Source: an uncultured Phycisphaerae bacterium (lineage in GTDB: Bacteria; Planctomycetota; Phycisphaerae; Sedimentisphaerales; Anaerohalosphaeraceae). Taken from it: a stretch of 64,000 nucleotides of DNA. The stretch's first letter is position 1, and every line of letters starts with the position of its first letter. Location: the NCBI GenBank assembly GCA_937949545.1, contig CALEDR010000001.1, positions 62,001 to 126,000 of the forward strand, written 5' to 3'. This document shows positions 1 through 64,000 of this stretch, piece by piece. The position numbers and the translations under genes were made by a program. The notes beneath the pieces were generated by a model. It was not told the DNA's origin. It worked only from the letters and a program-made list of their open reading frames with translations, and did not search any database.

Positions 1-486
1 CTCAGCCGCAAAGGGAAAGGAGATATCTGGACGCAGGCCAAGTACAGGGATTTTATTCTTGATTTTGATTTCAAGGTCGAGAAAAATACAAACAGCGGTG
101 TCTTTCTGCGGGCGGCCGAACGAACGTGGCTGCCGTGGGTCGAGGTGCAGATTATGGATTCCTACGGCAGACCGGTGGACCGGCGGGATACCTGCGGAGC
201 GATTTATGACATCCTGGCCCCGCAAAACAATCCGGTAAACCCGACCGGTCAGTGGAACCGGATGACCATTCTGGCTTCCGGTCCTATCATTCGCGTCTTT
301 CTGAATCATCAGCCGATGATTGAAATGGACCTGCGGCAGTGGACAACCGCTCGTCAAAATCCGGATGGCTCGTCCAACAAATTTGACATTGCCTATAAAG
401 ATTTGCCGCCGGAAGGGTACATCGGCTTTCAGGACCATGGGTTTCCTGTGGAATTTCGGAATATTAAGATTCGTGAACTCAACTGA
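1..486 (+). CDS. DUF1080 / 3-keto-disaccharide hydrolase domain protein, 5' part missing
   Basis: The reading frame is open from the first base, so the N-terminus lies outside the window; about 161 residues are visible. The fragment has the jelly-roll pattern of DUF1080 (PF06439, 3-keto-disaccharide hydrolase): an early D-I-W-T-Q stretch, F-D-F-K-V, N-S-G-V-F-L-R near residue 37, then W-N-R-M-T-I and the closing G-Y-I-G-F-Q-D-H-G with V-E-F-R-N-I-K-I-R at the C-terminus. Family members cleave or rearrange 3-keto-glycosides made by Gfo/Idh/MocA oxidoreductases. Such an oxidoreductase starts 20 bp downstream, which fits a joint role. The sugar substrate cannot be read from the sequence. Confidence 0.85.
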   Translation, partial: LSRKGKGDIWTQAKYRDFILDFDFKVEKNTNSGVFLRAAERTWLPWVEVQIMDSYGRPVDRRDTCGAIYDILAPQNNPVNPTGQWNRMTILASGPIIRVFLNHQPMIEMDLRQWTTARQNPDGSSNKFDIAYKDLPPEGYIGFQDHGFPVEFRNIKIRELN

Positions 487-506
487 AAGGGAGGCTGCAG
501 ATTCGA

Positions 507-1871
507 ATGAGTCATTCCATCAATCGAAGAGAATTCGTGAAAGCAACCGCCGCCATCGGAGCAGGACTTTTTGTTTCCGGCAAGGCGCTCGGAGCGGACG
601 GCAAAAAAGATGTTCTTAATGTCGCCTTTATCGGAGCTGGAGCGCAGGGCCAGGCACTCCTGGATGCGGCGATTAAACTGGGACCGGAGGCGAATATCCG
701 CATTTTGGCGATTTGCGACATCTGGGAGCAGGTCAATCTTCGGCGGGTTTCGCGGCGCGTGCAGGCCTACAAGGCCGCCTACGGTCACGAAGGCAGACCG
801 TATGTGGATTATAAGGAAATGCTCGACAAAGAGACGGATTTGGATGCTGTCTTTATCGCCACACCTGATTTCTGGCATGCCGAACAGACGGTTGCCTGTC
901 TGGAAAAAGGGCTTCACGTGTATTGCGAAAAGGAAATGAGCAATACGCTCGAGGGGGCTCGCCGGATGCTCGAGGCCGCCCGCCGAACCGGCAAACTGCT
1001 GCAAATCGGCCATCAGCGTCGAAGCAACCCGCGCTATCGGTACTGCTATGAGAAATACATCCAGGAAGCCAAACTGCTCGGCCGAATTACCACTGTCAAC
1101 GGCCAGTGGAATCGAAGCAAGGCCTCCTGCGAGGACCTGGACTGGCCGGCGGGCTCGGAAATCCCGGAGCCGGTGCTGAATCAGTATGGGTTCAAGAATA
1201 TGCACCAGTTCCGCAACTGGCGATGGTTTAAAGGGCTCGGCGGTGGACCGATTGTGGATCTCGGGTCTCACCAGATTGATATTTACAACTGGTTTTTGGG
1301 TACGGCTCCCCGCAGTGTGATGGCCAGCGGCGGCATAGATTACTGGAAAAACCATGAATGGTATGACAATGTGATGGCCGTCTATGAATATCAGACACCG
1401 GAAGGGCCGGTGCGGGCCTTTTATCAGACGCTCACGACCAACAGCGCCAACGGCTATTTCGAATCGTTTATGGGCCTTAAAGGAACACTCGTAATTTCCG
1501 AATCGGCCAACCGCAGCAGCGTCTATCGGGAAAGCTGGGTGCCTGAAGAAGAATGGGACCCCTGGGTTGCCAAGGGCTATCTGAAGAAGGCCGAAGGCAA
1601 ACCCGTTGTGGATAATACTCAAAAAGAAGAGGCGGTTCTGGATGTTCGGGAAGGGACCTTTGCACCGGCGGAATATAAACTGCCGGTTTCGATGAATGTT
1701 CCCTATCATCAGCCGCACATCCGCAATTTTCTGGAGGCCATTCGCGGCAACGAAAAACTTACTTGTCCGGCGGAAGTCGGCTATGAGACGGCTGTGACGG
1801 TGCTGAAAGTGAATGAGGCTGTTGAAAAAGCTTGCCGTTTGGAATTTAAACCCGAGGAGTTTTCTGTATAA
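507..1871 (+). CDS. Tat-exported Gfo/Idh/MocA family oxidoreductase
   Basis: A 454-residue protein. It begins with a twin-arginine signal (R-R-E-F-V-K at residues 8-13, then a hydrophobic A/G-rich stretch ending near A-L-G-A), so it is predicted to be exported folded with its nucleotide cofactor. The N-terminal Rossmann domain has G-A-G-A-Q-G near residue 46. The family motif E-K-E-M follows near 145, where most members have E-K-P. The C-terminal half has the Gfo/Idh fold, including G-G-P-I-V-D-L-G-S-H-Q-I-D. Known members oxidise or reduce sugar hydroxyls with NAD(P). A GGGAGG sequence 13 bases upstream can serve as ribosome binding site. Next to DUF1080 it is a good candidate for making or reducing a 3-keto sugar; the substrate is unknown. 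Confidence 0.9.
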   Translation: MSHSINRREFVKATAAIGAGLFVSGKALGADGKKDVLNVAFIGAGAQGQALLDAAIKLGPEANIRILAICDIWEQVNLRRVSRRVQAYKAAYGHEGRPYVDYKEMLDKETDLDAVFIATPDFWHAEQTVACLEKGLHVYCEKEMSNTLEGARRMLEAARRTGKLLQIGHQRRSNPRYRYCYEKYIQEAKLLGRITTVNGQWNRSKASCEDLDWPAGSEIPEPVLNQYGFKNMHQFRNWRWFKGLGGGPIVDLGSHQIDIYNWFLGTAPRSVMASGGIDYWKNHEWYDNVMAVYEYQTPEGPVRAFYQTLTTNSANGYFESFMGLKGTLVISESANRSSVYRESWVPEEEWDPWVAKGYLKKAEGKPVVDNTQKEEAVLDVREGTFAPAEYKLPVSMNVPYHQPHIRNFLEAIRGNEKLTCPAEVGYETAVTVLKVNEAVEKACRLEFKPEEFSV

Positions 1872-1890
1872 TCAGCCGCCGAACGCATTT

Positions 1891-3726
1891 ATGAACAGCG
1901 ACAAGAAGCTAATTCTTATAATGCTGGCCGCAGCGGTTGTCGGAACAGCATTCGCCGCAGAACAGGGCGGGCGGCTCGGGGATAGTAATGACGCCAACCG
2001 AAGCCCCTATGTCCACTGGATTGACCTGCTGGACGAAAAGGGGGTCAAGATTCGTCCTCGAGACAATCCCGCTCGTCCTTTTTCTACGCGGATGACGTGC
2101 GGCCAGTGTCATGACTATGAGACCATAGCCTCCGGCCGGCATTTTCCCGGACCGCGGTCTCAAGACGCACCGGGCCGTCCCGGTCAGCCCTGGGTGCTGC
2201 GGGATGTCCGCACCCGGACCCAGATTCCCATTTCCCCGCGCGGCTGGAAGGGGACCTTTACGCCGGAGCAGGTCGGGCTGAGCGGGTGGGATTATCTGAA
2301 TGAGTTCGGCACCCATCTGCCCGGCGGCGGGTACGGCGAGGTTCCGGCGGACCCCCGCAACCCTCGGCTGGTTACCCGTCAGGAAATCAGCGGCAAATAT
2401 GAAATCAACTGCCTGGCCTGCCACAATCGGGACAATCGGCAGGATTTGAATGCAGCGGCCCTGCAGGCGGCTCGCCAGAACTACCGCTGGATTGCCGCCG
2501 CCTCCAGCGGGCTGGCTGTGGTCAACGGAACCGCCTCCGCCCTGTCTGATTTCTTTGACCCCGAATTGGATGAGGGAATCACGACCCATTATCTGGAAGG
2601 AATTTTTAACAAGGAAGGACAGGTCTTTTTCGACATCAGCCGAACCTGTCCGCCTGAACGGTGTTATTTCTGTCATTCCAGTCAGAATCTCAAACTCAGG
2701 GAATCGGATATCTGGACGGAAGATGAGGATGTCCATCTCAAATCCGGGCTGAGTTGTACGGACTGTCACCGGCACGGACGGGATCACAAAATTAACCGCG
2801 GGTATGAAATGAGCGATCCGCGAATGGCTTCGCTTACCTGTGAGGGCTGTCATCTGGGCACATCAGCCGTCGAGCCGGATGCAGGTCGGCTGGGAGCTCC
2901 CAAGCCGCTTCATCGCGGGATTCCCGCCATTCATTTTGAAAAACTCACCTGTACGGCCTGTCATACAAGTCTTTGGCCTCAGCAGGAGATTGTTCAGTGG
3001 CGAACGGCCCGTATGCATAAAATCGGGCTGCACGGCAAGCATTCGATGGACCTGCGGCTGCCGAAGGTGTACGGACCTGTCTTTCTGAAAGGGCACGACG
3101 GCAAAATCGGTCCGCACCGGCTGTTTTGGCCTGCCTATTGGGGATTGCTCGAGGAAGAAAGAGTCCTGCCCCTGTCGCCGGCTGAAGTCCTCAAGACGGC
3201 CGGTTCGATTCTTGCCGCCGATGCCGAGAGGGTCAATGACTGGCGGGTGCTTACCGAGGAACAAATTGCCGAGGTGCTTCGACGGCTGGCCGCGTCCGAT
3301 TCTGCGAAACAGCCGGTCTATATCTGCGGCGGACGGCTGTATCGGCTTGAAGCGGATGCGCTGGTCAGTACCGACCATCCTGCCGCAGAACCCTATGCCT
3401 GGCCGATTGCTCATGATGTCCGGCCCGCCAAGCAGGCCCTCGGTACCCTTAGTTGTGCTGATTGTCATACAACCGATTCTCCCTTCTTTTTCGCCTCAAT
3501 TCCGGCTGATTCCCCTGTAGCCGGCATGGAACGGTTCGTTCCAATGATCCAACTGCAGGGCTTAAGCCGCCTGTATGTCTGGGCGTTTAATTTTTCCTTT
3601 GTCTTTCGTCCTTGGATGAAAGCGATTTGTCTGGGTGCCTGCGGTTTAGTCGCTCTGGTGCTTCTGGCCTATGCCGTGAAGGCAGCGGCTGTCTTGTCGG
3701 AGAAGGCCGTGGAGGAACCGAAATGA
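1891..3726 (+). CDS. Seven-haem cytochrome c with C-terminal membrane anchor
   Basis: A 611-residue protein starting at the ATG before a Sec-type signal (M-N-S-D-K-K, hydrophobic core, A-F-A-A). An in-frame start at 1813 exists but would put 26 charged residues before the signal. Seven CxxCH haem c sites are visible near residues 70, 174, 258, 289, 317, 354 and 522. The long gap before the last one may hold a non-haem domain. A single hydrophobic helix lies near the C-terminus (about residues 575-600) with a short cytoplasmic tail. The arrangement suggests a periplasmic electron carrier facing a quinone-linked membrane partner. The next gene overlaps by 4 bp (ATGA) and encodes a multi-His membrane protein, probably that partner. 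It matches no named cytochrome family I can identify. Confidence 0.85.
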   Translation: MNSDKKLILIMLAAAVVGTAFAAEQGGRLGDSNDANRSPYVHWIDLLDEKGVKIRPRDNPARPFSTRMTCGQCHDYETIASGRHFPGPRSQDAPGRPGQPWVLRDVRTRTQIPISPRGWKGTFTPEQVGLSGWDYLNEFGTHLPGGGYGEVPADPRNPRLVTRQEISGKYEINCLACHNRDNRQDLNAAALQAARQNYRWIAAASSGLAVVNGTASALSDFFDPELDEGITTHYLEGIFNKEGQVFFDISRTCPPERCYFCHSSQNLKLRESDIWTEDEDVHLKSGLSCTDCHRHGRDHKINRGYEMSDPRMASLTCEGCHLGTSAVEPDAGRLGAPKPLHRGIPAIHFEKLTCTACHTSLWPQQEIVQWRTARMHKIGLHGKHSMDLRLPKVYGPVFLKGHDGKIGPHRLFWPAYWGLLEEERVLPLSPAEVLKTAGSILAADAERVNDWRVLTEEQIAEVLRRLAASDSAKQPVYICGGRLYRLEADALVSTDHPAAEPYAWPIAHDVRPAKQALGTLSCADCHTTDSPFFFASIPADSPVAGMERFVPMIQLQGLSRLYVWAFNFSFVFRPWMKAICLGACGLVALVLLAYAVKAAAVLSEKAVEEPK

Positions 3727-4328
3727 TATTCCGCTGGATTTCACTGCTGGTTTTTGCCGTTTGTCTCGGAGGCATCGGGCTTCACATCCTACTTTGTCTC
3801 TTCATCGACTCCGGGCGCCGGACATTTCGAGATGTGATCCGCACGGCGATTCATGCATGCACGCTGCTTCTGCTGGAGCAGAAGCTTTCTCCGTGGGGAC
3901 GTTTTCGGAAGTTGGTTCTGCTGGCGGCCCTGCTGTCTTTTGCCGTCTTGTTTCTGACGGGCTTCGGTCCGCTGTTTTTCGGCTGTCGTCTGGCCGGCTG
4001 GCTGCTGATGATTCACGCCGCGTTTGCGCCGATTTTGGCGGTCTGTCTGGCGATTCTGGCGTTCGGCTGGGCGGGTGCAATGGTTTTCGAAGGCAGGTCG
4101 GATGCCGTCCTGAAAGGCTGTTTTTGGGGTCTGCTGGTTTTCTCTCTGCCGCTGGCGCTAAGTATGGTCTTCAGCATGTTCCCCTGGTTCGGCACCGATG
4201 GTCAGAAGCTGCTTCTGGAAGTCCATCGCTGGTGTGCTCTGGTGTTCGGTTCCTCTGTTTTTCTTTTCCTTTACCTGCTTATCCGCCGTCAAATCGGTAT
4301 GGAAAATCAAAATAATCCTGTGGAATAA
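3723..4328 (+). CDS. Cytochrome b-like integral membrane protein, partner of the multihaem cytochrome
   Basis: About 201 residues with four or five hydrophobic segments. The start at 3723 overlaps the stop of the cytochrome c gene (ATGA), which indicates translational coupling; an earlier in-frame start would lie deep inside that gene. Histidines sit in or beside hydrophobic helices (G-L-H-I-L near residue 21, A-I-H-A near 42, L-M-I-H-A-A-F near 97 and E-V-H-R-W near 167), the pattern of a b-type cytochrome such as cytochrome b561 or NarI-like quinol oxidoreductases. I infer that it passes electrons between the quinone pool and the seven-haem protein. Direction of flow and haem number cannot be settled from sequence. 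Confidence 0.7.
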   Translation: MIFRWISLLVFAVCLGGIGLHILLCLFIDSGRRTFRDVIRTAIHACTLLLLEQKLSPWGRFRKLVLLAALLSFAVLFLTGFGPLFFGCRLAGWLLMIHAAFAPILAVCLAILAFGWAGAMVFEGRSDAVLKGCFWGLLVFSLPLALSMVFSMFPWFGTDGQKLLLEVHRWCALVFGSSVFLFLYLLIRRQIGMENQNNPVE

Positions 4329-4339
4329 GGAGGTTCGTT

Positions 4340-5527
4340 ATGGTCCAGGCGGTTGCATTATGCTGTGTATTCGGATTAGGAATGTGCTTTTCTCTGCTGG
4401 GGTCAATCAGCGTCAAACTGATGCCGCGGGTCCAGATGGATGCAGGCAAATTTGGAACCCTGATTTCCGGATTTATGTTTGCCTGTCTGGTGGCTTCCCT
4501 GGTGGTCGGGGTGGTAACAGATGCCATCGGCTATCAGTGGATTGCGGTGCTTGGGTTTGTTCTGACGGCGGTATGCATTTTTATCCTGGCCTTTGGGAAA
4601 ACCTATACCGCGGTTCTCTGGCCGTGTCTGCTGCTGGGATTTGGGGCGATGGCCCTGAATACAGCGGGCAATGTGATGGCTCCGCAGGTGCTTTTTGACG
4701 GCAAGGACCCTGCCGCAGCGAGCAATCTGGCCAATGTCTTTTTCGGTCTGGGCCTTTTCCTGACGCCGCTGATTGTCAGTTTCCTGTTTCGAACCGCCGG
4801 ATACGAAAAGGCTGTGTCTGTGCTCGGCGTGATTGTTCTGCTTCCGGTGCTGATTGCACTGGCGGCCAAGGGATATCCGGCCAGCAGTGCCAAACTGGAT
4901 ATTGCGGCGGCGGTAAAACTGCTCGGCCAGCCGGCGGTTTTGACAGCTGCTTTTGTTCTGTTTTGCTATATCGCTCTGGAGGCCTCGTTCTGCAACTGGC
5001 TTCCGACTTTTGGCAAAGAAGTTATTCAGAAAGAAAACACCTCTATCGAAGCCGCGGCCGCCGATGCGTTCGGCCAGCAGCTGTTATCCATTTTTGCCAT
5101 TGCGATGATGGCCGGCCGTTTGGCAACGGGGCTTCTGCCCGCTCGAATCGGGTTTGATTTGACGGCCAACGGCGGATGGGTTATTGCCGCCGCAGCCTTT
5201 GTTGCGGCAATCGCCATCTTTCTGATGATGCAGTGTGTCCAATCGCTCCATGCGCGGCTGCTGGCGGCTCTGGCCGGTTTGGCGTTTGCTCCCTGTTTTC
5301 CCACGACCGTCGGTGTGAGTTTTTCGAAGTTTTCGCCCGACATTCACGGCAGTTTGTTCGGCATCATCTTTGCTGTGGGGCTGGCCGGTGCCGTGATTGT
5401 TCCCAAAGCGATGGGCAATGTGGCCAAAGGTGCCTCCATTCAGAAAAGTCTGAAACTCCTGCTGCCGGTCTGTATTGTTTTGATCCTCCTGGCGCTGGTT
5501 CTTTCGAAAGTGAAGGGAAGTCTATAG
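4340..5527 (+). CDS. MFS permease, sugar-transporter-like
   Basis: A 395-residue hydrophobic protein with about 12 predicted membrane helices and no signal peptide. The first half contains the MFS loop 2-3 region (V-G-V-V-T-D-A-I-G-Y, near residue 55), and the overall pattern is like fucose/sugar permeases of the major facilitator superfamily. A strong AAGGAGG ribosome binding site lies at 4326-4332. It is placed 11 bp after the cytochrome b-like gene and 9 bp before the second oxidoreductase gene, so it is probably in the same transcript. The likely cargo is the sugar or keto-sugar handled by this cluster, which is inference. Confidence 0.8.
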   Translation: MVQAVALCCVFGLGMCFSLLGSISVKLMPRVQMDAGKFGTLISGFMFACLVASLVVGVVTDAIGYQWIAVLGFVLTAVCIFILAFGKTYTAVLWPCLLLGFGAMALNTAGNVMAPQVLFDGKDPAAASNLANVFFGLGLFLTPLIVSFLFRTAGYEKAVSVLGVIVLLPVLIALAAKGYPASSAKLDIAAAVKLLGQPAVLTAAFVLFCYIALEASFCNWLPTFGKEVIQKENTSIEAAAADAFGQQLLSIFAIAMMAGRLATGLLPARIGFDLTANGGWVIAAAAFVAAIAIFLMMQCVQSLHARLLAALAGLAFAPCFPTTVGVSFSKFSPDIHGSLFGIIFAVGLAGAVIVPKAMGNVAKGASIQKSLKLLLPVCIVLILLALVLSKVKGSL

Positions 5528-5536
5528 CATTTACTG

Positions 5537-6823
5537 ATGTTCAAAATGCCGAGCCAATCCAGTTTTTTAAGCCGCCGTTCCTTTCTGAAGGGCATAGGGG
5601 CTTCTGCGCTGGCGGTTCCTTGGATTGCAGCCACGTCTCTTTTCGGCAGGACAGCGCCGTCCAACCGGATTGCACTGGGAATTATCGGTGTCGGGGGGAT
5701 GGGGATGGGCAATTTGCGGGGATTTCTTAACCAGCCGGACACGCAGATTGTTTCAATCTGTGATGCAGACCGCCGTCATCTTGAGGAGGGACTTGCGGAG
5801 GCCGGGCTGGATTCTTCCTGCGGCACAACGGATTTCCGCGAACTTCTGGCCCGGGAGGACATTGATGCGGTTGTCATTTCAACCCCTGACCACTGGCATG
5901 TGCCGATGGCGGTGGCGGCCGTTCGAGCTGGAAAAGATGTCTACTGTGAAAAACCTCTGACCCTGACGATTGCCGAAGGGCGGGTTCTTTGTGATACGGT
6001 TCAGCGGTACGGTCGGGTTTTTCAAACCGGCTCTCATCAGCGTTCGGATGCCTATTTTCATCGGGCCTGTCAGCTCGTTCGAAATGGACGGATTGGAGAC
6101 CTGAAAAACATTTATGTCGAAATTCCTCCGAATAATCGCACCTGCCCGCCGCAGTGGTCGCCGGAACCTGTTCCGCCGGAGCTGGATTATGAGCTCTGGC
6201 TGGGACCGGCCCCATGGGCACCCTATACTTCCCAGCGGTGCCATTACACCTTTCGTTTTATTTTCGATTACTCCGGCGGGCAGCTGACAAACTGGGGGTC
6301 TCATCAGATTGACATTGCTCAGTGGGGACACGGGACGGACCTTACCGGGCCGGTTTGGGTGGAAGGAACGGGAGAGTTGCCTAAAGAGGGATTGTTCGAT
6401 ACAGCTCTGTCTTATAATTTGGTATTTACCTATGCGGACGGCGTTCGACTGTTCTGTCGAACAGGCGGCGGAACCGGAAGTGTGCTGTTTGAAGGAAGCC
6501 GAGGCAAAATTTTTGTCAGCCGCGAGCGGTTCTATTCAGAACCCGAACATCTTATAAAATACGCAGTTGGCAAAGAGCCGATTCAGCTGTATTATAGCCG
6601 TGATCACCGCCGCAATTTTCTGGAGTGCATTCGAAGCCGGAAAACAACGGCAGCGCCGGCCGAAATCGGGCACCGGACGGCTTCGATATGTCATTTGGGC
6701 AATATTGCCGTTTCCTTAAGCCGGCCTCTGCAATGGGACCCGGTGAAAGAAGAATTTGTCGGCGATGAACAGGCCAACCGCCTGCGGTTTCGGCCGATGC
6801 GTTCGCCGTGGAATCTGGTCTAA
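5537..6823 (+). CDS. Second Tat-exported Gfo/Idh/MocA family oxidoreductase
   Basis: 428 residues. A twin-arginine signal is clear (S-R-R-S-F-L-K-G near residue 13, followed by A-S-A-L-A-V-P-W-I-A). The Rossmann motif G-V-G-G-M-G-M-G follows near residue 52, and the canonical E-K-P-L of the family near 137. The region with G-G-Q-L-T-N-W-G-S-H-Q-I-D matches the C-terminal dimerisation fold. This member keeps the usual E-K-P triad, unlike the first paralogue (E-K-E). Two differently tuned oxidoreductases beside a DUF1080 protein suggest one oxidation and one reduction step around a 3-keto intermediate. Start could also be the ATG at 5546. Confidence 0.9.
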   Translation: MFKMPSQSSFLSRRSFLKGIGASALAVPWIAATSLFGRTAPSNRIALGIIGVGGMGMGNLRGFLNQPDTQIVSICDADRRHLEEGLAEAGLDSSCGTTDFRELLAREDIDAVVISTPDHWHVPMAVAAVRAGKDVYCEKPLTLTIAEGRVLCDTVQRYGRVFQTGSHQRSDAYFHRACQLVRNGRIGDLKNIYVEIPPNNRTCPPQWSPEPVPPELDYELWLGPAPWAPYTSQRCHYTFRFIFDYSGGQLTNWGSHQIDIAQWGHGTDLTGPVWVEGTGELPKEGLFDTALSYNLVFTYADGVRLFCRTGGGTGSVLFEGSRGKIFVSRERFYSEPEHLIKYAVGKEPIQLYYSRDHRRNFLECIRSRKTTAAPAEIGHRTASICHLGNIAVSLSRPLQWDPVKEEFVGDEQANRLRFRPMRSPWNLV

Positions 6824-6840
6824 AGGTCAGGAGAATCGAA

Positions 6841-7620
6841 ATGAAAAAACTTCTTGTTTTTGTCGGGTGTTTAACGGTTGTGTTTTCCTTTGCGGGTTGT
6901 CAGAAAAAAGAATCCCCTGCCCCTCCAGCACCGGCTCCGTCCCAGCCGTCTGCGAATGTGGCCTTATCCGAAAAACCGGACGAATCGAAACCGGCTGTTT
7001 CGGCTTCAAAGGAGGCCGAAAAACTCGTGCCGATTCCCTTAACACTCCCCAAACCGCAGTTTGTCGGTACGCCGGAGAATATTACGGGTGTGAAAAATCT
7101 TGAAAAACCGCTGGGGGCTCCGCGTCCGCCGTTTTTGGCGCCGGAGGGAACCGCTCTGATTTCCCGGGGTAAACCCGTTACCGGTTCTGAGTCTGAGCCG
7201 ATTCTCGGATCCTATGCGATGATTACGGACGGCGACAAGGAAGCGCACGACGGCAGTCTCGTTGAGCTGGGCCCGTTTACCCAGTGGGTTCAGGTGGATT
7301 TGGAACAGGAATACGAAATCTATGCCGTTGTTTTCTGGCAGTATCATAAGACTGAACGGGTTTACTATGATGTGATTGTCCAGGTCAGCAGCGACCCGGA
7401 TTTCATCACGGGCGTGGTAACCCTGTTTAACAATGACGATGACAATTCGAGCGGTCTGGGCGTCGGGAAAGACAAGAACTTTGTCGGAACATCCGAAGGC
7501 AAGCTGATTGACGCCAAAGGAACTCGGGCCCGTTATGTTCGGATTTACAGCAGCGGCAACAACCAGAACGATATGAATCATTTCATCGAAATAGAGGTCT
7601 TCGGCAGAAGCCCGCGATGA
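6841..7620 (+). CDS. Lipoprotein with C-terminal discoidin-like (F5/8 type C) domain
   Basis: 259 residues from the ATG at 6841, preceded by AGGAG. A lipoprotein signal peptide ends in a lipobox (F-A-G-C, Cys at about residue 20), so the mature protein should be lipid-anchored. Residues 25-70 are rich in Pro, Ala, Lys and Glu and form a linker. The C-terminal half (about 110-258) reads as a discoidin / carbohydrate-binding fold: a predicted W-V-Q-V-D-L-E-Q-E-Y strand pair, A-V-V-F-W-Q-Y-H and the closing A-R-Y-V-R-I-Y-S-S-G-N. Binding to a glycan or another surface component is plausible. Its last codons overlap the next gene by 4 bp. Confidence 0.7.
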   Translation: MKKLLVFVGCLTVVFSFAGCQKKESPAPPAPAPSQPSANVALSEKPDESKPAVSASKEAEKLVPIPLTLPKPQFVGTPENITGVKNLEKPLGAPRPPFLAPEGTALISRGKPVTGSESEPILGSYAMITDGDKEAHDGSLVELGPFTQWVQVDLEQEYEIYAVVFWQYHKTERVYYDVIVQVSSDPDFITGVVTLFNNDDDNSSGLGVGKDKNFVGTSEGKLIDAKGTRARYVRIYSSGNNQNDMNHFIEIEVFGRSPR

Positions 7621-9188
7621 AGCGTTCTTTTTATCTCGGCTGTGCGGTGCTGGCCGCCGCGGCGGCGGTGCGGTTCCCATTCTTGCCGATTCGGCCGATG
7701 CATACGGACGAAGCGGTTCACGCCGTCAAGCTCGGGCATCGTTTGGAAACCGGCCTGTATGAATACGAGCCCCTCGAATATCACGGGCCAACGTTGTATT
7801 ATTTCACCTGGCTGGGAGCCCGGCTGGCAGGCATTCGTACGCTGAATGGTCTGACGGAAGGTCTTTTACGAGGCATTACCGTTCTGGCCGGGTTGGGAGG
7901 GATCCTGACTGTCTGGCTGATGGTTCCGTACATCGGCAAAAGGGCTGCTTTGTTTGCCTCTGTTCTGCTGGCATTTTCGCCTGCTTTTGTCTATTACAGC
8001 GGCTATTTCATTCACGAGATATGGCTGGTTTTGTTTCTTGGGTGTTTTTTAGGGGGACTTTGCCGCTATTGGGATAGGCCCTGCCTCGGCTGGGCGGTTT
8101 GGACGGGGCTTTCGGCGGGGTTGATGTTGGCGACAAAAGAAACGGCCGTCCTGTCATTTGCTGCAGCGGCACTGGCTTTCCTCGTCCTTTGGGGGCGGCC
8201 TGTGGGAAAATGGGCCTTTTCTCATGCGGCGGCAGCTTTGGCGGCGTTTCTGTTTGTCTGGCTTCTGTTTTTTTCCAGCTTCGGAACGCACGGACGGGGT
8301 TTGGCGGATTCTCTTCAAAGTTTCTGGCTGTATCCTGCTCATGCGGCTTCCAAAACGTCCCATTTCCACCCCTGGTGGTACTATCTGGACTTGCTGACAT
8401 GGACAGAGTTTTTTGAGCCGCCTGTTTGGAATGAGGATGTGATTGCGGCTTTGGCCCTGCTGGGTACTGGTATTGTTTGGGCAGACCGGCGAAAAGGGAC
8501 TGAAAACCACGCTGCTCTTTTTTTGGTTCTTTTTTGGGTGTTATTGACGGTTTTCTACTCGGCTATTCCTTATAAAACTCCGTGGAATGTCTTGTGCATC
8601 CTGTACGGAATGACGCTGCCGGCCGGATTGGCGGCTGACCGATTTCTGGAATGGGCCTCCGGTCCCGGTCAGCGGCGTTTTGCGGCGGCTGTTCTGCTGA
8701 TTTTCGGCCTCTTCAGTCCGGTTGTTCAGAGCCTGTTTTTGATGACAAAATATGCGACAAGTTCTTCAAATCCTTATGTTTACGGACATACAAGCCCCGA
8801 CATTTTTTCTATGCTTCAAACGGTGCAGCAGATTGCGGAAGATTCCGGAGAAGGGCAGCGGCTTTATATCCAGATTTTCGCAGAAAACGATGATTACTGG
8901 CCGTGGCCGTGGTATCTTCGCTCTTTTTCTTCCGTTGGGTATTTCCGTGAAGTGGCCCCCTCGATGCCTGCTGCGCCCCTGATTTTGGCGGATGCACGGA
9001 TGGAACCGGAGATTTTGAAGTATTTGTATGAAACCCCTCCTCCCGGACAGCGGCATATGTATCTGCCGCTTTTTGATGCACCGGTCTATTTACGGCCGTC
9101 TCTCGAATGGAGAGGGTACATTCGAAAAGATTTGCTGGATTTGATGCAGGCAGACAGCCTAACTCTTGAAAAAGAGAGGGCTCGATGA
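7617..9188 (+). CDS. Agl23-like (TIGR03663) polytopic membrane protein
   Basis: 523 residues with roughly ten membrane helices. Near the N-terminus, H-T-D-E-A-V-H (about residue 31) is the acidic motif in the first extracytoplasmic loop found in GT39/PMT-type glycosyltransferases. The G-L-Y-E-Y-E-P and Y-H-G-P-T-L-Y-Y motifs are typical of the TIGR03663 'flippase activity-associated' family. The last 150 residues form a soluble extracytoplasmic tail. Family proteins are thought to transfer sugars from lipid carriers; no activity can be assigned here. The gene overlaps both neighbours by 4 bp. Confidence 0.75.
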   Translation: MKRSFYLGCAVLAAAAAVRFPFLPIRPMHTDEAVHAVKLGHRLETGLYEYEPLEYHGPTLYYFTWLGARLAGIRTLNGLTEGLLRGITVLAGLGGILTVWLMVPYIGKRAALFASVLLAFSPAFVYYSGYFIHEIWLVLFLGCFLGGLCRYWDRPCLGWAVWTGLSAGLMLATKETAVLSFAAAALAFLVLWGRPVGKWAFSHAAAALAAFLFVWLLFFSSFGTHGRGLADSLQSFWLYPAHAASKTSHFHPWWYYLDLLTWTEFFEPPVWNEDVIAALALLGTGIVWADRRKGTENHAALFLVLFWVLLTVFYSAIPYKTPWNVLCILYGMTLPAGLAADRFLEWASGPGQRRFAAAVLLIFGLFSPVVQSLFLMTKYATSSSNPYVYGHTSPDIFSMLQTVQQIAEDSGEGQRLYIQIFAENDDYWPWPWYLRSFSSVGYFREVAPSMPAAPLILADARMEPEILKYLYETPPPGQRHMYLPLFDAPVYLRPSLEWRGYIRKDLLDLMQADSLTLEKERAR

Positions 9189-10063
9189 AACCGTTTCATT
9201 TCTGTCATCGTGCGATGGCGACGGAATTTGAACTGTTTATCGAGCATCCGGACTCTGTCTATGCCGCAAACGCCGCTCGAGCGGCCTTTGACGAATTAGA
9301 CCGGCTGGAATCGCTTTTGAGCCGTTTTATTCCCAACAGTGACATCTCCCAAATCAATTCCTTACAAAAAGGACAATCAGTGATTGTTTCTCCGGAAACA
9401 ATGGAATGTCTACAAATTGCTCAGCGCCTTTATCAGGAGACCGGAGGGCTTTTTGACTGTACAGTTGGGGAATTGGTAGATTTGTGGAAGGGCTCGACAC
9501 CCTCAGAAGCCGACATTTGGGACCGGCTTTGTTCGGCGGGGATGCATCGACTGCAGATTCGGCCGGACAGGATGTCGGTTCAGGTTCATTCAGACAAACT
9601 CCGGCTGGATTTAGGGGGGCTCGGAAAGGGATTTGCAATTAAGAAAATGGCCGATGTGCTGGGCGAACGGCAGATTCAAAAAGTCCTGATTCACGGCGGG
9701 ACCAGCACCATCCTGGCGATGGATGCACCGTCAGGCCAGGCGGGTTGGCCTGTCCGCCTGACCAATCCGATTACGCAAAAGGAGATTCGGTCCCTTCTGA
9801 TGAGAAATGAGGCGCTCAGCTGCTCCGGTCTTCGGCGGGGAACCGACATGATTCGTCCGGATACCGGTCAGGCAATTCAAGATAAAACGGCAGTTTGGGT
9901 AAAAGGGGAAGACCCGGCTGTCTGTGATGGGATTTCGACGGCCGGTATGGTGATGACCCGGGAGGAAATAGAGCGGTTCAATCAAGAAAACCCTTCACTG
10001 GGTATTCTGATTCTTCTGAAAGAAAAGCCGACCGAAAAGCCCCTCCAATTTGGTCCATGGTAG
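9185..10063 (+). CDS. apbE: FAD:protein FMN transferase (ApbE family)
   Basis: 292 residues. ApbE enzymes attach FMN covalently to Thr or Ser of exported redox proteins. The sequence has the family opening (M-A-T-E-F-E-L near residue 11), L-L-S-R-F-I-P-N-S-D-I-S near residue 45, the D-L-G-G-L-G-K-G-F-A core near 139 and a C-terminal S-T-A-G-M-V motif. No signal peptide or lipobox is visible, so it looks cytoplasmic, unlike many Gram-negative ApbE lipoproteins. It is coupled to the preceding gene by an ATGA overlap. No protein with an obvious FMN-attachment motif is seen in this window, so its target is probably encoded elsewhere. Confidence 0.85.
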   Translation: MKPFHFCHRAMATEFELFIEHPDSVYAANAARAAFDELDRLESLLSRFIPNSDISQINSLQKGQSVIVSPETMECLQIAQRLYQETGGLFDCTVGELVDLWKGSTPSEADIWDRLCSAGMHRLQIRPDRMSVQVHSDKLRLDLGGLGKGFAIKKMADVLGERQIQKVLIHGGTSTILAMDAPSGQAGWPVRLTNPITQKEIRSLLMRNEALSCSGLRRGTDMIRPDTGQAIQDKTAVWVKGEDPAVCDGISTAGMVMTREEIERFNQENPSLGILILLKEKPTEKPLQFGPW

Positions 10064-10190
10064 GAAGTTGTCATTTTTTTTGCAAGTTCTGCAAGGAATT
10101 GGATGGGCAGGTGCTGGTACTTTCAGAAATCTTTGTTGATACGGCCTCCAAAATATGGATAATTCGGAAATAATCTAAAGGCGTCTCACA

Positions 10191-10260
10191 AAAAGTCCGG
10201 TTTCCCGCCTTTTTCCTCCGCTGAAGCTGCGGAGGACAGGTTTTGGGAATGACGGGAGAT
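10191..10260. repeat. Hairpin-containing intergenic repeat candidate
   Basis: In the 247-bp gap between apbE and the symporter gene, TCCTCCGC (10214-10221) and GCGGAGGA (10229-10236) form a perfect 8-bp stem with a 7-base loop. They are flanked by TTTCCCGCC and GGGAATGACGGGA, which recall the flanks of the repeat near 38611. It has no T tract on either strand, so it is more like an extragenic repeat than a terminator. I see no gene in the gap. Confidence 0.4.
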
Positions 10261-10310
10261 TTGTTAGACACAGAAAAAGACGAAGAGAACGTTTTTTAGG
10301 AGTCTGGACA

Positions 10311-12380
10311 ATGGGGATTCTGGATGTAATTGTTTTTGTTGTTTTTGTCGTCTGTGTCGTGGGGCTGGGGCTCTATAAAAGCCGCCATGAAAAGTCCGGA
10401 GAGGATTATTTTCTGGCCGGTCGAGGTCTGGTTTGGTGGCTGATAGGATTTTCTCTGATTGCCGCTAATATTTCCTCCGAGCAGTTTGTCGGAATGAGTG
10501 GGAATGCCGCCAGCCATATCGGGATGGCCATCGCCAGTTATGAATGGATGGCGGCGATTACCCTGGTTGTGGTGGCTTTCGGTTTCCTGCCTTATTTCCT
10601 GCGGGCGGGGATTTATACAATGCCGGAATTTCTCGAATACCGCTATAACACGGCCGCCCGCACCATCATGGCTGTGACGACCATTTTTATCTACATGCTT
10701 CTGCTGGGAGCGGTGACCTATTCCGGGGCCCTGACTATCAATACGATGGCCGAGGAAATGGAAATGAAAATTGTGCCGACCGTGGCTCAGGCCTCGCTGG
10801 TGATTGGAATCATTGCGATGCTGTATGTGGCGGCGGGCGGACTGAAGGCCTGTGCCTGGGCCGACCTGATTCAGGGAAGTGCTCTGATTGTCGGCGGGGC
10901 AGTCATCCTGATTTTTGCCTTTAAGATGCTCGGCAATGTTCAGGAGGCCTCTTATATCGAAGATGTAAGCACTGGAGCCGTCGGCCTGAAAACCTTCACG
11001 GGCAGTGAAGGAGCACTGGAGCGGTTTGTCTCGCTCAATAAAGTCCGGCTGAATATGTTCCTTCCGATGAGCGATGCGACCCTGCCCTGGACGGCCTTGC
11101 TGCTGGGGCTGTGGATTCCGAACTTTTATTACTGGGGTCTGAATCAGTATATCACCCAGCGGACCCTCGGTTCGGCTTCGCTGGCGGAAGGGCAGAAGGG
11201 GATTGTTTTCTCCGCTTTTATGAAACTGCTCATCCCGTTTGTCATTGTGATTCCCGGCATTATCGCTTTCAACCTGTTTGCGCCGGATATGAAGTCCAAG
11301 GCGGCGGCAGACAACGCCCCGGTTTTGGCCAAATACAGGATGGCCAATCCGAATACACAGCTTGTGCAGGTTGTTTCGCAGCCGTCCCCGGAAGTATTGG
11401 CCGCCCCGACGCAGGGGACTTTTCTGTTGGCGGTCTTTCCGAGTGAGTCGGCGCTGAAGGCAAGCCGAATCAAAAATCCGTTTGTCCTGCCGATTTTGAA
11501 AGAGAAGTACGACAAGCTCCAGGTTCAGCCCTTTACGGTCTTCGAATCGGATGACAAATCCTGGCGTGTGGTTTTTCCGTTCCTTGCTGCGGAACTGGAT
11601 GCCTATAATGCCTCAGTCCGTCAAGCCGCTCAGTCAGCGAAAGCCAAAGTGGTTACAGAGAAGTTTCTCGGCTATAAGTATGACTCCGCTCTCGGCCAGC
11701 TGCTCAGCAAAGTGCTTCCGAAAAAGAGCGGACTGGTCGGATTCGTGCTGGCGGCTTTGTTAGGGGCGATTGTCAGCTCGCTGGCCGCCATGCTCAATGC
11801 CGCTTCCACCATTTTCACGATGGATATCTACAAAAAATATCTGGCCCCGAATGCTTCCCAGAAGGCCGTTGTGGCACTCGGGCGCATCTGTGTCGTTGCG
11901 TTTACGGCTGTGGCGGTCTTTTTGGCCCCGCAGCTGGGCAACCCCAAAATCAGCAACAGCATCTTTACGATCATTCAGGAAAGCCAGGGCTTTCTGTCGC
12001 CGGGCGTGCTGGCGGTTTTTGTATTCGGCCTGGTGGTACGCCGCGGACCGGCAGTCTGCGGTGTGGCGGGGCTTGTGACCAACTTCCTTGTGTACGGCGG
12101 GCTCAAATATGTCTCAACCTTTGGCAAATTGATGGAGAATCAGGTGATGGCCTTTTTAATCGGCAACTTCCTGAATCGGATGGCCATCAGCTTTATCTTT
12201 TGTCTTTTGGTGATGGCTCTGATTACAGCAGCCAGGCCGCTGGCTCAGCCTGTCGAGTTTCGACAGAACACGACGATTCAGCTGCATTCCTCCAAAGGGG
12301 CAGCGGCCGCCGGCGTTGTGGTTGTGGTCCTGACGCTGCTTTTGTATGTGATTTTCAGTCCGCTCGGATTAGCTAAATAA
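10311..12380 (+). CDS. Sodium:solute symporter (SSS family) with a large inserted domain
   Basis: 689 residues; typical SglT-like sodium/sugar symporters have 500-550. The N-terminal half matches the family: S-G-E-D-Y-F-L-A-G-R near residue 25, N-I-S-S-E-Q-F-V-G near 54, and W-G-L-N-Q-Y-I-T-Q-R near 272. The C-terminal half resumes with G-L-V-G-F-V-L-A-A-L-L and S-S-L-A-A-M-L-N near 475-495. Between about residues 322 and 470 lies a largely hydrophilic segment absent from ordinary members. AGGAG precedes the ATG. The next gene, a GHMP sugar kinase, starts 15 bp downstream, so this probably imports the sugar that kinase phosphorylates. Confidence 0.88.
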   Translation: MGILDVIVFVVFVVCVVGLGLYKSRHEKSGEDYFLAGRGLVWWLIGFSLIAANISSEQFVGMSGNAASHIGMAIASYEWMAAITLVVVAFGFLPYFLRAGIYTMPEFLEYRYNTAARTIMAVTTIFIYMLLLGAVTYSGALTINTMAEEMEMKIVPTVAQASLVIGIIAMLYVAAGGLKACAWADLIQGSALIVGGAVILIFAFKMLGNVQEASYIEDVSTGAVGLKTFTGSEGALERFVSLNKVRLNMFLPMSDATLPWTALLLGLWIPNFYYWGLNQYITQRTLGSASLAEGQKGIVFSAFMKLLIPFVIVIPGIIAFNLFAPDMKSKAAADNAPVLAKYRMANPNTQLVQVVSQPSPEVLAAPTQGTFLLAVFPSESALKASRIKNPFVLPILKEKYDKLQVQPFTVFESDDKSWRVVFPFLAAELDAYNASVRQAAQSAKAKVVTEKFLGYKYDSALGQLLSKVLPKKSGLVGFVLAALLGAIVSSLAAMLNAASTIFTMDIYKKYLAPNASQKAVVALGRICVVAFTAVAVFLAPQLGNPKISNSIFTIIQESQGFLSPGVLAVFVFGLVVRRGPAVCGVAGLVTNFLVYGGLKYVSTFGKLMENQVMAFLIGNFLNRMAISFIFCLLVMALITAARPLAQPVEFRQNTTIQLHSSKGAAAAGVVVVVLTLLLYVIFSPLGLAK

Positions 12381-12395
12381 GGGAGAGAGTACACA

Positions 12396-13640
12396 GTGAA
12401 ATCTGTAACCAATGATCAGCAAGCCGTTGATGTTCTGCGAAAACTGGCTTCGGAACATACTCTGTCTCTGAAAGGGGCCCAAATCCGCCGCAGCTCCTCC
12501 CGGTTTTGTCTGGGGGTTGAGCACGGGGATTACAACGGGACTGAATTGTTCGGTGTCGGGACGGACCGGTTCATCTGGATGGCCTACAAGCCCAACGGAA
12601 CCAAGAAGATGCGGCTGTTCAGCGGAAATTTTCCGTCTGACGGCCTCATCGAGTTTGAATTGGGCTCTGTTCCGCCGCCTAAATCTTCCCAAATTGCCGA
12701 TACATGGGGCCGCTTTCCGTATGGCGTGGAGTATATTTTGCGGCGGGAAGGATATAAACTCACGCAGGGAATGGATGCGGTCCTGTACGGCAATATCCCC
12801 GGCGGCGGGATGAGCCGTTCGGCTTCCCTGACGCTCAATTTGATTCTGTCGATTCTGGATGTCAACGGCATTCAGGAGTCGGATACGATGAAGATTGTGG
12901 ACTTGGCTCAGGCGGTGGAAAATGACTACATCGGTTCTCCCTGCGGCAAGCTGGACCAGATTATGATTCTGTTTGCCAAGGAGGGGATGGGCACGCATTA
13001 TCGGCCGTCTGACCGTTCGATTGTCTATGTGCCGCTGGGCAAAGGAGCCCCGGAATTCCGGATTGTGGTTCTGGATACCGGGACAGTCCGGCCTGGCCTG
13101 GAAAAGTCCACATACAAACTCCGCCGGGCCGAGTGCGAGGACATGGTGCAGAAGGCCAAGGCGGCTGGCTTTTCTATCAACTGTCTGGCGGATATTCGGG
13201 ATGAAGGTCTTTACCAGAAAATCCGAAGCCGGTTTGAAAGGGAAGTGCCTCATCTGGTCAGCCGGATGACCTACATCTATAAGGCGCAAAAACGCTTTTA
13301 TGAGATGCTCGAGGCCTGGAAAAAGGGCGATATTCGGAAAGTCGGGCGGATTTTCCGCGAAGACGGGATTGGTTTGCGGGATGAGTATGTCATTTCCGGT
13401 CCGGAACTGGAGACGATGTGCGATATTGCCCGCACGGTGCCCGGCGTGCTTGGCGAGCGGATGCTGGGCGGCGGGGACAAAGGAGCCGCCGGGGCTTTGG
13501 TGTTGGCGGAAGATGCTGACAGGCTCAAACAAGCCGTCGAAACGGCGTATCCCCGCTCTCGGCCTGATTATGCCGACCGCTTTGCCGTTCATACCTGCAA
13601 AGTAGTTGAGGGGATTGCGGTGCTCAAAGAAACGCTCTGA
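12396..13640 (+). CDS. Galactokinase-like GHMP kinase
   Basis: 414 residues from a GTG start preceded by GGGAGAGAG. GHMP landmarks are present in order: a substrate loop reading G-V-E-H-G-D-Y-N-G near residue 47 (galactokinases have G-E-H-T-D-Y-N), the ATP loop P-G-G-G-M-S-R-S-A-S near 133, C-G-K-L-D-Q near 185 with the likely catalytic Asp, and the C-terminal L-G-G-G-D-K-G-A-A motif near 365. The substitutions in the first motif and the Arg in the second mean the substrate may not be galactose. It follows the symporter and ends just before a terminator, forming a two-gene uptake and phosphorylation unit. Confidence 0.8.
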   Translation: MKSVTNDQQAVDVLRKLASEHTLSLKGAQIRRSSSRFCLGVEHGDYNGTELFGVGTDRFIWMAYKPNGTKKMRLFSGNFPSDGLIEFELGSVPPPKSSQIADTWGRFPYGVEYILRREGYKLTQGMDAVLYGNIPGGGMSRSASLTLNLILSILDVNGIQESDTMKIVDLAQAVENDYIGSPCGKLDQIMILFAKEGMGTHYRPSDRSIVYVPLGKGAPEFRIVVLDTGTVRPGLEKSTYKLRRAECEDMVQKAKAAGFSINCLADIRDEGLYQKIRSRFEREVPHLVSRMTYIYKAQKRFYEMLEAWKKGDIRKVGRIFREDGIGLRDEYVISGPELETMCDIARTVPGVLGERMLGGGDKGAAGALVLAEDADRLKQAVETAYPRSRPDYADRFAVHTCKVVEGIAVLKETL

Positions 13641-13666
13641 CGCCGGCCGGAGAAAAAATGAATCAA

Positions 13667-13698
13667 ACGGGCAGCCCAACGGGTGCCCGTTTTTTTAT
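13667..13698 (+). terminator. Rho-independent terminator after the GHMP kinase
   Basis: ACGGGCA (13667-13673) pairs with TGCCCGT (13684-13690) around a 10-base loop and is followed directly by a run of seven T. Confidence 0.85.
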
Positions 13699-13712
13699 TT
13701 GAAACCGAAGCT

Positions 13713-13722
13713 ACATTTTTGT
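13713..13722 (+). promoter_or_regulatory. Activator-type box in front of the sigma-54 regulator gene
   Basis: ACATTTTTGT is the exact reverse complement of the ACAAAAATGT boxes found in front of both amt operons. It lies 48 bp before the regulator start and 4 bp before a TATAAT sequence (13727-13732) that could be a -10 element. A regulator bound here would overlap such a promoter, so negative autoregulation is plausible. That role is inference. Confidence 0.55.
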
Positions 13723-13769
13723 TAGATATAATGGGTAGATTGACAATCTTGTCTATCAGGGGATAACCG

Positions 13770-15284
<1,515 letters not shown>

Positions 15285-15297
15285 GTCCGGCGGATGT

Positions 15298-15337
15298 ACA
15301 AAAATGTAGAATCCTCTTTTAATCTGTACAAATATGT
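15298..15337 (+). promoter_or_regulatory. Paired upstream activator boxes of amt operon 1
   Basis: ACAAAAATGT (15298-15307) and ACAAATATGT (15328-15337) lie exactly 30 bp apart, about three helical turns, and end 87 bp before a -24/-12 promoter. Spacing and position match the pair in front of amt operon 2. Binding by the neighbouring sigma-54 activator is inferred. Confidence 0.65.
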
Positions 15338-15424
15338 TGTTTTCTGCAAAACGTTCTTTGTTATAAAACTTTCGCATCTGTCTGTATTTCAGTAAGATAC
15401 AGATTTTCGGCCTGCAGTTTGGTT

Positions 15425-15440
15425 TGGCATATCCCTTGCT
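15425..15440 (+). promoter_or_regulatory. Sigma-54 (-24/-12) promoter of amt operon 1
   Basis: TGGCAT-N5-TTGCT, with GG and GC ten bases apart, matches the sigma-54 consensus TGGCAY-N5-TTGCW. It is located 73 bp before the outer-membrane protein gene. Confidence 0.8.
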
Positions 15441-15512
15441 TCTTCTCTCGTTCCGTAAAAAGTTGGCGGCTGTACGCCAGCTCAGAAAGCGTCTTTTTTC
15501 GGGAGAAGAAAC

Positions 15513-16274
15513 ATGTGTATGAGACAATGGATTTGTGCAGGGATGGTATTAGCGGCGTCTGCGGCGGCGGCGGCGGAAGAAAAGGTTGCCTTCTCGCTGA
15601 CCAGTGATTTCTACAGCAAGTATGTCTGGCGCGGACACAATCTCGTGGATGACTGGGTCTGGCAGCCCTCCATCGGAGTCAGCAAGGGGCCCTGGTCGGC
15701 CGGCATCTGGGGCAATCTGGATATGACCAATGAGAACAGCCAGGCCGGAGAATTCACGGAGTATGATTTTTACGGAAGCTGTTCTTTTTCTCTTGCGGAG
15801 AATCTGACGTTGTCGCTGGGGTATATTTATTACCGTTTCCCCAGTGCCGGCAGCACCCAGGAGATGTATTCGGGTTTGTCGCTGGATGCGTTTCTTACAC
15901 CCTCCGTGACTGTTTATTATGATTTTGACGATATCAACGGGACTTACGTATCCGCCGGCATCGGCCATACCATCGAAAAAATTGCCGAGCTGAGTGAGTC
16001 CGTCTCGGTCGGTCTGGCGCTGTCCTGTGCGGTCGGGTGGGGAGATTCCAACTACAATGAAGGGTATTGGGTGGATGCCGTCGGGGACCCTCTCGATAAA
16101 AGTGCGCTCAACGACCTGAGTCTGAAAATCGCTTTTCCCTTTACCTTCGGAAAATGGACCGTAACACCGAGTCTGAATTACGGGACGATTCTGGATTCGG
16201 ATGTCCGCAAGGGGCTTCCTTCCGGGGATCGAGACCTGTTTTGGGCCGGGGTCGGTCTGGGAACAGAGTTTTAA
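15513..16274 (+). CDS. TorF/TIGR02001-like outer-membrane beta-barrel protein
   Basis: 253 residues with a signal peptide (hydrophobic stretch ending A-A-A-A-A-E near residue 22). The mature protein opens with S-D-F-Y-S-K-Y-V-W-R-G, the hallmark of the TIGR02001 / TorF-like putative porin family. Alternating strands with aromatic girdles follow, and the C-terminus is G-L-G-T-E-F, ending in Phe as outer-membrane barrels do. It is the first gene behind the sigma-54 promoter and is followed after 39 bp by the ammonium transporter. I infer a route across the outer membrane for ammonium or another nitrogen compound made under nitrogen limitation. The second in-frame ATG (15519) is an alternative start. 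Confidence 0.75.
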   Translation: MCMRQWICAGMVLAASAAAAAEEKVAFSLTSDFYSKYVWRGHNLVDDWVWQPSIGVSKGPWSAGIWGNLDMTNENSQAGEFTEYDFYGSCSFSLAENLTLSLGYIYYRFPSAGSTQEMYSGLSLDAFLTPSVTVYYDFDDINGTYVSAGIGHTIEKIAELSESVSVGLALSCAVGWGDSNYNEGYWVDAVGDPLDKSALNDLSLKIAFPFTFGKWTVTPSLNYGTILDSDVRKGLPSGDRDLFWAGVGLGTEF

Positions 16275-16313
16275 CATCTGGAAAACCCTTTATCTTTCAG
16301 AAAGGAACCAAGC

Positions 16314-17681
16314 ATGTGCGGTGATCGAGAAATTCGCTGCAGGGGATGGGAATTTGCGGTCTGTCTGCTGCTGTTGAGCGGGATTCTGTCTGCGGGAGAA
16401 GCCGCGGCACAGGAGCCGAGCGGGATTGCAGAAGTCAAAGAGACTCTGCAAGTCAATATGAATGTGATTTGGACGTGTATAGCCGCTTTTCTGGTCTTCT
16501 TTATGCAGGCCGGCTTTGCCATGGTGGAAACGGGCTTTACCCGGGCGAAAAACGCCGTGAATATTCTGATGAAAAATCTGATGGACTTTTCCGTCGGTTC
16601 GCTCGTGTTCTTTCTGGTCGGCTTTGGCCTGATGTTCGGACGGTCCAACGGGCTGTTCGGCACGACGATGTTTGCTCTGGGGGGAATCGAGCCCGGAGAG
16701 GACTGGAGCTGGACCTTCCTGATTTTCCAGACAGTTTTTGCGGCGACGGCCGCCACCATTGTTTCCGGTGCCATGGCGGAACGAACCAAGTTCATCTCCT
16801 ATCTGATTTACAGTGCAGTGATTTCGCTGGTGATTTATCCGGTCTTCGGCTCCTGGGCCTGGGGCAATCTGCTTCTGACGGACAATCGGAGCTGGCTGGC
16901 GGATTTAGGATTTCATGATTTCGCGGGTTCGACGGTTGTTCATTCCATCGGCGGCTGGCTGGCTCTGGCCGGTGCCGTTGTTCTGGGCCCTCGACTGGGA
17001 AAATACGGGCGGGACGGAAAACCGAAAGCCCTGCTCGGACACAATATTCCGTTGGCGGCTCTGGGGGTATTTATCCTCTGGTTCGGCTGGTTCGGATTTA
17101 ATCCGGGCAGCACGACGGTTGCCGGCGGAATGGTGGGGTATATTGCCGTCACAACCAATTTGGCGGCGGCGGCCGGGGCGGTTTCCTCGCTGCTGACGTC
17201 CTGGGGGGTTCTGAAGAAACCGGATCTTTCGATGGCGTTGAATGGAACCCTGGCCGGCCTGGTTGCTATTACGGCTCCGTGTGACGGGGTGACGCCGGTC
17301 GGAGCGATTGTCATCGGCCTGGTGGCGGGTGTTTTGGTGGTATTCAGCGTTCTGTTTTTTGATGCGGTTCTGAAAATTGACGACCCGGTCGGCGCCGTCA
17401 GTGTCCATGCTGTCAATGGATTTTGGGGTACTTTGGCTTATGGATTGTTTGCGATTGATGGCGGTCTCTTCTATGGAGGGGGGCTCCGTCAGTTAGGGAT
17501 TCAGCTCCTTGGAGCCGGAGTTGCTTTTGTTTGGGCATTGGGTCTGGGGCTGCTGCTGTTCTGGATTCTTCGGAATACGGTGGGTCTGCGGGTCAGTGCC
17601 GAAGAAGAAATGAAAGGTCTGGACATCGGAGAACACGGCATGGAAGCGTACAGCGGATTCCAGATTTTCAGCACCATGTAG
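16314..17681 (+). CDS. amt: Ammonium transporter Amt (copy 1)
   Basis: 455 residues with a cleavable signal (ending near A-A-A-Q) and 11 predicted membrane helices. Visible family features include [11 protein letters not shown] near residue 62, D-F-A-G-S-T-V-V-H near 202 (first pore His), [10 protein letters not shown] near 258 and [10 protein letters not shown] near 364 (second pore His). The C-terminal tail [10 protein letters not shown] is the P-II docking region. It sits in a three-gene operon (outer-membrane protein, amt, glnK) with a sigma-54 promoter. AAGGA precedes the start. Confidence 0.95.
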
Positions 17682-17710
17682 CCGAACGTTTTTCCTTAAG
17701 GAGCATGCCT

Positions 17711-18052
17711 ATGAAACTGATTATTGCGTACATCCAGCCTCATAAACTGGAAGAGGTCAAAAAAGCCCTTGTACAGGCCGAAGTCGGCAAGATGAGCGTG
17801 ACCAATTCACTCGGATGCGGAGCCCAAATGGGCTATCAGGAAAGTTATCGCGGAATCAAATTCGAGGTCAATCTGCTCAAAAAAATTCGTCTGGAGATTG
17901 CCGTCAATGACAATTTTGTAGACCGCACGGTGAATGCGATTATTTCTGCCGCACGCACCGGAGAAATCGGGGACGGAAAAATCTTTATTCTCGATTTGGC
18001 CGAATGCATTCGCATCCGAACCGGAGAAAAAGGGTCGGCGGCGATCGGCTGA
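17711..18052 (+). CDS. glnK: P-II nitrogen regulatory protein (copy 1), Phe at position 51
   Basis: 113 residues from the ATG at 17711, 8 bases after AAGGAG; an in-frame ATG at 17705 is too close to that site. P-II landmarks are Q39, G41, E44, Y46, R47 and G48 in the T-loop, the B-loop T-G-E-I-G-D-G-K, and the C-loop R-I-R. Position 51, the tyrosine uridylylated in enterobacterial GlnB/GlnK, is Phe. The usual covalent switch is therefore missing; ATP, ADP and 2-oxoglutarate sensing sites appear intact. It lies 29 bp behind amt copy 1 and should bind its C-terminal tail. Confidence 0.95.
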
Positions 18053-18070
18053 AGGACTCAGGGGACGTTT

Positions 18071-18145
18071 GGAGCCGGCAGAAAAATACAAAAATGTTTA
18101 ATCCAAATCTTGCGATTACATTTTTGTAGACTTTTCTCCGGCTCC
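18071..18145 (+). promoter_or_regulatory. Long inverted repeat holding the paired boxes of amt operon 2
   Basis: GGAGCCGG (18071-18078) and CCGGCTCC (18138-18145) are an 8-bp inverted repeat. The complementarity continues inward through A-rich sequence to the boxes ACAAAAATGT (18088-18097) and ACATTTTTGT (18118-18127). These are in opposite orientation and again 30 bp apart. The outer arms followed by ATTTT could also end transcription of operon 1, so the element may serve as both terminator and activator site. Confidence 0.65.
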
Positions 18146-18218
18146 ATTTTGATGAAAAATCCATCCGCATCTCACTTTTCTGCAGCTGTTTACGGAATTT
18201 TATTTGTTCCGGCCATTC

Positions 18219-18234
18219 TGGCATAAGGTTTGCG
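18219..18234 (+). promoter_or_regulatory. Sigma-54 (-24/-12) promoter of amt operon 2
   Basis: TGGCAT-N5-TTGCG with correct GG/GC spacing. It starts 92 bp after the end of the second box, nearly the same distance as in operon 1, and lies 53 bp before the second amt gene. Confidence 0.8.
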
Positions 18235-18287
18235 ATGAGTCCATTCTAAAACGTATCGGATGGATTTTGAAGCGAAAGGGATAACAC

Positions 18288-19643
18288 GTGTACAGGAAAG
18301 AGACTTTATCCGCCGTCAGCAACAAAATCGGGATTCTCGGTCTCGGATTGGCATTAGCCGTTCCGGCCTCGGCAGCTCAGGAAGCGGACTTCTTCCCCCT
18401 TCAGCAGTCTCTGGATACGGTCTGGGTGCTGATTGCGGCCTTTTTGGTGTTCTTCATGCAGGCCGGCTTCGGCATGGTCGAAGCCGGCTTTATTCGAGCC
18501 AAAAACACGTGCAACATCCTGACCAAAAATTTTCTGGATTTCTGCATGGCCTCTCTCGGATTCTATCTGGTCGGTTATGCGCTGATGTTCGGCAGCGGCA
18601 ATGGATTCATCGGGACTCACGGCTGGCTTCTGATGGGGTTGGAGGAGCGGGTTGGTACTTTGCCTTTGCATGCCTTCTGGCTCTTTCAGGCCGCTTTCTG
18701 TGGAGCCGCTGCTACAATTGTAGCCGGCGGAATGGCCGAACGAATGAAGTTCATTGCGTATCTGATATATTCCTTCATCATTTCCGCTCTGGTGTATCCG
18801 ATCGTCGGCCACTGGATTTGGGGCGGCGGCTGGCTGAGCAAAATGGGATTTGCGGATTTTGCCGGCTCGACCGTTGTTCATACGGTCGGAGGTGTTGCGG
18901 CACTGGCCGGAACTCTCGTCCTCGGACCTCGGTACGGCAAATACGGCATCGATGGAAAACCCCGAGCCATTGCCGGACATAATATCCCGCTGGCCTCACT
19001 GGGGGTCTTTATTCTCTGGTTCGGCTGGTTCGGGTTTAACGCAGGTTCCACGCTCGGTGTTTCCAACGGCGGGGCGGATATCAGCCGGATTGCCTTAAAC
19101 ACAAATCTGGCGGCTACCCTGGGCGGGATTGCGGCGATGAGCACGGTTTGGCTCCGCTTCGGAAAGCCCGATCTGTCCATGGCGATGAACGGAGCCCTGG
19201 CAGGGCTGGTCGGGATTACCGCTCCCTGCGCTTATGTTGAACCCTGGGCGGCCTGTGTAATCGGACTGTCATCCGGCACCCTGGTTGTGCTCGGCGTGGA
19301 GCTGCTCGATAAGCTTCAGATTGATGACCCTGTCGGTGCCGTCCCGGTGCACGGAATGTGCGGCATCTGGGGAACAATTTGCGTGGGGCTTTTCGGCAAG
19401 GCTTCACTCGGACTAGCCAACAACGGATTTTTCTACGGGGCCAATCCGCTTCAGCTGGGGATCCAGATTGTCGGCAGTACCGTAACCGTCCTCTTCGTGT
19501 TTGTCTCCATGGGGCTGGTTTTTAAGGTCATTAACTGGACCATCGGACTGCGGGTCAGTCAGGAGGAAGAACTGCGGGGATTGGATATCGGAGAGCACGG
19601 AATGGAGGCCTACGCCGGATTCCAGGTGTTCAGCACAATGTAA
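18288..19643 (+). CDS. amt: Ammonium transporter Amt (copy 2)
   Basis: 451 residues from a GTG start, with a signal peptide (A-V-P-A-S-A-A) and the Amt helices. [23 protein letters not shown] and P-V-H-G-M-C-G-I-W-G carry the conserved pore residues, and the tail ends [13 protein letters not shown] as in copy 1. The two copies differ along most of the membrane part but share the P-II-binding tail. The second operon lacks the outer-membrane gene and is simply amt-glnK. Confidence 0.95.
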   Translation: MYRKETLSAVSNKIGILGLGLALAVPASAAQEADFFPLQQSLDTVWVLIAAFLVFFMQAGFGMVEAGFIRAKNTCNILTKNFLDFCMASLGFYLVGYALMFGSGNGFIGTHGWLLMGLEERVGTLPLHAFWLFQAAFCGAAATIVAGGMAERMKFIAYLIYSFIISALVYPIVGHWIWGGGWLSKMGFADFAGSTVVHTVGGVAALAGTLVLGPRYGKYGIDGKPRAIAGHNIPLASLGVFILWFGWFGFNAGSTLGVSNGGADISRIALNTNLAATLGGIAAMSTVWLRFGKPDLSMAMNGALAGLVGITAPCAYVEPWAACVIGLSSGTLVVLGVELLDKLQIDDPVGAVPVHGMCGIWGTICVGLFGKASLGLANNGFFYGANPLQLGIQIVGSTVTVLFVFVSMGLVFKVINWTIGLRVSQEEELRGLDIGEHGMEAYAGFQVFSTM

Positions 19644-19670
19644 ACAGCGTCCTTTCTTGGAGAACAAAGA

Positions 19671-20012
19671 ATGAAACTGATTATCGCCTATATTCAGCCG
19701 CATAAGCTCGAAGATGTGAAAAAAGCCCTGACGCGCCGCCAGGTAGGAAAAATGAGTGTGACCAATTCGCTGGGCTGCGGCGAGCAGATGGGCTACGAGG
19801 AAAGCTATCGCGGCATCAAATTCGAGGTCAATCTGCTCAAAAAAGTCCGTCTGGAAATTGCCGTCAATGACAATTTTGTCGATACCACGGTGGAAGGAAT
19901 CATTGAAGGCGCCCGCACGGGACAAATTGGAGATGGAAAAATCTTCATTCTGGACCTGCCGGAATGCATTCGGATTCGGACCGGGCAGCGCGGCCGCGAG
20001 GCGATCGGATGA
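19671..20012 (+). CDS. glnK: P-II nitrogen regulatory protein (copy 2), Phe at position 51
   Basis: 113 residues, very close to copy 1 over the T-loop ([15 protein letters not shown]) and identical in the G-I-K-F-E-V-N stretch. Phe again occupies the usual uridylylation position 51, while Tyr46 is kept. The B-loop T-G-Q-I-G-D-G-K and C-loop R-I-R-T-G are intact. GGAG lies 9 bases before the ATG. It is 27 bp behind amt copy 2. Confidence 0.95.
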
Positions 20013-20032
20013 GCGGTTTGAAAAAACGGTTT

Positions 20033-20061
20033 TTGACCTGCGATTCAAAAAGAAGTATGCT
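20033..20061 (+). promoter_or_regulatory. Candidate sigma-70 promoter of glutamine synthetase III
   Basis: TTGACC (20033-20038) and TATGCT (20056-20061) are 17 bp apart. Directly behind, GCAGGA (20064-20069) and TCCTGC (20075-20080) form a small stem-loop in the leader. No -24/-12 match or activator box is seen in this 114-bp gap. Confidence 0.5.
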
Positions 20062-20126
20062 TTGCAGGAATGGGTCCTGCTGAGATAAAGAGTAAAAAGG
20101 TCCTTAATAAAGTCAGGAGTGCATGC

Positions 20127-22223
20127 ATGGAAACATCAAATTGTCAGCTTCCGGAAATCTTCGGAACCAACGTCTTTAACGACGCGGTCATGCGGGAACG
20201 GCTTCCCAAAGATGTCTATAAGCGATTTCAGGAGGTCCGCAAGGGAAATTCTGAATTAACCATTGCCGTGGCCGATGTTATTGCCAACGCGATGAAAGAC
20301 TGGGCAATGGAGAAGGGGGCCACGCATTACTGCCACTGGTTCCAGCCGATGACCGGTTTGACGGCCGAAAAACACGACTCCTTCATATCCCCGACGCCGG
20401 AAGGCCGGACCATTATGGAGTTCAGCGGAAAGGAACTGATTAAGGGGGAGCCGGATGCCTCTTCCTTTCCGTCCGGCGGCCTGCGGGCCACGTTCGAAGC
20501 CCGCGGTTATACCGCCTGGGACTGCTCCTCGTCCGTGTTTATCAAGGGCAAGACCCTGTATATTCCCTGTGCTTTCTGCTCGTACAACGGACAGGCTCTC
20601 GATAAGAAAACCCCGCTGCTGCGTTCGATGGAAGTGCTCAGCCGCCAGGCAGTCCGCCTTCTGAAGGCGTTGGGGAATACCCATGTCAGCCGTGTGATAG
20701 CTACGCTGGGGCCTGAACAGGAGTATTTTCTCATTGACCGACGGTTTTTTGAAAAACGGCTGGATTTGGTTTTGGCCGGTCGGACGCTGTTCGGGGCTCC
20801 GTCTCCCCGCGGTCAGGAAATGGAAGACCACTATTTCGGCACCCTGCATGACCGGATTGCCGCTTTCATGAATGAGGTGAATATGGAGTTGTGGAAACTG
20901 GGGGTTTCGGCCAAGACCCAGCATAATGAAGTGGCGCCGGCCCAGTATGAATTGGCTCCGGTCTTTACAACGGTGAATGTCGCCACGGACCACAATCAGC
21001 TCACGATGGAAACGCTGCAGAAGGTGGCCCAGCGGCACGGGTTCGTTTGTCTGCTGCATGAAAAACCCTTTGTCGGCGTGAACGGGTCCGGCAAGCACAA
21101 CAATTGGTCTCTGGTGACGGATACCGGTGTGAATCTGCTCGATCCCGGTCAGACACCGCATGACAACATGGTGTTTTTAATCTTTTTGTGTGCGGTCGTC
21201 CGTGCAGTTGATAAATACGCCAAACTGCTCCGGGCCAGCGTTGCCAACCCCGGCAATGAGCATCGTCTCGGTGCCAATGAGGCGCCGCCTGCGATTGTCT
21301 CGGTTTTTCTCGGTGAGCAGCTGACCGAAATTTTTGAACAGTTGGCCGCCGGCGGGGCTCCGACGTCCCGGCAGGGCGGGGAACTGCGGCTGGGCACGTC
21401 GCTGCTGCCGCCTCTGCCGAAAGACTGCACCGATCGAAACCGTACGTCGCCGTTTGCTTTTACCGGCAACAAGTTCGAGTTTCGAATGGTCGGCTCCAGT
21501 CAGTCCTGTGCCGGTCCGGCTTTTGTACTGAATACGATTGTTGCCGATGTGCTCGGCGAAATCGCCGATGTGCTCGAGAAAAGCAAAGACGTCAAGGCCG
21601 AAGCCCAGAAGTTGCTGCAGAACATAGCTTCTGAGCACCGTCGGATTGTGTTTAACGGGGATAACTATTCGGCTGATTGGGTCAAGGAAGCTGCCCGGCG
21701 CGGACTGCCGAATATCGCCTCCACCGTCGAGTCCATTGAAACTATTTTGGAACCCGATCATATTGCGCTCTTTGAACGCAACAAGGTTCTCAGCCGGGAG
21801 GAACTGGAAGCCCGCGTAGAAATTCTTCTGGAGAACTACATTCGGACAATTCATATAGAGGCCGGCACGACCCTGAATATAGCCAAACGGCAGATCCTGC
21901 CGGCCTGTCAGATGTATGCAGGAAAACTGGCGGCTTCGGTTTCCTCTGTGGAGTCTGCCGGTGTCAAGTCCTTGTCCCTGGTCAAACAGCTCGAAAAGGT
22001 CTGCGGACTGATCGATGAGTTGAGCGGGGCGATTGGAAAACTCGAAGAGAAGGTCAAAGAGGTTGCGGGAGTCTCCCCGAGCCACGAGAAGGCCCGACGC
22101 ACTCGGGAAGAAATCCTGCCGGCTATGGGGGCGGTTCGCAAGGCGGCGGATGCCCTGGAGGTGCTTGTGGATGCTCAAATGTGGCCCTTGCCGACCTATG
22201 CGGAAATGCTCTTTTTGAGATAA
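20127..22223 (+). CDS. glnN: Glutamine synthetase type III
   Basis: 698 residues from the ATG at 20127, 7 bases after AGGAG; an in-frame start at 20070 is possible but has no such site. The length and motifs mark GSIII rather than the shorter GSI: the early R-L-P-K-D-V-Y-K, H-W-F-Q-P-M-T-G near residue 74, S-F-P-S-G-G-L-R, T-Q-H-N-E-V-A-P-A-Q-Y-E near 268 and G-K-H-N-N-W-S near 325. It ligates ammonium to glutamate with ATP. It stands between the amt-glnK operons and glutamate synthase, so the window contains a full ammonium uptake and GS-GOGAT route. Confidence 0.95.
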   Translation: METSNCQLPEIFGTNVFNDAVMRERLPKDVYKRFQEVRKGNSELTIAVADVIANAMKDWAMEKGATHYCHWFQPMTGLTAEKHDSFISPTPEGRTIMEFSGKELIKGEPDASSFPSGGLRATFEARGYTAWDCSSSVFIKGKTLYIPCAFCSYNGQALDKKTPLLRSMEVLSRQAVRLLKALGNTHVSRVIATLGPEQEYFLIDRRFFEKRLDLVLAGRTLFGAPSPRGQEMEDHYFGTLHDRIAAFMNEVNMELWKLGVSAKTQHNEVAPAQYELAPVFTTVNVATDHNQLTMETLQKVAQRHGFVCLLHEKPFVGVNGSGKHNNWSLVTDTGVNLLDPGQTPHDNMVFLIFLCAVVRAVDKYAKLLRASVANPGNEHRLGANEAPPAIVSVFLGEQLTEIFEQLAAGGAPTSRQGGELRLGTSLLPPLPKDCTDRNRTSPFAFTGNKFEFRMVGSSQSCAGPAFVLNTIVADVLGEIADVLEKSKDVKAEAQKLLQNIASEHRRIVFNGDNYSADWVKEAARRGLPNIASTVESIETILEPDHIALFERNKVLSREELEARVEILLENYIRTIHIEAGTTLNIAKRQILPACQMYAGKLAASVSSVESAGVKSLSLVKQLEKVCGLIDELSGAIGKLEEKVKEVAGVSPSHEKARRTREEILPAMGAVRKAADALEVLVDAQMWPLPTYAEMLFLR

Positions 22224-22248
22224 GCGAATTGTCAGCCGTTCAAGCAGA

Positions 22249-22283
22249 GGGCCATGTCGCTGTGGGTTCCAGCGGCATGGCCC
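22249..22283 (+). terminator. Strong stem-loop after glutamine synthetase
   Basis: GGGCCATG (22249-22256) pairs with CATGGCCC (22276-22283) and the stem continues inward to about 13 bp with one G-T pair. Only AAAATTT follows instead of a T run, so termination may be partial or Rho-assisted. Confidence 0.6.
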
Positions 22284-22300
22284 AAAATTTGGGGGAACAA

Positions 22301-22329
22301 TTGACAATCAATACAGATAACGATAAAAT
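22301..22329 (+). promoter_or_regulatory. Sigma-70 promoter of the glutamate synthase operon
   Basis: TTGACA (22301-22306), 17-bp spacer, TAAAAT (22324-22329), about 60 bp before gltB and just behind the stem-loop. Confidence 0.7.
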
Positions 22330-22388
22330 CTTCTAACATTGCAATAAGCTTTTTTAATCATCTTTCTGCATATGAGGATGCCAAGAAC

Positions 22389-25300
22389 GTGCGTAGTATC
22401 TGGAAAGACAAAGGATTATATGAAGTACGCCGTGAGCATGACGCTTGCGGTATCGGGGCCGTTGTTCATATATCTGGCAAAAAAGACCATTCCATTATCG
22501 AATTGGGCAAACAAATTCTTTTGAATCTGAATCACCGCGGTGCTGCCGGTGCGGATGACGTGACGGGAGACGGTGCCGGAATTTTGCTTCAGATTCCCCA
22601 TGAGTTTTTCCGTTCAGAATGTAAAAAGATAGAACTCAGCGGTTTTCAACCGGGTCAATACGCAGTCGGGATGGTTTTCGGTTCTAAAGACCCGGCCGTC
22701 CGGGCTGTTTGCGAGGAGATTCTCGAAAAGGCGTTGGCCTTCTACGGGCTGAAGGTCCTCGGCTGGCGGCAGGTTCCGGTTCGCCCGGATTGTTTGGGGC
22801 CGATAGCGCTCAGTGCGGAGCCGGTCATCCGTCAGATTTTTGTGGACGGCGGCGGCCGAGATTCGGAAATGTTTGAACGGGATCTCTTTAAGGCTCGAAA
22901 GCGGGCAGAACGGCTGGTACGCGAAAAGCTGGCGGACGACGGCGTCGATTTTTATGTTCCGACACTCTCCTGCAGGACGATTTGCTACAAAGGCATGTTC
23001 ATGGCCCGCCAGCTGTTCGAGTATTACCCGGATTTGTCCGATGAGCGGTTGACATCGGCCCTAGCGATTGTTCACCAGCGATACAGCACCAATACACTGC
23101 CGAACTGGAGACTGGCTCAGCCCTTCCGCTGCATTGCTCACAATGGCGAAATTAATACGCTCAGCGGCAACCGCAATTACATGCGAATGCGGGAAAAACG
23201 CCTTCGCAGTCCTGTTCTGGGGGAAGATTTAGGCGACTTGATTCCGGTGCTCGACCCGCAAGGCAGCGATTCGGCCTGTTTTGACAATATGGTTGAGCTT
23301 CTCGTGCGTGCCGGACGTTCGCTGCCGCATGCGATGATGATGATGGTTCCGGAGGCCTTTGGCGTCAAGTATCATATCAGCACGGATAAACGGGCCTTTT
23401 ACGAGTATCATTCAGCGATTCTGGAGCCGTGGGACGGGCCGGCGGCTATGCTTTTTACAGACGGCCGGCTGGTCGGCGGCACCCTCGACCGCAACGGCCT
23501 GAGACCCTGCCGCTACACGATTACTACAGACGGGCTGGTGGTGATGGCCAGCGAAACCGGGGTCGTGCGGTTTTCTCCGGAACGAGTCAGTCAGAAAGGC
23601 CGTCTTCAGCCCGGCAAAATGTTTTTAATCGATACCGAGGAAGGGCGCATTATCACTGATAATGAAATCAAAGGGCGGATTGCCCGTCAGAAACCCTACC
23701 GCCGATGGCTGGAGGAAAACCGCATCGAACTGCGGGGGCTCTTTTCTGTGCCGGACCTCGAAAAACCGGACTTGGATACGCTTTTCCGACGGTTGCGTCT
23801 CTTCGGCTATACGCGTGAGGAGCTGCGGATGATTCTGGCGCCGATGGCCCTGCATGCACAGGAGCCGGTCGGCTCGATGGGCAACGATACCCCGCTGGCA
23901 GTGCTCAGCGACCGCCCCTGTCTGCTGTTTGACTACTTCAAGCAGCTGTTTGCTCAGGTGACCAACCCGCCGATTGACCCGCTTCGGGAAGGGCTGGTGA
24001 TGAGTCTGATGACATACACCGGCCGACGCCTTAATCTTCTGGAGGAAACGCCCCAACATTGCCGGCAGCTGAAGCTGCCTCATCCGATTCTAACCAATGA
24101 GGATATGGTTCGGCTTCGTTCGGCCCAGCGAAAAGATTTCAAGGTTGTGACTGTTTCCACCCTTTTTGAGATGGATCGAAGCCGTCCCGGTGATTCCTTA
24201 AAACAGGCCCTCGACGCCCTGATTGATTCGGCGGCTGAGGCGATTCTTCGCGATGATGCGTCTTTGATTATTCTCAGCGATCGCAATCCTGCCGGGCAGA
24301 AGGCGCCGATTCCATCTCTGCTGGCTGTTTCCGCCGTCCATCACGGTTTAATCGAACGGGGGCTGCGGGGAGAAGCCGGACTGATTGTCGAAACCGGTGA
24401 GGCCCGCGAAGTGATGCACTTCTGCCTGCTGTGCGGATACGGAGCCAATGCCGTCAATCCCCATCTGGTTTTTGAAACGCTCACATTTCTGCAGCAGAAC
24501 GGGGATTTGCCGGCGGACATGGAGCCCGAGCAGATTGCTGACAACTACATTGCCGCCGTCAAAAAAGGCATTCTCAAAACCATGAGCAAGATGGGCATCT
24601 CAACCCTGCGGAGCTATTTTAACGCACAGCTCTTTGAGTGCCTGGGACTCAATCGGGAAGTGGTGGACCGGTATTTTACCGGCACCAGCTCCCGCATCGG
24701 CGGCATCGGATTGGAAGAAATCGCCCAGGATATCCTTCAGCGGCTGGAGGAGGCCTGCAAGCCCCGTCCGGCCGGTTCGCTCGAACTGGATTACGGCGGT
24801 CAGTACCATTACCGCCGCGACGGGGAATATCACCTCTGGAATCCGGCGACCGTGGCCAAACTTCAGCATGCTGTAATGCTCAATGACCGGAAGGCTTATG
24901 AGGAGTTTGCGCGGCTGGTCAACGAACAGTCCCGAAAGATGGGAACCCTGCGGGGGCTTTTTGAATTTCGGGAGACCCAGCCTGTGCCGCTGGAGGAGGT
25001 GGAGCCCGCTGAGTCGATTGTCCGGCGTTTTTGCACCGGGGCGATGAGCCACGGATCCATCAGCAAGGAAGCTCACGAATGCATTGCGGCCGCCATGAAC
25101 GGCCTGGGGGCAATGAGCAATACCGGCGAAGGCGGCGAAGACCCCTCTCGCTACGGGACCGCCCTGAACTCGGCTATTAAGCAGGTGGCCAGTGCCCGCT
25201 TTGGTGTGACAATTCAATATCTGGTTAATGCCAGAGAGATTCAGATTAAAATGGCGCAGGGAGCCAAGCCCGGGGAAGGCGGACAGCTGCCCGGCCATAA

Positions 25301-26936
25301 AGTTACGGAAGAAATTGCCCGCCTGCGGCACTCGACGCCCGGCGTAACGCTGATTTCTCCGCCTCCGCACCATGATATTTATTCCATCGAAGACCTGGCT
25401 CAGCTGATTTATGACCTCAAATGCAGCAATCCGCAGGCCAAAATCTCCGTCAAACTGGTCTCCGAGGTCGGCGTCGGGACGATTGCCGCCGGTGTTGCCA
25501 AAGGCGGAGCGGATGAAGTTCTCATCAGCGGTCACGATGGAGGGACCGGTGCCAGTCCGCTCTCCTCTATTAAACATGCTGGATGCCCTTGGGAAATCGG
25601 ACTTGCCGAGACCCAGCAGGTGCTTATCCGGAACGGGTTGCGTGACCGAATTCGGGTGCAGGTGGATGGCCAAATGCGGACCGGGCGAGATGTTGTGATT
25701 GCTGCTTTGCTTGGTGCGGAACAATTCGGCTTTGGAACGGCAGCACTGGTCACGCTTGGCTGTACTCTTTTGCGCAAGTGCCACGAAGGGGCCTGCACGT
25801 ACGGCATCGCCACCCAGGACCCGGAACTGCGCAAACGATTTAAAGGCAAGCCGGAATATCTTCAGCGATATATGCTTTTCGTGGCGGAGGAAGTTCGTCA
25901 ATGGATGAGCCGGCTGGGATTTCGGACAGTGGATGAGATGATTGGACGGGTGGATTGTCTCTGTACCCGACAAGCTGTTGACCATTACAAAGCCAGGGGG
26001 CTGGACTTTTCCAACATCTTTCTGGTTCCGGAAGGCCCTTCCGGTGCCGCCCGAAGATATGTGAGCTCCCAGCCCGATCGGCTCAAAGACCATCTGGACT
26101 GGCGGATTCTGGAACAGATTAAGCCCGCTCTCGAAAAGGGAAAAACCGTTCAGCTGCGGATGCCGATTCAGAATGTGCATCGGGCGGTCGGGACGATTCT
26201 GAGCAATTTCATTGTGAAACAGTACGGTCCGGATGGTCTTGCGGATGATACCATCCAGCTGACGTTTGAAGGGTCGGCCGGACAGAGTTTCGGCGCCTTT
26301 CTGGCAAAAGGAATTACCCTGCGGCTCATCGGGGACAGCAATGATTATCTCGGCAAGGGGCTGTCCGGCGGCCGTATTATCGTCGAAACGCCCGCCGGGT
26401 CACCTTTCCTTCCGCAGGAAAATATTATCGCCGGCAACACACTGCTTTATGGAGCCACTTCCGGAGAAGTGTTCATCAACGGAATGGTCGGAGAGCGTTT
26501 CTGCGTACGAAACAGCGGGGCGGCGGCTGTCGTAGAAGGAGTGGGTGACCATGCCTGTGAATATATGACCGGCGGAATTGTGGTGGTTCTCGGAAAGACC
26601 GGCCGCAACTTTGCCGCCGGCATGAGCGGCGGAATCGCGTATGTTCTTGATGAGATGCAGATGTTTGACACCCTCTGCAATCTGGATATGGTCGATTTGG
26701 AAAGCGTTTATAAACCGGAAGATGAAGAACTTTTGCGTCAGCTGATTGAAAAACATGAGTCTCTTACGCGCAGCAGTCATGCCCGCCGGATTCTGAATGC
26801 CTGGCCGGACATGGTGGGTAAATTCGTAAAAGTGATTCCGATTGATTATCGAAAGGCCCTTGAGCGAATGCGTGCGCAGGAGCGGCGTCATACTGAATCC
26901 ACTCCGGCCACGGAAGAGGTTTTCCAGCATGGCTAA
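22389..26936 (+). CDS. gltB: Glutamate synthase large (alpha) subunit
   Basis: 1515 residues from a GTG start. A short propeptide precedes the N-terminal nucleophile Cys (H-D-A-C-G-I-G near residue 19). The glutamine amidotransferase domain follows with Y-S-T-N-T-L-P-N-W and A-H-N-G-E-I-N-T. The FMN-binding synthase domain has G-A-M-S-H-G-S-I-S and G-A-K-P-G-E-G-G-Q-L-P-G. The iron-sulfur cysteines (C-x5-C-x4-C near residue 1125) and the C-terminal beta-helix with repeated Gly-rich motifs are also present. It converts glutamine and 2-oxoglutarate to two glutamates together with the small subunit, whose gene overlaps by 8 bp. Confidence 0.97.
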   Translation: MRSIWKDKGLYEVRREHDACGIGAVVHISGKKDHSIIELGKQILLNLNHRGAAGADDVTGDGAGILLQIPHEFFRSECKKIELSGFQPGQYAVGMVFGSKDPAVRAVCEEILEKALAFYGLKVLGWRQVPVRPDCLGPIALSAEPVIRQIFVDGGGRDSEMFERDLFKARKRAERLVREKLADDGVDFYVPTLSCRTICYKGMFMARQLFEYYPDLSDERLTSALAIVHQRYSTNTLPNWRLAQPFRCIAHNGEINTLSGNRNYMRMREKRLRSPVLGEDLGDLIPVLDPQGSDSACFDNMVELLVRAGRSLPHAMMMMVPEAFGVKYHISTDKRAFYEYHSAILEPWDGPAAMLFTDGRLVGGTLDRNGLRPCRYTITTDGLVVMASETGVVRFSPERVSQKGRLQPGKMFLIDTEEGRIITDNEIKGRIARQKPYRRWLEENRIELRGLFSVPDLEKPDLDTLFRRLRLFGYTREELRMILAPMALHAQEPVGSMGNDTPLAVLSDRPCLLFDYFKQLFAQVTNPPIDPLREGLVMSLMTYTGRRLNLLEETPQHCRQLKLPHPILTNEDMVRLRSAQRKDFKVVTVSTLFEMDRSRPGDSLKQALDALIDSAAEAILRDDASLIILSDRNPAGQKAPIPSLLAVSAVHHGLIERGLRGEAGLIVETGEAREVMHFCLLCGYGANAVNPHLVFETLTFLQQNGDLPADMEPEQIADNYIAAVKKGILKTMSKMGISTLRSYFNAQLFECLGLNREVVDRYFTGTSSRIGGIGLEEIAQDILQRLEEACKPRPAGSLELDYGGQYHYRRDGEYHLWNPATVAKLQHAVMLNDRKAYEEFARLVNEQSRKMGTLRGLFEFRETQPVPLEEVEPAESIVRRFCTGAMSHGSISKEAHECIAAAMNGLGAMSNTGEGGEDPSRYGTALNSAIKQVASARFGVTIQYLVNAREIQIKMAQGAKPGEGGQLPGHKVTEEIARLRHSTPGVTLISPPPHHDIYSIEDLAQLIYDLKCSNPQAKISVKLVSEVGVGTIAAGVAKGGADEVLISGHDGGTGASPLSSIKHAGCPWEIGLAETQQVLIRNGLRDRIRVQVDGQMRTGRDVVIAALLGAEQFGFGTAALVTLGCTLLRKCHEGACTYGIATQDPELRKRFKGKPEYLQRYMLFVAEEVRQWMSRLGFRTVDEMIGRVDCLCTRQAVDHYKARGLDFSNIFLVPEGPSGAARRYVSSQPDRLKDHLDWRILEQIKPALEKGKTVQLRMPIQNVHRAVGTILSNFIVKQYGPDGLADDTIQLTFEGSAGQSFGAFLAKGITLRLIGDSNDYLGKGLSGGRIIVETPAGSPFLPQENIIAGNTLLYGATSGEVFINGMVGERFCVRNSGAAAVVEGVGDHACEYMTGGIVVVLGKTGRNFAAGMSGGIAYVLDEMQMFDTLCNLDMVDLESVYKPEDEELLRQLIEKHESLTRSSHARRILNAWPDMVGKFVKVIPIDYRKALERMRAQERRHTESTPATEEVFQHG

Positions 26937-28356
26937 AATCAAAGGATTTCTTGAATACCCTCGCCAGCCGGTTCCTTATCGGCTGGTTGAAAACCGGATT
27001 CGGGATTATCGGGAAATTGAAATCCCGCTGAGCCCTGATGCCATTGTTCAGCAGGCGGCCCGGTGTGCGGACTGCGGCATTCCGTTTTGCCACAGCGAAT
27101 TCGGTTGTCCCGTAGCCAACCGCATTCCGGAGTTTAACGACCTGGTATATCTGGGCCGCTGGAAAGAGGCCTGCGACAATCTCCACTCTACCAATAACTT
27201 TCCGGAAATCACCGGCCGAGTTTGTCCGGCTCCCTGTGAATCGGCCTGTACGCTGGCCGTAAATGACAAACCGGTTTTGATTCGGCATATCGAGTTCCAA
27301 ATTGTCGAACGGGGGTTTGCCGAAGGGTGGATTCGTCCTCTGCTGGCTCCGGTTCGAACGGGCAAACGGGTGGCCGTTGTCGGTTCGGGACCTGCCGGTC
27401 TGACGGCCGCACAGCAGCTGGCGCGGGCGGGGCACGACGTTGTCATTTTTGAAAAAGACCCGTTGCCCGGCGGTCTGCTTCGATACGGCATACCCGATTT
27501 CAAACTCGAAAAATGGGTTTTGGACCGCCGGATTCGCCAAATGACGGAAGAAGGGGTGCAGTTTCAGATGGGGGTGGTGGTGGGAGCCGATCTTTCGGCC
27601 CGCTATTTGTGCAAACGATTTGATGCCGTCTGTCTAACCCTCGGAGCCAGTCAGCCCCGTGATTTGCCTGTTCCGGGCCGCGGCTATGAGAATATTGTTT
27701 TTGCGATGGACTTCCTGCGGGCGCAGAATAAACGTGTGGCCGGAGAACCGCTGACGCCGGAAGAAGAGCGTTTGGATGCCAGGGGCAAACATGTGGTTGT
27801 GATTGGCGGCGGTGATACCGGAAGCGATTGCGTAGGAACATCACGTCGGCAGGGGGCTAAATCAATCCTTCAGATTGAAATTTTGCCCAAACCCCCGGAA
27901 ACCCCGGCTCCCGAAACCCCTTGGCCCCTTTGGCCGAAGATGATGCGGACCTCCTCCAGCCATGAGGAAGGCTGTGAGCGTCTTTGGAGCATCATGACGA
28001 CCCGCTTTTCCGGTGCCGAGACGCACGTAAACCGTATTCACTGCATTCAAGTGGAGTGGATTCTGAAAAATCAGCGATGGGAGGTTCGAGAAATTCCCGG
28101 AACTGAATTTGAACGGCCAGCGGATTTGGTACTGTTGGCGATGGGATTTGTCCATGTGGAGCACAGCCGGCTGATTCAGGATTTAGGCTTGACATTGGAT
28201 GACAACGGCAATATCAAGGTGTCGGATTTTCAGACCAGCAATCCGATGGTATTCGCCGCAGGAGATGCCGTGGCGGGTGCCTCGTTGGTGGTCAGGGCGA
28301 TTGATGCCGGACGCAAGGCCGCTGCGGCCGTCGACCGCTGGCTGAAGTCATTATAA
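26929..28356 (+). CDS. gltD: Glutamate synthase small (beta) subunit
   Basis: 475 residues from the ATG at 26929, inside the end of gltB; an upstream start at 26842 would add residues unlike the family. The N-terminal [4Fe-4S] cysteines are present (R-C-A-D-C-G-I-P-F-C and R-V-C-P-A-P-C-E-S-A-C). So are the FAD site (G-S-G-P-A-G-L near residue 150) and the NADPH site (G-G-G-D-T-G-S-D near 290). The end is A-G-D-A-V-A-G-A-S-L-V. It feeds NADPH electrons to the large subunit. Confidence 0.96.
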   Translation: MAKIKGFLEYPRQPVPYRLVENRIRDYREIEIPLSPDAIVQQAARCADCGIPFCHSEFGCPVANRIPEFNDLVYLGRWKEACDNLHSTNNFPEITGRVCPAPCESACTLAVNDKPVLIRHIEFQIVERGFAEGWIRPLLAPVRTGKRVAVVGSGPAGLTAAQQLARAGHDVVIFEKDPLPGGLLRYGIPDFKLEKWVLDRRIRQMTEEGVQFQMGVVVGADLSARYLCKRFDAVCLTLGASQPRDLPVPGRGYENIVFAMDFLRAQNKRVAGEPLTPEEERLDARGKHVVVIGGGDTGSDCVGTSRRQGAKSILQIEILPKPPETPAPETPWPLWPKMMRTSSSHEEGCERLWSIMTTRFSGAETHVNRIHCIQVEWILKNQRWEVREIPGTEFERPADLVLLAMGFVHVEHSRLIQDLGLTLDDNGNIKVSDFQTSNPMVFAAGDAVAGASLVVRAIDAGRKAAAAVDRWLKSL

Positions 28357-28375
28357 GGGAAATAAGGGAAAAGGA

Positions 28376-30037
28376 ATGCCTCAGGAGCCTAAGTCGATTC
28401 GAATCGCATTAGGACAGGCCAATCCGACAGTCGGAGATTTGGAAGGCAATTATCAAAAAGCCCTGGATTTTGTTAAAACAGCCCAGGAGAAGAGGGCTGA
28501 TTTGCTGGTCCTTCCTGAGTTGTTTCTTTCCGGGTATCCACCGGAGGATTTGCTGCATCGCCCCCGCTTCCTGCAGGACTGCCGTTCGAGGGTGGAGCTT
28601 CTCTGCCGTCAGGTTTCGCAGCTTACGCTGATTGTCGGCTGGCCTCAGGCCGAGCCGAATCGCCTCTACAATGCCGCAGCCGTCATTCGAGACGGAAAAA
28701 TTCTCAAAAACTACCGAAAGGGCTGCCTGCCGAATTACGGCGTCTTTGACGAAAAACGGTATTTTCACCCCGGTCAGGAGCCGGTGGTCGCCCAAGTCGG
28801 TCCTGTTCGGCTGGCCCTGACTGTCTGCGAAGACATTTGGGAGTTGCCCTGGCTGGATGACTTTTTTCTGAAGATTCGGGGAGAATTCGACGCGGTTCTT
28901 TGTCTGGCGGCCTCTCCGTTTCATATGGGAAAGATTGAGGATCGCAGGAGGGTCATTTCCCGCTGTGCGGTTCATTTCGGCTGTCCGCTGTTTTACTGCA
29001 ATCTGATAGGCGGACAGGATGAACTGATTTTTGACGGCCGCAGTATGGTCGTCGATGCACGGGGAAAACCCCTTTTTCAGGCCGCCGGTTTTCAGGAGGA
29101 TTTGCTGGTTTTTGACTGTTTCAAAAGCGAGGACGGCATGCTTCAGATCACCAGTCCGTTTGCCGCTCCTTTTGAACACACGGCGGAAGAGCCGATGGAA
29201 GAAGTCTGGAAGGCTCTTGTTCTCGGTACAGGCGACTATGTCCGCAAAAACGGTTTTTCAAAGGTTCTGATTGGACTGAGCGGCGGAGTGGATTCGGCGT
29301 TGACGGCGGCTGTTGCGGCGGAGGCCCTGGGGCCCGAGAATGTAATTGGGATTACCATGCCGTCCCGCTTTAACGCCTCCGAAACGCGTTCGGATGCTCA
29401 GGCAGTCGCCGCGAACCTCGGAATCGGCTTTCATACAGTGCCGATTGAAGAAATTCTGTCTGCTTTCAGCCGGACGCTGTCGGCCATAGAAGGGTGGAAT
29501 GAAACCGGATTGGCTTATGAAAATCTTCAGGCCCGGATTCGCGGGACTCTGCTGATGACCCTGTCCAATCAGTTCGGCTATCTTGTGCTGACCACCGGCA
29601 ACAAAAGCGAAACAGCTGTCGGATACTCTACCCTCTATGGGGACACCGCCGGAGGATTTGCCGTGATTAAAGATGTACCCAAAACTATGGTCTATCAGCT
29701 CTGTAATTATTACAACCGAATCAAAGGGAAAAAGGTAATTCCGCAGAGCGTAATCGACCGCATCCCTTCCGCGGAGCTCAGACCCAACCAGAAAGACAGC
29801 GATTCTCTCCCGGACTATCCTGTTCTCGATCAGATTTTGAAGGGATTTATTGAGGAAAAGCTCAGCCGGGATGAGCTGATTGCCCGCGGGCTGCCTCGTC
29901 CGGAGGTCGAACGGGTGCTTCAGATGGTGGACCGGAACGAATACAAACGCCGGCAGTCTCCGCCCGGCATTAAGATTACCCCCCGGGCATTCGGGAAGGA
30001 CCGGCGGATGCCGATTACCAACCGATACAGAGGATAA
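28376..30037 (+). CDS. nadE: Glutamine-dependent NAD+ synthetase
   Basis: 553 residues. The N-terminal nitrilase-type glutaminase domain (1-260) shows the Glu-Lys-Cys triad regions: P-E-L-F-L-S-G-Y near residue 47, the Lys in K-G-C-L-P-N-Y-G-V-F-D-E near 116, and the Cys in T-V-C-E-D-I-W near 152. The C-terminal synthetase domain has the ATP loop S-G-G-V-D-S-A-L near 304, then T-T-G-N-K-S-E. It amidates deamido-NAD using glutamine nitrogen. It begins 19 bp after gltD, so expression is probably tied to glutamate synthase. Confidence 0.95.
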   Translation: MPQEPKSIRIALGQANPTVGDLEGNYQKALDFVKTAQEKRADLLVLPELFLSGYPPEDLLHRPRFLQDCRSRVELLCRQVSQLTLIVGWPQAEPNRLYNAAAVIRDGKILKNYRKGCLPNYGVFDEKRYFHPGQEPVVAQVGPVRLALTVCEDIWELPWLDDFFLKIRGEFDAVLCLAASPFHMGKIEDRRRVISRCAVHFGCPLFYCNLIGGQDELIFDGRSMVVDARGKPLFQAAGFQEDLLVFDCFKSEDGMLQITSPFAAPFEHTAEEPMEEVWKALVLGTGDYVRKNGFSKVLIGLSGGVDSALTAAVAAEALGPENVIGITMPSRFNASETRSDAQAVAANLGIGFHTVPIEEILSAFSRTLSAIEGWNETGLAYENLQARIRGTLLMTLSNQFGYLVLTTGNKSETAVGYSTLYGDTAGGFAVIKDVPKTMVYQLCNYYNRIKGKKVIPQSVIDRIPSAELRPNQKDSDSLPDYPVLDQILKGFIEEKLSRDELIARGLPRPEVERVLQMVDRNEYKRRQSPPGIKITPRAFGKDRRMPITNRYRG

Positions 30038-30053
30038 AAAAGAAGAATAGGCC

Positions 30054-30082
30054 TTGAAACTGCATAGCTGGTTCTCTATAAT
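30054..30082 (+). promoter_or_regulatory. Sigma-70 promoter of carB-carA
   Basis: TTGAAA (30054-30059), 17-bp spacer, perfect TATAAT (30077-30082), 61 bp before carB. Confidence 0.75.
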
Positions 30083-30143
30083 CTAGCGATTTTTTGAAAA
30101 CACAGCATCAGACAGAACGTAAAGACGGACAGAAAGAAGACCG

Positions 30144-33100
30144 ATGCCCAAACGCAGTGATATTCACAAAATTTTGATTATCGGCTCAGGCCCTATCGTC
30201 ATCGGCCAGGCCTGTGAATTTGATTATTCCGGCGCCCAGGCCTGCAAAGTCCTTCGAAAAGAAGGATTTAAGGTGATTTTGGTCAACAGCAATCCGGCCA
30301 CGATTATGACCGACCCGCAGATGGCCGACCGGACCTATATTGAGCCGATTACCCCTCAAATCGTCGCCCAAATTATCCAGCGGGAACGGCCGGATGCGCT
30401 TCTGCCGACACTCGGCGGACAGACCGGCTTAAATACAGCCGTGGCCCTTGCGGAAAGCGGCGTCCTGAAAAAATACGGGGTCAAGCTTCTCGGCGCCAAT
30501 CTTCGGTCCATTAAGCGGGCCGAAGAACGCGACCGGTTCAAAAAGATTATCCAGAGCATCGGTCTGGAAGTGCCCGTCAGCGGCTATGCCCGCACCGTCG
30601 AGGAGGCCCGGAAAATCGTTAAGGACATTGGTTTTCCGGCCATCATCCGTCCTTCCTATACGCTCGGCGGAACCGGCGGAAATATCGCCTATAACGCAGA
30701 GGAATTTGAGCGGTTTGTTCAGTGGGGACTGGATTTGAGCCCCACGCATCAAATCCTGATTGAACAGTCCGTGATCGGCTGGAAAGAATATGAATTGGAG
30801 GTGATGCGGGACCGCAAAGACAATGTCGTGATTGTCTGCTCGATTGAAAATGTGGACCCGATGGGCATCCACACCGGCGACAGCATTACCGTCGCACCGG
30901 CCCAGACCCTCACGGACAAAGAATACCAGATGATGCGGGATGCCGCCCTCAAAATCATCCGGGCCATCGGCGTGGAAACCGGCGGCTCCAATATCCAGTT
31001 TGCCGTCAATCCCGAAAACGGCAAACTGGTCGTCATTGAGATGAATCCGCGTGTGTCCCGCAGCTCAGCCCTCGCATCCAAGGCTACGGGGTTTCCCATC
31101 GCCAAAATTGCCTCGCTGCTGGCCGTCGGATATACCCTGGATGAGATTCCGAATGACATCACCAAGAAGACACCGGCCTGTTTTGAGCCGACAATTGATT
31201 ATGTGGTGACAAAATGGCCCCGGTTTACTTTTGAGAAGTTTCCGCAAACCAGTCCGGAGCTGACCATCCAGATGAAGTCCGTCGGTGAGGCCATGGCCAT
31301 CGGACGCACCCTGAAAGAGTCGCTTCAGAAAGCCGTTCGTTCGCTTGAAATCAGCCGGTATTCTCTGGATGCCAAACATCTCCCGGACAATCTGTCCAAA
31401 GTGGAGCTGATTTCCAAACTTCGTTCGACACGCTGGGACAAAATGTGGTATATCGCCGAGGGCTTTCGTCGGGGGCTGTCCGCCGATCAGATTTATGAAT
31501 ATACAAAAATAGACCGGTGGTTTCTGGATCACATTCGAGAGATTGTCCAGATGGAAGAGGCGCTCAAGTCGGCCCCGAAACCCCTGTCAGCTCCGTTTGT
31601 CGAAAAACTCAAAAAAGCGGGATTCAGCGATAAATATATTGCGGAACAGCTGGGAGTTTCCGAAATCGAGTTTCGCACATATCGCAAGCAGCAGGGCATC
31701 CGTCCCGTTTATAAAAAAGTCGATACCTGCGGGGCGGAGTTTGAAGCCCAGACCCCTTATCTCTATTCGACTTATGAAGAGGAGTGTGAAGCCGCTCCGA
31801 CTTCTCTTCGGAAGGTGATGATTCTGGGCAGCGGTCCCAACCGAATCGGACAGGGAATCGAGTTTGACTACTGCTGCTGTCATGCGGCCTTTGCCCTGCG
31901 CGAAATCGGCATCGAATCCATCATGGTCAACTGCAACCCCGAGACGGTCAGCACGGATTATGACACCTCCGACCGGCTCTATTTTGAGCCGCTGACGTTT
32001 GAAGATGTGATGAACATTGTCGAGACGGAACATCCGGACGGTGTGATTGTCCAGCTGGGCGGCCAGACTCCCTTGAAACTGGCTACCCCGCTCCGCAAGG
32101 CCGGCGTGCTGATTATCGGGACCTCCCCGGAAAGCATCGATATTGCGGAAGACCGGGAAAAGTTTAATCGGCTGATTCGGAAACTGCGGTTGCGGCAGCC
32201 CGTCGGAGGCAGTGCTACGACCTATGCCGAAGCCCTGAAAATTGCCAAAAAAATCGGGTTTCCGCTTCTGGTTCGGCCGTCCTTTGTGCTCGGCGGTCGG
32301 GCGATGGATATTGTCTATAATGAGGATGCCTTCCGCGCTTCAGTGCAGGAGGCCTTTGAGGCCGCCGAAGGACATCCGGTCCTGATTGACCAGTTCCTCG
32401 ATGATGCGACGGAGCTGGATGTGGATGCGATTTGTGACGGCAAGACCGTCGTGATCGGCGGCATTATGGAGCACATCGAAGAGGCCGGCATCCATTCCGG
32501 CGACAGCGCCTGCATCCTCCCGACTTTTTCTCTGCCCAAGCCCGTGATTGCGGACATCGAACGTCAGACTAAACAATTGGCTCTGGCCCTGAACGTCAAA
32601 GGCCTGATTAATATCCAGTTTGCCGTCAAGGACAATCAGGTTTATATCCTCGAAGTGAATCCGCGGGCCTCCCGAACCATTCCGTTTGTCAGCAAGGCGA
32701 TTGGGGTTCCTCTGGCCAAGCTGGCTGCCAAGGTCATGGCCGGAATGACACTCAAGCAGCTCGGCTTTACCCGCGAAGTGGTTCGACCGTATTATTCGGT
32801 CAAAGAGGCAGTCTTCCCCTTCCTGAAGTTTCCGGGTGCGGATGTTATTTTGGGCCCCGAGATGCTCTCGACCGGCGAGGTGATGGGCATCAGCGAGGAT
32901 ATCGGAATCGCATATGCCAAATCCCAGATAGCTGCCGGCAATCCGCTGCCCACAGGCGGAACGGTCTTTATCAGTGTCAAAGATGCCGACAAACCCAAAG
33001 CTGTGGCCATTGCACGGCGATTCCATGAGGTGGGCTTTAAAATCATTGCTACCCGGGGCACCTGCATTACGCTGATTGAAAACAACATTCCGTCGGAATT

Positions 33101-33350
33101 CGTTCGGAAAATGAATGAAGGCCGTCCGAATATTGTGGACCGCATTATCAACGGTCAGGTGGATTTGATTATCAATACCACCATCGGCGAGCAGACGATT
33201 CGGGATTCTTTCCCGATTCGCCGTGCCGCGGTGGACCATCAGGTGCCGTATGCCACCACCATTCGGGCGGCGGCGGCCATTGTCCAGGCGATTGAGGCAA
33301 TGCGGAAAAAGAAAGTTTCAGTCAAACCGATTCAGTTGTATTACCGGTAA
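30144..33350 (+). CDS. carB: Carbamoyl-phosphate synthase large subunit
   Basis: 1068 residues with the expected duplicated ATP-grasp plan. The first half opens with [16 protein letters not shown] and the second with [16 protein letters not shown] near residue 562. Each half has an E-V-N-P-R or E-M-N-P-R metal site. The C-terminal MGS-like allosteric domain (about 930-1068) contains T-R-G-T and R-P-N-I-V-D. It forms carbamoyl phosphate for pyrimidines and arginine. Gene order is carB then carA, the reverse of enterobacteria. Confidence 0.97.
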
Positions 33351-33359
33351 AGGAACAAT

Positions 33360-34478
33360 ATGTCCAAGGCGATTTTATTGCTCGAAGACGGAACGGTGTT
33401 TGAAGGCGCCTCTTTCGGCGCCGTCGGGACAGTCTGCGGCGAAGTCGTATTCAATACGGCGATGACCGGCTATCAGGAAATCCTGACCGACCCGTCTTAC
33501 CATGAACAGATTATGACCTTGACTTATCCGATGATCGGCAATACCGGCACCAATGAGCTCGATTGGGAATCCCGCAAAATTTTCTGCGCCGGCCTGATTG
33601 TCAAAGAGGCCTGCCCTTATCCGAGCAGCTGGCGAAGCCGAAAGACCCTTTCCGCATACCTGAAAGACAGCGGCGTAGTCGGCCTGGAGGGTATCGACAC
33701 CCGAAAACTTGTCCGCCATATCCGTACGCAGGGAGCCATGCGGGGCATCCTTTCGTCAGAGGAATTCAGCATTTCGGTTTTGCGGACTCGGCTGGAGGCC
33801 TATCCGGGTCTTGTCGGGCGGGATATTGTTAGTGAAGTCAGCTCCGAACGTCCCTACCGCTGGGACAAGGGGGTTGTGGATATTCTGTGCGGAAAGGAAT
33901 TTCGCCCGTCGGTACGGTATTCCGTTGTGGCGTATGATTTCGGCATCAAACACAATATCCTGCGGCTGCTTCGTTCGCACGGCTGTGCTGTGGAAGTCGT
34001 TCCCGCTCATACGCCGGCTGAAAAGGTTCTTGCCCGAAAGCCCGATGGGGTTTTCCTTAGCAATGGACCGGGGGACCCGGCGGCCCTGACGTTTGCGGTT
34101 GAAACGGTTCGGGCTTTGCTGGGCAAGGTGCCGATTTTCGGCATTTGTCTGGGGCATCAACTGCTGGCCCTGGCCCTCGGCGGCAGGACCTACAAACTCA
34201 AGTTTGGTCATCGCGGCGCCAATCACCCTGTGAAAAATCTTGAAACCGGATGCATCGAGATTACCAGCCAAAATCACGGCTTCTGCGTGGATTTGGATTC
34301 CCTTAAAGGAACCGGCGCCAAAATGACGCATCTGAATCTCAACGACATGACCAGTGAAGGACTCTCTGTGAAAAAGAAAAAGGCCTTTTCTGTCCAGTAT
34401 CACCCGGAAGCCTCGCCCGGACCGCACGACTCACGTTATCTGTTTGAACAATTTACAGACTGGATGGGCAAACGCTGA
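33360..34478 (+). CDS. carA: Carbamoyl-phosphate synthase small subunit
   Basis: 372 residues. The N-terminal domain has F-N-T-A-M-T-G-Y-Q-E near residue 31. The glutaminase domain carries the nucleophile Cys in F-G-I-C-L-G-H-Q near 262, with the His and Glu in Q-Y-H-P-E-A-S-P-G-P near 344. It supplies ammonia from glutamine to CarB. It starts 9 bp behind carB. No typical terminator follows before the tRNA on the opposite strand. Confidence 0.97.
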   Translation: MSKAILLLEDGTVFEGASFGAVGTVCGEVVFNTAMTGYQEILTDPSYHEQIMTLTYPMIGNTGTNELDWESRKIFCAGLIVKEACPYPSSWRSRKTLSAYLKDSGVVGLEGIDTRKLVRHIRTQGAMRGILSSEEFSISVLRTRLEAYPGLVGRDIVSEVSSERPYRWDKGVVDILCGKEFRPSVRYSVVAYDFGIKHNILRLLRSHGCAVEVVPAHTPAEKVLARKPDGVFLSNGPGDPAALTFAVETVRALLGKVPIFGICLGHQLLALALGGRTYKLKFGHRGANHPVKNLETGCIEITSQNHGFCVDLDSLKGTGAKMTHLNLNDMTSEGLSVKKKKAFSVQYHPEASPGPHDSRYLFEQFTDWMGKR

Positions 34479-34494
34479 TTCGGCTCGGCCTGAC

Positions 34495-34568
<74 letters not shown>

Positions 34569-34638
34569 TTTTCGACTATACTATACCTCCGATGGCCTTC
34601 GGCCGCAAGAGAAAGCTTGCTTTTGAGGACAACTGCTT

Positions 34639-35214
34639 ATGAAATCGGACTTTATCGTAATTGTTTCCGGACTGCCCCGTTCCGGTACTTCCATGATGAT
34701 GCGGGCGCTGGAGGCAGGGGGAATCCCTATTCTGGCAGATCATATCCGAAAGCCGGATGAGGACAATCCTCGCGGCTATTACGAATTTGAGCCGGTCAAA
34801 AAGACCAAAGAAGACCCTTCCTGGCTTCAGCATGCACCCGGCAAGGCCGTCAAGATGGTTTATCGTCTTCTTTACGACCTGCCGGCAGGGTATCAGTATC
34901 GTGTTCTTTTTATGCAGCGGGATGTTCAGGAAGTCCTTGCTTCTCAGCGGAAAATGCTTTTGAGGGCCGGCAAAACCGTCACCCCTGAAGAAGATACACA
35001 AATGGCCGTCTTGTTTGAGTCGGAATTAGCCCGCTGCCGGCAGTGGCTTGCCCGTCAACCCTATTTTTCTGTCTTTTATATCGATTATCGGGCGATGATA
35101 GAAAACCCGCTGGCCCAGTGTCGGCAAATCAGTGATTTCTTAGGCGGCGGCCTGAACATCCAGGCCATGGCTGCCAGTGTCGATCCAACCCTGTATCGGA
35201 ACCGGAGCTCTTAA
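34639..35214 (+). CDS. Sulfotransferase-like P-loop protein
   Basis: 191 residues. G-L-P-R-S-G-T-S-M-M near residue 11 is the 5'-phosphosulfate loop of the sulfotransferase family. F-M-Q-R-D-V-Q-E-V-L-A-S near 94 contains the 3'-phosphate-binding Arg and Ser region. The C-terminal Y-I-D-Y-R-A-M-I-E-N-P followed by I-S-D-F-L-G is also typical. The protein is shorter than the usual 250-300 residues, lacking part of the acceptor-binding region. Sulfation of a small molecule or glycan is possible; the substrate is unknown. It converges with the minus-strand operon, with 2 bp between stop codons. Confidence 0.7.
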   Translation: MKSDFIVIVSGLPRSGTSMMMRALEAGGIPILADHIRKPDEDNPRGYYEFEPVKKTKEDPSWLQHAPGKAVKMVYRLLYDLPAGYQYRVLFMQRDVQEVLASQRKMLLRAGKTVTPEEDTQMAVLFESELARCRQWLARQPYFSVFYIDYRAMIENPLAQCRQISDFLGGGLNIQAMAASVDPTLYRNRSS

Positions 35215-35216
35215 GC

Positions 35217-36824
35217 TTAGAGAACTTGTTTGAGAGTATCCAAAAGCGGACGCAACCGGCTTTGGGAAACAGGGCTCATCAGGCAAATCTGTATCCAGTT
35301 TCTCTCCAGAAGATAACGGCTTTCATAACTGACCCAGAACCCGGCTTTTTTCAAGTGGTCTCCAATTGTTCGGGAATCGTGCGGTTTCTGTAGGGGCAGG
35401 GTCAGAATTCCCGGGCAGGCTTTTTCCTCCGGGACGAGGGGGAACAATCCCGAACCGGATAATTTTTTTCTAAGCCACCGGTCCAGCGAAGCAATCTGTG
35501 AAAAACGACACGGATAATCACATTCATTTAATGCCGTTGCTAAGGCCTTTACCCAATTGGATGCAATTGTAAACGGCACACCGTCGGCCTGTTCATAAGC
35601 GTATAAGTCTAAATAAGCCGGAAGCGGCCTGCTAGGAGGGGTCAGAGTATGGTTATAAAAAACCAGTGCCAGTCCTGCCGCAGAACGAAGGCCTTTTGAA
35701 CTGCAGGCCGAGGCCAGATAAACGTCGCTCAAATCGAGAGGTACATTGCCCACTGCACTGATGCAGTCCAGACAAAGGTGCAGACGATACCGGCCGGCAA
35801 GGCCTTTCAGCAGGGTCAGGTCATTCAGCATTCCTGTAGAGGTTTCACAGCAGACAGCCCATATCCATGTCAGAGTTGGAATCTGCTCAATCGTTTGGCG
35901 AAGAATTTGGTCCTCAAAAGCATTTCCCCATGGCAGCCGCAGTGTTTCAAAGTCCAACCCAAACCTGCAGGCCTGATGGATTAGTCGCTCTCCAAATTCT
36001 CCGTTGGACAAAATCAGCCCTCGTCCGGGCAACAGCGTCAGCTGCGCGGCGACAGTTTCGTTGGCCAATGTGCCCGAGCCGGTCATAATTTGGACGGATT
36101 TTGCACCCACTAATTTTGTGAGCAGCTCCTGTGTTTGCCGATGCAGTTGAAGATATTCTTTGCTCCGATGAGAAATCGGAGGCGATGCCAGGGCATCCCG
36201 GACGGTCCTGGACAGTTCTACCGGGCCCGGAAGCAGATTGACTGGGACAAGATTTTGTGGAACAAACGAGGTTTTGGCGGCGGCGTGATGCTCAATTGTC
36301 AGATACATCGGCTGAAAACGGGCCTGCCCGCTGCCGACAATCGGCCCAAACGGCACAAACCCCAAATGCCGATACAGCGGCACCTGATTTAGGTACCCGC
36401 TTATTAAAGCTGTATCGTATCCTTGTTCGAGACAATAGGCGGTTGTCTTGGCCAACAGTCCGCGAATGATTCGGCTGCGGCGGACATCTTTTTTGACAGC
36501 CAGCAGCCGCACCTCACAGGGTGTCAATCCCTCCGGAAGATAGGCATCCAGATTCTCCAGTTTTTTGTCGAGCGAAAAAGGCCGTTTTCCCCGAACGGCC
36601 AGCATTCCGAGCACCTGCTGTTCTTTTGTACAGATTATGTATGTGTTTTCGTCATGAAAGGCGTCTCGGAGGATTCGATGAGGATTAGCCGGGTGTTGAG
36701 GGATTTCTTCAACGAAGGTTTCGTAATTCAGCGACAGGATTTGTTCAAATTCCCATGGCTCACTGGCAATCTTAAAGGTGTATCCTTCGGTCAGAGTTTC
36801 GGTTGTGGTTTTCCCCATCTCCAT
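35217..36824 (-). CDS. Fusion of GNAT (N-acyl amino acid synthase-like) and class V aminotransferase
   Basis: 535 residues from the ATG at 36824, 9 bases after GAGGGAG; longer in-frame starts (36869, 36860) would extend further into plsY. Residues about 15-190 are a GNAT-fold domain resembling FeeM-type N-acyl amino acid synthases, with N-Y-E-T-F-V-E-E near the start, E-V-R-L-L-A-V near residue 104, and Y-R-H-L-G-F at the end. Residues about 200-535 are a class V PLP aminotransferase of the alanine-glyoxylate / aminoethylphosphonate type, with L-L-P-G-P-V-E, G-S-G-T-L-A-N-E and the PLP Lys in S-S-K-G-L near residue 377. The fusion suggests that a transaminated amino compound is then acylated, or the reverse. 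It overlaps plsY by 53 bp. Product unknown. Confidence 0.75.
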   Translation of the reverse strand: MEMGKTTTETLTEGYTFKIASEPWEFEQILSLNYETFVEEIPQHPANPHRILRDAFHDENTYIICTKEQQVLGMLAVRGKRPFSLDKKLENLDAYLPEGLTPCEVRLLAVKKDVRRSRIIRGLLAKTTAYCLEQGYDTALISGYLNQVPLYRHLGFVPFGPIVGSGQARFQPMYLTIEHHAAAKTSFVPQNLVPVNLLPGPVELSRTVRDALASPPISHRSKEYLQLHRQTQELLTKLVGAKSVQIMTGSGTLANETVAAQLTLLPGRGLILSNGEFGERLIHQACRFGLDFETLRLPWGNAFEDQILRQTIEQIPTLTWIWAVCCETSTGMLNDLTLLKGLAGRYRLHLCLDCISAVGNVPLDLSDVYLASACSSKGLRSAAGLALVFYNHTLTPPSRPLPAYLDLYAYEQADGVPFTIASNWVKALATALNECDYPCRFSQIASLDRWLRKKLSGSGLFPLVPEEKACPGILTLPLQKPHDSRTIGDHLKKAGFWVSYESRYLLERNWIQICLMSPVSQSRLRPLLDTLKQVL

Positions 36825-37419
36825 AAGCTCCGTCTCCCTCTGAACTATCTTTGCCTGCATAGAGTGCAATCAGATTCTTCCAATGGGCCAGCAGAATCAG
36901 GACCGCCCACACAGTCAAAATTCCTGTAGTGCTTCTCGGCAGCCCCAGCAGAAAGGAAAGAGCCGGGACTGTGAGCACCGAAATCATTCCGCTAAGCATA
37001 TATCGTCGGCTCAGGAAATACAAGACCGCACATACCAGAAAACTTCCTATGGTTATCCGCCAGTCAAAGACCAGAAGGGCCCCTAAAGATACCCCGAGCC
37101 CTTTTCCTCCGCGAAACCCAAGCTGAATCGGGAAGATATGTCCGACGGCGGCGGCCAGGACGCAGAGAGTTTTTCCAGGAGTTGTCCCCCCCAGACACCA
37201 GGCGGCTGAACTTGCCGCCGCTCCCCGCAGTATATCCGCGGCCAGCACAACCCAAAACCCCCATCGTCCCAAAAGCCGCCCGACGTTCCGCGCGCCGGCC
37301 GAACCGCTGCCGATGGTGCGGATATCCTGTCCGGTCTTCCATCGCACCAGATAGTACCCTGATACCAGACAGCCCAGTCCATAACTGAGCAAAACCGCCA
37401 AGACGTTTTTCCACAGCAT
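36772..37419 (-). CDS. plsY: Acyl-phosphate:glycerol-3-phosphate acyltransferase
   Basis: 215 residues, five predicted membrane helices. PlsY motifs are seen: I-G-S-G-S-A-G-A-R-N-V near residue 36, G-H-I-F-P-I-Q-L-G-F-R-G-G-K-G near 92, and a C-terminal H-W-K-N-L motif near 184. It makes lysophosphatidate from acyl phosphate and glycerol 3-phosphate in the inner membrane. It starts 2 bp behind rlmN, and its hydrophilic tail (about the last 25 residues) is encoded over the start of the fusion gene. Confidence 0.93.
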   Translation of the reverse strand: MLWKNVLAVLLSYGLGCLVSGYYLVRWKTGQDIRTIGSGSAGARNVGRLLGRWGFWVVLAADILRGAAASSAAWCLGGTTPGKTLCVLAAAVGHIFPIQLGFRGGKGLGVSLGALLVFDWRITIGSFLVCAVLYFLSRRYMLSGMISVLTVPALSFLLGLPRSTTGILTVWAVLILLAHWKNLIALYAGKDSSEGDGAYGDGENHNRNSDRRIHL

Positions 37420-37421
37420 TG

Positions 37422-38471
37422 TCAGCCGCTTCCTTTCTTGTCCAGTCCTTTCAGCCGCTGGGCTCCCAGTTGTCCGCAGGCCGCCAGAATCGAGCGGCCC
37501 CGCTTAAACCGAATCACGGTCTCGATTCCCGCCTTTTCCAGTCGGGCGGCGAATGCTTTGATACGGGCCGGAGGACTGCCTTCATACGGACAGCCTGGAT
37601 AGGGATTCATTTCAATCAGGTTTACGTTGGCTTTCAGATTCCCTATCAGACGAATCAGCAGGGTTGCGTCTTCGTGTGAGTCGTTGATGTCTTTCAGCAT
37701 ACAGTATTCAAAGGTCACCCGTCTGCCGGTCTGTTTCTGGTAATAACGAACGGCCTCCATCAGCCGTTTGAGCGGTTCTTTGCGGGCAATCGGCATCAAT
37801 TCCCGCCGCAGGAGATCATCTGCGGAATGCAGCGAAATCGCCAGCCGAGGCTGAACGGTCCATTCCGTCATCCGACGAATCTGTTCCGAAAGACCGCACG
37901 TAGAGACAGTGATGTGCCGCATTCCAAGAAGCCGCCCTTTTTCATCGTGCAGAATCTCCAGCGACCGGGCTGTTTCTTCCGGATTATCCAGCGGCTCGCC
38001 CATCCCCATATACACCAGATTGTCTGCGGGCCCTGATTCCGATTCAATCTGATAAACCTGCTCGACAATCTCCGCCGCGGTGAGGTTTCGTTCAAACGGA
38101 ATCCGACCGGTTGCGCAGAAACGGCACCCCATCCGGCAGCCCGACTGTGTCGATAAGCACAGCGTGACCCGGCCCTTATCCGTCAGCCGTACGCTTTCTA
38201 TCGAGCTGCCGTCCGACAGGCCGAACAAATACTTAACGGTTCCATCCGGGTCCGTCTGCTTTTCAAGAAGAGTCAGCGAGGATATCCGGTATCCAGAATC
38301 TGCTAACTGCTTGCGAAAGGATTTCGATAGGGGAGTAATCTGGTCAAGATTTGAGATATGTTTCTGGTGGATAAAGGTAAAAAGATAGTCTGCACAGTAC
38401 GCTTTCTGGCCGAACCCGACAACCAGCTCGGTTAACTCCACCCGTGTTTTATTCTTCAAATCATAATCCAT
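37422..38471 (-). CDS. rlmN: 23S rRNA (adenine-2503-C2) methyltransferase
   Basis: 349 residues from the ATG at 38471 (a TTG at 38480 is an alternative). The radical SAM cluster motif C-R-M-G-C-R-F-C lies near residue 110. Y-M-G-M-G-E-P-L-D-N follows near 150, along with S-L-H-S-A-D-D and a C-terminal Cys in I-L-A-A-C-G-Q-L-G that fits the methyl-carrying cysteine. It methylates A2503 of 23S rRNA, and in related enzymes A37 of some tRNAs. A TATATT sequence ends 7 bases before the ATG, so the mRNA might be leaderless, though no good -35 is seen. Confidence 0.95.
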   Translation of the reverse strand: MDYDLKNKTRVELTELVVGFGQKAYCADYLFTFIHQKHISNLDQITPLSKSFRKQLADSGYRISSLTLLEKQTDPDGTVKYLFGLSDGSSIESVRLTDKGRVTLCLSTQSGCRMGCRFCATGRIPFERNLTAAEIVEQVYQIESESGPADNLVYMGMGEPLDNPEETARSLEILHDEKGRLLGMRHITVSTCGLSEQIRRMTEWTVQPRLAISLHSADDLLRRELMPIARKEPLKRLMEAVRYYQKQTGRRVTFEYCMLKDINDSHEDATLLIRLIGNLKANVNLIEMNPYPGCPYEGSPPARIKAFAARLEKAGIETVIRFKRGRSILAACGQLGAQRLKGLDKKGSG

Positions 38472-38610
38472 CCTGTTCAATATAGCACAATCTCGTTTTT
38501 TGGGGAATCGGAAACACTATCAGTTGGAAAAGAGGTGTTTTTTTGATTTGTCTTCCAATCAGATTTACTGCCTAGATTAAGTCAAGATCTCCATGAAAAT
38601 GATACGGTCT

Positions 38611-38750
38611 GGATTCCCACCTTCGCGGGAATGACAGAGGACTCAGGGGAATCACGGGGGTCACAGGGTAAGACAGGGAACTGCACGGGATGACACAGGG
38701 GTGTGCACGGGATAATACAGTGGGATACACAGCGTATAAGGTGGGGCAGG
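38611..38750. repeat. REP-like 'VIPAKAGIQ' repeat followed by a 10-bp periodic tract
   Basis: ATTCCC (38613-38618) and GGGAAT (38627-38632) flank CACCTTCGC. On the minus strand this reads as the widespread extragenic repeat whose spurious translation is S-V-I-P-A-K-x-G-I-Q. From about 38641 to 38740 a degenerate unit with core ACAGGG or ACGGGA recurs every 10-11 bp. The two parts fill the gap between rlmN and the FHA gene. Confidence 0.6.
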
Positions 38751-38775
38751 GCTGACAGCGGGTTTTCATCTGGCA

Positions 38776-39237
38776 CTAAGGGTTGATTCCCATGCTGCTT
38801 TCACCGAGGGTCTGGTTCAGGTCGATATCAGAGATTTCATCGATAATGTCTTCAAACGAGTCCTCTGCAGGAACGGTTTTTTTCTGCGGCGGATGGGCAG
38901 CGGGAGGAACCTCTGCCGGACGCATCGTTTCTACATTTTCCGGACGCCCGTCAATTTGGACCCCGAAGTACAGCGCACCGATTTTCAGCACATCTCCCGG
39001 CTTGACAGGCGATTCAGAAACCTTCACTCCATTTAGGAAAGTTCCATTTTTCGAACCAAGGTCTCGTATAGTCAGTCTTCCCTGGTCCAGATTCAATTCA
39101 CAATGCCGGCGGGAAACAGACATCAGCGGTACACAAAGATCGCAATCTTTTCTCCTGCCGATTACTGTAACCGTGCTGGGCAAATGAAAGGTGCGGGTGC
39201 TGCCGTCTTTTTTGAAAAGTATCAGGTTGACCTCCAT
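38776..39237 (-). CDS. FHA-domain protein
   Basis: 153 residues. The FHA domain (about 1-95) has G-R-R-K-D-C-D-L near residue 27, S-R-R-H-C-E-L near 42, and D-L-G-S-K-N-G-T-F-L-N-G near 59: the phosphothreonine-binding residues are all present. The C-terminal 55 residues are Pro-rich, then acidic (E-D-I-I-D-E-I-S-D-I-D) and contain Thr and Ser that could be phosphorylated. It probably docks phosphorylated partners; no kinase is encoded nearby. GGAG lies 6-9 bases upstream. Confidence 0.88.
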   Translation of the reverse strand: MEVNLILFKKDGSTRTFHLPSTVTVIGRRKDCDLCVPLMSVSRRHCELNLDQGRLTIRDLGSKNGTFLNGVKVSESPVKPGDVLKIGALYFGVQIDGRPENVETMRPAEVPPAAHPPQKKTVPAEDSFEDIIDEISDIDLNQTLGESSMGINP

Positions 39238-39360
39238 CCGGTGCTCCTTTCCTAATAGAGGATTCTAACGGCTTTCATATCCTGATTATATTTATATATA
39301 GATAATCGCTGTTTGCAATAAAAAAGCACAAAAAGAGATAACAGAGATGTATACTCGACT

Positions 39361-42300
39361 TTACAGGTCCGGCAATTCAACGTAGTCATATCGAATCCCG
39401 CCCCAGCTGCGAATAATCTGGATAGTGTTTGTCCCAGCGGCAAGAGAAACCGGTATCGGCCCGAAAAGTGTCCATTGACCATCTGGTGTATTGCCGAATT
39501 GGAAAAACTGATTAGGCCCATTGTTGACCTTCAGATAATCCCCTCGTCCGCTGTAGCAGCAGACGCCTTGTGAACGAACATAGAGGTTGTATATCCCTGC
39601 GGCAGGGGCCTGAACCGTCCAGATAATTCGCGGTGTGCCGCTCCAGTCTATCAGGCAATACCGTCCGCCGCCGGCCGTGGGGTCATTGTAAACCCCGCTG
39701 CTGCCTCCAACCAGCTGCGATAGGTCGGCATCCTCCGCTTCAAACCGCCTTGGATAGGAAAGCACCTCCACGCTCACATCAGCGCTGTTCGATTGGTTTA
39801 TGGCAATTGTCACTGTAAGGGTTAGCAGATACGTGCCGATATTTGAAAAAGAAAATGACGGATTCGGCTCGCGGGGGTTGGAGCAGATGTCTTCAATTTG
39901 CGGAATCGGCTGGGCCGGCCCTGTGTACTGAAGCGTCCATTCAAACGTTAGCGGTCCCACGGCCCGAACCGTCGGGTTCATCTGGACGGCAGGGGTTGTA
40001 CTTCCCTGCAGGACCAAAGTTCGGTTTTGACCAGCTGAAAGTACCAGAGGAGGATTCTGATAATTCTTCACAAGCATCCACTGTCCGGCCAACCAGGCAA
40101 AGTCCTTTTCATCGACGCGTCTATCCCTCGTCCAGTCGCAGGCGAGATTGCCGCCCGTTTGAAGCCATTCTCCGGCAAGGGCGGCCAGATTGTCTAAATC
40201 CATCACCTCGGTAATTTTCACGGCGACATCTCGTTCAAACATCGGAATCGGGCTCTGCAGGATGCCGCCGGATGAATAAGCGCAGGTTCCATAAGCCGCT
40301 CCGCCCGGCGCGCGGGTCAGGTAATAATCCAGATTGTACCAGCCGTCATCCAGTCCCCGAACCGTCAGCGTCTGCCCCTCAATCCATCCGTGAGCGGTTC
40401 GTCCCTCCTGGCTGTCGATGTCATAAATCCAAATCAAGGCCCGTCGTTGCTCGGCAAGCCCCAGTGTATCCACATAGGAAACTGTGTTCGGCCGAAACTC
40501 ATACCGCCGTATCTCAATCCAGTCCGGCCCGGAGTTCACAATCCGAACGATATGACTTCCTGCCGAAATCGGAACGGAAATCTGATAATGGCTTCCGCCA
40601 GCCGGCTGCGGTTGTGAATAGACGATATTTCCGTCGATTGTAATCTGAACGGAGGCCCCGGCCCCGGACACACTTTTAACAAAGAGCACCAATTGTCCCG
40701 CCTCCGGCATATCCACGTGGAAGTAAGGATTGGATTTTTTGCTGCTCCAGGGCGCATGCAGATAAACGGATAAAAAGGCCTGTCCAGTAAAACCGTCGTC
40801 TCTCTGATAGCAATGCAGTCCCTCGATCGGCACATCCTCGAAACCATCCATGAGCGGTTCAGCGGCGATGACTTCATGGCCTCCGACAGCCCGAGGCAGG
40901 GGGGCCAATGCGGCCAAATCCTCTCCTTGGGCGAAAAGACTCAGCGGGAGAAAATCCTCGCTCCAGCCGTAGGGGTCAATCCGATCCCACCACCACGGGT
41001 GAGCACTTTGACCAAGAAAAAAGCCCGCCCAGATGCCGTTGCGAATCAAAAGGCGGTCGTCGTCCATATTCTCTGAAATATTGCCGAACTCCCCGACCAG
41101 CACCGGCTTATGAAATCGTTCCCAAAGAGCCGGTATCATTTTCCTGGCCGTGTCAATCGTGGGGCTTTCGTAAAAGTGCTCCTGCACAATATCAATTTCG
41201 TTTAACTCATACAGCGAGGACGACAGCTGATAGTAATCACTCGTGGTTACCGGATGCCGATGCGGATCGATGCTTTTGATATAAGCGGCCATCTGCTGAT
41301 GCCATTGTCGGACTTCTTCACGATACGCAGCCGTCCACCAGTTTCGTGCATCCGAGCCGGTGTACTGGACCTCATTCCATAATTCCCACGCAAAAATCGC
41401 CGGCGAGTATCCCCAGCGCGCGACAATATACCGGTATTTATTTTTAGTAAGACGAATAGCCTGTGGGTGTGTAAAGAACTGTTCCGGAGCCGACAAAAAT
41501 CCGCCCTCAGATGCATATATCTGGTTATACGGGTTTTCGTTCCAGTTTGGATTTACACGTGTGCTGAAGGCTCCGTGATACTGCAGGGTCAGCTGAACGG
41601 CGATACCGTTTTGCTCGGCGGTCTCGATGACGCTGTCCAGACGCTGCGCCGTCTGCAGGCTCAGCCGCCCCACACCCCCAAAATACGGATGTCCCCGCCA
41701 TTCGAGAATCAGTCCGCCGTCTCCGCTCCACGGGCACATCCAGATCCGCGCCCAGTTTTCGCCGACGCTGTTCATTTGTTCAAAATAGTGCTGAAAGCCG
41801 GCCAGACCCGCCCAGCCGCTGCCGGTCCAGGCGATATTTCGCCCGATATGGATTCGCGGCTGACCGTTATCATAACGGAAGGTCCGACCGTCGGTATGAA
41901 TCCGGATAAATCCTTTGTCTTGCCCAGGAACACACACAAAATGTCCGCCGGTATAGAGCAGTTGAATCCCTGATGCATCCTTCAGATAAATCGAATACGT
42001 ATGAGGACCGACCTGGATAGGGGAAAAACGGAATCTCCACTGTTCCGGTCCCGGATTGGAGTAGGTTTCCGGATTCGAACCGATCACTTGATATTGGCGG
42101 TAATAAAAAGCGGGTACATACAGTGCGGTTGAATCCGGACAGGTCATCTCCGCCCAGATTTCCACAATGTCGGCATCAAATGGGTTGCTGTAGGATGTAT
42201 CGAGGGTGAAGACGGCTTCGTATTTTTTGTACTGTTCAATCGTGTCGGCATTCTGGGAAAAGGCGGTCAGCACGACGGCCGATGCATCGCAGCAGAACAA

Positions 42301-42375
42301 GACGAACACGCAGATGATTAGTCCGCACAGAGGTGGATAGCCGGTTTGGTCTCTCTGATCTCGGCGGCTTTTCAT
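39361..42375 (-). CDS. Secreted multidomain glycoside hydrolase (DUF5060, GH5-like, dockerin-like, PKD, CBM)
   Basis: 1004 residues from the ATG at 42375, 7 bases after AGGAG. After a signal peptide (ending near C-D-A-S-A) come several parts. DUF5060 is at about 35-120. A (beta/alpha)8 catalytic domain is at about 150-510, with the likely acid/base Glu in W-E-L-W-N-E-V near residue 336 and nucleophile Glu in L-V-G-E-F-G-N near 428. A beta-sandwich region follows (about 550-640), then a dockerin-like segment with two L-A-x-x-W motifs around D-W-T-R-D-R-R-V-D near 728-768. A PKD-like domain is at about 788-870 and a C-terminal CBM6/malectin-like domain at about 873-1004. Endo-acting cellulase or mannanase activity is likely; the exact polysaccharide is not readable. 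Confidence 0.82.
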   Translation of the reverse strand: MKSRRDQRDQTGYPPLCGLIICVFVLFCCDASAVVLTAFSQNADTIEQYKKYEAVFTLDTSYSNPFDADIVEIWAEMTCPDSTALYVPAFYYRQYQVIGSNPETYSNPGPEQWRFRFSPIQVGPHTYSIYLKDASGIQLLYTGGHFVCVPGQDKGFIRIHTDGRTFRYDNGQPRIHIGRNIAWTGSGWAGLAGFQHYFEQMNSVGENWARIWMCPWSGDGGLILEWRGHPYFGGVGRLSLQTAQRLDSVIETAEQNGIAVQLTLQYHGAFSTRVNPNWNENPYNQIYASEGGFLSAPEQFFTHPQAIRLTKNKYRYIVARWGYSPAIFAWELWNEVQYTGSDARNWWTAAYREEVRQWHQQMAAYIKSIDPHRHPVTTSDYYQLSSSLYELNEIDIVQEHFYESPTIDTARKMIPALWERFHKPVLVGEFGNISENMDDDRLLIRNGIWAGFFLGQSAHPWWWDRIDPYGWSEDFLPLSLFAQGEDLAALAPLPRAVGGHEVIAAEPLMDGFEDVPIEGLHCYQRDDGFTGQAFLSVYLHAPWSSKKSNPYFHVDMPEAGQLVLFVKSVSGAGASVQITIDGNIVYSQPQPAGGSHYQISVPISAGSHIVRIVNSGPDWIEIRRYEFRPNTVSYVDTLGLAEQRRALIWIYDIDSQEGRTAHGWIEGQTLTVRGLDDGWYNLDYYLTRAPGGAAYGTCAYSSGGILQSPIPMFERDVAVKITEVMDLDNLAALAGEWLQTGGNLACDWTRDRRVDEKDFAWLAGQWMLVKNYQNPPLVLSAGQNRTLVLQGSTTPAVQMNPTVRAVGPLTFEWTLQYTGPAQPIPQIEDICSNPREPNPSFSFSNIGTYLLTLTVTIAINQSNSADVSVEVLSYPRRFEAEDADLSQLVGGSSGVYNDPTAGGGRYCLIDWSGTPRIIWTVQAPAAGIYNLYVRSQGVCCYSGRGDYLKVNNGPNQFFQFGNTPDGQWTLFGPIPVSLAAGTNTIQIIRSWGGIRYDYVELPDL

Positions 42376-42388
42376 GGACACTCTCCTC

Positions 42389-42400
42389 GAACAGCTGTTC
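42389..42400. promoter_or_regulatory. 12-bp perfect palindrome before the glycoside hydrolase gene
   Basis: GAACAGCTGTTC lies 13 bp upstream of the ATG, directly before the ribosome binding site and 52 bp behind accA. The symmetry and position fit an operator; no matching second copy was found nearby. Confidence 0.3.
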
Positions 42401-42452
42401 TTTAATGAATTAGACCAGAAAAGCCACTGTTTTTCAAGAGCAAAACGGTCTG

Positions 42453-43532
42453 TTATTGCTGGATTTCCACTTTGACTTCGTCAGCTTCTCGGGCGGCTTT
42501 TTCGATTTGAGCCTTGGCCGACAATCGCTCCGGAATGTGAGGTTTGAGCTCCTGAGCGTTCAGACAGTGTTCGCCGATGGAACGAAGTTTCCGGTAACGG
42601 GCTTCAAGCAGTTCATCGATGCTTTTGCGTTTTAACTGATTGAGTGTCCGCACAAGATACTGTTCGACGTTGTAAAGCGTGTCATGCAGATTTCGATGCG
42701 CCCCCCCCAGCGGTTCCGGGATTACTGCATCGATTACCCCCAGTTTAATCAGTTCTTTGGCTGTCAGTTTCAATGCATCAGCCGCCTGCGGCGCCTGGGT
42801 GCCGTCGTGCCAAAGAATCGCCGCACAGCCCTCCGGCGAAATCACCGAGTAATAAGCATATTCGAGCATAGCCAGCCGGTCGCCTACCCCGATGCCTAAT
42901 GCACCGCCTGAGCCGCCTTCGCCGATAACCACACAGACAATCGGGACCCGCAGCCGCGACATTTCCATTAGGTTGACGGCGATGGCCTGGGCCTGGCCCC
43001 GTTCTTCGGCCCCCACCCCCGGATAGGCCCCGGGTGTATCAATCAGAGTCACAATCGGCAGGCCGAATTTCTCGGCAAACTTCATTTTCCGCAGCGCCTT
43101 GCGGTATCCTTCCGGGTTCGGACAGCCGAAGTTGCAGACGATTTTTTCCTTGATTTCCCGTCCTTTGTTCTGCCCGACAATCATCACCTTGTGCCGGCCG
43201 ATCTGGCCCAATGCTGTAACGATTGCCTTATCATCCCCAAAGCAGCGGTCCCCATGAAGGGTCCGCACGTCCTTGAACATCATGCTCAGATAATCCCCTA
43301 AAAGCGGACGGCGCGGGTGTCGAGCCACCTGAACTGTCTGCCACGGGGTTAAATTGCTGTAAATCTTCTGGAGCAGCTCCGTTTGCTGGACCTGAAGCTG
43401 GCGGATTTTGATGGCATGTTTGCCCTGGAGGGAATCTTCGCTTTCTAACTGGGCTATTTGCTGGTCAATCTTAGCTACTTCTTCCTCAAACGGAAGATAG
43501 GGAACTGACTGGCTGCTGTTTGCATGGCTCAT
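42453..43532 (-). CDS. accA: Acetyl-CoA carboxylase carboxyltransferase subunit alpha
   Basis: 359 residues, slightly longer than E. coli AccA (319). Conserved stretches are H-P-R-R-P near residue 72, L-H-G-D-R-C-F-G-D-D, G-C-P-N-P-E-G-Y-R-K-A, T-P-G-A-Y-P-G-V-G-A-E-E-R-G-Q near 165, and the oxyanion region E-G-G-S-G-G-A-L near 204. With AccD it transfers the carboxyl group from biotin to acetyl-CoA. The extra C-terminal 30 residues are charged and probably helical. It is divergent from tyrA across a 207-bp gap. Confidence 0.95.
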   Translation of the reverse strand: MSHANSSQSVPYLPFEEEVAKIDQQIAQLESEDSLQGKHAIKIRQLQVQQTELLQKIYSNLTPWQTVQVARHPRRPLLGDYLSMMFKDVRTLHGDRCFGDDKAIVTALGQIGRHKVMIVGQNKGREIKEKIVCNFGCPNPEGYRKALRKMKFAEKFGLPIVTLIDTPGAYPGVGAEERGQAQAIAVNLMEMSRLRVPIVCVVIGEGGSGGALGIGVGDRLAMLEYAYYSVISPEGCAAILWHDGTQAPQAADALKLTAKELIKLGVIDAVIPEPLGGAHRNLHDTLYNVEQYLVRTLNQLKRKSIDELLEARYRKLRSIGEHCLNAQELKPHIPERLSAKAQIEKAAREADEVKVEIQQ

Positions 43533-43665
43533 CGTTTAGAGGTTTCCTATAAACAAAAAAACTCTGAACACCTTTCAATGATTCAGAACTGTATTTTCGC
43601 TTTTTTTTGTCCTGAAATATAGGTTGTTATGATACCAATTTCTTGGTCTAAGAGAAAGAAAAAAA

Positions 43666-43694
43666 TTGACTTTCGGAAGCACCGGCGGTACTTT
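43666..43694 (+). promoter_or_regulatory. Possible sigma-70 promoter of the tyrA-purL group
   Basis: TTGACT (43666-43671) and TACTTT (43689-43694) are 17 bp apart, 45 bp before tyrA. The -10 is a poor match. Confidence 0.35.
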
Positions 43695-43739
43695 CTTAAA
43701 ACATTACAACTCTCCAATATTTGCTGTAACTAATTTTCA

Positions 43740-44612
43740 ATGAAAGAGTTAAAGAAAATCAGCATTGTCGGAATGGGTCTGTTGGGGGCCAGCATCAGTC
43801 TGGCGGCCCTGCGGGCTTTTCCGTCGGTTCTGATCTGTGGGTTCAGCCATCGCAAACAGACCCGACAAAAGGCCCGACGGCTCCAGGTTGCCGGAGAAAT
43901 TGCCGACTCTCTTGAGGAATGTGTTCAAGACGCAGATGTGGTTATCTTTGCTACGCCAATAAGGACATTTCCGATGTTGTTTAATCTGATATGTCCTTTG
44001 GTAAAATCCTCCTGCGTCATTACCGATGTCGGTTCAACTAAACTGATGGCTCACCGTTGGGCCCGAGAGATTTTCAATTCCAAAATTGCGTACGTAGGTT
44101 CACATCCTATTGCCGGTTCAGAAAAAAGAGGGGTGGATTTTGCACGGGATGATTTGCTGGCTGGGGCCAACTGTATTCTCACGAAAACCCCATCTACTAG
44201 CCCGTCGGCTTTGGGGCTGTTAAAGAAGTTTTGGGAACGTCTGGGCTGTCGGGTCCTTGTTATGACGCCTCAGCGTCACGACCGCATTTTCGGACACATC
44301 AGCCATCTGCCGCATATTGCCGCCGCGGCCCTCGTGAATGCGAACAGCGCCGATATCCTGCCTTTTGCCGGCAAGGGCTTTCTGGATACCTCTCGTGTGG
44401 CCTCCGGTCCGGCTAATATCTGGACGGATATCCTTCTGACCAACCCGCGCAACTGCATCCAGGGGATTGACCGTCTGATAGCGGAATTGAAAAAAATTCG
44501 AACGGCCATCTCGCAGCAGGATGAGCGAAAAATCGAATTTCTGCTCGAAAAAGCCCGAACCAAACGGGAAAAAATGATTGCCGCCAAACTCAAACAGAAA
44601 GAACTCTTTTAA
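43740..44612 (+). CDS. tyrA: Prephenate dehydrogenase
   Basis: 290 residues. The NAD site reads G-M-G-L-L-G-A-S near residue 11. D-V-G-S-T-K near 98 and G-S-H-P-I-A-G-S-E-K-R-G near 121 hold the conserved catalytic His and substrate residues. H-D-R-I-F-G-H-I-S-H-L-P-H near 180 and S-R-V-A-S-G-P-A-N-I-W are also typical of monofunctional TyrA. It oxidises prephenate to 4-hydroxyphenylpyruvate for tyrosine. No ribosome binding site is visible before the ATG. Confidence 0.93.
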   Translation: MKELKKISIVGMGLLGASISLAALRAFPSVLICGFSHRKQTRQKARRLQVAGEIADSLEECVQDADVVIFATPIRTFPMLFNLICPLVKSSCVITDVGSTKLMAHRWAREIFNSKIAYVGSHPIAGSEKRGVDFARDDLLAGANCILTKTPSTSPSALGLLKKFWERLGCRVLVMTPQRHDRIFGHISHLPHIAAAALVNANSADILPFAGKGFLDTSRVASGPANIWTDILLTNPRNCIQGIDRLIAELKKIRTAISQQDERKIEFLLEKARTKREKMIAAKLKQKELF

Positions 44613-44638
44613 TCCTCTTACGGAGTTTTAAGCCAGCC

Positions 44639-47533
44639 ATGACTGTCAAACTGTGGCGTTTTGAAGTTTCCAGCAGACCGGGGTTTCGCGATGTGCATGG
44701 ACAGGCCGTCTTGGCGGACATCCGTGAATGCGGTGTTTCGTCCGTTCAGGAAGTCATCTTTGCCAAAGTGTATCTGATCGAAGCGGATTTTGATGAGGCG
44801 TTTGCCCGGCGGGTCGGTCAGGAACTCCTTTGCGACCCGGTCTGTCAGGAATTTTTAATCGGGCGCAGCACAGTGCCGGCCGGACCGATGCCGGCCTGTA
44901 TTCTGGAAGTGCATCTGAAAAGCGGCGTAACTGACCCGGTGGCGGAGTCTGTTTTGTCAGCCCTCCGGGATATGGGGGTCCGGACGGTTGAGCATGTTCG
45001 AACGGCTCGCAAGTATATTCTGCTCGGAGCGCTGACCGAAAAAGACCGTGACCGGATTATCCGCCGTGTTCTGGCCAACGACTGCATCGAGGAGGTTGTC
45101 ATCGGCTCTGATGCCGAACCCCCCAGTCCTCATACGCGGCCTTACGAACTCCGCCTGATTGAACTGCCGATTCGCAACCTGGATGAAGAGGGGCTCGTTC
45201 GCCTCAGCCGCGAGCGCGATTTGTTCCTCAATCTTCGGGAAATGCAGACCATTCAGGAGTACTACCGGCGTATCGGACGGGAGCCGACGGATATCGAGCT
45301 GGAAACGCTTGCACAGACGTGGAGCGAGCACTGCGTTCACAAAACGCTCAAAAGCAGCGTGGAGTTTGAATGCGACGGACAGGTGTTTCACTTCAGCAAT
45401 CTCCTCAAAGAGACGGTTTTTAAGGCCACGCAGGAATTGGGCAAACCCTGGTGCATTTCGGTGTTTTCGGACAATGCCGGCGTGATCGAATTTGATGAGG
45501 AGACAGCGGTCTGCTTTAAGGTCGAAACCCATAATCATCCCTCCGCCCTGGACCCGTACGGCGGAGCGGCCACCGGCATCGGCGGCGTCATCCGGGACCC
45601 GATGGGCACCGGCCTTGGAGCCAAACCCATCGCCAATACGGATGTTTTCTGCTTCGGCCTGCCGAATACACCCCATGACCGGGTTCCCAAAGGGGTGCTG
45701 CATCCCCGGCGGGTTCTGAAAGGTGTCGTTGCCGGTGTGCGGGACTATGGGAACCGAATGGGGATACCGACGGTCAACGGGGCGGTTTATTTTGACAATC
45801 GATACATCGCAAATCCGCTGGTTTTCTGCGGCAATGTCGGTCTGATTCCCCGGGACAAATGCTTCAAACATCCGCAAACCGGCCATTTGATTGTGGTCGT
45901 CGGTGGACGCACCGGACGCGACGGCATCCACGGCGCTACCTTCTCCAGCGGGGAAATGACCCACCAGCACGAGGAGATTTTCTCGCACGCCGTGCAGATT
46001 GGAAACGCCATCACAGAAAAGAAGATGCTTGACACCCTCCTGCAAGCTCGGGATGCCGGTTTGTATGAAGCCATTACGGACTGCGGAGCAGGGGGGCTCA
46101 GCAGCGCCGTCGGCGAAATGGGAGCCGAGTTGGGAGCAGAGGTGGACCTCGAAAAAGTCCCTCTCAAATATCAGGGACTCAGCTATACGGAAATCTGGAT
46201 CAGCGAGGCCCAGGAGCGGATGGTTATCGCCGTCAAGCCCGAAAATCTGGAGGCGATTCTGAAGCTCTTTGCTGCCGAAGATGTCGAGGCTACCGTTATA
46301 GGCCGATTTACCGATGATAAAAAACTTACACTCCGGTACAACGGCGTTCAGGTCGGTCAGCTGGAAATGAATTTTCTTCACGAAGGCATCTGCAAATACA
46401 GTCGAAAGGCCGTCTGGCGGACACCGTGCCTGCCGGAACCTCACTTTCCGTCCAAAGAATCCTACACCGAAGACCTGCTGGCGATTTTGTCCTCCTATAA
46501 TGTCGCCAGCAAGGAATGGATTATCCGCCAGTATGACCACGAAGTGCAGGGCGGCAGCGTGATCAAGCCCCTGATGGGAGCCGCCAACGACGGCCCGTCG
46601 GATGCGGCGGTCATTCGTCCCAAATACTATTCCAACCGCGGGATTGCGATCGCCTGCGGGATGAATCCGTGCTACGGTGATTTAGACCCGTATCAGATGG
46701 CTCTTTCCGGCATCGATGAGGCCGTCCGCAATCTGATTTGCGTCGGCGCCCGGTTTGACCGGATCGCTCTTTTGGATAATTTCTGCTGGGGAGACTGTTC
46801 CCGTCCGCAGACGTTCGGCTCGCTGGTGCGGGCTGCTCAGGCCTGTTATGACGGGGCCAAGGCCTTCGAAGCTCCCTTTATTTCCGGCAAAGATTCGCTG
46901 AACAACGAATTTGTCTGCGAAGACGGCACACGGATTATCATTCCGCCGACCCTGCTGATCAGTGCCGTCGGAATTGTTGAGGATATTCGCAAATGCGTTA
47001 CGATGGACCTGAAAGAGCCCGGCAATTTTCTCTTTCTTGTGGGGTTGACCCGCAAAGAATTGGGCGGTTCTCATCTGAGCCGTCTGTATGGTCAGACTGG
47101 CGGAACGGTGCCGACCGTTGATCTCCATCTGGCTCCTCAAATTGCTCAGCGGCTTTCGGAGGCGATTGCCGACGGTCTGGTGCGCAGCTGCCACGACTGT
47201 TCGGAGGGAGGGCTGGCTGCGGCCCTGGCGGAGATGGCGTTTGCCGGCGGACTGGGCATTCAGGCGGATTTGCGAGGACTGCCGGTTTCGCAGGACTGCC
47301 AAACAGCCGCCGAGCAGCTCTTCAGCGAATCCAATTCGCGGTATCTGGTGGAAGTAACGCCCGCCTGTTATCATGCCTTTGCCAAACGGATGCTGAATCT
47401 TCCGTTTGGGCAAATCGGCGAGGTGGTGGAACAGCCGCGGCTGCAGATTCGGGATGCCCATCAGCGGCTTGTGATTGATGCCGACCTGGATGCGCTCAAA
47501 GCGGCTTGGAAGACCCCTCTTTCCCTCGGGTGA
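44639..47533 (+). CDS. purL: Phosphoribosylformylglycinamidine synthase: two PurS-like domains fused to PurL
   Basis: 964 residues. Residues about 1-80 and 85-165 each look like a PurS unit; the second contains E-V-H-L-K-S-G-V-T-D-P and A-R-K-Y-I-L-L. The PurL part follows, with the active-site His in W-S-E-H-C-V-H-K near residue 230, K-V-E-T-H-N-H-P-S-A near 297 and repeated G-A-G-G-L-S-S-A and D-C-S-E-G-G-L motifs in its two halves. The glutaminase (PurQ) is separate, 26 bp downstream. This is intermediate between small PurL plus free PurS and the single-chain enterobacterial enzyme. It converts FGAR to FGAM with ATP and channelled ammonia. Confidence 0.93.
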   Translation: MTVKLWRFEVSSRPGFRDVHGQAVLADIRECGVSSVQEVIFAKVYLIEADFDEAFARRVGQELLCDPVCQEFLIGRSTVPAGPMPACILEVHLKSGVTDPVAESVLSALRDMGVRTVEHVRTARKYILLGALTEKDRDRIIRRVLANDCIEEVVIGSDAEPPSPHTRPYELRLIELPIRNLDEEGLVRLSRERDLFLNLREMQTIQEYYRRIGREPTDIELETLAQTWSEHCVHKTLKSSVEFECDGQVFHFSNLLKETVFKATQELGKPWCISVFSDNAGVIEFDEETAVCFKVETHNHPSALDPYGGAATGIGGVIRDPMGTGLGAKPIANTDVFCFGLPNTPHDRVPKGVLHPRRVLKGVVAGVRDYGNRMGIPTVNGAVYFDNRYIANPLVFCGNVGLIPRDKCFKHPQTGHLIVVVGGRTGRDGIHGATFSSGEMTHQHEEIFSHAVQIGNAITEKKMLDTLLQARDAGLYEAITDCGAGGLSSAVGEMGAELGAEVDLEKVPLKYQGLSYTEIWISEAQERMVIAVKPENLEAILKLFAAEDVEATVIGRFTDDKKLTLRYNGVQVGQLEMNFLHEGICKYSRKAVWRTPCLPEPHFPSKESYTEDLLAILSSYNVASKEWIIRQYDHEVQGGSVIKPLMGAANDGPSDAAVIRPKYYSNRGIAIACGMNPCYGDLDPYQMALSGIDEAVRNLICVGARFDRIALLDNFCWGDCSRPQTFGSLVRAAQACYDGAKAFEAPFISGKDSLNNEFVCEDGTRIIIPPTLLISAVGIVEDIRKCVTMDLKEPGNFLFLVGLTRKELGGSHLSRLYGQTGGTVPTVDLHLAPQIAQRLSEAIADGLVRSCHDCSEGGLAAALAEMAFAGGLGIQADLRGLPVSQDCQTAAEQLFSESNSRYLVEVTPACYHAFAKRMLNLPFGQIGEVVEQPRLQIRDAHQRLVIDADLDALKAAWKTPLSLG

Positions 47534-47559
47534 AATTTTTTGTGAGGATTGCATAGAGT

Positions 47560-48348
47560 ATGACGACTGTTCACGCTGTTGTGCTTCGAGCCGCCGGAAT
47601 CAATTGTGATTTGGAAACCCAGCATGCGCTGGAACTGGCCGGCGCCGCTGTTCAGCGGATTCACATCAACCGGCTCAAGGAAAATCCGGCCCTGCTCGAC
47701 GGATTTCAGATCCTGGTTTTGCCGGGCGGATTCAGCTACGGGGACGATGTCGCCGCCGGCAAAATCCTGGCCAACCAGATTCTTCATCATCTGCGGGATG
47801 CGATGAGAACCTTTCTGGAAAAGGGCAAACTGATTCTCGGAATCTGCAACGGTTTTCAGGTGCTGATTAAGACCGGTCTTCTGCCGGGGTTCAACGGCAG
47901 CGGGCAGACCTCGTTTACCCTAACGGACAATGACAGCGGGCGGTTTGAAGACCGCTGGGTTTATCTGCAGCCCGGCACCAACCGCTGCGTTTTTCTGGAC
48001 CCGGGCCGGCGAATCTACCTGCCCATTGCTCACGGCGAAGGCAAACTAGCTGCCAAAGACGCCGCGGCTCTGGAGCAGGTCCGGCAGGGGGGCTATGCCG
48101 CCTTTCGCTATGTGGATGCCGCCGGCAATCCGGGGCCGTTTCCCATCAATCCGAACGGGTCTGTCGATGACATCGCTGCACTGACGGATTCCACCGGACG
48201 CATCCTCGGCCTGATGCCCCATCCGGAGCGGTTTGTCCGCTGGACGCAGCATCCGCACTGGACGCGATTGAAAATCAATGAACAGGAACCGACGGACGGA
48301 ATGATGATTTTTACCAACGCCGTCCGTTATATCCGTGAGCACTTTTAA
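47560..48348 (+). CDS. purQ: FGAM synthase glutaminase subunit
   Basis: 262 residues, class I glutamine amidotransferase. P-G-G-F-S-Y-G-D-D near residue 51, the nucleophile Cys in G-I-C-N-G-F-Q-V near 95, and the His/Glu pair in M-P-H-P-E-R near 222 are all present. It releases ammonia for the PurL chain encoded just upstream. Confidence 0.95.
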   Translation: MTTVHAVVLRAAGINCDLETQHALELAGAAVQRIHINRLKENPALLDGFQILVLPGGFSYGDDVAAGKILANQILHHLRDAMRTFLEKGKLILGICNGFQVLIKTGLLPGFNGSGQTSFTLTDNDSGRFEDRWVYLQPGTNRCVFLDPGRRIYLPIAHGEGKLAAKDAAALEQVRQGGYAAFRYVDAAGNPGPFPINPNGSVDDIAALTDSTGRILGLMPHPERFVRWTQHPHWTRLKINEQEPTDGMMIFTNAVRYIREHF

Positions 48349-48367
48349 AGAATGATTAGAGGCATCT

Positions 48368-49600
48368 ATGATTCGAGTCAATGAACACTTTCTCAAACTC
48401 AAAGCCGGGTATCTGTTTCCCGAAATTGCCCGGCGTGTGGCCGCTTTTGCCAAAAGTCATCCGAATGCATCGATTATAAGGCTTGGTATCGGCGATGTGA
48501 CCGAACCGCTTCCGCCGGCCGTCTGCTCGGCTATGGAACAGGCCGTTCGAGAAATGGCCTGCCCCGAAACTTTCCGCGGCTACGGTCCCGAACAGGGCTA
48601 TGAGTTTCTGCGCAAAGCCATTGCGGAAAACGATTATCAGGCAAGAGGAGCTCAGATTTCTCCCGATGAAATCTTCATCAGCGACGGGGCCAAATGCGAT
48701 ACCGGCAACCTGCAGGAAATCTTCGGACTTGACATCAAAGTGGCTGTGACCGATCCTGTATATCCTGTTTATGTGGATACCAATGTGATGGCCGGCCGAA
48801 CAGGACCGGCTGATGCGTCCGGACGATACAGCGGAATCGTTTACATGCCCTGTATGCCGGAAAACAACTTTGTTCCGGACGTGCCCAAAGAACCGGTGGA
48901 TCTCATTTATCTTTGCTATCCGAACAATCCCACCGGGGCGGTGGCCACGCGGGAGCAACTGAAAAAATGGGTCGATTATGCTCTCGAGCACAAGGCTGTC
49001 ATTCTTTTTGATGCTGCCTATGAGGCGTTCATTCAGGATGAAACGATTCCGCATTCGATTTATGAAATTGAAGGGGCCCGCAAGGTTGCCATTGAATCCC
49101 GCAGTTTCTCCAAAACCGCCGGCTTTACCGGGATCCGGTGTGCTTTTACCGTTGTCCCGGAGGAGCTGACGGCTTATACAGCCGACGGAAAGCCGGTTGC
49201 CCTTAAACCCCTTTGGAATCGCCGCCACTGCACGAAATTTAACGGCGTCAGTTATATCACGCAGCGGGGCGCCGAGGCCGTTTATTCACCGGAAGGCCGC
49301 CGACAAATCCGGCAAATCATCTCGATTTATATGAAAAATGCCGACCTGATGTGCTGCTCGCTTCACCGACTTGGTTATTCCGTTTACGGCGGTCAAAATG
49401 CCCCTTATGTCTGGCTGAAAACTCCGAAGGGGATGGGCTCATGGGAATTTTTCGACCTTCTTTTGGAAAAACTGCATATCGTGGGAACACCGGGAGCCGG
49501 TTTCGGAGCCGCCGGAGAAGGGTTTTTCCGACTGAGTGCCTTCAATCACCCCCAGAAAGTTCAGGATGCGATGGACCGTTTTGCCTCTCTCCAAATATGA
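48368..49600 (+). CDS. dapL: LL-diaminopimelate aminotransferase
   Basis: 410 residues, fold type I PLP enzyme. The opening [14 protein letters not shown] is diagnostic for DapL. R-L-G-I-G-D-V-T and G-Y-G-P-E-Q-G-Y follow, then C-Y-P-N-N-P-T-G, and the PLP Lys in S-R-S-F-S-K-T-A-G near residue 248. It makes LL-diaminopimelate directly from tetrahydrodipicolinate, bypassing the DapC/D/E steps. It is followed, with a 4-bp ATGA overlap, by the folK fusion gene. Confidence 0.95.
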
Positions 49601-50697
49601 GCGGTGCCGTCAAAGCATATGTCGGGCTGGGCAGCAATCTGGGCGACCGTGAACAAACCATTCGCCGGGCGGCACAATATCTGCAGCAGCAGGCCGGGGT
49701 TTTGTCTTTGCGGCTCAGTTCGCTGACCAGCTGGCCTGCTCTGGGCGTTTTGGACCAGGCCGATTATCTCAATGCCGCTGCTGAGATCGTCACAACCCTT
49801 TCCTGCCGGCAGCTGTTCGACCTGCTCAGGCAGACGGAAAACCGATTCGGCCGGCAGCGAAACGGCCGCTGGGGACCGCGAACGCTTGATTTGGACCTGC
49901 TCTTGTACGATACCCTCGTTCTCGAGGAGCCCGACCTGGTTGTGCCGCATTCCCAAATGCATCTTCGTTCTTTTGTCCTGAAGGGGCTTCTCGAGCTGAA
50001 TCCGGACCTTGTGTGTCCCCGGCTGTGCCGTCCGCTCCGTGTTCTTGCTCGGCGGCTCAATGGCGGCAATTTTGCTCTGGACCCGGGGCGGCTTCAGCTG
50101 ATTTCGATAGGGGGGCTCATCGGTGTGGGCAAGTCCACGCTGGCGGAGCGTCTGGCCGGCGTTCTTTCTGCCCATCTGCTCAAAGAGGAATACGACAAAA
50201 ATCCTTTTCTCGAAAAGGTCTATCACGGTCAGTCTCATCTGGCGCTCGATTCGGAGCTCTTTTTTCTGGGCAGCAGCGCCTCCCAGCTCCGCAAAGACGG
50301 CAAACTCCGACGGGGCATTGCCGTCAGTGATTACGTCTTTTTTAAGGCCCTCATTTATGCCCGGCAATGGCTCGATTCCGACGCACTGAACCAATACATG
50401 CAGATCTATGAATCTGTGGCCAACCAGGTCCATACGCCTGTTCTGGTGATTTTTCTGGAAGATACGGTTTCGAACTGTCTGGAACGCATCCGCCGCCGAA
50501 ATCGTCCCTATGAGCAGGGCATCGATGGCTCTTTTTTGGAGGCCCAGCGCAACGGCTATGAAGAAATTCTCGCCCGCTGGACGGCTTGTCCTGTGATTCG
50601 TCTGAATGCCGCCGAATGTGTTCATCTGGAACAAATTCTTCCTCTCGCCGAGGAAATCTCCTATTATCTGGCAGGAGAAAAACCATGGAAGTCATAA
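49597..50697 (+). CDS. folK: Fusion of FolK (HPPK) and deoxynucleoside kinase
   Basis: 366 residues from the ATG that overlaps the dapL stop. Residues 1-150 are 6-hydroxymethyl-7,8-dihydropterin pyrophosphokinase: G-L-G-S-N-L-G-D-R, the [20 protein letters not shown] signature near residue 88 (split here for reading), and V-P-H-S-Q-M-H-L-R. Residues about 168-366 are a deoxynucleoside kinase with P-loop G-V-G-K-S-T near 175, V-S-D-Y-V-F-F-K-A near 243 and the lid arginines R-I-R-R-R-N-R near 289. One chain thus joins a folate step with deoxynucleoside salvage. Confidence 0.88.
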
Positions 50698-51542
50698 CGG
50701 ACATTTCGCAAATTCGTCAAAAAGTCAGGGCCGCCCGTTTTGCCGCCAAAGTAATCGGGCTGGTTCCGACAATGGGGGCCCTTCACGAAGGTCACGGCTC
50801 CCTGATTCAACGGGCTGTTTCTGAATGTGATACTGTTATTGTGAGCATTTTTGTCAATCCCACTCAGTTCGGGCCTGACGAAGATCTGGCCCGTTATCCA
50901 CGGACCCTTGAGGCCGATGTCCGGTATTGTGAAAAGCTCGGGGCGGATTTGGTTTTTGCTCCTTCCGCCGAAGAGATGTACCCGCAGGAACAGCTGGCCT
51001 GGGTCCACGTGGAGAAAGTGACTGAAGGGCTCTGCGGGGCTCATCGCCCGGGGCATTTTCGCGGTGTGGCGACTGTCTGTGCAAAACTCTTCAATATCAT
51101 TCAGCCCGACATGGCTTATGTCGGTCAAAAAGACGCCCAGCAGGCCGTCGTCATCCAAACGATGGTCCGGGACCTCAACTTTCCGATTGAGATTCGGGTC
51201 TGTCCCACCGTCCGCGACAAGGACGGGCTGGCTCTCAGCAGCCGCAACCAGTATTTGTCCAAAGCCGAGCGGAAAAAAGCCCTTTGCCTCTCGCAGGCCC
51301 TCCAGAAATGCAGGAAACTCATCCAGTCTGGACAAACCAATCCCGATGAAATCCGCCGGTCTGTGCTGCCGTTTTTTGACCAGCCCGATGTGTTTCTTGA
51401 ATATTTTGAACTGGTGGACCCGCAGACCCTCCGGCCGATGGCGGAGATTCGGGGCCCCGTTCTGGCTGCCGCCGCCGCCCGGGTCGGAACGACTCGTCTT
51501 ATTGACAATCTATGGATAGACTTGCAAACACCGTCCGCTTGA
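50685..51542 (+). CDS. panC: Pantothenate synthetase
   Basis: 285 residues from the ATG at 50685, 7 bases after AGGAG and 13 bp inside the end of the folK fusion gene. The P-T-M-G-A-L-H-E-G-H motif near residue 27 contains the nucleotide-binding histidines; V-N-P-T-Q-F-G near 60, G-Q-K-D-A-Q-Q near 147 and L-S-S-R-N near 183 complete the family pattern. It joins pantoate and beta-alanine. panD, which makes beta-alanine, follows. Confidence 0.95.
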   Translation: MEVITDISQIRQKVRAARFAAKVIGLVPTMGALHEGHGSLIQRAVSECDTVIVSIFVNPTQFGPDEDLARYPRTLEADVRYCEKLGADLVFAPSAEEMYPQEQLAWVHVEKVTEGLCGAHRPGHFRGVATVCAKLFNIIQPDMAYVGQKDAQQAVVIQTMVRDLNFPIEIRVCPTVRDKDGLALSSRNQYLSKAERKKALCLSQALQKCRKLIQSGQTNPDEIRRSVLPFFDQPDVFLEYFELVDPQTLRPMAEIRGPVLAAAAARVGTTRLIDNLWIDLQTPSA

Positions 51543-51580
51543 GGTACAATATCCTTTTTTGTGAGAAAGGAACAAAGCGG

Positions 51581-51937
51581 ATGCTTATCAAAGCATTAAA
51601 AGGCAAGATTCATCGCGCCCGGGTGACGGATACCAAGATTGACTATCCCGGCAGCGTAGGAATCGATGAAGACATGATGAAAGCGGCGGGAATTCTTCCA
51701 TATGAAGAGGTCCTGCTGGCCAATGTCTCCAACGGGGCCCGTGTCGAAACCTATGTGGTTCCGGCGCCGGCCGGCAGCAAATCGCTGATTGTGCTCGGAG
51801 CCGCCGCCCGCTTCTTCAGCCCCGGCGACATTGTCATCGTGATGAACTTCGGCTACTTTGCTCCGGATGAAATCAAAACCCACAAGCCTCGTGTTATCCT
51901 TTGCGATGAACACAACGGTTTTTCCCCTCTGGAATGA
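51581..51937 (+). CDS. panD: Aspartate 1-decarboxylase (proenzyme)
   Basis: 118 residues from the ATG at 51581. The self-cleavage site Gly24-Ser25 (Y-P-G-S-V) yields the pyruvoyl group; the H-R-A-R and N-G-A-R motifs are also present. It makes beta-alanine for PanC. The last codon overlaps the start of lgt (ATGA). Confidence 0.94.
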   Translation: MLIKALKGKIHRARVTDTKIDYPGSVGIDEDMMKAAGILPYEEVLLANVSNGARVETYVVPAPAGSKSLIVLGAAARFFSPGDIVIVMNFGYFAPDEIKTHKPRVILCDEHNGFSPLE

Positions 51938-52968
51938 CCCGGATGCATCCGGAACTGTTTGAAATCCCATTTCTGCATCAAACCGTCAAAAGCTGGGGAG
52001 TGATGGTTGTGCTGGGTTTTCTGGCGGCCCTGTGGCTGATGCGCCGTCTTATTCGCCCGCTCGATGAAAACCCGGATATCCTAAGCAATGCCGCCGTCTA
52101 TGCCCTCATTGCCGGAGTCATCGGAGCCCGTGTCTTTTTTGTCGTTCATCACAGAGACCTGTTTGTCGGCCGCTGGATGGAGGTCTTTGCTGTTTGGCAG
52201 GGCGGGGTGGAACTGCTCGGCGGAGTTCTGACGGCTCTGCTGTTTCTGTGGCTGTATCTGAAGAAGCAGAAGCGCTCTATTCGTCTGTATTTTGATGTGC
52301 TGGCAATCGGGCTGATGGTCGGCATCGGCTTCGGACGCATTGGGTGCTTCCTCAGCGGCTGCTGCTACGGCAAATGCACCGATCTGCCCTGGGGTGTTCG
52401 GTTTCCTTACGGCTCCCTGGTCTATCTTCATCAGGTTCATCCTGACCCCAGCCGTCATCGGGACAAACCCTATCTGGACCTGCCTGCCGACTTCTTCGGC
52501 ATTCCCGGTCCTGACGGCGGATGGCTGCCGGTTGATGAGGCCAACAAGCACAGCGCCTATCTGAAACCCTTTGAGCAGCTGACTCCCGAACAGCAGAGAC
52601 AGGTGTCCGAAGGTCCGTACCGGTGTCTGAAGGTTCATCCTACACAGCTGTTTTCGAGTGCCAACGGTTTTCTGCTGGCGGCCGTGCTTTGGGGGTTCTG
52701 GAAAAAGTTCGGACGGATGCGGCCGGGTGTGACGGCCGGCGCGATGCTCATTCTCTACGGCATAACCCGCTTCTTGCTCGAAACCCTCCGGGATGACAAT
52801 CCCTTTGAATACAGCGGGTTCTGGCTGTTGTACCGGGGCGGCACCATCTCGCAGAATATGGCGATTTATCTGATTTTGTTTGGGATTTGCGTGATTGCCT
52901 ATTCGCTCTGGAAGCCGTCTCCGCTACCGGCTTCCCTTCCAAAGAAGAAACGCTCTAAATCCAAATAG
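51934..52968 (+). CDS. lgt: Phosphatidylglycerol:prolipoprotein diacylglyceryl transferase
   Basis: 344 residues, seven predicted helices. The conserved region around G-R-I-G-C-F-L-S-G-C-C-Y-G-K near residue 133 and H-P-T-Q-L near 234 identify Lgt. Between them about 60 hydrophilic residues (about 170-230) are inserted compared with E. coli Lgt. It lipidates prolipoproteins such as the one encoded at 6841. The gene ends 8 bp from the convergent bioF. Confidence 0.9.
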   Translation: MTRMHPELFEIPFLHQTVKSWGVMVVLGFLAALWLMRRLIRPLDENPDILSNAAVYALIAGVIGARVFFVVHHRDLFVGRWMEVFAVWQGGVELLGGVLTALLFLWLYLKKQKRSIRLYFDVLAIGLMVGIGFGRIGCFLSGCCYGKCTDLPWGVRFPYGSLVYLHQVHPDPSRHRDKPYLDLPADFFGIPGPDGGWLPVDEANKHSAYLKPFEQLTPEQQRQVSEGPYRCLKVHPTQLFSSANGFLLAAVLWGFWKKFGRMRPGVTAGAMLILYGITRFLLETLRDDNPFEYSGFWLLYRGGTISQNMAIYLILFGICVIAYSLWKPSPLPASLPKKKRSKSK

Positions 52969-52976
52969 TTTTTCCG

Positions 52977-54146
52977 TTATTGTTCTGCCAGTTCTTTGAG
53001 GACACGGCGGAGGCTGTCCATTTGCTCTTTTGTGTGGGCATATTGGACACTCAGCCGAAGGCGTGCAGCCCCCTTAGGAACGGTTGGGGGACGAATGGCG
53101 GTTACGAAATACCCTTCGGCCTCCAGTCGGCCGGCCCACAGGAGGGCTTTTTCGCTTTCACCCAATATCACCGGGATAATCTGTGAGGCCGTTTGCCCAA
53201 TATTCAGGCTCATTTTCATCAGCTCAGTCCGCAAATAGGCGGCGTTTTCCGCCAGCCGTTGACGGCGCTGGGGCTCGTTTTGAATAATCCGGATGGCTGT
53301 CAGGGCTGCTGCCGCGCAGGCCGCCGGAGCGGCGGTTGTATAAATCAAAGGCCGTCCGCGATTAATCAGCAGGTCAATCACGGCTCCCGGCGCTGCCGCC
53401 AGAGCCCCCGCACATCCGGCCGCCTTTCCCAGCGGGGCAGTCAGGACGTCTACTTTCTTCAGAACCCCCATCTGTTCGGCCAGTCCGGCACCGGTCGGAC
53501 CGAAACAGCCCAATCCATGGGCTTCATCCACCACCAGCACCGCTCCAAACTGTTCCTTAAGTTCCGCCAGCACATCCAGCCGGGCCAAATCTCCGTCCAT
53601 CGAAAAAACGCTTTCGGTTACGATGTACTTGCGGCGGTATTTTGCCTCCGCCAAAAGCCGCACAAGCCGCGGGTCGTTTTCATCTCGATATGTTCGAAAG
53701 TCAGCTTCGCCGGTCCGCACGGCATCCACAATCGAAGCATGGCAACGGCGGTCCATTAAGACCAGATCGCCCTTAGCCGGCAGGGTTGTTAAGATGGTCT
53801 GATTGGCTGACCAGCCGGAAGGGAAATACAGGGCCCGCTCCTTGCCTACCCAGCCGGCAAAGGTCTCCTCCAGTTCTGTATGGGGACGGAGGGTTCCGCA
53901 AATCAGCCGCGATGCTCCTGCCCCCCAGCCGTACTTTTGAATCGCCTCGACAGCGGCTTTGCAGAGCCGGTCATCTTCGGCCAGATTCAGATAATTGTTG
54001 CTGCAGAACAGCACCTTTTGCCGGTGCGGCTGGTCGGCTGTGCGGACTGTCGTCCCGCGAACCTCTGCGATTGTCCGTAGCCGACGACGCAGCTTTGCCG
54101 CATCCAACGATGCCAGCTCCTGTTCGAAATCTTCAAATCCGTGCAT
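52977..54146 (-). CDS. bioF: 8-amino-7-oxononanoate synthase
   Basis: 389 residues from the ATG at 54146; a longer TTG start at 54194 is possible. The alpha-oxoamine synthase pattern is clear: F-C-S-N-N-Y-L-N-L near residue 49, G-A-G-A-S-R-L-I-C-G-T near 76, V-D-E-A-H-G-L-G near 182, and the PLP Lys in A-P-L-G-K-A-A-G-C near 217. It condenses pimeloyl-ACP or -CoA with alanine in biotin synthesis. No other biotin genes are in the window, so a related oxoamine synthase role cannot be fully ruled out. Confidence 0.88.
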   Translation of the reverse strand: MHGFEDFEQELASLDAAKLRRRLRTIAEVRGTTVRTADQPHRQKVLFCSNNYLNLAEDDRLCKAAVEAIQKYGWGAGASRLICGTLRPHTELEETFAGWVGKERALYFPSGWSANQTILTTLPAKGDLVLMDRRCHASIVDAVRTGEADFRTYRDENDPRLVRLLAEAKYRRKYIVTESVFSMDGDLARLDVLAELKEQFGAVLVVDEAHGLGCFGPTGAGLAEQMGVLKKVDVLTAPLGKAAGCAGALAAAPGAVIDLLINRGRPLIYTTAAPAACAAAALTAIRIIQNEPQRRQRLAENAAYLRTELMKMSLNIGQTASQIIPVILGESEKALLWAGRLEAEGYFVTAIRPPTVPKGAARLRLSVQYAHTKEQMDSLRRVLKELAEQ

Positions 54147-54894
54147 TGTTTGTTCACAGACGGAAGGTTCTGGATGAATCCTGCAAATCTTCAAAGCCTG
54201 CCGAAAGTGTCATTCTTACATCAAAATGAACTTTTGGCAACGTTCTTTCGCAACTTCGATAAGTTTTCAGAGGGTGTCCCTTTCATAGTTGAAGGTCGGA
54301 AAAGACGGCCGATTCCCGACCGGCACGCTCCGCATGAATCAATCTGCACGACGGGGTCCGACCATCAGGCCGCCAGAACCCAAGATTTCCTTCTCCTCAC
54401 CGTACAGCCGCTTACATCCTCCCACAAATTTTTCCCCTCTTTTTTCGCTCAATTTACACAACACCGCCCCAATTACAGAGAGGCATTATGTTTTACAAGG
54501 AGCCGTCGGACAGATGAACTCGGCTGCCGAAAATCGCAAACGAGCATTGCGGCTCATCCCGCTTTCCGTTGTCGAGAGAGGACGGACACGAATTCGCAGA
54601 AGCTCACTTCGATAAGTTCGGGGCCGGACTTTCTCACAGGCGGCAGCCACGGTCGAAGCCCGTCTCAGGCACCTTGCCAAATCCCTAATTCCTGTTCAGC
54701 CGTGTCGGTCCGCGGTGAATAAAATCTGTGTAAACTGTGTAATCTGTAGTGTTTTCCGGCGTACTGCCGGCACATTGGGGCTCATTTGTGGTGCGTTGGG
54801 GTGCTTCTCAGGCACGTTTTGACTCTTTGGAGCGTGTTTTTGTCCGGGTTTTTCCTGATTCCTTATTTCCCTCTGCACCAGGAACCCTCGGTTT
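54147..54894. other. 748-bp stretch without a convincing gene, with a 13-bp direct repeat
   Basis: ACTTCGATAAGTT occurs at 54253-54265 and again at 54606-54618, 353 bp apart in the same orientation. Reading frames here are short, rich in Arg, Ser, Thr and Pro, and match nothing I recognise. The last part (54715-54890) has T-rich, phrase-like degenerate repeats (GTGTAAACTGTGTAATCTG). It may be a decayed gene or element remnant. Confidence 0.4.
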
Positions 54895-55737
54895 TTAATA
54901 ACCGACAACAGCAATCCCCAATTGGTCGGCCAGAGCAAGAGTTTCGGATTTATCCAAAATGAGCACTTTATTTTTTTCGACAACGAGGCAGGCGGCTCGA
55001 TTTCGATGGAGGGCTTCGATGGTGTCTTTGCCGACACAGGGGACATCAAACCGCATATCCTGCTGGGGTTTGGCGGCCTTTAGGAGGGTCCAGCCGCCTT
55101 TTCTGCACAACTGGCCGGCCCGCTCAATCATAGCTGCTGTGCCTTCAATGGCCTCGACGGCGATAATTTCCCGTTCGCGGACAGCGATGGCCTGGCCGAT
55201 ATCGAGGCGTCCGAGTTCTTTGACCAGAGGCCAGCCGAATTGGATATCTTCCCAGACAGAATCTGCCGGTCGGCATCGGGTCATTAATCCTTCCGATGCC
55301 ATATGCTCCTGACAGTACATAGTCGAATCCTCCAGAATGATTCCGGCTGAGGCAAATTCATCAGCGATAGCTTGCAGAACAGTGTCATTGCGTTTGTCTT
55401 TGCCCCGCAGTCGTCCATACCAGATGCGAAGGGCCCGCCAGTCGGGCAGATATTTGAGGATGCGGAAGGGGGTGAAGAGTTTGGCTTTTTCCACCCGTCC
55501 GACCATAATGGTTTGGCGGACACCGTGTTTTCGAAGTTTTCGAAGCCATCCGCCCGGACGGGCAATCGCCCCCCAAAAAAAGACATCCGCATGCTCGGCC
55601 AGCGAAGGTTCTGCGTTATCCGCCAGGCCTACACAGACGACTTTTCGTCCGGCTTTGCGGGCGCCGTCGGCAACCAGAAAAGGGAATCGTCCCTGTCCGG
55701 CGATGAGACCCAATGGTTCAGGGGGTTGTCTGTCCAT
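54895..55737 (-). CDS. lpxI: UDP-2,3-diacylglucosamine pyrophosphatase LpxI
   Basis: 280 residues. The opening G-L-I-A-G-Q-G-R-F-P, the G-R-V-E-K motif near residue 81, and the C-terminal domain with M-R-F-D-V-P-C-V-G and I-E-A-L-H fit LpxI (DUF1009). It hydrolyses UDP-2,3-diacylglucosamine to lipid X in lipid A synthesis, replacing LpxH. It overlaps lpxD by 20 bp and is the last gene of the long minus-strand run. Confidence 0.92.
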   Translation of the reverse strand: MDRQPPEPLGLIAGQGRFPFLVADGARKAGRKVVCVGLADNAEPSLAEHADVFFWGAIARPGGWLRKLRKHGVRQTIMVGRVEKAKLFTPFRILKYLPDWRALRIWYGRLRGKDKRNDTVLQAIADEFASAGIILEDSTMYCQEHMASEGLMTRCRPADSVWEDIQFGWPLVKELGRLDIGQAIAVREREIIAVEAIEGTAAMIERAGQLCRKGGWTLLKAAKPQQDMRFDVPCVGKDTIEALHRNRAACLVVEKNKVLILDKSETLALADQLGIAVVGY

Positions 55738-56761
55738 TTTCTTTCGTCAGGTCGTTCAATCGGCGCTCGAGTTCCCTGAGCTTCTTGCGCATTTCCGGCA
55801 AAAACTCAATTAGAGCATAAGCCCGTTTTGCTTTGTTGACATCGATGGCGGGTGTGCCCCCGACGGTTGCTTCATCCGGGACATCATTGATGACGCCGGC
55901 TTTGGCGGCGATTTTGACCAGATTACCGACCCGAATATGGCCGACTATACCGACTTGCCCGCCCATGACAACGTGGTGGCCGATGACGGCCGAGCCCGCA
56001 ATGCCTACCTGAGGCACCAGCAGGCAACAGGGGCCGATTTTGGTGCCGTGACCGATGGCGACCAGATCGCCGATTTTGCTGCCTTTTCCGATGACGGTGT
56101 TATCCAGAGTACCGCGCTCGATGGCACATCCGGCACCGATTTCCACATCATCTTCCAGAATGACCCGTCCGATTTGCGGGATTTTATGATGCTGGCCCTT
56201 GTGGGTGGCAAATCCGAACCCGTCTTGTCCGATGGAAGCATTGGACTGAATGATGACCCGGTTTCCAATGATGGTCCCGTCATAGATGACGGCATTGGGG
56301 TAAAAAATACAGTCGTCGCCGATTTGGACCTTCGGGCCGACAAAGACACCGGGGTAAAAATAGCAGTTTTTGCCGATTTTCACATGTTCACAGATTGTCA
56401 CACCGCGGCCGACCTGACAATCCGGGCCGAGCTGGGCGGTCGGAGCAATAGAGGCCTCCGGACTTATCCCGACTTTGGGGTGTTCACGGTGCCCATGAAG
56501 CAGCACGACAATCTGCATAAAGGCATAATAGGGGTCATCGACAATCAGCTGTGCGGCGGTACACTCCATCTCCTTTTGAACGATGACGGCGCTGGCCTTG
56601 GTTTTTTTGACCAGCGGTTCGTACTTTGGATTGCTCAAAAAAGTAATCTCGCCGCAGCCGGCTTTATCGAGAGTGGAGGCCTCTCGAATTAAAATATTCG
56701 GGTCGCCGACAAGCCGTCCGCCTACATATTGGGCTAATTCCTGCAGTGTTTTTGTCTTCAT
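55718..56761 (-). CDS. lpxD: UDP-3-O-acylglucosamine N-acyltransferase LpxD
   Basis: 347 residues. The N-terminal uridine-binding domain (about 1-100) is followed by left-handed beta-helix hexapeptide repeats. The catalytic His lies in the I-G-H-H-V-V-M-G-G-Q region near residue 250, and A-T-V-G-G-T-P-A marks the end of the helix. A short C-terminal helix (E-M-R-K-K-L-R-E-L-E-R-R) suits trimer formation. It N-acylates UDP-3-acyl-glucosamine. Together with LpxI it shows that the organism makes lipid A and has an outer membrane. Confidence 0.95.
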   Translation of the reverse strand: MKTKTLQELAQYVGGRLVGDPNILIREASTLDKAGCGEITFLSNPKYEPLVKKTKASAVIVQKEMECTAAQLIVDDPYYAFMQIVVLLHGHREHPKVGISPEASIAPTAQLGPDCQVGRGVTICEHVKIGKNCYFYPGVFVGPKVQIGDDCIFYPNAVIYDGTIIGNRVIIQSNASIGQDGFGFATHKGQHHKIPQIGRVILEDDVEIGAGCAIERGTLDNTVIGKGSKIGDLVAIGHGTKIGPCCLLVPQVGIAGSAVIGHHVVMGGQVGIVGHIRVGNLVKIAAKAGVINDVPDEATVGGTPAIDVNKAKRAYALIEFLPEMRKKLRELERRLNDLTKENGQTTP

Positions 56762-56826
56762 ATCGTTCTCATTTTTCCCTTTTTCAAATGACGTGCCATT
56801 ATAGGCAAAGAATCCCGGTCGTCAAA

Positions 56827-57834
56827 TCAAAGTATTTCCTGCAGCAGAGTCAGTGCCTGATGAACGCTCGGTTCAGAAAATTGCTTAAAGAGAGATTGTT
56901 CGAGCCGCAGAACGCGTACTTTCGGACCCGCGGGGGCGAATTTGGACGGGTCCGTCGGGCCGAAAACCGCCAGGGTCGGCTTGGCCAAAGCGGCGGCCAA
57001 GTGGGTAATTCCGCTGTCATTTCCGATATAGCCGTCCGAACAGGCAAGAACCTGGAGAAGCTGGGTGAGCGATAACTCCGAAAAGCACGGATACTGCTGA
57101 AAGGTCTGGAGGGTTCTCACAGAAAACCGCTCTCTTTCCGCCGGGCCGAGAAGAAAAATGACCTCATATTGTTCCTGCCGGAGCATCTGAGCCAGATGAA
57201 GGAAGTTTTCAGGGGGCCAGCACTTTGTCTGTCCGCCGCTGCCGGGATGAATCAGTACAATCGAACGGTCTGGGGCGATTCCGAGCTGCTGAATTTGTTC
57301 CCGGCCGGCTGAAAAATCTGTTGGATGGGGTTCAAGGAGCGGAAAGGGCATCTGCCAGTTGTCCAGGGAAATCTGGTTTTCCGCCGCTATTTCTTCCAGG
57401 TAAAACTGCCCGATAGGACCCTTATAAGACTCTTTATCTGGCGGCAGCACCAAAACCTGAGCGGACTGGCTGCAATGAACCGTAAACAGCAGGTTTTGCT
57501 CAAAATCAGGGTTCTCATGTCCCAAAAAACTGACGACCTGTTCATATCCTGCAAAAGAATAGACCAGCGGGTCGTGCTCCTGAACTTCGAAAGACTCTGT
57601 TTTCTGGAAAAGGCGGTGAAGGGGGATCGACTCAAGGGAGCGAATCCGGTCCACCGCGGAACGGCCCGGGTAAAACTCAATGTACTCGGTATGGCCGATC
57701 CAATCGACCTGTTCGATTCCCAATCGCTGCTTCATCAAGGAGGCGGTCGGCAGGGCCAGCAGGCAATCGCCGATGGCTCCCGGGTGAAGAATCAGTCCTT
57801 TTCGATAGGTTTGTTTGCCGAATATCGATTCCAT
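56827..57834 (-). CDS. Glycosyltransferase family 9 (heptosyltransferase-like)
   Basis: 335 residues. H-P-G-A-I-G-D-C-L-L near residue 17 is the GT9 opening. I-H-P-G-S-G-G-Q-T-K-C-W-P near 195 and G-N-D-S-G-I-T-H-L-A-A near 277 are the donor-binding motifs. It probably adds heptose or another sugar to the lipopolysaccharide core, which agrees with lpxD and lpxI downstream. Its start codon shares one base with the mnmA stop (TAATG). Confidence 0.87.
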   Translation of the reverse strand: MESIFGKQTYRKGLILHPGAIGDCLLALPTASLMKQRLGIEQVDWIGHTEYIEFYPGRSAVDRIRSLESIPLHRLFQKTESFEVQEHDPLVYSFAGYEQVVSFLGHENPDFEQNLLFTVHCSQSAQVLVLPPDKESYKGPIGQFYLEEIAAENQISLDNWQMPFPLLEPHPTDFSAGREQIQQLGIAPDRSIVLIHPGSGGQTKCWPPENFLHLAQMLRQEQYEVIFLLGPAERERFSVRTLQTFQQYPCFSELSLTQLLQVLACSDGYIGNDSGITHLAAALAKPTLAVFGPTDPSKFAPAGPKVRVLRLEQSLFKQFSEPSVHQALTLLQEIL

Positions 57835-58892
57835 TATTCCCTCATGGCCTGTTCAATCCATCCGCCGCCGGCCACCTGAAGAGTGGGTTCTGCGGGCAGA
57901 TAAAACACGGCCGCCTGTCCCGGTGTGACGGCGGATACCGGCTCATCAAAAACCACCTCTGCTGTATCAGGAGAAAGGGGGGTCACCGCGGCCCAGGCGC
58001 CGCTGTGATTATACCGTATTTTCACCAGGGAGCGAAAGGGCTGCGCCGGAGGTTCGATAAGCCAGTTGACCTGTTCGGCCAGCAGCCGGAGGCTGTACAA
58101 TTCTTCGCGGCTGCCCAGAACGACCGTATGGATCGAAGGGGCAATGCGGACGACATACGCCGGTTTGCCCAGGGCAATGCGAAGACCCCGCCGCTGTCCG
58201 ATGGTGTAGCGGTAAATGCCCTCGTGCTGTCCGAGCAGCCGGCCGGCTGTATCGACAATCGGCCCCGGCTGGAATGCTTTCGGTCGTCGATGCAGCAGGA
58301 CAGAAGCATAATCGTTGTCCGGAATAAAGCAGATTTCCTGCGAATCCTCTTTGTTGTGGGTGTGCAGGCCGAATCGCTGGGCGGTCTGACGGGTGTCCTC
58401 TTTGCTGGCCTGCTCGGCCATCGGCAGGAGGATTTTTGAAAGCATTTCCTGTCGAATCATTGAGAGAACATACGATTGGTCTTTGGCGGTATTGAAAGCC
58501 TGATAGAGGCCGTATTGTCCGTTTCGGCAATCGATGCGGGCATAATGGCCGGTGGCCAGAAAATCCGCCCCGTGCTCCCGGGCGAAGTCCCATACAAGGC
58601 CGAATTTGATGATTCGGTTGCACAAAACACAGGGATTCGGGGTTTTGCCCTGCAGATAGGTATCACAGAAATAATCGAGGATTTGCTCGAATCGGGGCCG
58701 AAGGTCCAGCACATAAAAAGGGATTCCCAGCTGCCGGCAGACCTTCTCGGCATCCTCCATAGCCGGCTCAAACCGGTCATGGGTGATCATAAAGACACCT
58801 GCGCAGTCATAGCCCTGCCGGCAAAGCAGGGCGACGGCGACAGAACTGTCCACTCCTCCGCTGATGGCTGCAAGAACACGCCTGGACGTCAT
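57834..58892 (-). CDS. mnmA: tRNA-specific 2-thiouridylase
   Basis: 352 residues. The PP-loop S-G-G-V-D-S-S-V near residue 11, the first catalytic Cys in N-P-C-V-L-C-N near 94, G-H-Y-A-R near 117, and the second Cys in S-Q-E-I-C-F-I near 190 are present. The C-terminal beta-barrel with Y-T-I-G-Q-R-R-G-L follows. It thiolates U34 of tRNAs for Lys, Glu and Gln. Confidence 0.95.
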   Translation of the reverse strand: MTSRRVLAAISGGVDSSVAVALLCRQGYDCAGVFMITHDRFEPAMEDAEKVCRQLGIPFYVLDLRPRFEQILDYFCDTYLQGKTPNPCVLCNRIIKFGLVWDFAREHGADFLATGHYARIDCRNGQYGLYQAFNTAKDQSYVLSMIRQEMLSKILLPMAEQASKEDTRQTAQRFGLHTHNKEDSQEICFIPDNDYASVLLHRRPKAFQPGPIVDTAGRLLGQHEGIYRYTIGQRRGLRIALGKPAYVVRIAPSIHTVVLGSREELYSLRLLAEQVNWLIEPPAQPFRSLVKIRYNHSGAWAAVTPLSPDTAEVVFDEPVSAVTPGQAAVFYLPAEPTLQVAGGGWIEQAMRE

Positions 58893-58899
58893 TCACATC

Positions 58900-59706
58900 C
58901 TATTCTTCTTTCTTTCTGAAAAGTCCCTGGACAGCCTCACCGGCCCCTTTTCCGAGATCTTTGCCTTCTTTGAGGAGCGTTTGTCCGGCTTCCAGAACTT
59001 GTCTTCCGGTTTCTTTGAGTGCATCATTGAGCGGGTTGAGCAAGTCGGTCGGCAGGAGGTCTTTGCCCTGCTGAGCAATCCCGGCGGCGATGGCGGTCAG
59101 CACCTTGGCGGTCAGCTCTCCGATGTTGACCTTGCCGTCTTTGCCGACATCCGTCATGTGAATCGGAGCCAGTTTAAGTGTAATGGTGTCGGCCTTGCCG
59201 GGGACCGGCAGCAGCTTGACCTTTACGGAAACCTCTTCCAGGAGAAGGTCCTTGATAAGCAGATTTTTGCCGGCGGGTTTTTCCTCCGGTTTGGATTCGG
59301 TTTTCGGCAGATTATTCAGGATTTGCTGAAGATTGTTCGTCAGACCTTTCTGCTCGATGACCACCTCGACCTTTTGGAGATGGATTTGTTCAATCTGAAC
59401 CGTATCGCTGAAGAGACTTGCGGTGTTCAGGCGAATGTGTCCGTACCCCATTGTCAGCAGATGCGGATGCTGGTATCCATCGGGATTGCTGATTTGCAGG
59501 GCCGCCATTTCCAGTTTTCCCTGCCAAGGAGCCAGCGAGACGGACTGCACAGTGACAGGCACCTTCAGAACGGCAGATCCGGCTGTCTGAACAGCGGTCT
59601 TCAGAGCCATCCCTCCGAACAGCTTCAAGAGAAGCGAAAACACGGCAAGCAGGGCAATCAGCACCAGCAGGGCGGCCCAAAGCAGATTTTTCTTTTTTTC
59701 AGCCAT
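58900..59706 (-). CDS. AsmA-like membrane-anchored protein
   Basis: 268 residues with one N-terminal helix (about 8-30) after a K-K-K start. The following region (P-V-T-V-Q-S-V-S-L, L-E-M-A-A-L-Q-I-S-N-P, H-I-R-L-N-T-A-S-L-F) has the strand pattern of AsmA/DUF748-type chaperone or lipid-transport proteins. A Lys/Pro/Glu linker lies near residue 140, and the last 60 residues form an amphipathic helix. A role in the outer envelope is likely, considering the lipid A genes nearby. Much shorter than typical AsmA. Confidence 0.6.
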   Translation of the reverse strand: MAEKKKNLLWAALLVLIALLAVFSLLLKLFGGMALKTAVQTAGSAVLKVPVTVQSVSLAPWQGKLEMAALQISNPDGYQHPHLLTMGYGHIRLNTASLFSDTVQIEQIHLQKVEVVIEQKGLTNNLQQILNNLPKTESKPEEKPAGKNLLIKDLLLEEVSVKVKLLPVPGKADTITLKLAPIHMTDVGKDGKVNIGELTAKVLTAIAAGIAQQGKDLLPTDLLNPLNDALKETGRQVLEAGQTLLKEGKDLGKGAGEAVQGLFRKKEE

Positions 59707-59715
59707 AAGGTCTCC

Positions 59716-61398
59716 TTATTTTAAGAGTTCCTCCTCGACATTCCAGCCGAGCGAGCGGGCAATCTGAGCGTGTTTCCGAGAGGCGGATTTGTTGTTGAGA
59801 TAATGATAGCAGACAGCCAGGCCGTGATGTGCGGCAGTGTAGTTGGGGTCGATCTGAACGGCCTGCTGATAATTTGTGACGGCTTTTTCGTATTTTTTCT
59901 GCCGCAGAAAGGCCACAGCCAGATTGTAATAAAGGCCGGCGGCAGGATTGATTTGAACGGCTTTTTGATAGGCGGCAACGGCTTCATCGATTTGGCCGGC
60001 ATCCAGCAGGGTGTTGCCGAGATTCTGAAGAGCCGCTGTATTTTGCGGGTCGCGAACCAGGACCTGCCGATAGGCCTGGGCGGCCTGGTCATAGCGTTTT
60101 TCCTTGTAATAGGCGTCGGCCAGCCCAAACCACGCATACAGGGCCAGCCCATCCTCTTTTTGGACGGCGGCGGTAAATTCTTCAATAGCCCAATCCGTTC
60201 GGTTCATTTCCAGATAGACATTGCCCAGTTCGATGCGTGCTGCTGTCAGGGATGGATTATAATGCAAGGCTTTGGCGAGCATTTCCTGGGCGGCGGGAAG
60301 ATTTTTTAATTCAAATTGCAGACGCCCGAGGGCCAAATAATTTTCCGCTTCCTGCGGGGCTATCCCGACAGCGATACGCAAATGCTCGAAAGCCTTCTCG
60401 GTGAGTCCCTGCCTGTGGTAAACATGGGCCAGATTGCGGTGAGCGTCCGTCAGCGACGGGTCAAAATCGAGGGCTTTCAGATAACTCTGCGCCGCCTGCG
60501 GAAGGCTGTTTTGCTGAAGATAGGCATTTCCGAGATTGTTGAGCGTCTTGGGGTCGTCCGGAAGAAACCTCAGGGCTTGCCGATACTCCTCAACGGCCTG
60601 TGCGATTTGGCCTTTCTGCAGATAGATATTTCCAAGATTGGTTCGGGCTTCAGCCAGAGTCGGATTGATTTGAACCGCCCGGGTTAATTCGGTAAAGGCC
60701 TGCTCAATCTGGCCGACAGTTTTGTAGCTGTTGCCCAGATTGTTAAAGAAGCAGCCGAGGGTCTGCCGCTTGTCGAGATTGGCCATATAAAGAGGATGCC
60801 CGGCCGGCGGCTTGAAGGTGTCTCGATAGTACGCATCATCTGCTGTGCCGCCGCCGGCGGTTGTTTCGATATTGAGACGGATTTTGCCGTCGTCGTAGCG
60901 GACAAAAAAATGGCCGGGCACAACGACCCCGTAAAGCGGCAGACCGAGGCGTTCTCCGACAGCCAGATACAGAACCGACAGACTCAGACAATACCCGCGC
61001 TTCTGGTCAAGAACCGTATGGAGGAATAAATCGTCAGGATTGTCGGCGGTTTTGACACTCTGAAACCGCTGTTCTTCAAACAAATATCGGTTGATTTCCG
61101 CTACAGCTCGGGCGTCGAGGGGGATTTTCTTTTCGCGGAGCCGCCGCTGGATTTCTTCGGCCATGGAATCGATTTTTCTGCGGTAGGTGTAGAGGGTTTT
61201 GTTAGTCCCCCAATTCCGGGAGATAATCAGGGCAGCGGTTCCGAGGTCAATCTGGTCTGCCGGAAGCCGCAAGACCCCCTCGACCGTGTGGACCCGCAGC
61301 CCCTGAAGCTGCGAGTTGGCCAACTCCGCCGCGGCGGTTGAGCAGCACACCCCCGGGGAAACCAACGCGACTGTGATAAGCCAAGCCGTTTTATTCAT
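59716..61398 (-). CDS. Exported protein with transglutaminase-like (SirB1) domain and TPR array
   Basis: 560 residues with a signal peptide (ending near T-A-A-A). Residues about 60-200 look like the transglutaminase-like SirB1 domain, with a Cys in K-R-G-Y-C-L-S-L near residue 137, a His in V-P-G-H-F-F-V-R near 163 and N-I-E-T near 178. Residues about 205-555 form roughly ten tetratricopeptide repeats (A-x-x-x-L-G-N-x-Y-L pattern). It is probably a periplasmic scaffold for protein contacts. Its start overlaps the end of the DUF167 gene by 8 bp. Confidence 0.82.
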   Translation of the reverse strand: MNKTAWLITVALVSPGVCCSTAAAELANSQLQGLRVHTVEGVLRLPADQIDLGTAALIISRNWGTNKTLYTYRRKIDSMAEEIQRRLREKKIPLDARAVAEINRYLFEEQRFQSVKTADNPDDLFLHTVLDQKRGYCLSLSVLYLAVGERLGLPLYGVVVPGHFFVRYDDGKIRLNIETTAGGGTADDAYYRDTFKPPAGHPLYMANLDKRQTLGCFFNNLGNSYKTVGQIEQAFTELTRAVQINPTLAEARTNLGNIYLQKGQIAQAVEEYRQALRFLPDDPKTLNNLGNAYLQQNSLPQAAQSYLKALDFDPSLTDAHRNLAHVYHRQGLTEKAFEHLRIAVGIAPQEAENYLALGRLQFELKNLPAAQEMLAKALHYNPSLTAARIELGNVYLEMNRTDWAIEEFTAAVQKEDGLALYAWFGLADAYYKEKRYDQAAQAYRQVLVRDPQNTAALQNLGNTLLDAGQIDEAVAAYQKAVQINPAAGLYYNLAVAFLRQKKYEKAVTNYQQAVQIDPNYTAAHHGLAVCYHYLNNKSASRKHAQIARSLGWNVEEELLK

Positions 61399-61708
61399 TG
61401 GTCCGTTTATCCTCTTTCAGTGTCTGAAGAATCTGTTCGGGAGTTATCCGATCTATCCGGAGGATTTTGACCGGAGAAAGCCGCACCGGCAGCAATTGTA
61501 ATCTGATTTTTTCGAATCCCCAGAACCCCGCTGAGAAACTCCAGCAGCATCCGGTTGGCTTTTCCGTCTTCCGGGGGGCGGCGATTTTGACCCTGAGAGC
61601 CCCCTCGAGAGCGCCTGCAATCGAAGTGCGGCTGCTCCCGGGGACCGCTTTTACGGTAAACTGAACACCTGTACCGGTTTTTTCTATCTTCAGCGAGAAT
61701 GGTTTCAT
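61391..61708 (-). pseudogene. DUF167 (YggU-like) gene with two compensating frameshifts
   Basis: The nominal 105-residue frame starts as a normal DUF167 protein (V-K-A-V-P-G-S-S-R-T-S near residue 20, L-R-V-K-I-A-A-P near 41) and ends well (S-P-V-K-I-L-R-I). Between them it reads an unrelated stretch rich in Trp, Cys and Phe. The family continuation (P-E-D-G-K-A-N-R-M-L-L-E-F-L, then G-I-R-K-N-Q-I-T-I) lies in another frame of the same bases. One C too few in the G6 run at 61573-61578 (plus strand) and one extra base near 61468 would explain it. Either a sequencing error or a real double indel. Confidence 0.75.
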
Positions 61709-62004
61709 GGATTTTCACGGTATTTTTTGCCGATGGAAAACTGAATATATCGTTCAATCTGGTCGGCCAAAACATTCAGGGAGCTGCAATCAAAGTCCAT
61801 ATACTGGTCCTGAAGCCATTGGCCGTTCAGCATTTTTTTGAAGAACTTGACCCGGATGAAGGTCTTTTCATTTTCGGGAGAGCCCATCGGGCGTTTTTTC
61901 TGCTCCCACATTTCGACTTTCCATTCGTCGCTGACCAGAACCAGACAGGAACCGGTGTGAACAGCGGTCGGGAAAAAATCATAAAGCGCGTTTAAAATCT
62001 CCAT
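61705..62004 (-). CDS. Small protein of unknown function
   Basis: 99 residues, no signal or membrane segment. The sequence is rich in aromatic residues (E-W-K-V-E-M-W-E-Q-K-K, I-R-V-K-F-F-K-K-M, Q-W-L-Q-D-Q-Y). I do not recognise a family. It overlaps the DUF167 gene by 4 bp (ATGA), and the regular codon pattern and coupling support it as a real gene. Confidence 0.65.
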   Translation of the reverse strand: MEILNALYDFFPTAVHTGSCLVLVSDEWKVEMWEQKKRPMGSPENEKTFIRVKFFKKMLNGQWLQDQYMDFDCSSLNVLADQIERYIQFSIGKKYRENP

Positions 62005-62071
62005 GGTTAATCGATCCGCAAATCCCTGGTACCTATCGCCTGCAAAACAGCATTATAGCGATGAAGCCGGT

Positions 62072-63007
62072 TTACTGCAAGCCGCCGGTCAGTTCGGCAA
62101 TGTGAGAAATGCGATGGTTTCTGCAGTAGGTTTCAAGACCTTGACGGATACGGACGGCCGCATCGGGCTGGATGAAGGTGGCAGTTCCCACGGCGACGGC
62201 TGAGGCCCCGGCCAGGAAAAACTCGACGGCGTCAGAGGCTGTTCGGATGCCGCCCATTCCGAGCAGAGGAATGCCGGCAGGGCGGGCTGCTTCCGTATAG
62301 ACCTTGTGAACCAGATAGACAGCGATCGGTTTGACGGCCGGGCCGCTTAGGCCGCCGGTTCGGTTGGCCAGGACCGGTTTTCTCGTTTCGATATCAATCA
62401 CCATTGCTGTAAAGGTATTCACCAAGCTCAGGGCATCCGCTCCGCCCTGTATGGCGGCCCGGGCCGCAGCGGAAATATCCGTGACGGTGGGGGTCAGCTT
62501 GACCATCAGGGGTTTGATGCCGGCGGCCTTTTTGGCCTGACGGGTGATTTCTTCAATCAGCTGCGGGTCGGTGCCGAAGGTAATCCCTCCCTGTTTGACA
62601 TTTGGGCAGCTGATATTCAGTTCGAAACCGTCAACGGCTTCCAGAGGGGCCAGCCGCTCAATCACGGCAAGGTATTCTTCCGCCGTCCGGCCTGCAACGT
62701 TGACAAAAACAGCGGTCTGAAGGGACTCAAGAAGCGGAATTTTTTCCCGAATAAAAGCCTCCAGTCCGATATTGGCCAGACCGATGGCGTTCAGCATTCC
62801 GGCATCGGTTTCTACAATTCTTGGGGTGGGGTTGCCCGGGCGGGGATGAAGGGTAATGCTTTTGGTAACCAGGCCGCCGATGTTTTTCAGGTCGAAAAAG
62901 TCTGCGAGTTCATCGGCGTAGCCGCAGGTGCCGGAAGCCAGAAAAATCGGGTTGGCCAATCGCAGACCGGCAAAATTTATCGACATATTCGGGCAATTAT
63001 CCGTCAT
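62072..63007 (-). CDS. pyrD: Dihydroorotate dehydrogenase, catalytic subunit (class 1B)
   Basis: 311 residues. N-P-I-F-L-A-S-G-T-C-G and the active-site Cys in N-I-S-C-P-N near residue 132 mark class 1. M-V-K-L-T-P near 166, G-G-L-S-G-P-A near 219 and G-M-G-G-I near 250 bind FMN. It depends on the PyrK subunit encoded just before (ATGA overlap), so NAD is the electron acceptor. It complements carAB in pyrimidine synthesis. Confidence 0.95.
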   Translation of the reverse strand: MTDNCPNMSINFAGLRLANPIFLASGTCGYADELADFFDLKNIGGLVTKSITLHPRPGNPTPRIVETDAGMLNAIGLANIGLEAFIREKIPLLESLQTAVFVNVAGRTAEEYLAVIERLAPLEAVDGFELNISCPNVKQGGITFGTDPQLIEEITRQAKKAAGIKPLMVKLTPTVTDISAAARAAIQGGADALSLVNTFTAMVIDIETRKPVLANRTGGLSGPAVKPIAVYLVHKVYTEAARPAGIPLLGMGGIRTASDAVEFFLAGASAVAVGTATFIQPDAAVRIRQGLETYCRNHRISHIAELTGGLQ

Positions 63008-63963
63008 TGGCCTTCCCCAAAAATCACAGTACGGCTGTCAAAGACCGGCCCTTCCTTGCAGCAGAGCTGATAAACCGGACTATCCGACTTATCGGTTCGA
63101 ATCCGAACGGCACAGCTTTGGCAAAGTCCGATGCCGCAGGCCATCATACGCTCCATACTCACCTGACAGGAAATTTGAGTTCGGGAAGCGATTTCCGCAC
63201 AAGCCGCCAGCATAGGTTCCGGCCCGCAGGCATAAATAACCGTTTGTTCAGGGGCCGGTTTTTTCTTCTCAATCCATTCTTTCAGCAGCTCTGTAACAAA
63301 TCCTTTGCGTCCGACAGAGCCGTCATCGGTGGCCAGATGAACCGGGATTTTCAGCCGCTCAAATTCCTCCAGCGTTGCTCCGGTTATGTTGCCGATTTTC
63401 AGTTCGAAAGGCATGCAGTCTATCGAACGGGCACCCGCAAAAGCCGTCACGTCCGTATGGGGATAATTTTTTCTCAGGCAAGAGGCCAAGTGCAGAATCG
63501 GCGGGGCTCCCATTCCGCCCGTTATAAGAAGGGCATTTTTCATCGTTTCCGGATACCAAAAGCCGTTTCCGAGAGGGCCGATGAGAGAAATGCAATCACC
63601 GGGTTTGAGGGAGGTCATTCGGACTGTGGCAGGTCCCAGCACACAGTAAATCACCTCAAGGCAAACATAAGTGCCTTGTTCAGAGTAACTTGTAAAAATG
63701 TCAGAGAAGCTGAAAGGCCTCCGAAGAAGGATAGTTCTGCCGGCGCGGTCTCGAAGATTTTCCTCAATGGATTCCTCCGGCGGCAAAGACAGATGGGACA
63801 AATCAAACTGAGCGAATTGTCCGGGCAGGGCCTTTGAAAAACAACGGCTTCCTTCGGGGTCCAGTTTCAGCAGAAGCTTCCAAAAACGGGGGCGAATCGG
63901 CTCATTGGCAGTCACCAATGCCTGTACGAGTACTTTAGAGCCGGGCTTGTGTTCTGATTTCAT
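63004..63963 (-). CDS. pyrK: Dihydroorotate dehydrogenase electron-transfer subunit
   Basis: 319 residues, longer than B. subtilis PyrK (256). The FAD domain contains R-R-P-F-S-F near residue 79, the NAD domain has I-T-G-G-M-G-A-P-P near 147 and Y-A-C-G-P-E-P-M near 244, and the C-terminal [2Fe-2S] site is C-G-I-G-L-C-Q-S-C plus a later Cys in L-C-C-K. It passes electrons from PyrD to NAD+. It is the first visible gene of the minus-strand run; its promoter lies at or beyond the window end. Confidence 0.93.
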   Translation of the reverse strand: MKSEHKPGSKVLVQALVTANEPIRPRFWKLLLKLDPEGSRCFSKALPGQFAQFDLSHLSLPPEESIEENLRDRAGRTILLRRPFSFSDIFTSYSEQGTYVCLEVIYCVLGPATVRMTSLKPGDCISLIGPLGNGFWYPETMKNALLITGGMGAPPILHLASCLRKNYPHTDVTAFAGARSIDCMPFELKIGNITGATLEEFERLKIPVHLATDDGSVGRKGFVTELLKEWIEKKKPAPEQTVIYACGPEPMLAACAEIASRTQISCQVSMERMMACGIGLCQSCAVRIRTDKSDSPVYQLCCKEGPVFDSRTVIFGEGQ

Positions 63964-64000
63964 AAGTGGCTATGGTACAACGGCTTAAGACTTTGTCAAA

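Follow-up and report, generated by a model that had tools for sequence, protein, structure and literature searches.

A divergent PlsY paralogue coupled to a FeeM-like acyltransferase–aminotransferase fusion in many bacterial phyla, and its possible part in a membrane-lipid module

Our analysis of the window (the whole 64,000-nucleotide stretch of DNA considered here, from a 2.84 Mb host genome whose nearest named relatives are Phycisphaerae within the Planctomycetota) finds a two-gene operon on the minus strand at positions 35217 to 37419, in which plsY2, the gene for a second and divergent PlsY paralogue, is followed by a gene whose single chain joins an N-terminal FeeM-like GNAT acyltransferase to a C-terminal class V aminotransferase that resembles PhnW. 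The operon is well supported, and we infer from it all of the substrates and the product. In the reading we tentatively prefer, whose chance we would put a little below even, plsY2 and the fusion gene form a dedicated membrane-lipid module that makes an N-acylated analogue of a phospholipid.

The plsY2 gene (36772..37419, 215 aa; its R44 and G144 occupy the Thr41 and Ser142 sites discussed below) lies directly downstream of rlmN (37422..38480, also minus strand) with a gap of 2 nt, and its 3' end overlaps the start of the fusion gene by 53 nt (36772..36824) if the latter begins at ATG 36824. From that codon the fusion gene (35217..36824) encodes 535 amino acids, with the GNAT domain in residues 1–180 (36285..36824) and the aminotransferase domain in residues from about 190 to 535 (35217..36257). 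The longest open frame has 550 codons from TTG 36869, and the overlap with plsY2 is 98 nt from this start, 89 nt from ATG 36860, 53 nt from ATG 36824 and 47 nt from ATG 36818; we consider ATG 36824 or ATG 36818 likelier than the starts of the longer frames. The first conserved residues of the fusion proteins (YTFKIA) span the plsY2 stop codon, and there is no in-frame ATG, GTG or TTG between that stop and the start of the conserved domain, so the fusion gene must begin inside plsY2, as the original prediction had it. The close spacing suggests that rlmN, plsY2 and the fusion gene are probably one transcript; rlmN is kept as the neighbour of plsY2 within the genus only, and a scan for promoters and terminators gave signal no better than chance. 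Nearby, a gene for a sulfotransferase-like P-loop protein (34639..35214, plus strand), found at this place only within the genus, converges on the fusion gene with 2 nt between the stop codons, a tRNA-Arg gene (anticodon tcg; 34495..34568, minus strand) lies between carA and the sulfotransferase-like gene, and a protein of 1006 aa that resembles glycoside hydrolases, with DUF5060, cellulase-fold and CBM35-like regions, is encoded at 39361..42381 (minus strand).

The best match of the GNAT half is the Pfam family FeeM (PF21926, 34.3 bits against a cut-off of 27), which matches all 71 fusion homologues in our alignment A2 at E ≤ 0.001; Acetyltransf_5, a family of N-acyl synthases, matches 65 of the 71. 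Residues D54, E104, R106 and R115 are invariant among these homologues, and the CoA pyrophosphate loop [QR]xxGx[GA] is found in none of their GNAT domains. The absent loop and the invariant residues fit an enzyme of the FeeM/LuxI kind, whose families use acyl-ACP, and such an acyl-ACP enzyme is what we predict the domain to be. In an AlphaFold model of the fusion (mean pLDDT 92.9, pTM 0.70) residues 15–182 have the alpha/beta order typical of GNATs. Searches of the PDB by fold returned lists filled by aminotransferase matches, and a profile search confined to the GNAT half found GNATs at weak scores only (best E 0.008), with the solved FeeM structure (2G0B) absent from the matches. That no solved FeeM structure was matched by sequence, and that this half also matches GNAT families besides FeeM, would suit a fusion in which a conventional acetyl-CoA GNAT and an aminotransferase serve small-molecule metabolism, with the link to plsY a matter of gene order only; this is very unlikely, however, given the missing CoA loop, the pairing of the two genes across phyla and the co-occurrence of the fusion with a distinct PlsY clade (below).

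The C-terminal half matches Pfam Aminotran_5 (30.5 bits, cut-off 21.5), and the PLP-binding Asp353 and Schiff-base Lys377 are present in 71/71 homologues. Both sequence and fold place it closest to PhnW and the alanine-glyoxylate aminotransferases: a structure search matched 1m32, 7e7g and 1vjo with Z of about 41, and structure alignments to PhnW/AepZ and alanine-glyoxylate aminotransferases (these three and 6pd1) show a common fold and common PLP Asp and Lys residues at 21–27% identity. No model in NCBIfam gives the fusion a name at the model's own cut-off; the nearest, the PhnW-AepZ equivalog TIGR03301, gives 135.6 bits against 360.8, and the PhnW equivalog TIGR02326 gives 82.3 against 400.8. 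These relatives differ from the fusion in having a substrate-binding Arg in the FRIGxxG motif, at which all 71 homologues have Gln (Gln512); the corresponding residue of alanine-glyoxylate aminotransferase, Arg360, binds the substrate carboxylate (PMC9340776). The retained PLP residues and the Gln in place of Arg together indicate a domain that, from its sequence, looks active and has unusual substrate recognition; it would not recognise a simple amino acid or 2-aminoethylphosphonate by the customary contacts. With Gln at the site of the carboxylate-binding Arg, an alpha-amino acid bound in the canonical manner is improbable as the amine, and the change is compatible with several substrates that are not amino acids. 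The original prediction of a minus-strand chain carrying a FeeM-like acyltransferase, as opposed to an ordinary acetyl-CoA GNAT, together with a class V PLP aminotransferase is thus borne out in both halves, and its placement at 35217–37419 was right.

The closeness to PhnW-AepZ is the one point that would favour a phosphonolipid pathway, in which the PhnW-like domain makes 2-aminoethylphosphonate that is then N-acylated, but the score is far under the PhnW cut-off, the substrate Arg is replaced, and no phosphonate genes accompany the fusion: PEP mutase at or above the family cut-off of 320 bits was found in none of the fusion-bearing relatives. One fusion genome (G218) has a sub-threshold match of 75 bits, which is likely another member of the PEP mutase enzyme superfamily. 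PEP mutases above the cut-off occur in three fusion-free genomes (G247, G057 and G246), and a fourth genome without the fusion (G216) has a match of 213 bits. On the absence of PEP mutase (the single sub-threshold match aside), the PhnW score and the Arg-to-Gln change we rejected the phosphonate route, which seems extremely improbable.

The window plsY2 product is a clear member of the PlsY family (PF02660, 113.8 bits against a cut-off of 24.1), its model matches PlsY structures (5xj6, TMq 0.78), and it falls under the cut-off of the equivalog model TIGR00023 (110.9 against 137.2). Nearly all of the 59 relatives that we compared have one housekeeping-type PlsY per genome, which scores about 165–190 bits. 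A second PlsY (106–136 bits) stands beside the fusion in 19 of the 20 genomes that have the fusion and in none of the 39 relatives that lack it; in the twentieth fusion genome (G222) the fusion is cut by the contig end. The same holds for the 38 genomes of an unrelated Bacilli order, where 23/23 fusion genomes and 0/15 of the others have a second PlsY. Naive Fisher values for this co-occurrence are 1e-14 among the relatives and 6e-11 in the Bacilli order; these ignore shared ancestry, so the repetition in two phyla weighs more. A tree of 80 PlsY proteins separates 32 housekeeping members (PlsY1) from 48 fusion-linked ones (PlsY2) with an SH-aLRT of 99, and in the 16 genomes with both PlsYs the distances among fusion proteins track those of PlsY2 (rho 0.41, Mantel p 0.002) but not those of PlsY1 (rho 0.11). 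The possibility that a housekeeping plsY had been caught in the operon was rejected, as another plsY is present at G000:C17 of the same genome. This near-strict pairing argues that PlsY2 is a dedicated paralogue, gained and lost with the fusion. Two plsY2 frames are extended at the N-terminus (L146:4424-6058, 544 aa, and L158:847-2151, 434 aa); there is no Pfam match in these extensions, which may be merely open frame.

The residues of PlsY2 are given here in the aligned numbering of A. aeolicus PlsY (5xj5), in which Ser35, Arg45, Lys104 and Asn180 form the phosphate clamp, the Thr41 hydroxyl holds the acyl carbonyl and Ser142 contacts the 2-OH of glycerol-3-phosphate (PMC5700162). All four clamp residues are present in the window protein; among 59 PlsY2 proteins Ser35 is found in 55, Arg45 in 57 and Asn180 in 45, position 104 is Lys in 46 and Arg in the other 13, and His177 is present in every one. 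PlsY2 thus shares with the solved PlsY proteins (5xj5–5xj9) their fold, most of the phosphate clamp, the GGKG loop and His177, and differs from them in forming its own clade, in being an extra gene alongside the housekeeping one in most genomes tested, and in two contact residues. Thr41, which is Thr in 32/32 PlsY1 proteins, is Arg or Lys in 48/59 PlsY2 proteins (Arg in the window) and is retained by 11, and Ser142, which is Ser in 31/32 PlsY1 proteins, is Gly in 53/59 (including the window protein) and Ser in only one. Arg at position 41 was reported in 3.0% of 7,288 PlsY homologues (PMC5700162), which may include the PlsY2 clade. These patterns suggest that PlsY2 would still grip a phosphate but no longer read a free 2-OH, as would suit an acceptor with a bulkier group at C2.

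Among 84,980 species scanned, 513 stretches encode relatives of the fusion, and we read the loci of the best 80 of these 513, which are full-length fusions with 45–51% identity across phyla. They come from Planctomycetota, Verrucomicrobiota, Kiritimatiellota, Dadabacteria, Sumerlaeota, Hydrogenedentota, Krumholzibacteriota, Acidobacteriota, Chloroflexota, Bacillota, Myxococcota, Desulfobacterota and Pseudomonadota (phylum assignments are taken from record titles, and since several are metagenome bins single ones may be wrong). At least ten phyla share the gene pair, and plsY2 is directly upstream of the fusion gene in 60 of the 80 loci, mostly overlapping it or at most 30 nt away. Chance overlap of the two genes was rejected on this conservation and on the co-occurrence in the Bacilli order. 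The original prediction had hung on a conserved link with plsY, and the link is indeed conserved; its outline of a FeeM-like GNAT, an aminotransferase and a plsY partner was right, and what needed refining is the identity of the partner, which is a dedicated paralogue, distinct from the housekeeping plsY and changed at residues that contact the acceptor and the donor.

The pairing has exceptions. A full-length fusion was found in about 49 of 398 genomes in the Bacilli sample, all of 2.7 Mb or more, and among 30 Bacilli loci read 18 have an adjacent plsY2, some of these highly divergent (63–105 bits). Fourteen fusion genomes that lack an adjacent plsY2 carry a single PlsY at most. At seven Bacilli loci (L224, L227–L229, L231, L233 and L234) the fusion gene follows one for a DAO-type FAD oxidoreductase and faces that for an HTH-TPR regulator, with no plsY. 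The function of the fusion, whatever it is, does not depend on PlsY2, because the fusion occurs without this partner in those fourteen genomes and the DAO-linked Bacilli. More distant fusions (L086–L088, 30–38% identity) have neither plsY nor shared lipid genes nearby. In two other Bacilli genomes the fusion is split by a frame change, possibly through decay (G516:C1:126114-127513), or cut at a contig end (G643:C69:6-479). Such independence, and the FeeM match in every aligned homologue, are what one would expect if the fusion made an N-acylated amine or amino acid that is soluble or excreted and acts as a signal or surfactant, while PlsY2 tuned the shared acyl pool by making ordinary lysophosphatidic acid. 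We think this unlikely; a PlsY that tunes a pool need not lose the serine that contacts the 2-OH together with Thr41, nor need it come and go with the fusion.

The neighbouring genes bear on the membrane-lipid module that we prefer. In several loci from Planctomycetota and two from Myxococcota, plsY2 is preceded by a gene for an MFS-PlsC-AMP-ligase (Aas-like) protein (L106:1981-5421, L112:1157-4558, L117:784-4335 and L129:302-3826, and by homology L109, L111, L081 and L082), and at L099 and L102 the plsY2–fusion pair lies between plsC and ispH. The regular partner is of the PlsY type, and PlsC-type genes are near the fusion in some loci only; plsX, whose product supplies acyl phosphate, is present. 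Several Bacilli have a gene of the LTA synthase family downstream of the fusion; in Cytobacillus spongiae, for example, the order is plsY2, fusion, LTA synthase with gaps of about 12 nt and one 4-nt overlap. The Aas-like, plsC and LTA synthase neighbours all point to a membrane lipid. The LTA synthase genes would also agree with a scheme in which the fusion builds or modifies an amine head group, with an N-acyl chain that may be short, and the backbone is a special lysophosphatidic acid provided by PlsY2; the lack of the ordinary acetyltransferase CoA loop in 71/71 GNAT domains speaks against this, and we regard it as quite improbable. The C. spongiae row (L264:5390-9440) is on a 690-kb plasmid record, and in several Planctomycetota a gene for a lipase-like protein (L104:2462-3478 and homologues) adjoins the operon.

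Under the membrane-lipid reading the PLP domain would transaminate a small carbonyl compound to an amine, our best guess being dihydroxyacetone phosphate (DHAP) to serinol phosphate (nothing in the sequence names DHAP), the FeeM-like GNAT would place a long acyl chain from acyl-ACP on the amine nitrogen, and PlsY2, gripping the phosphate of that product, would add a second chain from acyl phosphate to the free hydroxyl. The end product, an O-acyl, N-acyl serinol phosphate, would be the amide counterpart of phosphatidic acid and could enter pathways for phospholipid head groups or anchors. These three steps would account for the presence of a PLP domain and a FeeM-like GNAT in one chain, and for a PlsY that keeps the phosphate clamp but has lost the 2-OH contact. 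A PLP enzyme that turns DHAP into serinol phosphate is already known, namely the N-terminal domain of RtxA (PMC3222319), which we liken to the fusion by reaction and not by sequence, and which lacks the acyltransferase domain that the fusion adds. An N-acyl serinol core has precedent, since gut bacterial N-acyl synthases, among them the Gemella N-acyl serinol synthase hm-NAS, yield N-acyl serinols (PMC11271093), and a 2025 review speculates that host enzymes might acylate these to phospholipid-like species (PMC12594153).

Other known systems share parts of this scheme. FeeM-type N-acyl amino acid synthases (FeeM and Acetyltransf_5; 2G0B) are alike in GNAT family, E-x-R strand and missing CoA loop, but the fusion also carries an aminotransferase and pairs with a PlsY paralogue. 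The aminolipid synthases OlsBA and GlsBA follow the same logic of a GNAT N-acyltransferase and a second O-acyltransferase; here, however, the second enzyme is PlsY-type (acyl phosphate) and not PlsC-type, and there is an extra aminotransferase domain. The Gemella hm-NAS (Cohen et al. 2017) may also carry an aminotransferase domain, and we know of no PlsY partner for it. If it has such a domain it may belong to the fusion family, and the novelty would then lie in the PlsY2 link and the breadth of the family.

Bacterial phospholipid synthesis of the textbook kind proceeds by PlsX, PlsY and PlsC on glycerol-3-phosphate, and a second PlsY clade that accompanies an N-acyl synthase/aminotransferase in a nearly one-to-one manner suggests that a parallel pathway to a lipid backbone exists. 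Such a pathway could be overlooked because automatic annotation gives both genes generic names ("glycerol-3-phosphate acyltransferase" and "aminotransferase class V-fold"; a RefSeq-derived record lists the fusion as no more than an aminotransferase). The broadest form of the idea, a widespread and so far undescribed class of phospholipids in which an amide takes the place of one phosphatidic acid ester, made with the fusion and a PlsY2 adapted to a C2-substituted acceptor in at least ten phyla including cultured Bacillota, is possible though rather doubtful. If true, the parallel pathway would explain why some genomes have two PlsYs, it would predict amide lipids that resist alkaline hydrolysis, and it may connect bacteria of the environment with the N-acyl serinols active on human receptors.
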